Positions 1-34,672 of a stretch of 34,672 nucleotides of DNA are shown here, one piece after another. Position 1 is the stretch's first letter. Every line of letters begins with the position of its first letter. Made by a program: the position numbers and the translations under genes. This stretch comes from an uncultured Atopobiaceae bacterium (lineage in GTDB: Bacteria > Actinomycetota > Coriobacteriia > Coriobacteriales > Atopobiaceae): positions 1 to 34,672 of the forward strand of contig CANQSI010000003.1 of assembly GCA_947626465.1 (NCBI GenBank), given 5' to 3'. Below the pieces are notes generated by a model. That model was not told the origin of the DNA. It worked only from the letters and a program-made list of their open reading frames with translations, and did no database searches.

Positions 1-39
1 TGCCCCGCATAGATGGCTCGGATACCCTCGAAACCAACC

Positions 40-67
40 ATAATGCTCAAGTTGAACCCGATGGCAA
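40..67 (-). promoter_or_regulatory. Candidate promoter for a gene beyond the left edge (-35 TTGCCA, 16-nt spacer, -10 CATTAT on minus strand)
   Basis: Plus strand tggcaa (62-67) and ataatg (40-45), 16 nt apart, in the non-coding region downstream of ftsQ. Confidence 0.35.
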
Positions 68-171
68 CCGTAAATCGAGGTATCTTTGCACATAGCTCAA
101 GGGATGGTCAAGCAGTCTCCGCCCAGCTGCATTTTCCCTGCTAAAGAACCCTGCCAAATGGAGGGAAAACT

Positions 172-188
172 CTCAAGCCCGGCTTGAG
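172..188 (-). terminator. Candidate intrinsic terminator downstream of ftsQ
   Basis: Perfect inverted repeat CTCAAGC-CGG-GCTTGAG followed on the minus strand by AGTTTTCCC; T tract is short. Confidence 0.4.
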
Positions 189-223
189 GGTATGCCTCGA
201 GGATACGTGAGTGGACGGATGCC

Positions 224-1483
224 TCAACCCTCGTCTCCTTGGGAGCCTTCATCGACGGGATATTCCTCCTCCGGAGCCCCCTCATCGCCTGCGCCCACAT
301 CGCCCACATCGCCCGCACCGCCATCGCCTTCGCCGTAGACGCCCGTCCCCGGCGCCACGTTGCTGCTGTCGAGCTTTCGATAGGTGGGGTGCGAGGGCAC
401 GCGCACGTTGATGTAGGTGAGCTGGTTCGGGAACTCCGCCAAGAGCGCCTCCACCACCACCTCTTTCGAATCGATGTCGCGAGGGGCGCCGAGGGAGATC
501 TCGACCCCGCTCACCAGCACGCACGAGAGCGCAGATTCGGATTCGGCTCGGTAGTAGGCCACCTGCTGGGCGAATTCCGGCGAGAAGTCCTGCTGGTAGG
601 CGAGCACGCCTTCGATGGAGGGATCCGTCGTCTTCGTCCCGGCCTTCGGATTGACCGTCTGGGGCACGTCGGTGACGAGCAAAAGCCCATCGCTTCGGCA
701 CTTCTCCAGCGCGGCGGTGAACATCGACACGTCGCCCGAGGGCTTCACGTCGGAGGGCTCGAGCCACACGCCATCCTCCGCGAGATACCACGCGATGTCT
801 TGGCTCCCCATCACCACGAGCGCGTAGGGCGTGCGCTCGCTCACCTTGATGCGGAGCGTCCCGTCGAGCCCCCAGTCCACATCCACCGAGGCCACCCAGG
901 GGTTTTGCATGAGGCGCGAGCGGATGGCCTCGCCATCGAGCGAGATGAGGGGCGCTCCCATCCCCACCCCGGAAAGCCGGATGATGTCCGAGGAGGGGAT
1001 GTGCGCCGTGGAGGCGGCCTCCACGGAGCGCACCTGGAGCACGGGGGTGAAGGAGAGCACGAGCGCGCCCACGACAATGGCGACGAGCGCGATGCCAATC
1101 GTGCCGGCGACGAGCTTCACGAGGGAACGAGGCGCTCGCCCCTCCTTGGCGCCCGTCTCCCTCTCGCGCTCCGACGACGCCTGGCGGCCTCGAGGCGTGC
1201 CCTTGGCGCGCGCGGGCGAGCGGAGCGTCTCGGCGGGCTTGGGGAGCTCGAGGCCCCTCTTGGCACGGGCGCGCGTGGTGGCCCTTGCCTTTAGCGCCTG
1301 CGCCTTCGCCGTCGAGGGGGCCTTAGGGGCCTTTCGGGGCTTTGGGGCCTTAGCCGCAGACGACGTTGCCCTCGAGGTCCGCCGCGCCGCGGGTTTCGCC
1401 GCCCTCGGCTTCGCGGAAGCGGCAGGACGCGAGCTTGCGCCCGCGACGCCAGATTGCCTCGGTGTCGCCTTCCTCTTGGCCAC
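224..1483 (-). CDS. ftsQ: Cell division protein FtsQ/DivIB (POTRA domain) with long basic N-terminus and acidic Gly/Glu-rich C-terminus
   Basis: One TM segment (LVAGTIGIALVAIVVGALVLSF), FtsQ-like VRSVEAASTAHIPSSDIIRLSGVGMGAPLISLD...NPWVASVDV; follows murC in a dcw cluster. Confidence 0.88.
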   Translation of the reverse strand: MAKRKATPRQSGVAGASSRPAASAKPRAAKPAARRTSRATSSAAKAPKPRKAPKAPSTAKAQALKARATTRARAKRGLELPKPAETLRSPARAKGTPRGRQASSERERETGAKEGRAPRSLVKLVAGTIGIALVAIVVGALVLSFTPVLQVRSVEAASTAHIPSSDIIRLSGVGMGAPLISLDGEAIRSRLMQNPWVASVDVDWGLDGTLRIKVSERTPYALVVMGSQDIAWYLAEDGVWLEPSDVKPSGDVSMFTAALEKCRSDGLLLVTDVPQTVNPKAGTKTTDPSIEGVLAYQQDFSPEFAQQVAYYRAESESALSCVLVSGVEISLGAPRDIDSKEVVVEALLAEFPNQLTYINVRVPSHPTYRKLDSSNVAPGTGVYGEGDGGAGDVGDVGAGDEGAPEEEYPVDEGSQGDEG

Positions 1484-1502
1484 GATGATGCGGCTGGGGC
1501 GC

Positions 1503-2888
1503 CTAGAGTTCCCCGAGGCGCTCGAGAAGCTCGGGCCCCACCATGGTCACGTCGCCCGCGCCCATCGTGATGAGGAGATCGCCCGGGCGAAGCCTTTCCA
1601 CGAGCGCATCGGCGAGCCGGCGCCGATCCGGCATGTAGCTCACGGGCATCTCGGGACGCTGCGCCGCCACCGAGGCGGCCACCGTCTTTCCGGAGACGCC
1701 GGGTATGGGCACCTCGCTTGCCGCGAAGACGTCCATCACGATGAGCTCGTCGGCATCGTCGAACGCGGTCGCGAACTCCTTTGCGAGCGCCTGCGTGCGG
1801 CTGTAGCGGTGCGGCTGGAAGAGCACGACCACACGGTCGTAGCCGAGCGCCTTCGCCGCCTTCAACGTGGCCTTGATCTCCGTGGGGTGGTGGCCGTAGT
1901 CGTCCACCACCGTGACGCCCTTCGCCTCCCCCACAGGGGTGAAGCGGCGTTTCACGCCCTTGAACTCGGAGAGCGCGCGGGCGGCCGCCTCCACGTCGAG
2001 GCCGAGCACATCGGCCACGGCGATGGCGGCGGTGGCGTTCAGGAGGTTGTGGACGCCGGGGTTCGCCTCGATGCGCACGGTCACGTTCTGGCCCGAGGGC
2101 GTCCCCACGTGGACGACCTTCGGATCCTCGTCGAGCGTAGCCACGTAATCGAACTCGACGCCGCGTCCGTAGGTCTTCGAGGGCGTGCCGCTCCTTTCCG
2201 CGAGGGCCGCGAGGTCTGCGTCCTCGCCCCACACGATCGCCGCGCCGCGAGGCCCGGGCAGCGCCATGAACTGGCGGAACGCCTCGTCGATCTCCGCGAG
2301 CGAGTGGTAGTGGTCGAGGTGGTCCGCCTCGATGTTCGTCACCACCGCCACCTGCGGATGGAGCAGCAAGAACGATTCGTCGGATTCGTCGGCCTCCGCC
2401 ACGAAGAGATCGCCCGAGCCGTTCTTGCCGTTGGTGCCGTAGCCCTCCACCACGCCGCCGATCAAAAACGAGGGGTCGAGCCCGAGGCCCTCGAGCATGA
2501 CGGCGATCATCGACGAGGTGGTGGTCTTGCCGTGCGTGCCGGCCACGCACACGGAGCGCTGGCCCTCGGAGAGCGCCGCGAGCATCTGGGCGCGCGGCCA
2601 GACGGTGATGCCCTTCTCGCGCGCCGCCACGAGCTCGGGATTGTCGTCGGGAATGGCCGTGGAGATCACCACCACGTCGGGGTCCACGTCATCAATGGTC
2701 TCGGCCTTGTGCCCGATGGTCACGGGAATGCCCGCGCGCGTGAGCTCTCGCACGTAGCGCGAGCTCTTGAGGTCGGAGCCGCTCACCTGGTATCCGCGGT
2801 CGTGGAGCACGAGGGCGATGCCGCTCATGCCCGCGCCGCCGATGCCGATGAAGTGCACGTTGGTGAAACCCAAGGTGGGGGTCTTCAT
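1503..2888 (-). CDS. murC: UDP-N-acetylmuramate--L-alanine ligase
   Basis: MKTPTLGFTNVHFIGIGGAGMSGIA, GTHGKTTTSSM, HPTEIKATL; start at ATG 2888 rather than the upstream ORF extension. Confidence 0.96.
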   Translation of the reverse strand: MKTPTLGFTNVHFIGIGGAGMSGIALVLHDRGYQVSGSDLKSSRYVRELTRAGIPVTIGHKAETIDDVDPDVVVISTAIPDDNPELVAAREKGITVWPRAQMLAALSEGQRSVCVAGTHGKTTTSSMIAVMLEGLGLDPSFLIGGVVEGYGTNGKNGSGDLFVAEADESDESFLLLHPQVAVVTNIEADHLDHYHSLAEIDEAFRQFMALPGPRGAAIVWGEDADLAALAERSGTPSKTYGRGVEFDYVATLDEDPKVVHVGTPSGQNVTVRIEANPGVHNLLNATAAIAVADVLGLDVEAAARALSEFKGVKRRFTPVGEAKGVTVVDDYGHHPTEIKATLKAAKALGYDRVVVLFQPHRYSRTQALAKEFATAFDDADELIVMDVFAASEVPIPGVSGKTVAASVAAQRPEMPVSYMPDRRRLADALVERLRPGDLLITMGAGDVTMVGPELLERLGEL

Positions 2889-2958
2889 GGGAGATATGCG
2901 CCTTTCCATCCGGGGGCATGCCCTCGGGAAGCCTCGCGATACGGGGTAAAAGTCGTGG

Positions 2959-4089
2959 TTAGTGTAGCCGGGGCGCCGCATCGGCGGCTGCGGCGAGCAC
3001 CTCGTCCGCAAGGAGCGAGGCCGCCTTGGCGGAGCCAAGCGAGGCCGCCGCCTTCGCCATCTCCTTGCGCTCGGGCGCATCTTCGAGGAGCTCCACGAGC
3101 TCGTTTGCGAACGCCTCCTTCGCGAGGTCGTCGTTATCCACGATCCGCGCCGCGCCCGCATCTGCGAGCCATGCCGCGTTCACGCGCTGATGGTCGGCCG
3201 TGGCATGGGGATAGGGCACGAGGATGGCCGGGAGCGCCACCGCGGCGAGCTCCGCCACGCTCGAGGCGCCGGCGCGACAGAGCGCGAGGTCGCTTGCGGC
3301 GAGCACGTCGCCCATGTCGTCCACATAGGCGGATAGGTGCCAGCGCGCCTCCTCCTCGGGCGTGAGCGTGAGGGCGGCCGCCGTGGCGTCATAGCCCTCG
3401 GCGCCCGTCGCGTGGATCACGTGGAGGTTCGGGAGCGAGAGGAGCCGCTCTTTAAGCCCCACGAGCGCGTCGTTGATGGCCACGGCGCCAAGCGAGCCGC
3501 CGAAGCACACGAGCACCTCGGCATCGGCGGGGATGCCCCTGCTCTCGCGCGCTCGCGCGCCATTCCCCTCGATCACGGAGCGGCGCACGGGATTTCCGGT
3601 GAAGGCGAGCTTCGTATGCGGCCCGAGCGAGCCTTCGAATCCCGCCTTTGCCTGCGGAAACGAGATGCACACCTCGTAGGCCCTCTTCGCCATCATGCGG
3701 TTTGCGAGGCCCACCACCGAGTTCTGCTCGTGGATCAGCGTGGGGATGCCCGCGCGGTCGCACTCCGAGAGGAGGGGCACTTCCACGTAGGCGCCGAATC
3801 CCACCGCCACGGCGGGCGGTCGCTCGTCGATGGCCTTGCGCACCGCCTTCTTCGCCTTCATGAGCTTGGTGGCCGCCGAGACCGCCGTCCAGGGCTTCGA
3901 GCGATCGAAGCCTCGGATGGTGAGCGGCACGAGTTCGAAGCCCGCTTCCGGCACAAGGCGTCCCTCGAGCTTCGCCTCCTGCCCGAAGAAGAGCACGTCC
4001 TCGCCTCGTCGCGTGAGTTCCTCGGCGAGCGCGAGGGCGGGATTCACGTGCCCGGCGGTGCCGCCGGCGGCAATGGCCACGAGTGCCAT
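2959..4089 (-). CDS. murG: UDP-N-acetylglucosamine--N-acetylmuramyl-(pentapeptide) pyrophosphoryl-undecaprenol N-acetylglucosamine transferase
   Basis: MALVAIAAGGTAGHVNPALALAEEL, HEQNSVVGLANR, GGSLGA, CRAGASSVAELAA. Confidence 0.96.
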   Translation of the reverse strand: MALVAIAAGGTAGHVNPALALAEELTRRGEDVLFFGQEAKLEGRLVPEAGFELVPLTIRGFDRSKPWTAVSAATKLMKAKKAVRKAIDERPPAVAVGFGAYVEVPLLSECDRAGIPTLIHEQNSVVGLANRMMAKRAYEVCISFPQAKAGFEGSLGPHTKLAFTGNPVRRSVIEGNGARARESRGIPADAEVLVCFGGSLGAVAINDALVGLKERLLSLPNLHVIHATGAEGYDATAAALTLTPEEEARWHLSAYVDDMGDVLAASDLALCRAGASSVAELAAVALPAILVPYPHATADHQRVNAAWLADAGAARIVDNDDLAKEAFANELVELLEDAPERKEMAKAAASLGSAKAASLLADEVLAAAADAAPRLH

Positions 4090-4091
4090 GG

Positions 4092-5540
4092 CTAGGCTCC
4101 TTGCCTGAGTGCCGAACGGCCCCTGCGAGAGGGCCGGGAGACGTCGCGAAGCTGGGTGGGCGCGGGGCGCCGCGTGCTCGCAGGGCCTCGATGCGTTGCA
4201 AGGGAACCCGATTGCGCGGTGCGACGTCGAGGCGCGTCCTTGCCGGCATAGCCGCCGCTGATGAGGGTGAGGCCCGCAGGCGCCACCGTGCGCTCCTTCG
4301 GGCGCGCCCTCGGCTCCTCATGCGTGGCGAGCGTGAGGTTCTTGCGACGACGGTCGTGCACGGTTTCCGGCAGCGTCGTGTTCAGCGACACGTTCGCGAG
4401 GAGGCCCACGATGAGCATGGAGGCGAGCATCGAGGAACCGCCGGCGGAGAGGAAGGGCACCGCCTTGCCGGTGAGCGGGGCTACCCCGAGCACGCCGGCG
4501 AAGTTCAGCATGGCCTGGCCGAGGAGGAGCCCCACGCAGCCCATGGCAAGCAGGCGTCCGCCCTTGTCGTTCGCTTGCTCTGCAATGCGAATGCCCGCCC
4601 AGCCGATGATGCCGAAGCACACGAAGACGCCGACCACGCCCACGAGGCCGAGTTCCTCGCCGATCACCGGCAGGATGAAGTCGTTATGCGCCTCGGGGAG
4701 GTACGCGTATTTCTGCACGCCCATGCCGAGGCCGCGGCCGAAGAGCCCGCCCGACGCGAACGCGAAGAAGCCGTGGACGCTCTGGTAGCCATCACCGTAT
4801 TCGTCGGCGAAGGGGTCGAGCACGGAGAGGATGCGCTGGCGCGAGTAGTCGTCGCGAAGCGCGTAGGCGAGGTAGAGCCCGATGAAGATACCTGCGGCGA
4901 TGAGCAGCATGGAGGGGCTGTAGCCATCGGCGGCCATCATCACCCAGAGCGCGATGGCGCACACCATCACCGTGCCCTTGTCGGGCTGGAAGAAGATGAG
5001 CACGAGCGTGAAGACGCACGCGAGGCCCGGGATGCGTGCCTGGTCGGCGTAGAGGCGCTTGCCGCGCGGCACGCTGGACATCACCTGCGCGAGGCAGAGC
5101 ACCACGCAGATCTTCGCGAACTCCGAGGGCTGGAGCGACACGCCGAGGATGGAGATCCAACGCGTGGCGCCGTGCGAGGCCACGCCTAGGAGGCGCACCA
5201 CGACAAGGAGCGCCATCGCCCCGGCGACGAAGAAGAGGCTCTTCTCGAGGAGGAAACGGTAGCTCACGAGGCGCGCCGCCAAGACGGCGACGACCACGCC
5301 ACCCGCCGTGAAGACGAGCTGGGAGATGAGCTCGGCCTGGGCATCGCCCCCGGAGGTGAGGCTCTTGATCGACGAGGCCGAGTAGACCATGACGATCCCG
5401 AGCGCCACGAGCGCGCAGACCGCGGCGATGAGCCAAAGGCGGGGGGCGGCGATGCGCGCCGCCTGGACCTCGAGCTCGCGCGCCTGCGTGCGCCTCGGCG
5501 CTCGGCGTGAGGACTCGGTTCTCCTCGAAGCGGTGCTCAT
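4092..5540 (-). CDS. ftsW: SEDS-family peptidoglycan glycosyltransferase FtsW
   Basis: Multi-TM SEDS protein with GATRWI, LQPSEFAKI, EAHNDFILPVIGEELG, GKAVPFLSAGGSSML; start overlaps the murD stop side (ATGA-type coupling). Confidence 0.94.
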   Translation of the reverse strand: MSTASRRTESSRRAPRRTQARELEVQAARIAAPRLWLIAAVCALVALGIVMVYSASSIKSLTSGGDAQAELISQLVFTAGGVVVAVLAARLVSYRFLLEKSLFFVAGAMALLVVVRLLGVASHGATRWISILGVSLQPSEFAKICVVLCLAQVMSSVPRGKRLYADQARIPGLACVFTLVLIFFQPDKGTVMVCAIALWVMMAADGYSPSMLLIAAGIFIGLYLAYALRDDYSRQRILSVLDPFADEYGDGYQSVHGFFAFASGGLFGRGLGMGVQKYAYLPEAHNDFILPVIGEELGLVGVVGVFVCFGIIGWAGIRIAEQANDKGGRLLAMGCVGLLLGQAMLNFAGVLGVAPLTGKAVPFLSAGGSSMLASMLIVGLLANVSLNTTLPETVHDRRRKNLTLATHEEPRARPKERTVAPAGLTLISGGYAGKDAPRRRTAQSGSLATHRGPASTRRPAPTQLRDVSRPSRRGRSALRQGA

Positions 5541-6937
5541 CGCGTCCCCGCTTTCTCGGCGACGAGTGCGCGGAACGCATCCCCGCGCTCCTCGAAGCCG
5601 CTGAACTCGTCAAAGCTCGCGCATGCCGGAGAAAGGAGGATGGTGTCGCCCACCTCCGCGAGCGCACGCGCGGCGTCGAAGGCATCGGCGAGGTGCTCTG
5701 CGCTTCGAGCCGAGGCGAACCCCGCATCCTCGAGCGCCGCCTTCATCCTCGCGCCGGCTTCCCCGTAGCAGACGGCCGCCTTGCACACGCGCGCCACCTT
5801 CTCCGAGAGGCTCGAGAGGTCCGTGCCCTTGTCCGTGCCGCCGAGGAGGATGATCGTCGTTCCCGCCGGGGCGGCATCGAGCGCCTTTTCCACGGCGTCG
5901 GTGTTCGTGGCCTTCGAATCGTCGATGTAGTGGATGCCATCGCCCGAGCTCACGGGCTCCACGCGATGCGCAAGCGGCTTGAAGGCGCAAAGCGCCTCGC
6001 GCACGTTCTCGGCGCGGGCGCCTGCGAAGAGCGCGGCCGTGGCGGCGGCGAGGGCGTTCGTGTGGTTGTGCGGCCCCTTGAGGTGGAGACCATCGACGCG
6101 GCCGAGCGAGGTGGAGATGCCGCCGAGCTCCACCACGAGCTCGCCGTCCCTCACCCACGCCACATCCTCGCCGAGCGGGCGGGCGTGGGCCTGCACGCGG
6201 CACACGCGAAGCCCTCGCGCATCGAGCGCGTCCGCCTCCTTCAGGCACGCCTCGTCATCCGTCACGAGGATCGCGAGATCGCCGGGCTCGAGGTTGGCGA
6301 ATATGCGCATCTTCGAAGCCTCGTAGTGTTCATGGGACCTATGCCAGGCAAGGTGGTCGGGCGTCACGTTCAGAAGGATCGCCACCTTGGGGTGCAAAAG
6401 GCGCGTGGTGGCGAGCTGGTAGCTCGAGAGTTCCGTGCAGAACCACTCGTCCCTTCGAGTGGCGACGGCGGAGATGAGGGCGTCGCCGATGTTTCCCAGC
6501 GCCTTCGCGCCGAAGCCGGAGGCGCGCATAAGATCTGCGACGAGCGTCGAGGTGGTGGTCTTGCCATTCGTGCCCGTGATGGAGATCCAGCGCTCCGGGC
6601 TCTCGCGGAACGCGAGCTCGGGCTCGCCGATCACCTCGACCGCCGCTTCCCTCGCGGAGGCAAAGAAGGGCGAGAAGACGGAGATGCCGGGGCTCGCGAC
6701 GGCGAGGTCGAACGTGCCCTCGACCTCTTCCCTCGCGACGATCTCGCACACGCCCCCATAGCGCGCGGAGAGCGCCGAGACCCGCTCCTCGCTCGCACGT
6801 CCGAATGCCACGAGGCGTCCCACGCGTCCCTCGGCCTTCGCGTGCGCGAGGTAGGCGAGGAGCGCCTGCCCCGTTACGCCGAGGCCAAGCACGCAGACGT
6901 CCCCGAGGGGAGCCGAGGATGCGGGAAGTTTTGCCAT
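5537..6937 (-). CDS. murD: UDP-N-acetylmuramoyl-L-alanine--D-glutamate ligase
   Basis: ITGTNGKTTTSTLVADLM, NVTPDHLAWH, YIDDSKATNTDAVEKAL, LLGGTDKGTDL. Confidence 0.96.
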   Translation of the reverse strand: MAKLPASSAPLGDVCVLGLGVTGQALLAYLAHAKAEGRVGRLVAFGRASEERVSALSARYGGVCEIVAREEVEGTFDLAVASPGISVFSPFFASAREAAVEVIGEPELAFRESPERWISITGTNGKTTTSTLVADLMRASGFGAKALGNIGDALISAVATRRDEWFCTELSSYQLATTRLLHPKVAILLNVTPDHLAWHRSHEHYEASKMRIFANLEPGDLAILVTDDEACLKEADALDARGLRVCRVQAHARPLGEDVAWVRDGELVVELGGISTSLGRVDGLHLKGPHNHTNALAAATAALFAGARAENVREALCAFKPLAHRVEPVSSGDGIHYIDDSKATNTDAVEKALDAAPAGTTIILLGGTDKGTDLSSLSEKVARVCKAAVCYGEAGARMKAALEDAGFASARSAEHLADAFDAARALAEVGDTILLSPACASFDEFSGFEERGDAFRALVAEKAGTR

Positions 6938-6943
6938 GGCGCC

Positions 6944-7975
6944 TCAACCCAACTGGAAGAAGAGGGCGAATCCCAAGGTGGAAAACGCCGCCGACACGAT
7001 CCAAAAGCGGATGACGACCGTCGTCTCCGACCACCCGCGCTTCTCGAAGTGGTGGTGGAGGGGCGCCATGAGGAAGACGCGCGTGCCCGTGCGCTTGAAC
7101 CAGAAGACTTGGATGATCACCGAGAGGGCCTCGGCGATGAAGAGCGCGCCCATGATGAGGGACGTGACCTCGGTCTTCGTGAGGATCGCCAGCGCCGCGA
7201 ACGCCCCGCCGAGGGCGAGCGAGCCCGTGTCTCCCATGAAGATCTGCGCGGGGTAGCTGTTGTACCAGAGGAAGCCCACGCAGCTGCCCCCGATGGCGGC
7301 GGCGAGGATGGCGAGGGAAAGCTCGTTTTCGGCGAAGGCGACCATCGCCATGAAGACCATCACCACGAAGACCGTGCCGCCCGCGAGCCCGTCGAGGCCG
7401 TCGGTGAGGTTCACGGCGTTCGAGAGGCCCGCCACCAAAAGGAACACGAAGAAGACGTAGAGCCAGGGGATCTGGAAGCTCCCCTCGCCCATCGGGATCG
7501 CCGTGGTGAGGACGCCGAGATCGATCTCGAGGCCGCCGGGGAAGGCCACCACCGGGGCGCGATCCGCCCAGTTCACCGCGAGCAGGCAGAAGATGATGGA
7601 GATGAGCGTGAGGCTCACCATCTTCTGCGAGGGGGTGAGGCCGAGCGAGCGCCCGTGCGACACGCTCTCGATGTCGTCGGCGAGACCGAGGAGCGCGCAC
7701 GCCACGAGCACGAGCACGCCGAGGATGAGCGCCGGGGTCCAGCGCGCGAAGATGGCGACGGTGATGAGCACGGAGGCGATGATGATGGCGCCGCCCATGG
7801 TGGGCGTGCCCTGCTTCACGAGGTGCGTGCCGGGACCGTCCGCCCTCACCTGCTGGCCCATGCCACGGTGGCGCATGAGCTTGATGAAGAACGGCATGAG
7901 CACCATGACGATGATCGCCGAGACGGCGACCGCGGAAAAGACGGTGTAGGTGGGGTATGCGCCGGTGTTGATCAT
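6944..7975 (-). CDS. mraY: Phospho-N-acetylmuramoyl-pentapeptide-transferase
   Basis: GTPTMGG, LADDIE, NLTDGLDGLAGG, MGDTGSLALGG, MAPLHHHFEKRGWSE. Confidence 0.97.
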   Translation of the reverse strand: MINTGAYPTYTVFSAVAVSAIIVMVLMPFFIKLMRHRGMGQQVRADGPGTHLVKQGTPTMGGAIIIASVLITVAIFARWTPALILGVLVLVACALLGLADDIESVSHGRSLGLTPSQKMVSLTLISIIFCLLAVNWADRAPVVAFPGGLEIDLGVLTTAIPMGEGSFQIPWLYVFFVFLLVAGLSNAVNLTDGLDGLAGGTVFVVMVFMAMVAFAENELSLAILAAAIGGSCVGFLWYNSYPAQIFMGDTGSLALGGAFAALAILTKTEVTSLIMGALFIAEALSVIIQVFWFKRTGTRVFLMAPLHHHFEKRGWSETTVVIRFWIVSAAFSTLGFALFFQLG

Positions 7976-7977
7976 CG

Positions 7978-9426
7978 CTACTTCGTCGCCGCCTCACTGA
8001 ACCGCTCGAGCCCGAGGGCGCGGGATGCCTTCACGAGCACGAGATCGCCAGGGCGAAGCACCCGAATGACGAGATCCGCCGCCTCGAGGGCGTCGGCGGC
8101 ACGGAGCACCCGGTCGTGGCCAAGCCCCATGATGGAAGCCGCCTCGGCCATGGTATCCGCGTCCTCGCCGCCCACGAAGCACACGAGGTCGGGCTTCACG
8201 GCGGCCACGTAGGCGCCCATGAGGCCGTGGAGGCGCGAGGCCTCGTCGCCAAGCTCGCCGACGGTGCCGAGCACCGCCACGCGCTTGCCTTCCGCCTTCA
8301 GGCTCGCAAGCGTGTCGAGCGCGGCGGCGAGCGAGGAAGGGCTCGCGTTGTAGGTGTCGTCGATCACCGTCCAGCCGCCGGGCGCCTCGATGACGCGCGC
8401 CCGCATGTCGGCCGAGCTCACCTGCCCGATGCGCTCTGCGGCGAGGGAGAGGGGAACGCCCACATGGCGCGCGACCGCGAGGGCGAGGAGCGCATCGACG
8501 ATGGCCTGCGAGCCGGTGAGCGAAAGCGCCACCGGCACCCTCTCGCCTCCCACCACGGCGCTGAAGCGCGCACGCCCCATGGCGTCGAGCTCGACGTCCT
8601 CGGCGCGAAGCGCATCCGCCTCACCCTCCCCCACCTCGATCGTCTCGAGGCCGAGCGGATCCGCGTAGCGCGCTTCGAGGTAGTCCGTGTAGTCGTCCGA
8701 CGAGGCGAGCACGAGGGCGGGTGAGACCTCCGGCGCCACCATAGGAGGCGTGGAGTTCGCGAGCACGGGCACGATCTCCGCCTTGGCATCGGCGATGGCC
8801 TCGCGCGAGCCGAGGTAGCCGATATGGCTCGTGCCGATGTTCGTGATCACGCCCACGCGAGGGCGCGCGCAGGAGGCGATGTGGGCGATCTCGCCAGGAT
8901 GGTTCATCCCCATCTCGCAGACGAGCACCTGCGTGTCCTCGGGAGCCGAGAGGATGGTGAGGGGCACGCCGATCACGGAGTTCAGGTTGCCCTTGTTCGC
9001 ATGCGTGGCGAAGCTTCCCGAAAGCGCCGCGAGGGTGAGGTCCTTCGTCGTGGTCTTCCCCACCGAGCCCGTGATGCCCACGCAGAGCCATCCGTGCCGC
9101 GCCCGCCAATCGCCCGCGAGGGCGAGCAGGAAGGCCGTGGGGTCGTCGTCTGCGGCGCGGAAGACGCAGGCGTGGTGCGCTTCGGCGAGGTCGAGGAGCT
9201 CCGCCGAGGGTTCGTCGGTGAGCACGACGGCGCCGGCTCCCGCCTCCACGGCGCCTGCCGCGAAGGCGTTGCCATCCACCCGCTCGCCCTTGAAGGCCAC
9301 GTAGGTCCCCCCGGGCTCGACCTCACGCGAATCGGTGACGACGCCGCGGATGGGCTGGGCGCAATCCCCATAGAGGAGCTCTGCCCGCGTGATCTCGGCC
9401 ACCTTCTCCGCAGGAAGCTCGAACAT
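7978..9426 (-). CDS. murF: UDP-N-acetylmuramoyl-tripeptide--D-alanyl-D-alanine ligase
   Basis: ITGSVGKTTTKDL, NKGNLNSVIGVPLT, EMGMNHPGEIAHI, VIDDTYNASPSSL; ATG at 9426 overlaps the ftsI stop; ORF track starts slightly upstream at 9432. Confidence 0.95.
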   Translation of the reverse strand: MFELPAEKVAEITRAELLYGDCAQPIRGVVTDSREVEPGGTYVAFKGERVDGNAFAAGAVEAGAGAVVLTDEPSAELLDLAEAHHACVFRAADDDPTAFLLALAGDWRARHGWLCVGITGSVGKTTTKDLTLAALSGSFATHANKGNLNSVIGVPLTILSAPEDTQVLVCEMGMNHPGEIAHIASCARPRVGVITNIGTSHIGYLGSREAIADAKAEIVPVLANSTPPMVAPEVSPALVLASSDDYTDYLEARYADPLGLETIEVGEGEADALRAEDVELDAMGRARFSAVVGGERVPVALSLTGSQAIVDALLALAVARHVGVPLSLAAERIGQVSSADMRARVIEAPGGWTVIDDTYNASPSSLAAALDTLASLKAEGKRVAVLGTVGELGDEASRLHGLMGAYVAAVKPDLVCFVGGEDADTMAEAASIMGLGHDRVLRAADALEAADLVIRVLRPGDLVLVKASRALGLERFSEAATK

Positions 9427-11405
9427 CACCAACTCCCCTCGTCGTAGCTTTCGTCGTAGCCGTCGTCGTAGTCGTCATAGTCGTCGTAGGAGGTGTCGGC
9501 GTCCGCATCGGAGTAGCCATCCGCCGCGCCGGCGTTTTCCGGATCCTCTGGGACCTCGGCGCCCTCGTCGCCTTCCGCGTCGGTCTCGACGGTGTAGTCG
9601 TCCACGTTCACCACGTTCACGTCCGTGTCGAAGACCACTTCCTCCGGACGATCCGGCGTGAGGGCGAGGTCGCGCGTTGCGCGCTGCATGAGGTTCGAGA
9701 AGATGGGCGCGCACGAATCGCCGCCGTGGAGCACGCCGCCATCCACGCCCACATAGCACACGACCTCGGCGTTCGGGATGCCCGCGAAGCCCACGAAGGA
9801 GGAGAACACCTCGTTTTTGAGGTAGCCGCCGTGCTCCGTGTCCGCCTTCTGCGCCGTGCCCGTCTTGCCGCCGATGGAGAAGCCCGGCACGCGCGCCGCA
9901 GTGGCGGTGCCCTCGTCGACGACGCTTCGCATCATCTGCGCCACGGCAGTGGCGGTCTTCGGGGTGACGGCGCGTGCACCTTGGGGCCACTCCACACGCT
10001 CGCTTCCCCTTTGGATGAGGAAGTGCGGCGTCACGAGCACGCCGTGGTTGCCGATCGCCGCCACCGCACGCATCACCTGGATGGGCGGCACGGAGTAGGC
10101 CTGGCCGAAGGACATGGAGTTCAGCGTCGTCGGATCGAACTGGTCCACCGACCGCACGATGCCCGAGGTCTCGCCCGGGAAGTCGATGCCCGTGGGCGAG
10201 CCGATGCCGAAGGCCTCGAGGCCCTTCGAGAGCCCCTCGGCGCCGATCGCCTGGCCCTCCATCATGGCGCCCACGTTCGAGGAGCGGCGAAGGATCTCGT
10301 TGGGGTTCATCGACATCGAGTACTCACGGCCATCGTCGTCTGAGACGTGGTCGTCGCCCGAGGGCAGCGAAGGCGGCACGTCCCACACCGTCTCCGTCGT
10401 GAAGGCGCCGGTTTCGAGGCCGATCGCGGCGGTGAGCACCTTCGACACGGAGCCCGGCTCGTAGCTGAGCGCGATCATCTGCGGGGTGGTGGCCTCGGGC
10501 GTCGCCTTCGAGGTGTCGCCTGCGGGCATGAGGGGCGACCAGCACATCGCGAGGATCTCGCCGGAATCGGGATCCATGATGCAGGCCATCGCGCCCTTCG
10601 CGCCGTATTGCGCGGGCGCCGCGGCGATTTCCTCCTCCGCGGCCTTTTGCACCTCGACGTCGATGGAGATCACGATGTCCTGCCCGTCGACGGCGGGCGT
10701 CTCGGTGTAGGCACCGCCAGCAACGGGAGTGCCGCCGTTTCCCACCTCCATCGAGCGATACCCGTCGGTGCCGGAGAGGATGTCGTCGTAGTAGTACTCG
10801 AGGCCGGTGATGCCATGTCCGTCGTCGCCCACGAGCCCGAGCACCTGGCCGGCCACGTCGCCGAAGGGATAGGTGCGCCGCACGTCGGGAAGCTCGTACA
10901 CGCCGGTTTGGTTCGTCTTCGCGAGCATCTCGAGGATCTTCTCGGCCGTCGAGCTGTCCACGCGGCGCGCCACGTAGGAGAACGTGGTCTCGGCGGAGAG
11001 GCTGTCGTGGTAGTCGCTCGGCTTTCCCCCGAGGTGGGCGGCGAGGATGTGGGCCACCTGCGCCTCGTTCTCGATCTCCATCGGGTTGCAGTAGAGTGTG
11101 GAGCACTTCTCGCTCGCGGCGAGCACGTTGCCGTTGCGGTCGTAGATCGTGCCACGACGCGCGGAGAGCGTCACCTGGTTGGTGGCACGCGCGCTGGCCA
11201 TGCTCGAGAGCTCGCCCGCCTGCACCACCTGCAGCTGCACGAGGCGCGCGCCGAGGATGCATACGAGCACGAGCGCCACCTTCGCAAGGAAGGTGACGCC
11301 ACGTGAAAGCTCCCTATCTTGGGTTTCGTCGAAGGACGAGCGCGCGCTGCGCCTCGATCTCGGAGAGCGGGCGGCACTTGGACGCGACGGATGACGGCGG
11401 GGCAC
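9426..11405 (-). CDS. ftsI: Class B penicillin-binding protein (FtsI/PBP3-type transpeptidase) with acidic Asp/Tyr-rich C-terminal tail
   Basis: Transpeptidase motifs SVSK, SSN, KTGTAQ; N-terminal TM and SARRGTIYDRNGNVLA; dcw position after ftsL. Confidence 0.94.
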   Translation of the reverse strand: MPRRHPSRPSAARSPRSRRSARSSFDETQDRELSRGVTFLAKVALVLVCILGARLVQLQVVQAGELSSMASARATNQVTLSARRGTIYDRNGNVLAASEKCSTLYCNPMEIENEAQVAHILAAHLGGKPSDYHDSLSAETTFSYVARRVDSSTAEKILEMLAKTNQTGVYELPDVRRTYPFGDVAGQVLGLVGDDGHGITGLEYYYDDILSGTDGYRSMEVGNGGTPVAGGAYTETPAVDGQDIVISIDVEVQKAAEEEIAAAPAQYGAKGAMACIMDPDSGEILAMCWSPLMPAGDTSKATPEATTPQMIALSYEPGSVSKVLTAAIGLETGAFTTETVWDVPPSLPSGDDHVSDDDGREYSMSMNPNEILRRSSNVGAMMEGQAIGAEGLSKGLEAFGIGSPTGIDFPGETSGIVRSVDQFDPTTLNSMSFGQAYSVPPIQVMRAVAAIGNHGVLVTPHFLIQRGSERVEWPQGARAVTPKTATAVAQMMRSVVDEGTATAARVPGFSIGGKTGTAQKADTEHGGYLKNEVFSSFVGFAGIPNAEVVCYVGVDGGVLHGGDSCAPIFSNLMQRATRDLALTPDRPEEVVFDTDVNVVNVDDYTVETDAEGDEGAEVPEDPENAGAADGYSDADADTSYDDYDDYDDGYDESYDEGSW

Positions 11406-11411
11406 CGTTGC

Positions 11412-11828
11412 CTAGCCTTCCTCGGGTCCTGCGAGCGGCGCGCCGGTGCCCACGTAGACCATCCCGAGGTTTTGCGTGGCGATGCGCTCGATGCGCTCGA
11501 AGGAAGAGAGTGCGCTGCTCTCCACCGCAAGCGACTGGACTTGCTCCCTCGCGTCCGCCACGTCGGCTTGGAGCTGGGCATTCTCGGAAAGCGCCTCCAC
11601 GCAGTAGACGGTGAGCTGCACGCGTGCCACGGCAAGGCCGGCGGCCACGGCGAGCACGACGAGAAACACCTTGAAGGCGCGCTTCCACGAGGGATCGAGG
11701 GCGGCTCGCGCCTTGCGGTCGAGGCCCTCGCCATCGATGAGCTCGAAAGACTTGCGCGGGAGGGCTTGTGGGGCCGCCGAGGGCGCAAAGGCGCGCTCCT
11801 CAGCGAGTGCTTGCCCGTGGGCTGCCAT
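11412..11828 (-). CDS. ftsL: FtsL-like septum formation protein
   Basis: Small bitopic protein with TM (FKVFLVVLAVAAGLAVARVQL) and short coiled coil ending ERIERIATQNLGMVYV; between rsmH and ftsI; SD AAGGAGG. Confidence 0.8.
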   Translation of the reverse strand: MAAHGQALAEERAFAPSAAPQALPRKSFELIDGEGLDRKARAALDPSWKRAFKVFLVVLAVAAGLAVARVQLTVYCVEALSENAQLQADVADAREQVQSLAVESSALSSFERIERIATQNLGMVYVGTGAPLAGPEEG

Positions 11829-11846
11829 AGGTCCTCCTTGGTGGCC

Positions 11847-11872
11847 TTCGAGCCCCCGGGTGGGGGCTCGAA
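11847..11872. repeat. Perfect 11-bp inverted repeat just upstream of the ftsL SD (loop ACCC on minus strand)
   Basis: ttcgagccccc-gggt-gggggctcgaa read directly. Confidence 0.9.
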
Positions 11873-11876
11873 GCGT

Positions 11877-11926
11877 GGTGCGTCGGTGGTGCGTTTACGC
11901 TGCGTTTTGGTGCGTTTGTGGTGCGT
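11877..11926 (+). repeat. Array of five GGTGCGT-like direct repeats at 10-11 bp spacing
   Basis: ggtgcgt at 11877, 11888, (gctgcgt) 11899, 11909, 11920; spacing 11, 11, 10, 11. Confidence 0.9.
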
Positions 11927-11929
11927 GTG

Positions 11930-11949
11930 CCCGCGGGCGAGCCCGCGGG
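11930..11949. repeat. Perfect 8-bp hairpin downstream of the rsmH stop
   Basis: cccgcggg-cgag-cccgcggg; no T tract follows on the minus strand. Confidence 0.85.
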
Positions 11950-11968
11950 GGGTGCCTTGTATCTCCCG

Positions 11969-12925
11969 CTAGGCGATCGCTCGCTTGCGGGCGGCCCGGA
12001 GCTTGGCGCTTCGGGCCCTCGGGTTCGCCGCCACCTCCGCATCTCGCGGCGTGATCGGCCTTGGGGTGAGCACATCCACAATCGGCACGTTCCCGCACAC
12101 GCACACGCCGAGCTCGGGAGGGCAGGTGCACCCCCGTGCGAGCTCCTGGAACGCGTGCTTCACGATGCGATCCTCGAGCGAGTGGTAGGAGATCACCGCG
12201 ATGGTCCCGCCGGGAAGAAGCCAGCGGAGCGCGGCGTCGAGGCCCTTCTCGAGCGCCTCGAGCTCCCCGTTCACCTCGATGCGCAACGCCTGGAAGGTCT
12301 TCCTCGCGGGGTGGCGCTTCGCGCGCTCCCTCGCGGGATAGGCCGCGCGCACGAGATCGGCGAGCTCGGTCGTCGTCTCGATGGGCGCCTTCTCCCGTGC
12401 GCGCACGATAGCGGCGGCGATGGCCTTCGCGTGGCGCTCCTCGCCATAGGCGCCAAGGATCCGGACGAGGTCGGGCTGCGTATAGGTGTTGATGACCTCA
12501 GCTGCGGTTTTCGTGTGGTTGTCCGGATCCATGCGCATATCGAGAGGGGCCTCCTGCCTATAGGAGAACCCGCGCTCTGCCTCATCAAGCTCGGGCGATG
12601 AGACGCCGAGGTCCAAGAGGACGGCGTCGACGCCCGTGACGCAGGCGTCGAGAAGAATGCGATCGAGATCGGCGAAGGAGCCGTGCACGAGGAGCCGAGG
12701 CACCTCGGGCGCAGCCGCTTCCAGCGCGACCTTCGAGGCGGCAAGCGCCGAAGGATCGTGGTCGATGCCGATGACGAGGCCTTCTTCGCCGAGCGCGGGT
12801 GCGAGCGCACTCGCATGGCCGGCGCCGCCGAGGGTGCCGTCGACGTAGACCTGGCCTCGGGAGAGCGAGAGCAGCTCCCCCACTTCATCAAGCAGGACCG
12901 GTACGTGCCGATATGCGGATGTCAA
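11969..12925 (-). CDS. rsmH: 16S rRNA (cytosine(1402)-N(4))-methyltransferase
   Basis: HVPVLLDEVGELLSLSRGQVYVDGTLGGAGHA, LLDLGVSSPELDEAERGFSYR, VISYHSLEDRIVK. Confidence 0.96.
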   Translation of the reverse strand: MTSAYRHVPVLLDEVGELLSLSRGQVYVDGTLGGAGHASALAPALGEEGLVIGIDHDPSALAASKVALEAAAPEVPRLLVHGSFADLDRILLDACVTGVDAVLLDLGVSSPELDEAERGFSYRQEAPLDMRMDPDNHTKTAAEVINTYTQPDLVRILGAYGEERHAKAIAAAIVRAREKAPIETTTELADLVRAAYPARERAKRHPARKTFQALRIEVNGELEALEKGLDAALRWLLPGGTIAVISYHSLEDRIVKHAFQELARGCTCPPELGVCVCGNVPIVDVLTPRPITPRDAEVAANPRARSAKLRAARKRAIA

Positions 12926-12944
12926 GGTTCGCCCTTCAGGAGGC

Positions 12945-13376
12945 TCAGGCGTCGTAGAGGAGCGTCTGGAGCTTGGAGCGCATCTCCCTCTCCATCTGCT
13001 CCCAGCTCTGCTCGTTCCAGATCTCGAAGCGACGCTCGTTTCCCACCACCACGACCTGCTTGCCCGCCTTCACCCATTCGCGGTACTCCTCGGGCACCTT
13101 GCCCAGGCAGATGCGACCCGCGGAATCGATGTCGAGCTCGACGGTCGTGGCGTTGAGAAGACGCCTGAGGTCCTCTTGGGTGCGATTGCGGGGATTGAAG
13201 TCCGCGCCGAAGCGCTCCTCCACAAAGCTCGCGTGTTCGGCGGGGGTGAACCCGTAGAGCGACTCGCCCATGGGAAGGAGGCACACCTGATCGTCGAACT
13301 CCCGGCGAAACTCCGCCGGAAGCTTGAGCCGAAGCTTCGAGTCCACGGAGTGGCGCTTGGTGCCCATGAGATGCAT
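12945..13376 (-). CDS. mraZ: Transcriptional regulator MraZ
   Basis: MHLMGTKRHSVDSKLRLKLPAEFRREF...DSAGRICLGKVPEEYREWV; SD AAGGAGGGG before ATG at 13376, so the ORF-track upstream extension is leader. Confidence 0.93.
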   Translation of the reverse strand: MHLMGTKRHSVDSKLRLKLPAEFRREFDDQVCLLPMGESLYGFTPAEHASFVEERFGADFNPRNRTQEDLRRLLNATTVELDIDSAGRICLGKVPEEYREWVKAGKQVVVVGNERRFEIWNEQSWEQMEREMRSKLQTLLYDA

Positions 13377-13449
13377 GGCGCCCCTCCTTGCCCTCGGTGT
13401 TCGGCCCCCAACCAGGTCTTCGTCGAGAATCCGATCCCAACGCGTGCCC

Positions 13450-13478
13450 ATAGTAGGATCTGGAGGGCCATTTCGCAA
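13450..13478 (-). promoter_or_regulatory. Candidate mraZ/dcw promoter (-35 TTGCGA, 17-nt spacer, -10 TACTAT)
   Basis: Minus strand TTGCGA-17-TACTAT located about 65-100 nt upstream of the mraZ start. Confidence 0.65.
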
Positions 13479-13504
13479 CACTTCGACCCACTTTTTCCCA
13501 CCAA
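13466..13504 (-). promoter_or_regulatory. Putative MraZ-box direct repeats at 10-bp spacing
   Basis: Minus strand GGTGGGAAAA-AGTGGGTCGA-AGTGTTGCGA-AATGG overlapping the candidate -35. Confidence 0.65.
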
Positions 13505-13712
13505 ACGGCTAAACAGAGGCAATTATGCCCCACGAGAAAGCCATTTCCGCTGGCAGATGGGGGTGTTGCATGGTGGGAGGCCCAGATCAACCCCAGGTGG
13601 AGCACGCAGGGGGCTTCTGGGAAAACCGCAGCGTAGAGTGCCTGGGCTTCGAGCTCCTCGCCTCCCGGCCCAGCACGCGAAACGCCGTCCCCGGCGCCTG
13701 CCAGCCAGGCGG

Positions 13713-14645
13713 CTATTCGCCCGCGCGCGGATGGCTGGTGTAGTACTCCTCGGCGAGGTGCGTGAGGTCGAGGTGCGTATAGCGCTGTGTGGTGGAGATG
13801 TCGGCATGGCCGAGCAACTCCTGGACGCTTCGTAGGTCCGCCCCGCCTTCGATGAGGTGCGTGGCGAAGGAGTGCCGAAGCGTGTGGGGATGGAGCCCCT
13901 CGATGCCGGCTATTCGCCCCGCACGCTCGACGATGGCATGCACCGCCTGGCGCGTGAGGCGCCCGCCGTGGACGTTCAGGAAGAGGGCCCCGGTGGGCTT
14001 CCGCGCGTTCACGAGCTCGCCTCGCCACCTCGCCACGTAGTCGCCGATCTGCGCCTTCAGGCTCGGGAGCACCGGGACGATGCGCTCCTTGTCGCCCTTC
14101 CCGCGCACGAGCACGAGGTCGCCATCGTCAAAGAACGAGAGGAGATCGAGCCCGCAGAGCTCCGACACGCGAAGGCCCAGCTCGTAGAGACACCAGATGA
14201 TGGTGCGGTCGCGCTGGCCGGCGGCGCTTTGGGGCCATGGCTGGTCGAGGAGGCGCTGCGCCTCGTCGATGGTGAGCACGTCCGGCAGGTACTGCGCGCG
14301 CCTCATCGGCGCCACGCGCGTGGGCGCCACCTCCGCCACCATCCCCTCCTGCGCGAGGAACCGCTGGAAACCCTTCACGGCACAGACGGCGCGGTCGATC
14401 GAACTCGGCGCCAAGCCGCGCGCACGCAAGCTCGCCGCGTGCTCCTCGAGGAGACGCGAGGAGAGGCCTTCGGGGTCTTCCACGCCGCGCTCGCCGAGCC
14501 AATCGAGGTAGCGCATGAGATCGCGATCGTAGGCGGCGCAGGTGGCATCGGAGCGCCCGCCCACCGCAAGCGCGTCGATATAGGCCAATCGGGCGTCTTC
14601 CAGCGCGTTTCCCGGCCGCGGCTCCCTTTCCCGCTTCTTGGCCAC
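13713..14645 (-). CDS. xerD: Tyrosine site-specific recombinase, XerD-like
   Basis: Catalytic ELGLRVSELCGL, GKGDKERIVPV, HTLRHSFATHLIEGGADLRSVQELLGHADISTTQRYTH; GTG at 14645 just after pyrG is the likely start. Confidence 0.9.
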   Translation of the reverse strand: MAKKREREPRPGNALEDARLAYIDALAVGGRSDATCAAYDRDLMRYLDWLGERGVEDPEGLSSRLLEEHAASLRARGLAPSSIDRAVCAVKGFQRFLAQEGMVAEVAPTRVAPMRRAQYLPDVLTIDEAQRLLDQPWPQSAAGQRDRTIIWCLYELGLRVSELCGLDLLSFFDDGDLVLVRGKGDKERIVPVLPSLKAQIGDYVARWRGELVNARKPTGALFLNVHGGRLTRQAVHAIVERAGRIAGIEGLHPHTLRHSFATHLIEGGADLRSVQELLGHADISTTQRYTHLDLTHLAEEYYTSHPRAGE

Positions 14646-14662
14646 ACGTGCCCCAGGCGCCG

Positions 14663-16318
14663 CTAGCGCCCGTTCGGCGCCACCACCTCGTGGCGCTCCT
14701 TGCCCTCGTGGCGCGCGATCGCCGCGCGCACGAACTCGCGGAAGAGCGGCTGGGGCTTCGTAGGGCGGCTCTTGAACTCCGGATGGAACTGGCTCGCCAC
14801 GAACCACGGGTGCTCGCTCTCGGGCAGCTCGACCATCTCCACGAGGCGATCGTCAGGCGAAAGGCCGGAGAAGACGAGCCCCGCCTCGGAAAGCCGTTCG
14901 CGGAAGGCGTTGTTCACCTCATAGCGATGGCGATGGCGCTCGTAGACGAGGTCGGTGCCGTAGGCCTCGCTCGCGAGCGTGCCCGGCTGTACCTTGCAGG
15001 GCCACGCACCGAGGCGCATCGTGCCGCCCTTGTCGGTGATGTCCTCTTGGTCGGGCATGAGGTCGATCACGGGGTAGGCGCAGTCGGGCACGAACTCCGT
15101 GGAGGACGCACCCTCCATGCCGCCCGCGTGGCGTGCGACCTCGCACACCGCCACCTGCAGCCCGAGGCAGATGCCCAAGAACGGCACCTTCTGCTCGCGG
15201 GCGCGCTCGACGGCGAGGATCTTGCCCTCGAGGCCGCGTATGCCGAAGCCGCCGGGCACGAGGATGCCGTCTGAGGCACCGAGCACCTCCTCCACGTCGT
15301 CTGGCGTGAGGTTTTCGCCATCGACGAGCTCGATCTCCACGTGGCGCCCGTAGTAGACGCCCGAGTGGTGGAGCGCCTCGATCACGCTGAGGTACGCGTC
15401 GGGAAGCTGCGTGTACTTGCCCACCACGGAGATGCGCGTCACGTCTGAGAGCGAGTTCGCGGCGTGCATGGCGTCGGTGAAGGCGTCCCACTCCGAGAGG
15501 TCGAGCTCGCCGGGATCGAGGCCGAGGCACTCGCACACCTTGAGGTCGAAGCCCTGCTCGGCGAGGTAGCGCGGCACGTCGTAGATGCTCGGGAGGTCGC
15601 AGTTCTCAAACACGCGATCGGCCGGCACGTCGCAGAACATGCCGATCTTCGCGCGAATCGATTCGTCCACCTCGTGGTCGGAGCGGCAGACGATGATGTC
15701 GGGTTGGATGCCCATGCCGCGGAGCTCCTTCACGGAGTGCTGCGTGGGCTTCGTCTTCACCTCGTGCGCCGCACTCATGTAGGGCACGAGCGACACGTGG
15801 ATGAAGCACACGTCGCCGCGGGCCTTCTCGTTGCGAAACTGCCGCATGGCCTCCACGAAGGGTTGCCCCTCGATGTCGCCGATCGTCCCGCCGAGCTCGG
15901 TGATCACGATATCGGCGCCGGTGTGCTCCTCGATGCGCAGGAAGCGATCGCGGATGGCGCCCGTCACATGCGGCACCACCTGCACGGTGCCGCCGAGGAA
16001 ATCTCCCTGGCGCTCGCGCGAGATGAGCGATTGGTAGATGAGGCCGGTGGTGAAGTTCGAGGCGCGCGTGAGGTTCTCGTCGACGAAGCGCTCGTAGTGG
16101 CCGAGGTCGAGGTCGGTTTCCTTGCCGTCCTCCGTGACGAACACCTCGCCATGCTGGAACGGGCTCATCGTGCCGGGATCCACGTTGAGGTAGGGGTCGG
16201 CCTTCTGCATCATCACCTTATAGCCGCGACTCTTGAGCAGCCTGCCCAAGCTCGCTGCGGTGATGCCCTTGCCGAGGGAGGAAACGACGCCGCCGGTTAC
16301 GAACACGTGCTTCGTCAT
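14663..16318 (-). CDS. pyrG: CTP synthase
   Basis: MTKHVFVTGGVVSSLGKGITAASLGRLLKSRGYKV, GTIGDIEGQPF, GGFGIRG, FLGICLGLQ, SQFHPEFKSRP. Confidence 0.97.
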   Translation of the reverse strand: MTKHVFVTGGVVSSLGKGITAASLGRLLKSRGYKVMMQKADPYLNVDPGTMSPFQHGEVFVTEDGKETDLDLGHYERFVDENLTRASNFTTGLIYQSLISRERQGDFLGGTVQVVPHVTGAIRDRFLRIEEHTGADIVITELGGTIGDIEGQPFVEAMRQFRNEKARGDVCFIHVSLVPYMSAAHEVKTKPTQHSVKELRGMGIQPDIIVCRSDHEVDESIRAKIGMFCDVPADRVFENCDLPSIYDVPRYLAEQGFDLKVCECLGLDPGELDLSEWDAFTDAMHAANSLSDVTRISVVGKYTQLPDAYLSVIEALHHSGVYYGRHVEIELVDGENLTPDDVEEVLGASDGILVPGGFGIRGLEGKILAVERAREQKVPFLGICLGLQVAVCEVARHAGGMEGASSTEFVPDCAYPVIDLMPDQEDITDKGGTMRLGAWPCKVQPGTLASEAYGTDLVYERHRHRYEVNNAFRERLSEAGLVFSGLSPDDRLVEMVELPESEHPWFVASQFHPEFKSRPTKPQPLFREFVRAAIARHEGKERHEVVAPNGR

Positions 16319-16364
16319 ACCCGTGCCTTTCGAAAAGAAGACGTACATGGCCTTTTGCACGGGT
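16319..16364 (-). promoter_or_regulatory. Putative pyrG leader hairpin abutting the start codon
   Basis: Minus strand ACCCGTGC (16364-16357) and GCACGGGT (16326-16319), perfect 8-bp inverted repeat; second arm lies between SD AAAGG and ATG. Confidence 0.6.
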
Positions 16365-16368
16365 CTAC

Positions 16369-16386
16369 AGTCTACCAAGCGCTTGG
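16369..16386 (-). promoter_or_regulatory. Candidate pyrG -10 (TAGACT) adjoining a 12-bp perfect palindrome CCAAGCGCTTGG
   Basis: agtcta at 16369-16374; ccaagcgcttgg at 16375-16386; no good -35 seen. Confidence 0.4.
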
Positions 16387-16471
16387 CGCCACCACGCCCG
16401 CGAATCCGCCGTCATGCACGCATGTGGAGATCGTGCGGGGCGATCGCCGTGGCCTTCGACGGGAATTCGAA

Positions 16472-18100
16472 TCAGGGGTTCAGGAGCTCGCGGGCGTGCG
16501 CGAGTGAGGCTTCCGTGGTGGAGCCTGCGAGCATGCGGGCGATCTCCGCCTCGCGCTCCCTGCCCGCCACCTCCACGAGATGCGTCTCGGGAATCCCCTC
16601 GGTATCCGCCTGCTCCTTGGTGACGACGTAATGGCGCTCGGCGAGGGCCGCCACCTGCGCGAGGTGCGTCACGCAGATCACCTGGCGATCCTTCGCGAGC
16701 GCGTGGAGCACCTTCGCGAGCGAGAGGGCCGCATGCCCGCCCACGCCCGCGTCTACCTCGTCGAACACGATCGTCTCGGCCGAGGAGCGCGCGTCCTCCA
16801 CCACCTTGATGGCAAGCATCACCCGCGAGACCTCGCCGCCCGACGCCACCTTCGCAAGCGGGCGCGGGCGCACGTTGGGGTTCGCCCGGTAGAGGAGCTC
16901 GGCAGTGGAGGGGCCCTGCGCGCTCCAGCGCCTTCGCTTGAGGCGCGCCGTGTTCACGAGCACCTCGGCGCCCTTCATCTCAAGGCCCTCGAGCTGGGCG
17001 TTCACCGCCTTCGTGAAGCGCGTGGCCACCTCCTCGCGCGCGGCGTCGAGCGCATCGGCCGCCTTCGCGAGAGCCGCCTCGGCGGCGCGTACCCCCTCGC
17101 GCGCCTTCGCGAGGAGCGCGCCCGAATCCCTCGACGCCTCGACGAGGGCGGCGGCACGCGCACGACGCTCGAGCACATCGGCGAGGGAGGGGCCATAGGC
17201 GCGCACGAGCCCTTGGAGCGCCGCCTGGCGCTCGCGCATGCGCTCGAGCTCCGCGGGATCCGCCTCCACCGCCTCCGCGCGGTCGCGCAGCGTCGACGCC
17301 ACGTCCTCCGCCTCGAAGAGGGCGCCTTCCAGCGCATCCGCCGCGCCTTTGAGCGAGGGATCGTGGGACTGTTGCACGCGAAGGGCGGAGACCGCAAGGG
17401 AGAGCCCATCGATGGCGCCCCCGTCGCCCGAGAGCGCGTGGCGCGCGCCCATGAGCGAGCTGAGCAGCTCATCGGCGTGTTCGGCGACCTTTAGGCGCGC
17501 GCGAAGCTCATCGAGCTCGCCTTCCTCGGGCGCCACCGCGTCGATGCGCGACAGCGTGAACGCGGCCTCGTCGAGCGCCTCGTGCGAGGCCTCTGCGAGG
17601 GACTTCGCCCTCGCGAGCTCGCGCTGCGCGGCCCGCGCAGCGGCAAAGGCCTCGTCCCACGCGGCCTTGGGCCCTTCGAGCGCGGGCGGATCGAAGCCAT
17701 CCACCAACGCGAGGTGGTTCGTCGGCGAGAGCAGGCGCTGGTGCTCATGCTGGCCGCAGAGGTCGATGGTCTCCCCGAGCCCCGCCGCAAGCTCAGCCAC
17801 CGTGGACATCTCGCCATCGATCGACACGCGCCCTCGCCCTGAGGCGCTGAGCGAGCGCACGACCACGTGGCCGTCCTCTGAGCCGTCGTCTGTGAAGATG
17901 CGCCCTGAGACCTCGAGCGCATGAGCCCCATCGCGCACCTGCGTGGCGGCGCCACGCTCCCCTGCGAGGAGCTTGAAGCCCTCCACGAGCGCGGTCTTGC
18001 CGCTTCCCGTCTCGCCCGTTATCACGCTGAGGTGCGCGCCCGGTGCGAGCTGCGCGCGGGCGATGAGGGCGAGGTTCTTGACCTGGATCTCGTCGATCAT
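16472..18100 (-). CDS. recN: DNA repair protein RecN
   Basis: MIDEIQVKNLALIARAQLAPGAHLSVITGETGSGKTALVEGFKLLAGERG; SGGEVSRVMLAIKVV; VFDEVDAGVGG. Confidence 0.95.
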   Translation of the reverse strand: MIDEIQVKNLALIARAQLAPGAHLSVITGETGSGKTALVEGFKLLAGERGAATQVRDGAHALEVSGRIFTDDGSEDGHVVVRSLSASGRGRVSIDGEMSTVAELAAGLGETIDLCGQHEHQRLLSPTNHLALVDGFDPPALEGPKAAWDEAFAAARAAQRELARAKSLAEASHEALDEAAFTLSRIDAVAPEEGELDELRARLKVAEHADELLSSLMGARHALSGDGGAIDGLSLAVSALRVQQSHDPSLKGAADALEGALFEAEDVASTLRDRAEAVEADPAELERMRERQAALQGLVRAYGPSLADVLERRARAAALVEASRDSGALLAKAREGVRAAEAALAKAADALDAAREEVATRFTKAVNAQLEGLEMKGAEVLVNTARLKRRRWSAQGPSTAELLYRANPNVRPRPLAKVASGGEVSRVMLAIKVVEDARSSAETIVFDEVDAGVGGHAALSLAKVLHALAKDRQVICVTHLAQVAALAERHYVVTKEQADTEGIPETHLVEVAGREREAEIARMLAGSTTEASLAHARELLNP

Positions 18101-18966
18101 CGCCGCGCTTCGCCCCTGGCCCCGGTCGAGCCATAGAAGACGCGCGACACCGACTGGTAGAACTCGCCAGTGTCCTCGGAGAGGAGCACGATATCGCCCA
18201 CACCGCGCCGGACGAGGATGCGGGAGGCCTGCGCGCCCTCCGCGGCGAGGCGCCCGTCGAGGAAGACGAGGCGCTCCACGGGGCGCTCCGGCGAGAGTTC
18301 GATCTCCACCACGTCGGACGCGGCGGTGAGGAAGGCGCGCGCGAGGATGGTGTGGGGCGCGATGGGCACGCACACCATGCCGGTGAAGCTCGGGGTCACG
18401 ATGGGGCCACCGGCGGAGAGCGCATAGCCCGTGCTCCCGGTGGCCGTGGCCACCACGAAGCCATCGGCGCGCAGGCGATCGATGGGCTCGCCGGAAACGG
18501 AGATGTCGAATTCGACGATGTCGCCCATGGCGCCGCGCGAGAGCGCCATCTCGTTCAGGCAGAAGAGGTCGTAGAGCGGGCCCGAATCCTCGAAGTAGAT
18601 GTCCACCGAGAGGGTGGAGCGCCGGGAGGCGTGGAGCTCTCCCGCAAGCGCGAGCCCCACCGTCTGGCAGATGTGCGAGGAATCGGCTCCCGTCAAAAAG
18701 CCGAGGTGGCCATAGGAGAGTCCGAGGATCGGCACCTCGGAGCAGCCCACGATCGAGGCGGCGCGAAGCAGCGTGCCGTCGCCTCCTAGCGAGACGACGA
18801 GGGCGAAGTCCTCGATGCGGGGAAGGCCCTTCTCGCCACGCGAGAGCTCGGGCGCCACCACGACCTCGACGCCTTCCGACTGAAGCCAGCGGGAGAGCTC
18901 GCGGGTGCCCTCCACCGCATCGGCGCGCGAGCGATTGGGAACGAGCATGACCTTCACGCTGTGCAC
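18097..18966 (-). CDS. nadK: NAD kinase
   Basis: SLGGDGTLLRAA, GLSYGHLGFLT, NEMALSRGAMGDIVEFDI, ATATGSTGYALSAGGPIV. Confidence 0.95.
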   Translation of the reverse strand: MHSVKVMLVPNRSRADAVEGTRELSRWLQSEGVEVVVAPELSRGEKGLPRIEDFALVVSLGGDGTLLRAASIVGCSEVPILGLSYGHLGFLTGADSSHICQTVGLALAGELHASRRSTLSVDIYFEDSGPLYDLFCLNEMALSRGAMGDIVEFDISVSGEPIDRLRADGFVVATATGSTGYALSAGGPIVTPSFTGMVCVPIAPHTILARAFLTAASDVVEIELSPERPVERLVFLDGRLAAEGAQASRILVRRGVGDIVLLSEDTGEFYQSVSRVFYGSTGARGEARR

Positions 18967-19072
18967 CCCTTCCCGAGCCCTCGGACCTCGTTGCCTATGC
19001 TACTCCGCCAAACGCGAGCACTCGAGGCCATTCGATGCGACGAGGGCGCGCGGAACGTGCCCCGAGCGTCGC

Positions 19073-19804
19073 TCAAGCGCCCCGCCTCGCCAAGAGGAGG
19101 TACTCCTGGTTTCCCTTCGCGCCCTTCACCGGCGAAGCCACCACATCTTCCACGGAAAGGCCGTGCTCGAGGAAGGCGTGGCCGGCATGCTCGATCGCCT
19201 CTTGGCGCACCCGCTCCTCGCGCACGACGCCACCTTCCCCCACTTCGCTCGGCGCAGCCTCGAATTGCGGCTTCACGAGGCAGAGGAGCATGCCGTTCGG
19301 CTTGAGGAGGTAGGCCACGAGACCGGCGAAGCTCGCGGCGGACGCGAAGGACACGTCCATCACCACGAGATCGTAGGCCCCCTCGCGTGCGGGATCCTCG
19401 GCGAGGGCGCGCGCATTCGTGCGCTCGAGGAGCTCGACACGGGGATCTTCGCGAAGCTCCCAGGCAAATTGCCCATAGGCCACGTCGACGGCGCTCACGC
19501 GCGCGGCACCCGCCTTCAGGAGGCAGTCGGTGAAGCCTCCCGTCGATGCCCCGATGTCCGCACAGACGAACCCATGGACATCGAGCTCGAAGGCGCGAAG
19601 GGCGCCTTCGAGCTTGAGGCCGCCTCGTGATACGTAGGGCTTCATCGCCCTCACGTGCAAGGGGGAATCAGGGCAAACGCGTTGGACGGGCGATTGGAAG
19701 CGCTCCGAGGCACCGGACACCTCGCCCGCGAGGATCATGCGTCGCGCGGCATCGACGCTTGGTGCAAGTCCACGCCGAACCAGCTCTTCGTCGAGGCGCG
19801 CCAC
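19073..19804 (-). CDS. tlyA: TlyA family rRNA 2'-O-methyltransferase (S4 plus FtsJ-like)
   Basis: RLDEELVRRGLAPSVDAARRMILAGEV; YVSRGGLKLEGALRAF; CADIGASTGGFTDCLLKAGA; LVKPQFEA. Confidence 0.93.
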   Translation of the reverse strand: MARLDEELVRRGLAPSVDAARRMILAGEVSGASERFQSPVQRVCPDSPLHVRAMKPYVSRGGLKLEGALRAFELDVHGFVCADIGASTGGFTDCLLKAGAARVSAVDVAYGQFAWELREDPRVELLERTNARALAEDPAREGAYDLVVMDVSFASAASFAGLVAYLLKPNGMLLCLVKPQFEAAPSEVGEGGVVREERVRQEAIEHAGHAFLEHGLSVEDVVASPVKGAKGNQEYLLLARRGA

Positions 19805-19809
19805 GGGAG

Positions 19810-20136
19810 CTACGAGGCGTCTTCGTTGGATTCGGGGTCGTCTACCTCGACTTCCTCAAAAGTCTCAACCTCATCTTGAGACTTTTCCTCAACCGTGGCT
19901 TCAGGGTTTTCCTCCCCCTGCGCCTCAGCGAGCGCTTCTTGCTCGGCCGCGGTGAAGGTGGGGTCCTCGACGATGTCGGTGGCCCGGAGCCCGAGGGCTA
20001 TCCCCTCTTCGAGGAGATCGAGCGACTGCTCGATCGTGATGTCCTTCGCCTTCACGTCCGAAACGAGCGTCGTGAGGCGATCCATCAGCTCATCGAAGTC
20101 GGTATAGGTGGAGGCGTCACGCGTCGTGGCCATCAC
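19810..20136 (-). CDS. xseB: Exodeoxyribonuclease VII small subunit-like protein with acidic C-terminal extension
   Basis: FDELMDRLTTLVSDVKAKDITIEQSLDLLEEGIALG matches the XseB fold pattern; tail EENPEATVEEKSQDEVETFEEVEVDD. Confidence 0.75.
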   Translation of the reverse strand: MMATTRDASTYTDFDELMDRLTTLVSDVKAKDITIEQSLDLLEEGIALGLRATDIVEDPTFTAAEQEALAEAQGEENPEATVEEKSQDEVETFEEVEVDDPESNEDAS

Positions 20137-20705
20137 TTCCCGCCCTTCTCAGCCTCATCCCGCACGTCCACGTCCGCGGACTTCCCCTCGCTCCGATCGA
20201 GGGCATCAGTGGGTTCGGGGCCTTCCTGGGCACGCGCGAAGGATCCGAGGATGCCGTTCACGAAACGATGGGAATCCTCGCCGCCGAGCGCCTTGGCGAG
20301 GAGCACCGCCTCGCTCACGCACACCGAATCGTCCACTTCGTCCTCATAGATCATCTCGTAGAGGGCCACGCGCAGCACGTTCTTGTCCACCGGGGTGATC
20401 CTCGAGAAATCCCACGCGATGGAGCGCCCGGAAATCTCCGAATCGAGCTCTCCTTGATGCGCCTTCACGCCGAGGACAAGCTTGCGGGCGTAGGGTCGAA
20501 TCGGGCCCGTGGTGACGAGGTTCTCTTTCCTGCCCTCATCAGAGGCCACCACGTCATCGCTCACCACGTAGACGTCCTCGAGCACCGCCGGGACGCTTCG
20601 CCTGGTGGCCTCCGCCTGGAAGAGTAGCTGCAGCGCCTGGAGGCGATCGAGCGTGCGGCCGTAGAAGGCCGACGCCGCCTTAGGCTTTGGGGAAGACGAG
20701 CTCAT
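20133..20705 (-). CDS. nusB: Transcription antitermination protein NusB
   Basis: RLQALQLLFQAEA...DSEISGRSIAWDFSRITPVDKNVLRVALYEMIY...DDSVCVSEAVLLAKALGGEDSHRFVNGILG. Confidence 0.92.
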   Translation of the reverse strand: MSSSSPKPKAASAFYGRTLDRLQALQLLFQAEATRRSVPAVLEDVYVVSDDVVASDEGRKENLVTTGPIRPYARKLVLGVKAHQGELDSEISGRSIAWDFSRITPVDKNVLRVALYEMIYEDEVDDSVCVSEAVLLAKALGGEDSHRFVNGILGSFARAQEGPEPTDALDRSEGKSADVDVRDEAEKGGK

Positions 20706-21039
20706 CAATGGCCACATTCACGGCGCCCACCTCAACGCCGGCTTGGCTCTGGAGGATCTCCGCGACGTCCTCGCGCACTTGCTGGGCAAGCTGCGTGAAG
20801 GGATAGCCGAAGAAGACGGCGATGGGCAGCGTGACCTCGAGCTTGCCATCAACGACCTCAGCCCTGACCGTATCCTTCTCCACCGTCGGCTTCGAGGTGA
20901 TGAGGGAGAGGAGGTTCGTGGCCACGTTGTGGCCGTTCACGTAGGCAACACCCTCCACACGCTCGGCGGCGGTGGTGACGAGCGTGGCAATCACGTTCGT
21001 GGAAATCGTCACACCCGAGACGGTGACCGAATCGCTCAT
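20680..21039 (-). CDS. Asp23/Gls24 family envelope stress response protein
   Basis: ISTNVIATLVTTAAERVEGVAYVNG...VDGKLEVTLPIAVFFGYPFTQLAQQVREDVAEILQSQAGVEVGAVNVAIDELVF. Confidence 0.88.
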   Translation of the reverse strand: MSDSVTVSGVTISTNVIATLVTTAAERVEGVAYVNGHNVATNLLSLITSKPTVEKDTVRAEVVDGKLEVTLPIAVFFGYPFTQLAQQVREDVAEILQSQAGVEVGAVNVAIDELVFPKA

Positions 21040-21070
21040 GGCAATCCTTCCCCTTGGAACCTAGCGGTAT

Positions 21071-21634
21071 CTATACCCGCGAGACGAACTTGCCATCGCG
21101 CGTGTCGACCTTGATGCGCTCGCCGACGTTGAGGTAGAGCGGCACCTGCACCACCGCACCGGTGGAGATGGTCGCGGGCTTCGTGCCGCCGGAGACGGTG
21201 TCGCCCTTGAGGCCGGGATCGGTCTCCACGACCTCCGCCTCGATGAACATGGGCGGGGTCACGCCGATGATCTGGTCGTCGGCGTATTGGATCTGCACGA
21301 CATCGTTCTCGAGCAGCCACTTCGCATTGTCGCCGATGTAGTCCGCGGAGAGCGGGAGCTGCTCGTAGGTCTCGTTGTCCATGAAGTAGTAGTCCTGGCC
21401 ATCGTTGTAGAGGTACTGGTACTCGCGAGTGGTGAGGTTCACGCTCTCGAACTTCGTGCCCGCGTTCACGGTGTAGTCCACCACACGGCCGCTCTGGAGG
21501 TCGCGCACCTTGTAGCGCACGAACGCCCCGCCCTTACCGGGCTTCACATGCTGGAACTCGACGAGGACAGCGGGCTTGTCCTTGATGAGGAGGCCCATGC
21601 CGTTGCGGAAATCTGCCGTGGAGATGGTGGCCAC
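21071..21634 (-). CDS. efp: Translation elongation factor P
   Basis: STADFRNGMGLLIKDKPAVLVEFQHVKPGKGGAFVRYKVRDLQSGRVVDYT; GTG start with SD AAAGGA. Confidence 0.97.
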   Translation of the reverse strand: MATISTADFRNGMGLLIKDKPAVLVEFQHVKPGKGGAFVRYKVRDLQSGRVVDYTVNAGTKFESVNLTTREYQYLYNDGQDYYFMDNETYEQLPLSADYIGDNAKWLLENDVVQIQYADDQIIGVTPPMFIEAEVVETDPGLKGDTVSGGTKPATISTGAVVQVPLYLNVGERIKVDTRDGKFVSRV

Positions 21635-21754
21635 AATGCATCCTTTCGAAAAGCCGGCGGCACGTGCACGACGAATGCCCGGCGCCGGCCGGGGTTCCTT
21701 CAGGTAACGAGAAGAGTATAGGGCACGCCCCTTGCGAGAGCGTCCGAGCGCGAG

Positions 21755-22159
21755 CTATGCGTCGAGCTTGGTGGGCTTGATGCGCACGCCCTTGCGGCCC
21801 TCGTCGGCCACCACACGCGCCAGATCGGCCGCCGTGGCCTTCGTGCGACGCTCGGTGTAGGCCACGATGAGCATCGGCAGGTTGAGGCCGGTTACCGCGA
21901 CCCAGCCCTCGCGCTCCTCCACGAGCGAGCCCACCTGGTTGAACGGCGTACCACCCCAGAGATCGACGAGGAACAGGACTTCGTCGCTTGTCTCGAGGCT
22001 CTTGATGGCGCCTTCGAGTGCGCTGCGGAAATCGTCCGGGCCCATATCCGGGTCGAGCGTCGCGAAGGCAACGTTTCGCTGCGCTCCGAGCACCATCGCC
22101 GCAGATTCGACCATGGCCTCCGCTACCCGTCCGTGACTCACCACGACAATACCGACCAT
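21755..22159 (-). CDS. PTS mannose-type EIIA domain protein
   Basis: MVGIVVVSHGRVAEAMVESAAMVLG...LFLVDLWGGTPFNQV; SD GGGAGG upstream of ATG 22159. Confidence 0.9.
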   Translation of the reverse strand: MVGIVVVSHGRVAEAMVESAAMVLGAQRNVAFATLDPDMGPDDFRSALEGAIKSLETSDEVLFLVDLWGGTPFNQVGSLVEEREGWVAVTGLNLPMLIVAYTERRTKATAADLARVVADEGRKGVRIKPTKLDA

Positions 22160-22193
22160 CTGCCACCTCCCGGGATTCGGGCGATAGGGAGTG

Positions 22194-22244
22194 TCGCCCA
22201 CGCCGTAAGTCTAGCGCGCAAGACGCACGGCCTCGCGTGGGCGA
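22194..22244. repeat. Long nested imperfect hairpin in the EIIA-Man leader
   Basis: TCGCCCACGC/GCGTGGGCGA perfect 10-bp arms; alternative nested pairing TCGCCCAC-GCCGT-GTCT with AGAC-ACGGC-GTGGGCGA. Confidence 0.8.
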
Positions 22245-22277
22245 GCGATCTAGTGAACCGTGGCGAGCGGGCGTTTC

Positions 22278-23396
22278 CTAGCAGTCGATCACCACGAGGT
22301 CGTGGGGCGAAGTCGCAAAGGGCTCGAAGCCGCGCTCGGTGACCACGCCGGTGTCCTCGAGGCGAATGCCGAACTTGCCGGGCAGGTACACGCCGGGCTC
22401 GATCGTCACCACCGACCCCGCCGGCACGGGCTTATCCCAGCGCGGGCTGAACGACGGCTCCTCGTGGATCTCCACGCCCACGCCGTGGCCGAGGCCGTGG
22501 TTGAAGTACGCGCCGAGGCCCGCGTCATCGATGACGCCCTTCGCCACGTCGTGGATGTCCTTGCCGTTCACGTCGGGCTTCACGGCCGCCGCGGCGTCCT
22601 CGTGGGCACGCTGCACCACGGCGTACGCCTCGCGAATCTCGGCCGGCGGCTCGCCGAGCGCGACGGTGCGCGTCATGTCGGCGTGGTAGCCCTTCACCGC
22701 GGCACCGTAGTCCATGAGCACGAGCTCGCCCTTCTTGGCCGTACGCTCGCCGGGCTTCGCGTGGGGGTTCGCGGCGTTCGGGCCGCAGGCGACGATGGAG
22801 CCGAAGGAGAGCGCGTCGGCTCCGTGCGCGAGCATGTAGTGCTCGAGCTCGGCGCGGATCTCGAGTTCCGTCATGCCTGGCTTGATGAACTCCACCATGT
22901 GGGCGAATGCGGCGTCGGTGATGGCCTGCGCCTCGCGGAGGAGCTCGAGCTCGCCTTCGTCCTTCACCATGCGAAGACCCTGCTCGTCGCCGTGGAGACG
23001 CGGCCAGAGGCACGCGACGCACGCCTGGTCCACCTCATGGAGGAGCTCGTCGTAGAAGCCGAGCTCGAGGGTGTCCTCCACCGCCACCGTGTTGGCGCGG
23101 CCGTGGAGGATGCGCTGGGCCACCCAAGCGGGATGGCCGACGTTCTCGCGATCGATTCGCCACGCCTCGGTATCGGCCACATGCTCCTTGAACGCCTCGT
23201 CATAGCGCGAATCCGTGTGGAGCCAGAGCCCCTCGCCATCGATGTAGATCGTGTGCGAACGCTCGTCGTCGAGCACGTTCGCCGCTCCGGTGAGCCAGCG
23301 AATGGTGGCGAGGTCGCGGATCACGCACGCGTCGTAGCCTCGCTCGTCCATGAGCTCGCGAAGGGCGGCAACGCGACGTTGGGTGTTTTCGGGCAT
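22278..23396 (-). CDS. M24 family Xaa-Pro aminopeptidase/dipeptidase
   Basis: VLMDYGAAVKGYHADMTRTV, FNHGLGHGVGVEIHEEPSF, VVTIEPGVYLPGKFGIRLEDTGVVTERG. Confidence 0.93.
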   Translation of the reverse strand: MPENTQRRVAALRELMDERGYDACVIRDLATIRWLTGAANVLDDERSHTIYIDGEGLWLHTDSRYDEAFKEHVADTEAWRIDRENVGHPAWVAQRILHGRANTVAVEDTLELGFYDELLHEVDQACVACLWPRLHGDEQGLRMVKDEGELELLREAQAITDAAFAHMVEFIKPGMTELEIRAELEHYMLAHGADALSFGSIVACGPNAANPHAKPGERTAKKGELVLMDYGAAVKGYHADMTRTVALGEPPAEIREAYAVVQRAHEDAAAAVKPDVNGKDIHDVAKGVIDDAGLGAYFNHGLGHGVGVEIHEEPSFSPRWDKPVPAGSVVTIEPGVYLPGKFGIRLEDTGVVTERGFEPFATSPHDLVVIDC

Positions 23397-23406
23397 GGGT
23401 TCTCCT

Positions 23407-24582
23407 CTACGCGTTCTCGGGGTTTTCCACATCTTTCGGAGCGCCGAGTACCGGCTCGGGCTTTGGCCTGCGCGCTTGGCAGAAGGCCGCGAGGTTCTGG
23501 GCGAGGATCTCGTCGTCCACCGGTTCCGGAAGCGCACGGCCCACGGCACGCGGCAATACGAACATCCTGCGGTTCGTGAGCTTGGCGGTTTCCTCTTTCA
23601 GGGCACGGGAGAGCTCATCGGGCGTGAGCGAGCAGCTGACCTCCCCGAGTCCGAAGCGCGCAAGGAGCGCATCGAGCGCAAAGACCACATCAGGATCGAG
23701 CCCGGAGAGCTGCCATGCCAAGCGCGCCTCGAAGCGGAGGCCCTCTGCGAGGTAAACGCCGAAGGAATGGGCCTCGCCGAGGCAGGCGGCGAGCGCGCGG
23801 GCAAGCGGAAGGCCGATGTCGAGCGAGCGCCTCGCTCCCGCGAGCGTCGACGAGGCGAGCCGTCCGCGCGCGCGTGCCGTCTCGATTGCCTGCGAGATGA
23901 GGCCCATCGTGTCGCCTGGCGAGAGGGTCTCGGAGCTCGTGACCACGAGGTCGAAGGCCTTGGGAGATTCGACGAAGGCCGACTGCACCATGAGGGCACA
24001 CGCGTTTTCGAGGGTCCGCTCATCGCCTCCCTCGGCGATGAGCACGGGGTCGGCGAGGAGCGCGGAAAACGCGGGCGGGCAGTGGATGATCCCCTTGGTG
24101 GCCCCTGCGGAGAGGCTATGGGGGGTGCAGGAGGCGAGGATGAGCGCCTCGAGCGTGGTGGGGAGCCCCACGCACGCGGCTTTGCTTCCCCAGTTTCCCG
24201 CCACCCACGAGGCGAGCGAGAGCGCCTCCATGCCGCCTATGGCCACGATGCCGTCGTCGGGCGTGAGGCCGCGGCCGGCAAGCTCGTCGGCCACGTCGAG
24301 CGCGGCGGAAAGGGAGAGCGCCTCCCAGCCGGAGGGGAGCGCTACGTCGAAGGTGCGAAATCCACTGCTCGTGATGAGCCGGCGCACCTCCTCCGCGCGC
24401 GTCGCGGAGACGCCCTCCTCCACGAGGAGGGCGGCGAGGCGGGGCTTCCCCACGGAAGAGGCGAGCTCAGAGCCCGCGCGCTCGCGAATATCGGGAGCGG
24501 CGAGGATGACGCAGCGATTTCCGGCCACGGAGATGGCCTGGCGAAGAGGTGAGGCGATCGTCGTCTCGGGCACGTTGTCCAC
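23407..24582 (-). CDS. 3-dehydroquinate synthase-like protein, probably catalytically inactive
   Basis: Global AroB-like pattern (LPSGWEALSLSAALDVADELAGRGLTPDDGIVAIGG...VGLPTTLEALI...LDIGLPLARALAACLG...) but consensus GGGV.GD, GGKT.VN, EV.KYG and GHT.GHA motifs are not retained; AGGAGG SD before GTG 24582. Confidence 0.72.
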   Translation of the reverse strand: MDNVPETTIASPLRQAISVAGNRCVILAAPDIRERAGSELASSVGKPRLAALLVEEGVSATRAEEVRRLITSSGFRTFDVALPSGWEALSLSAALDVADELAGRGLTPDDGIVAIGGMEALSLASWVAGNWGSKAACVGLPTTLEALILASCTPHSLSAGATKGIIHCPPAFSALLADPVLIAEGGDERTLENACALMVQSAFVESPKAFDLVVTSSETLSPGDTMGLISQAIETARARGRLASSTLAGARRSLDIGLPLARALAACLGEAHSFGVYLAEGLRFEARLAWQLSGLDPDVVFALDALLARFGLGEVSCSLTPDELSRALKEETAKLTNRRMFVLPRAVGRALPEPVDDEILAQNLAAFCQARRPKPEPVLGAPKDVENPENA

Positions 24583-24670
24583 TCCACGCCTCCTCTCGCA
24601 TACGATTCCAACCTCTTCATCCTACAGAATCGCACGTTCGCGCGGGATGCCGAGCTCCCCTGCCGCGTCC

Positions 24671-25147
24671 TCAGGGCCATGGGGGAAGCGCGACGAGGAT
24701 CGCGAGCGCCACGCACCATCCGCTCACCCAGGGCCCGAGGGCGAAGGTGGATTGGCGGCGAAGCTTCGCCACGACGGCCCCCGAGCCGCACCCGAGGGCG
24801 AAACCCCACACTCCGAGCAAGCCAAGGGCAAGCGTCCAGCAAAAGGCGAGCTTCGCATCGCCAAACCCGAGGCCCGGCTCCGCTCCCCTCCCCCTTCTCC
24901 AGCTCTCGAGGCCCACGAGGAGCGCGCAGGCCACGACCGCGAGGAGGCCGCACATCCACGGGGCGTCGATGCGCGCATCGAGCGCCGCCTCCCACGCAAA
25001 CGCGGCAAGCCACGCCCCGCCGAGGAGCCTCACGCCTTGCATCGCGAGCGCCGAGAGCGCCATGGCGAGCAAGAGGGCATTTGGCAACACCCGCTTCTTC
25101 GCGTCCACGTAGGATGCGAGCACGGCGAAGGCGCACACGAGCGCCAT
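24671..25147 (-). CDS. A24-type prepilin peptidase catalytic domain protein
   Basis: Multi-TM protein with ASYVDAKKRVLPN and GLGFGDAKL (two conserved Asp motifs). Confidence 0.82.
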   Translation of the reverse strand: MALVCAFAVLASYVDAKKRVLPNALLLAMALSALAMQGVRLLGGAWLAAFAWEAALDARIDAPWMCGLLAVVACALLVGLESWRRGRGAEPGLGFGDAKLAFCWTLALGLLGVWGFALGCGSGAVVAKLRRQSTFALGPWVSGWCVALAILVALPPWP

Positions 25148-25150
25148 GGC

Positions 25151-25690
25151 CTAGCTCGCCTTACCCTCGCGCTCGGCTCGCGCACGCTCCCAGCCATACG
25201 GCACGTCGGCCGCAAGGCGCGCCTCGACGGGGCGCAAGAGGCGCGTGTAGAAGAGGTCCTTCTTCGACTGCGGATCGACGAGGATGACGGGGATCCTCGC
25301 CCATGCGGCGCCGAGGCCATCTGTGAAGAGCTGGTCTCCCACGAGCACCGTCTGCTCCGCAGGCACGCCCGCCGCCTCCATGGCCCGCGTGAGGCCGAAG
25401 GGAAGCGGCTTCATGGCAAAGGTCACCACCGGAGCTCGGAGCGCGTCCGAGGTGCGCTCGAGGGCCGCCACCGACCAGTTGTTCGACACGAGCGCAAGGC
25501 GAAGGCCCAGCTCACGGGCCCTCTCGCACCATGCCACCACATCCGGGGTGGGGTCGCTCTCTCCCCTCGGCACGCACGTGTTGTCGCGATCGAGCAGCAC
25601 GAGCCGAAACCCGAGCGCCTCGAGCTCGGCGGGATCCACCTCCGAGAGCGCGTGCACCCGGCACCACGGGGTGAGCCCTGGGAGCCTCAT
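25151..25690 (-). CDS. YqeG-family HAD phosphatase
   Basis: LVLLDRDNTCVP, LALVSNNWS, KPLPFGLTRAM, TVLVGDQLFTDGLGA; ATGA overlap with mltG stop. Confidence 0.9.
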   Translation of the reverse strand: MRLPGLTPWCRVHALSEVDPAELEALGFRLVLLDRDNTCVPRGESDPTPDVVAWCERARELGLRLALVSNNWSVAALERTSDALRAPVVTFAMKPLPFGLTRAMEAAGVPAEQTVLVGDQLFTDGLGAAWARIPVILVDPQSKKDLFYTRLLRPVEARLAADVPYGWERARAEREGKAS

Positions 25691-27048
25691 ATCCCGAGCT
25701 CCGCCATCTCCTGCCTCGCCGTATCGATGGCTTGGAGATGTTCTTCGTAGGTGGTGGAGAACGTGTGGTTGGAGTAGCCATCGCGCTCGATGAGGAGGAA
25801 GTAGAGGTAGTTCGTGTCGGCCGGATGGAGCGCGGCCTCGATGCACGCGAGATCGGGCGTGCACACAGGCGTCGGGGGAAGGCCGGTGTTGAGGTAGGTG
25901 TTGTAGGGGCTTTCCTGCGTAAGGTCGTCCGCCGCCACCTCGCCGCCCGTCACATAGCCCATCGTGGCGTCCGACTGGAGCGGCATGCCTTGGCGGATGC
26001 GGTTCCAGAAGACCGATGACACGAGCGCGTAGTCCTCTTCGCTTCCGGCCTCAGCGTTGATGATCGATGCGAGCTTCAAGATCTCGTAGTCCGTGGGATC
26101 GTAGCCGTAGGTGGCCAGGATCTGCTCCTCGCCGCTCGCGAAGTCGATCTGGGGCACCTCGGCCGCGTACTGGTCGAGCATCGCGCGGATCACGCGATCG
26201 GCCGTCACCTCCTGGCCGGAGAAGTCGTAGGTCTTCGCCCAGAGGAATCCCTCGAGGGAATCATCGGCGGCTTCGCCGAGGAACGGGTAGTCGGCCACGT
26301 AGTTTTGCGCCTTGGCCTGGGCAAGGAAGTCGGATGCGGGGATGCCGAGCGAGCTTTCCACGAGCTCGGCGGTCTTGGCCACCGTGAGCCCCTCGGGCAC
26401 GGCAAGGCGCCCCTCCTGCGTGTTCGGGCCCGCGACAAGCTGGGCGACCACGTTTGCCGGCGTCATGCCGGTCATGAGCTGGTAGGTGCCGGGCTTGAGC
26501 TTCATGTCGGCCCCCTGCGAGCTCACCGCCTGCATGAAGGCCTTCTCGTCGTTGATGACGCCCGCCTTCAGGAGCTCGTTGGCAATCACGTCGCCACCCG
26601 CGCCCTGCGGAATGACGACCGTCACCGTCTGTCCCGCCTCCACCTGGGGGATCTCGGAATCCTCGGGCGCGAACACGCAGCGGGTGAGCACGAAGAAGCC
26701 GACGACGGCCACGACGATGCACACGACGAGCGCAATGGCGACGGCTACGCCACGGGAAACGCCGCGCTCCTCCTCAGCCGCACCCTGCGCCACATGCGAG
26801 GCGCCACTGCGAGGCGCCGCAAGCGGAGGCGTCACGCGAGACTGCGCGTGCGTGCGAGGGCTCGCTGCCTCGCGCGCGGCAGCGCCCTGATGCTCGGAAG
26901 GCGAATGCCGGGAGGGCGCACCGTGCGCCGCACTCCTTTTCCTCGCCTGCGTCGCAGCCGATGGACGCGTGGATCGCGCGCCCGGGCGCGTCGCGGCATC
27001 AAGACCTTGCACGCGTTCATGCCGAGGCGCCTGTGGATCACTCATCAT
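25687..27048 (-). CDS. mltG: Endolytic murein transglycosylase MltG (YceG-like)
   Basis: One TM, then IPQGAGGDVIANELLKAGVI, EGLTVAKTAELV, LEGFLWAKTYDF, LKLASIINAEAGSEEDYALVSSVFWNRIRQGMPLQSDATMGY, YNTYLNTGLPPTPVCTP. Confidence 0.95.
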   Translation of the reverse strand: MMSDPQAPRHERVQGLDAATRPGARSTRPSAATQARKRSAAHGAPSRHSPSEHQGAAAREAASPRTHAQSRVTPPLAAPRSGASHVAQGAAEEERGVSRGVAVAIALVVCIVVAVVGFFVLTRCVFAPEDSEIPQVEAGQTVTVVIPQGAGGDVIANELLKAGVINDEKAFMQAVSSQGADMKLKPGTYQLMTGMTPANVVAQLVAGPNTQEGRLAVPEGLTVAKTAELVESSLGIPASDFLAQAKAQNYVADYPFLGEAADDSLEGFLWAKTYDFSGQEVTADRVIRAMLDQYAAEVPQIDFASGEEQILATYGYDPTDYEILKLASIINAEAGSEEDYALVSSVFWNRIRQGMPLQSDATMGYVTGGEVAADDLTQESPYNTYLNTGLPPTPVCTPDLACIEAALHPADTNYLYFLLIERDGYSNHTFSTTYEEHLQAIDTARQEMAELGI

Positions 27049-27469
27049 CGGGCTCGCCTTCTGGGTCGGCCTGGTGGGCGTCGAGGTAGGACTGCAGGAA
27101 GAGGGATGCGGCGATCATGTCGAGCGAGCCGCGTGCATCCCGCGTGGTGCGCCCCTGCTCCCTCACGATACGCTCAGCCTCTTCGCTGGAGAGGCGCTCG
27201 TCCCAAAACTCCAGAGGAATTCCCAGATCGTGGGCGAGCTGGCCCGCCTCGGAGCGCACCTTACGCGCCTGGGGGCCCATCTTCCCCGCGAGCGTGAGGG
27301 GAAGCCCCACGAGCAAGAGCTTAGGCGACGTCTCCTCCACGAGATCCGTGAACGCGCTCGCGCGGCGCCGGACCTGGGCGGTGTCGAGCACGCAGCGCGG
27401 AATCGCCACCCTGCCCAGAGGGTCACTCAGGGCCACGCCCACGCGGCGATCGCCCCAATCGAGCGCCAT
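27038..27469 (-). CDS. ruvX: Putative pre-16S rRNA nuclease / YqgF RuvX
   Basis: MALDWGDRRVGVALSDPLGRVAIP, LLLVGLPLTLAGKMG, WDERLSSEEAER, GSLDMIAASLFLQSYLD. Confidence 0.92.
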   Translation of the reverse strand: MALDWGDRRVGVALSDPLGRVAIPRCVLDTAQVRRRASAFTDLVEETSPKLLLVGLPLTLAGKMGPQARKVRSEAGQLAHDLGIPLEFWDERLSSEEAERIVREQGRTTRDARGSLDMIAASLFLQSYLDAHQADPEGEPDDE

Positions 27470-27474
27470 CACCC

Positions 27475-30135
27475 TCACTTGGCGAGGAGCTCCCCTGCGC
27501 GCGCGAGCGCCGCGTCGATCGCCGACGCATCGGGGCCGCCACCTTGCGCCATCTGCGGTTTTCCGCCTCCGCGGCCTCCTACGACGGGCGCAAGCTCGCG
27601 GATGAGGGCCCCCGCGGCAAAGCCCGCGTCGACGGCCGGTTGCGTGCCCGCGGCGAGGAGCGCGACCGTGCCCTCGGGCGTGGCGCTCGCGATGACGGCC
27701 GCGGAGGCGTCGCCGAGCTTTCCCCGGAGCGTATCCCACACGCCGCGGAGGTCCTTCGCTCCGCGCCCATCGAGGCGCACGATCGCGAGCTTGTAGCCTC
27801 CCGCATCGCGCGCGTTTCGCACCGCCTCGTCGATCTCGCTCGAGCCGCCCCCGGCGAGCGCCTTCTGGAGCCGCTGCTCGACCTCGCGCTCCTTGGCGCG
27901 AAGATCGCGCACGGCCTTCGCAAGCTGGGTCGGCGGGCACTTGAGCTCGGAGGCGGCCTCGTCAGCCGCGTCAATGCGCGCCTTCAGGTAGGCGAGCGCG
28001 CCCTTGGACGTTACGGCTTCGATGCGGCGCACGGCCGCGCCCACCGAGGACTCGGAAACGATCTTGAAGAGCCCGAGCTCGGCGGTATTGCGCGCGTGCG
28101 TGCCACCGCAGAACTCCATGGACACGGTGCCGCTCTCGTCCTCGACGGACACCACGCGCACGCGATCGCCGTACTTCTCGCCGAAGAGCGCGATCGCGCC
28201 CTTGGCGCGGGCCTCCTCGATGGGGAGCTCCTCCGTGGCCACGGGGATGGCGCGGAAGATCTCCTCGTTCACGAGCCCTTCCACCTCGGCGAGCTCGTCG
28301 GCGGTCATGGCCTCGAAGTGGCTGAAGTCGAAGCGCAGCCGCTCGGGCGCCACGAGCGAGCCCGCTTGGTGGACGTGCTCGCCGAGCACCTCGCGAAGCG
28401 CGCTGTCGAGGAGGTGCGTGGCGGTGTGGTTCCTGCGAATGAGCTCGCGACGCTCCACGTCCACCACCGCGCGAAGAGTCTGGCCGACGAAGACCTCGCC
28501 CTCCTCCACGCGGCCGATGTGGGAGGTGAGGCCGTCGCCTCGCACCTGGCAGTCGTCGACGACGAAGCGGAGGTCGCCGGCGAGGAGCAGGCCCTCGTCG
28601 CCCACCTGGCCGCCCTTCTCGGCGTAGAAGGGGGTGGCGTCGAGTACGACCTCCACTTCCTCGCCCTCCCCGGCACGCTCCACGCGCTGGCCTTCGGCCA
28701 CGATCGAGCGCACGGTGAGGCCGTCTGCCACCACGTCCTCGTAGCCCGTGAAGACGGTCTGGCCGAGCTCGTCGCCAAGCCCCGTCCAGAGGTCGAGCCC
28801 GCTCCACGCGTCACCCTCGGTGGCAAGCGCCGAGCGCGCACGCTCGCGCTGCGCCTCCATGAGGGCCTCGAAGCCCGCCATGTCCACGGTGAGCCCCTTG
28901 CCCTCGCCGATCTCGCGCGTGAGGTCCACGGGGAAGCCGTAGGTGTCGTGGAGCGTGAAGGCGGTCTCGCCGGGGATCGCGTCGCCCTCGGAAAGCGATT
29001 CCATCGCCTGCGCGAGGTAGCTCCTGCCGGTCTCGAGCGTCTTCGAGAAGCGCTCCTCCTCCGCGGCGATCGTGCCCTGCACGAGCGCCTCGTTGTCCTT
29101 GAGCTCGGGGTACACGTCGCTCATGAGCTCGCGCACGAGCGTGGCGAACTCGCCCACGAAGGCGCCCTCGATGCCGAGCATGCGCCCGTGGAAGATGGCG
29201 CGACGGAGCAGGCGACGGAGGATGTAGCCGCGGCCTTCGTTCGAGGGCAGGATGCCGTCTGCGATCATGAACGACACCGCGCGCGTGTGGTCGGCGATGA
29301 TGCGCAGCGACACGTCCGTGGCCTCGCTTTCGCCGTAGCGCGTGCCGCTCTTCTCCTCGCCGAGCTCGATCAGCGAGGAGAGGATGTCGCCGTCGTAGTT
29401 GGAGGATTTTCCCTGCATGATCGCCGCGATGCGCTCGAGGCCCATGCCGGTGTCGACGTTTCGGTGCGGAAGGTCGACGAGCGTGCCGTCTTCCTGCCGG
29501 TCGTACTGCGTGAAGACGAGGTTCCAAAACTCGAGGAAGCGGTCGCAGTCGCAGCCAGGCGCGCAGTCTGGCCTCCCGCAGCCCACTTCGGGGCCCTGGT
29601 CGTAGTAGATCTCGGAGCACGGGCCGCAGGGACCCGTGGGGCCCGCCGCCCAGAAGTTGTCCTCCTCGCCGAGGCGCGAGATGTGGCTCTCGTCGATGCC
29701 GAGCTCCTTCCAGATCTCCTCGCATTCGTCGTCATCGGTGAAGACGGTGCAGTAGAGCCGATCCTTCGGGAGCTTCAGATGGTCGCACACGAACTCGAGC
29801 GCCCACTCGCACGCCTCGCGCTTGCCATAGCCGCCGAAGGAGAAGTTGCCGAGCATCTCGAAGAACGAGAGGTGGCGCCCGTCGAGGCCGATGACGTCGA
29901 TGTCGTTGGTGCGCAGGCACTTCTGGCAGGAGGCGGCGCCGATGGACTCCATCGTCTTGGTGCCGAGGTAGTAGGACTTGAACTGGTTCATGCCCGCGTT
30001 CGTCACGAGCAGCGACGGATCCTCGGGAATGAGCGAGGACGAACGCCACACGCTGCAGCCCTTCTCGGCGAAGAAGTCGAGGAACGACGAGCGTATCGCA
30101 GCGGTGCTTCGGGGCTTGGGCGCAAGAGAGGCCAT
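27475..30135 (-). CDS. alaS: Alanine--tRNA ligase
   Basis: SLIPEDPSLLVTNAGMNQFKSYYLG, FFEMLGNFSFGGYGKREA, GPTGPCGPCSEI, NHTATHLLDSALREVLGEHVHQAGS, CGGTHARNT, GGRGGGKPQMAQGGG. Confidence 0.98.
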   Translation of the reverse strand: MASLAPKPRSTAAIRSSFLDFFAEKGCSVWRSSSLIPEDPSLLVTNAGMNQFKSYYLGTKTMESIGAASCQKCLRTNDIDVIGLDGRHLSFFEMLGNFSFGGYGKREACEWALEFVCDHLKLPKDRLYCTVFTDDDECEEIWKELGIDESHISRLGEEDNFWAAGPTGPCGPCSEIYYDQGPEVGCGRPDCAPGCDCDRFLEFWNLVFTQYDRQEDGTLVDLPHRNVDTGMGLERIAAIMQGKSSNYDGDILSSLIELGEEKSGTRYGESEATDVSLRIIADHTRAVSFMIADGILPSNEGRGYILRRLLRRAIFHGRMLGIEGAFVGEFATLVRELMSDVYPELKDNEALVQGTIAAEEERFSKTLETGRSYLAQAMESLSEGDAIPGETAFTLHDTYGFPVDLTREIGEGKGLTVDMAGFEALMEAQRERARSALATEGDAWSGLDLWTGLGDELGQTVFTGYEDVVADGLTVRSIVAEGQRVERAGEGEEVEVVLDATPFYAEKGGQVGDEGLLLAGDLRFVVDDCQVRGDGLTSHIGRVEEGEVFVGQTLRAVVDVERRELIRRNHTATHLLDSALREVLGEHVHQAGSLVAPERLRFDFSHFEAMTADELAEVEGLVNEEIFRAIPVATEELPIEEARAKGAIALFGEKYGDRVRVVSVEDESGTVSMEFCGGTHARNTAELGLFKIVSESSVGAAVRRIEAVTSKGALAYLKARIDAADEAASELKCPPTQLAKAVRDLRAKEREVEQRLQKALAGGGSSEIDEAVRNARDAGGYKLAIVRLDGRGAKDLRGVWDTLRGKLGDASAAVIASATPEGTVALLAAGTQPAVDAGFAAGALIRELAPVVGGRGGGKPQMAQGGGPDASAIDAALARAGELLAK

Positions 30136-30212
30136 GGCATCTCCCTATCAAGGCTCATTGGTTGGGCGTAGTGGGGCACGCGGGCGCGAATGGCGGCCGT
30201 GCGCACAACCCC

Positions 30213-31904
30213 TTAGCTTAGGTCATCCGAGCGCTCAGCGGCATCGCGCTGGCGCTTCTTCAGGGCCTGGGAGCGAAGCTCACCTTGATCGTTGGGGATG
30301 TCGTCCTCGTCCACATCCACGATGATGGGCTCCTCGGAGAGCCGCTTGGCCTTGCGCTGTTGCTTATCGCTCTTGTCCTGCTGCTTCTTGGCGCGCTTGG
30401 CCGCACGACGACGAACCCTCAGATCCTGCTCCGCATCCTCGATGAGCGCATCCGCCTCGCTCGCCTTGCTCGAGGGAAGGCTCGAGGGCCCGCTTTGCGG
30501 GGCCACATGCTCGCCGTTAGCCACGGCCACATCCTCGCGCTGCTCGTCGCGTGCGCGATCGAAGATGGTGCGCGCCTCGTCGGCATGGCGGCGGATGAGG
30601 TCGGAGATGTGGACCTCGGAGTTCGCGGGCCGCTTCTGGGCTTCTACGTGTAGGTGCTTCGAATCCTCCTCGGGAATGAGGCGGGAGGTGGCGAAGAAGT
30701 TGTCGTCGTCGAGCGCGTCGAAGGAGGGCGCGGGCGAGCCATCGGGGTGGCGGAAGGGCGTGCCCTGGAAGATGGCGCCCTCATAGGACACGAGCTGGCG
30801 ATGCGTGCGCGTCTCGAAGTAGTAGATGAAGACGCCCTTGATGGCCGCCGAGATGGGGATGGAGATGATCATGCCCACGGGGCCGCCGAGCGTGGATCCC
30901 ACGACGATGGCGAGCAGCGAGAACGCTGGGTGCACCGAGACCGTGGAGCGCATGACCACCGGGCCGATGATGTTGTCGGTGATGTTCTCGGCGATCACCG
31001 CCATGATGAGCGTCCAAAACGCGCAGAACGGGCTCACCGTGAGCGCCGTCACCGTGGCGAGCGCGGCCGAGATGATGGGCCCCACCACGGGAATGACGTG
31101 GAGGACTGCCGTGAGGATGCCCATCAGCATGGCATAGGGCTGCCCCACGAGCCAGAAGCCAAAGCCCGAGAGCACGCCGTCGATCACGCTCGTGATGACC
31201 ACGCTCTTCATGTAGCCACCCACCGAGCGCGAGAGCACCGCGAAGAGGAGAGTCACGTCCTCCTGGCGCTCCGGGCCGGTGATGATGGCGAGCTCCTTGA
31301 AGATCCTCGGGTAGTCCACCGCAAGCCAGTACGCGAGGATGAGCCCGAGGAAGAACATCATGACGCCGTTGGCGAAGCCCATGATGTTGGGCAAAAGGCC
31401 ACCGGAGATCTGCCCGAGGAGGTCGCTCGCGAGCTTCGAGGTGGAGGACGTGATGTAGTCCACCAAGGCCTGGATGTTCTGCTCGATGCCGCCGAAGCCG
31501 TCGGAGGCGAGCGCCTGCACCTGTGCGGTGAGCCAGTGCTCGGCCTCGGAGAGGTAGTCCGGCACCTTCCGAAGGAGGCTCACAAGCTGCTCGATGGTGA
31601 TCGGCCCGAGGATGGCGAGCACGCCTACCACGACGCCGACGATCACCACGAGGGCGATGATGGCACCGACGGGGCGGCTGACCTTGCGATCTTCCAGCCA
31701 GTTCACGATGGGGCTCATGATAAAGCCCACCACGCACCCCACGGCGAGGAACTCGAGCGTGGGGAGGAGGAAACCGAGGGCATAGAGCACCGAGGCGAAG
31801 ATGGCGATCGCGCCGAGCACGAGGCCGATGCGCACCAAGCTCCGGCGATCCCGCGCGTCATCCTCGCACAGGGCAGCCTCTTCTCTCTTCACCTGCTCTG
31901 CCAT
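30213..31904 (-). CDS. AI-2E family transporter/permease with long charged C-terminal extension
   Basis: Multi-TM PerM/YdiK-like protein with LAYWLAVDYPRIFKEL, IPVVGPIISA, ENITDNIIGPVVMRSTVSVHPAFSLLAIVVGSTLGGPVGMIISIPISAAIK. Confidence 0.9.
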   Translation of the reverse strand: MAEQVKREEAALCEDDARDRRSLVRIGLVLGAIAIFASVLYALGFLLPTLEFLAVGCVVGFIMSPIVNWLEDRKVSRPVGAIIALVVIVGVVVGVLAILGPITIEQLVSLLRKVPDYLSEAEHWLTAQVQALASDGFGGIEQNIQALVDYITSSTSKLASDLLGQISGGLLPNIMGFANGVMMFFLGLILAYWLAVDYPRIFKELAIITGPERQEDVTLLFAVLSRSVGGYMKSVVITSVIDGVLSGFGFWLVGQPYAMLMGILTAVLHVIPVVGPIISAALATVTALTVSPFCAFWTLIMAVIAENITDNIIGPVVMRSTVSVHPAFSLLAIVVGSTLGGPVGMIISIPISAAIKGVFIYYFETRTHRQLVSYEGAIFQGTPFRHPDGSPAPSFDALDDDNFFATSRLIPEEDSKHLHVEAQKRPANSEVHISDLIRRHADEARTIFDRARDEQREDVAVANGEHVAPQSGPSSLPSSKASEADALIEDAEQDLRVRRRAAKRAKKQQDKSDKQQRKAKRLSEEPIIVDVDEDDIPNDQGELRSQALKKRQRDAAERSDDLS

Positions 31905-31924
31905 GGCTCCCCCGAGGCGTCCCC

Positions 31925-32761
31925 TTACGACATCGTGCCGTCTGGGTCGAGGCGATCCTTCACCTTCTTCAGCGTGCGACGTAGGAAACGCGAGACCTGC
32001 ACCTGGGACACGCCGAGCTTCTTCGCGATCTCCACCTGCGTGAGGTTGTCTACGAAGCGCATGCGGATGACCTCTTGCTCCCTCGGCGAGAACGACTTGA
32101 TGGTCTCCTCGATCACAAGGCGCTCGTCGATGGATTCGAGCTCTTCGTCCTCGGTGGCGTAGCGGTCGATGACGGAGGGCGTATCGTCCTCGTCCGTGCC
32201 TCCCGCCTCGAGCGGCACCGAGCTGTAGGCGCCGGAGGACTCCATCGCCTCGAGCACCTCGTCCACGCTCACGCCGAGCGAGGCGGCGATCTCGTCCACC
32301 GTCGGCGAACGCTTGAGCGAGACGGTGAGCTCGTCGGTGGTTTGGTTCACCTTCTTCGAGAGCTCCTGGAGGCGCCTTGGCACGCGCACGCTCCAGCCCC
32401 TGTCGCGGAAGTAGCGCTTGATCTCGCCCGTGATGGTGGGCGTGGCGAATGTGGTGAATTCGAGCCCGCGCTCGGGGTCGAAGCGATCGATGGCCTTGAT
32501 GAGCCCGATGGATCCCACCTGCACGAGGTCGTCAAGGGGCTCGCCGCGGTTCTTGTAGCTGCTCGCGAGGAAGCGCACGAGGTTGAGGTGGCTCTCGATG
32601 AGCTGGGTGCGCGCGTCCTCGTCGCCCTTCTCCTTGTAGAGGCGGAAGAGCTCGCGGGTGCGTTCCTTGTCCCACGCGAGCTTGCCCCGGCCCGATGCGG
32701 CCGAGACGCGGCGGGCATGGACACCCTTGGTGGCGCTCACGGAAGGCTCAGACGAGCTCAC
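31925..32761 (-). CDS. RNA polymerase sigma factor, SigB/SigF/SigG family
   Basis: LIESHLNLVRFLASSYKNRGEPLDDLVQVGSIGLIKAIDRFDPERGLEFTTFATPTITGEIKRYFRDRGWSVRVPRRLQEL; region 4 FSPREQEVIRMRFVDNLTQVEIAKKLGVSQVQVSRFLRRTLKK. Confidence 0.95.
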   Translation of the reverse strand: MSSSEPSVSATKGVHARRVSAASGRGKLAWDKERTRELFRLYKEKGDEDARTQLIESHLNLVRFLASSYKNRGEPLDDLVQVGSIGLIKAIDRFDPERGLEFTTFATPTITGEIKRYFRDRGWSVRVPRRLQELSKKVNQTTDELTVSLKRSPTVDEIAASLGVSVDEVLEAMESSGAYSSVPLEAGGTDEDDTPSVIDRYATEDEELESIDERLVIEETIKSFSPREQEVIRMRFVDNLTQVEIAKKLGVSQVQVSRFLRRTLKKVKDRLDPDGTMS

Positions 32762-33152
32762 TGCTGGCTCCCAGTTCGTCGTCGGCGAACGTGCGCTTCG
32801 TCACGCGCAGCGTGCCCGCGGCATCGTCCACCTCGTACTCATCGCTCACTGCGGCGAGGATGAGCTCGGCGTAGGAGAAGGAACCCGGCGCGTATTGCTC
32901 GGCCTTGGGTTCGCGGCCCCCGAGGGAAAACGTCATCTCCACCTCGCCCTCCTCGACGCCGAAGGCCACCTCGAGCACGTCATCGGTAGTGGCGGAGGCG
33001 TAGACGAAGCCCTCCTCGGCCGCCATGCGCACGTCCTCCACATCGTCGATGGAGAGCCCCGCTACCACCGCGAGGTTTGCCGCAAGCATGCGGATCGATC
33101 GTGCGAACCGCGGTTCGGCGGGCACGCTGAGTTTGACGACGCTCTTAGCCAT
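32748..33152 (-). CDS. RsbW/SpoIIAB-like anti-sigma protein with degenerate ATP-binding motifs
   Basis: KLSVPAEPRFARSIRMLAANLAVVAGLSIDDVEDVRMAAEEGFVYA; overlaps the sigma factor gene. Confidence 0.78.
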   Translation of the reverse strand: MAKSVVKLSVPAEPRFARSIRMLAANLAVVAGLSIDDVEDVRMAAEEGFVYASATTDDVLEVAFGVEEGEVEMTFSLGGREPKAEQYAPGSFSYAELILAAVSDEYEVDDAAGTLRVTKRTFADDELGASSELV

Positions 33153-33226
33153 GGCGCTTTCCTGCCTTTGCTCGATGGGTGGGACGAAGCCGCTCGCTGC
33201 GGCCGACTCTCATGGGAAATGCGAGC

Positions 33227-33829
33227 TTAAGCGGCGTCGCTCGCGTTGCTCGAAGGGGCATCTTCTGCGGGATAGGTGAAGAAGCCCTCGTTCTCGGACG
33301 TGCTCGCCTCTGCGGGAAGCTCGACGCCCACAGCGTCCGCGACCTCTGCGGCCTTCTCCTCGAGCGCCACCTTCGCCGCAGATTCCTCGAGCACCGGCGC
33401 CGCCTTCTTGGGAGCGATGCGATCGGAGACCGCCTTGCCGATCTTCGCCACCGCGCCGCCCACGGCCGTGGTGGCCTGCGAGGCGCCCTTGGAGATGGCG
33501 TTGGTGGCATGGAGCGCGGTACCGGAGATGGTGCTCACGTCCGAGAGGATGGTGTCCACGGTGGTGAGATCGCCCTTGAGCGCGCCGATCGTCTGGTCGA
33601 CGTTGTCCACCACTGCGGGAAGCGCCTGGATCGAGGGGCGAATGTCGTTGATGGTTTGGTCGACGTTCGCGAGGATGCCGTCCACCTTCTCGAGCGACGT
33701 GCCGAGCTGGTCGGTGAGGCCATCGATCTTATTGCGCAGCTTGCGGATGATGAGGGCGCCCTCGACGGCCACCCATACGCACGCCGCTGCGAGAATGCAG
33801 AGGAATACGACGAGCACGATGTTCATTTC
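33227..33829 (-). CDS. DUF948-like membrane-anchored protein
   Basis: N-terminal TM MNIVLVVFLCILAAACVWVAVEGALIIRKLRNKID then helical VDGILANVDQTINDIRPSIQALPAVVDNVDQTIGALKG. Confidence 0.72.
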   Translation of the reverse strand, partial: EMNIVLVVFLCILAAACVWVAVEGALIIRKLRNKIDGLTDQLGTSLEKVDGILANVDQTINDIRPSIQALPAVVDNVDQTIGALKGDLTTVDTILSDVSTISGTALHATNAISKGASQATTAVGGAVAKIGKAVSDRIAPKKAAPVLEESAAKVALEEKAAEVADAVGVELPAEASTSENEGFFTYPAEDAPSSNASDAA

Positions 33830-33931
33830 CAAAGTCCTCTCCTCGGCTCTTGGGGCCGCTTCGCGACCACGAAAAGCACATACATCTCAGAGTGTACCCT
33901 CATGCGGCCCGAGCGAAGCATCCGGCGAGCC

Positions 33932-34672
33932 CTAAGCTCCATCCTTCTCCCGCTCAGCGCGATCTCGGCTCGTGGCCTCCTCGCGCCACGCCTCCCACCC
34001 GCGCTCGGTGGGTTGCCAAAAGGCGCCGCGCTCGAGGCCCTCGGGAAGGTAGCGCTGCTCCACCCATCCCCCGGGGAAGCTGTGGGGATAGAGGTAGCGC
34101 CCGTAGTTCTCCGAGCCCGGGCGATGGCGGTCGCGGAGCGGATCGGGCACCTCGCGCCTCCCGCCTTCGCGCACCTCCCTCTGCGCGGCGTCGATGCCGC
34201 GCACCACGGCGTTCGACTTCGGGGCGAGGGCGAGGTAGACAGCCGCTTGGGCGAGGTTGATGCGACACTCCGGATAGCCGATGACCTCGGCCGCCTTGAA
34301 GGCCGCCTCGGCCACGAGGATGGCCTGGGGGTCGGCGTTGCCGATGTCCTCCGAGGCGCAGATGAGGATGCGGCGCGCGATGAAGCGCGGATCTTCGCCG
34401 CCCTCGACCATGCGCGCGAGCCAGTAGAGCGCCGCGTCGGGGTCGCTTCCGCGCATGGACTTGATGAACGCGGAGACGACGTCGTAGTGGTAGTCGCCGC
34501 CCTTGTCGAAGGGCAGGCCGCGACGAGGATTGGCTTCGAGGACCTCCTGCGCGCCGATCTCGATGGGCTCTGCCACCTCAGGGGAAAGCGAGCCGTCGGG
34601 GCTCGCGAGCTGGGCTGCGAGCTCGAGCGTGGTGAGGGCGGCGCGCGCGTCGCCCGCGCAGAGCGTCACGAT
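33932..34672 (-). CDS. rarA: Replication-associated recombination protein RarA/MgsA, C-terminal part (5' end beyond window)
   Basis: GDARAALTTLELA, YHYDVVSAFIKSMRGSDPDAALYWLARMVEGGEDPRFIARRILICASEDIGNADPQAILVA; reading frame stays open at the right edge. Confidence 0.93.
   Translation of the reverse strand: MVTLCAGDARAALTTLELAAQLASPDGSLSPEVAEPIEIGAQEVLEANPRRGLPFDKGGDYHYDVVSAFIKSMRGSDPDAALYWLARMVEGGEDPRFIARRILICASEDIGNADPQAILVAEAAFKAAEVIGYPECRINLAQAAVYLALAPKSNAVVRGIDAAQREVREGGRREVPDPLRDRHRPGSENYGRYLYPHSFPGGWVEQRYLPEGLERGAFWQPTERGWEAWREEATSRDRAEREKDGA

Follow-up and report, generated by a model that had tools for sequence, protein, structure and literature searches.

Nucleotide-dependent choice of the transcription start, coupled to a hairpin that acts on translation, has been described for the enteric genes pyrC and pyrD. 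When the GTP/CTP ratio is low, their transcripts begin with C instead, and the hairpin that then forms keeps the ribosome off (PMC7818426), while start choice itself is centred about 7 bp after the -10 element and depends on the initiating NTPs (PMC5730371). Control of the pyrG gene of Gram-positive bacteria has been described differently, as reiterative transcription with attenuation: slippage on a run of G residues is known in Bacillus subtilis and has been inferred for Streptococcus agalactiae (PMC4448216). Here we report that the pyrG leader of an uncultured Atopobiaceae bacterium is best explained, with good confidence, as a CTP-sensing start-site switch, the mechanism put forward in an initial annotation of this DNA. 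We take this model as the best one because the phase and hairpin of these leaders match those of Escherichia coli pyrC and pyrD, and because of the folding predictions given below. Switching of this type is known already; what appears to be new is the gene on which it acts, the lineage in which it occurs and the direct feedback on CTP synthase. No earlier report of this pyrG element was found in the literature searched, whose partial coverage makes this weak evidence of novelty.

The window, by which we mean the whole stretch of 34,672 nucleotides analyzed, comes from a draft genome of an uncultured bacterium in the family Atopobiaceae (Coriobacteriales, Actinomycetota) and carries recN and then pyrG on its minus strand. 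The pyrG open reading frame (14663..16318, minus strand) matches TIGR00337 (766 bits, E 2.8e-231), which confirms its product as CTP synthase, and the closest named PyrG, at 97% identity, is that of "uncultured Atopobiaceae bacterium Lapin-001 bin20". An upstream in-frame ATG (MYVFF...) was rejected as the start codon: it is absent in congeners, and both the TIGR00337 match and the Shine-Dalgarno (SD) sequence favor the ATG at 16318 (16316..16318).

Read on the minus strand, the leader consists of TAGACT-GTAGA-CCCG-TGC, a 30-nt loop and GCACGGGT-ATG, and all the elements named in the initial annotation lie where it had placed them. The -10 hexamer TAGACT (16369..16374; TANNNT in related leaders) is followed by the spacer GTAGA (16364..16368), conserved in its length of 5 nt and variable in sequence, and then by the presumed alternative starts (16360..16363), namely C6, C7 and C8 (16363-16361), where RNAs would be started with CTP, and G9 (16360), where they would be started with GTP. 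Arm 1 of the putative hairpin, ACCCGTGC (16357..16364), and arm 2, GCACGGGT (16319..16326), form the perfect 8-bp inverted repeat that had been claimed, with arm 2 between the SD and the start codon and adjoining the latter. The loop (16356-16327) has the 30 nt originally counted; it is unconserved in sequence and length and contains most of the SD, AAAGG (16326..16330), in place of which five congeners have GGAGG or GGGAGG.

This layout closely parallels the enteric leaders. E. coli and Salmonella pyrD read CATAAT-ACGCC-CCCGG, which puts C6, C7, C8 and G9 at an equal distance from the -10 element, and pyrC reads TATCCT-TTGTG-TCCGG, with T6, C7, C8 and G9 after an identical five-nt spacer. In E. 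coli pyrD (arms CCCGGT/ACCGGG) the second arm precedes the SD by a few nt, an arrangement shared with the pyrG leaders of Coriobacteriaceae. In pyrC the second arm (GCCGGAG) coincides with the ribosome-binding site, which is also where most Atopobiaceae pyrG leaders have theirs. Gene and lineage differ: pyrD encodes a dihydroorotate dehydrogenase in Gammaproteobacteria and has arms unrelated to ours beyond CCCG, and pyrC encodes a dihydroorotase, again in another phylum. The pyrG genes of B. subtilis and Streptococcus share the gene and the presumed signal, CTP, but have a G-run start, added G residues and a terminator (PMC4448216), whereas the Coriobacteriales leaders have a C run and a fixed G9, lack a terminator and would act by blocking the SD/start region. 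The initial annotation had likewise set this locus apart from the GGGC mechanism of Bacillus, and at the presumed start the leaders do have CCCG or TCCG instead of GGGC. No intrinsic terminator was found between the start and pyrG in the conserved leader, in which the SD and ATG come next after arm 2. Rfam searches gave no match at gathering score in the window, and sub-threshold matches only for the leader and five relatives.

In the switch that we propose, RNA polymerase with the main sigma factor would melt the promoter at TAnnnT and, where CTP is plentiful, begin the RNA at C6, C7 or C8; where CTP is scarce relative to GTP, it would begin at G9. RNAs begun at C6 or C7 would include the whole of arm 1, which would pair with arm 2 and hide the ribosome-binding site, or the spacer beside the start codon, so that little CTP synthase is made. 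Those begun at G9 would lack three C-G pairs, leaving a weak hairpin that lets translation proceed and yields more PyrG. We infer the start sites, their CTP dependence and the effect on translation; no mapped transcription start in these bacteria was found in the literature searched. If the model is true, CTP, the product of CTP synthase, governs its own production through the nucleotide with which the mRNA begins.

Taken by itself, the window leader offers modest evidence that is suggestive only, because 7-bp repeats of this kind recur in each genome, no more often than in a reversed control: CCCGTGC-N12-40-GCRCGGG is common in these GC-rich genomes, with 5 forward matches against 6 in the reversed control in the genome G000. 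Dinucleotide shuffling of the leader yields a perfect 8-bp repeat adjoining the ATG in 0.06% of cases, and random 70-nt stretches taken from the window contain one so placed in 0.24%; for a repeat anywhere in the 70 nt, the figures are 2.4% and 5.4%, respectively. The whole leader folds no better than its shuffles (z -0.56). The strength of the case comes from comparison, and it is the comparison across relatives, described below, that makes the evidence for the putative element strong.

To begin with the phase, 140 Atopobiaceae genomes from 35 genera were searched and 95 pyrG leaders were read. TAN3T followed after exactly 5 nt by YYCG is present in 90 of the 95, and nearly all have a second arm that is complementary to the start and lies beside or overlaps the SD. 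The alignment of relatives proposed in the initial annotation as a check on its model supports it, with covarying arms and CCCG at a constant distance from the -10 element in those 90 of 95 leaders. In a logo of the 85 unique family leaders, anchored on TANNNT-N5-YYCG so that its invariant letters are partly a matter of construction, C6 is present in 81, C7 in 84, and C8 and G9 in all 85; CCC occurs in 81/85 where the anchor permitted C or T, and the free positions show A as the fifth base of the hexamer and a T at position 10 in 85/85. Anchoring on the stem instead, in both families, recovers TAN3T at a spacing of 5 in 87/112 leaders, and at most 5 leaders at any other spacing. Loop length (7 to 50 nt) and the distance from arm to ATG vary freely among the Atopobiaceae leaders. 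Upstream of the hexamer the family logo holds little information except a CG four to five nt before it and has no -35 consensus, so that the lack of a convincing -35 first noticed in the window extends to the whole family. In one leader (L093), TATCAAATCTCGTAAAAG about 30 nt upstream of the pyrG promoter resembles a degenerate duplicate of that promoter with its arm 1.

The two arms change together. In an alignment of 43 leaders from genera other than the window's (A2), 89.4% of cells pair, against 37-52% (maximum 52.2%) when the partner is slid, and double changes number 20, where shuffles give 9.0 +/- 2.2. Stem position 12 appears as G-C, A-U, C-G and U-A and position 11 as A-U, G-C and G-U. 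Changes reach into the C run itself: at position 6 the pair is U-A instead of C-G in L046 and L049, and L045, by eye, has a U7-A pair. RNAalifold, given the alignment alone, returned the identical 7-bp stem. Directly 3' of arm 1, at positions 13-16 after the -10 element, lies an A/G-rich stretch, typically GAA or GAAA, which is conserved in the other Atopobiaceae genera and in Coriobacteriaceae, unlike the rest of the loop; its counterpart in the window is AAAA at 16353-16356.

How the second arm meets the ribosome-binding site differs among lineages. In most Atopobiaceae, arm 2 supplies its GGG to the SD (GGGAGG), and in Coriobacteriaceae it stops a few nt short of the SD, about 21 nt ahead of the ATG. 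The window's genus has the arms CCCGTGC/GC(A/G)CGGG with arm 2 between the SD and the ATG, at a gap of 0-1 nt from the latter versus a median of 8 nt in other genera. In each of the 6 genomes of the genus, CGCTTGGTA(G/C)ACTGTA(G/A)ACCCGTGC is retained together with GGC(A/G)CGGG at the ATG, around loops that differ. Because both the arm sequences and the placement of arm 2 differ, the genus carries what is, on sequence grounds, a rebuilt version of the putative element.

The element is specific to pyrG. A covariance model of the family's leaders (R1) matches 111/140 Atopobiaceae genomes, the strong match in each lying just before pyrG; matches elsewhere in the 140 genomes are weak (E 0.003-0.07). 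R1 missed the window's own genus (G000-G005), where the arms differ (CCCGTGC/GCACGGG) and the leaders were read directly. It also matches 46/67 Coriobacteriaceae, and all the leaders fetched from these, including those of Collinsella, lie at pyrG. Among Eggerthellaceae it matches few genomes, L212 and L213 at pyrG and the other four fetched elsewhere. One R1 match, L214, lies between two convergent genes and was set aside as chance. No match was found outside Coriobacteriales in a sample of 397 genomes from the phylum, a search that a similar switch with other arms would escape since R1 is tuned to one arm sequence.

In a tree of PyrG proteins, Coriobacteriaceae and Atopobiaceae form one group, 76/80 members of which have the start motif. 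Five Atopobiaceae leaders lack the motif (L018, L025, L026, L034 and L039), and by eye they lack the arms as well. The first four belong together in a small clade whose sister is the window's genus (L039 was left out of the tree). The same clade includes L037, where TTCCG remains and has no partner arm, so this looks like loss of the element in progress. The PyrG of Curtanaerobium respiraculi (L146 / L212; Eggerthellaceae) falls inside Atopobiaceae and its gene has an Atopobiaceae-type leader, which suggests horizontal transfer of pyrG together with its leader. Two Eggerthellaceae leaders (L161, L168) and that of a basal lineage of Coriobacteriales (L156) also have TAN3T-N5-CCCG with a matching arm, which would be either left over from an ancestral element or gained independently.

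Folding predictions agree with the proposed switch on average, and unevenly from leader to leader. The predicted probability of the hairpin in the window leader falls from 1.0 for a transcript begun at C6 and 0.99 at C7 to 0.67 at C8 and 0.09 at G9, although other predicted structure remains over the SD-ATG region of the G9 transcript. Over 83 leaders, the mean predicted helix probability is 0.94, 0.81, 0.53 and 0.36 from C6, C7, C8 and G9, and the drop from C7 to G9 exceeds 0.3 in only 47/83. The predicted cost of opening the SD-ATG region, computed from energies that leave out the ribosome and co-transcriptional folding, falls by a mean of 1.5 kcal/mol from C7 to G9, against -0.01 with arm 1 shuffled; E. 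coli pyrC (2.5 kcal/mol) and pyrD (2.9 kcal/mol) give falls too, that of pyrC being of the same kind as in the Atopobiaceae leaders. Within the window's genus, the predicted switch is clear in the window and in L004 and partial in L005. It is absent in L003 and L006, where the hairpin has a probability of 0.97-0.98 even from G9, and in L002, where the hairpin never forms. It is in this uneven predicted switching within the window's genus that the thermodynamic argument is weakest. Three traits of a pyrC/pyrD-type switch are found together here: pyrimidines followed by a G across positions 6-9 downstream of the -10 element, a start segment that pairs with a segment at the ribosome-binding site in a covarying 7-bp stem and, in prediction and with the exceptions of L002, L003 and L006, a hairpin weakened by a G start.

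Several other explanations were weighed against this model. The run of three Cs at the start of nearly all leaders would also suit reiterative transcription, in which high CTP would cause slippage on CCC, the addition of C and thereby unproductive or more structured RNAs; G-run slippage at B. subtilis pyrG, and its inferred counterpart in S. agalactiae (PMC4448216), offer a precedent. We consider this unlikely, as leaders with a broken run (TCCG in L046, L049 and L073; CTCG in L045) retain the phase and the hairpin, the breaks in L046 and L049 are compensated in arm 2, and slippage needs neither a conserved G9 nor an SD-blocking arm. A promoter-proximal hairpin that answers to another signal (an RNA-binding protein, temperature or Mg) and represses translation or stabilizes the RNA, with no choice of start, would fit a stem that covariation supports well and gains from the conserved A/G-rich GAA(A) just after arm 1. 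It seems improbable to us, however: it leaves unexplained why the stem starts exactly 6 nt after the -10 element, as YYC and then G, and why the C run is near-invariant while the inner pairs covary, and no conserved binding site lies elsewhere in the loop.

Transcription attenuation, with the hairpin as a terminator, is brought to mind by the terminators in several pyrG leaders of the sister family Eggerthellaceae and by one terminator-like pattern in the window leader, which was rejected for its weak stem and for ending inside the unconserved loop. It is very improbable, given that what comes after arm 2 in those leaders of Atopobiaceae and Coriobacteriaceae that were read is the SD and ATG and no T run. 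A chance repeat in a GC-rich leader, to which the recurrence of 7-bp repeats several times per genome, no more than in the reversed control, would point, hardly deserves credence for an element conserved before a single gene across two families, with covarying arms and a constant phase, and it is refuted by the covariation and the specificity of R1. CTP-sensing start-site switching before pyrG, as first proposed from the window, is thus the reading that the comparison supports, through its phase, covariation, specificity to pyrG and likeness to E. coli pyrC and pyrD.

More broadly, we think it likely that the two gut Actinomycetota families have in common an independently evolved CTP switch on their CTP synthase gene, and that a sister family has a terminator-based leader. 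The logic of the enteric switch, with identical phase, on Coriobacteriales pyrG would show that feedback free of a regulator arose more than once. Such a switch would be recognizable by sequence, as TANNNT-N5-YYCG with a covarying arm, and more than 100 natural variants would be available for the question of how RNA polymerase picks its start from the NTP pool.

Eggerthellaceae and relatives include a set with a different pyrG leader (L157, L163, L165, L176, L248, L250, L256, L259, L265, L267, L268 and L272). Their presumed start has, 4-6 nt after a -10-like TANNAT (not evident in L176), an (A/G)CG(T)TTG-like segment. The stem of a terminator further downstream appears to use this 5' segment, for example AAAAGCGTTTGAAAG...CTTCAAGCGCTTTTTT in L250. 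This leader may be a CTP switch that works by transcription attenuation, in which the start of the RNA would serve as the first arm of the terminator.
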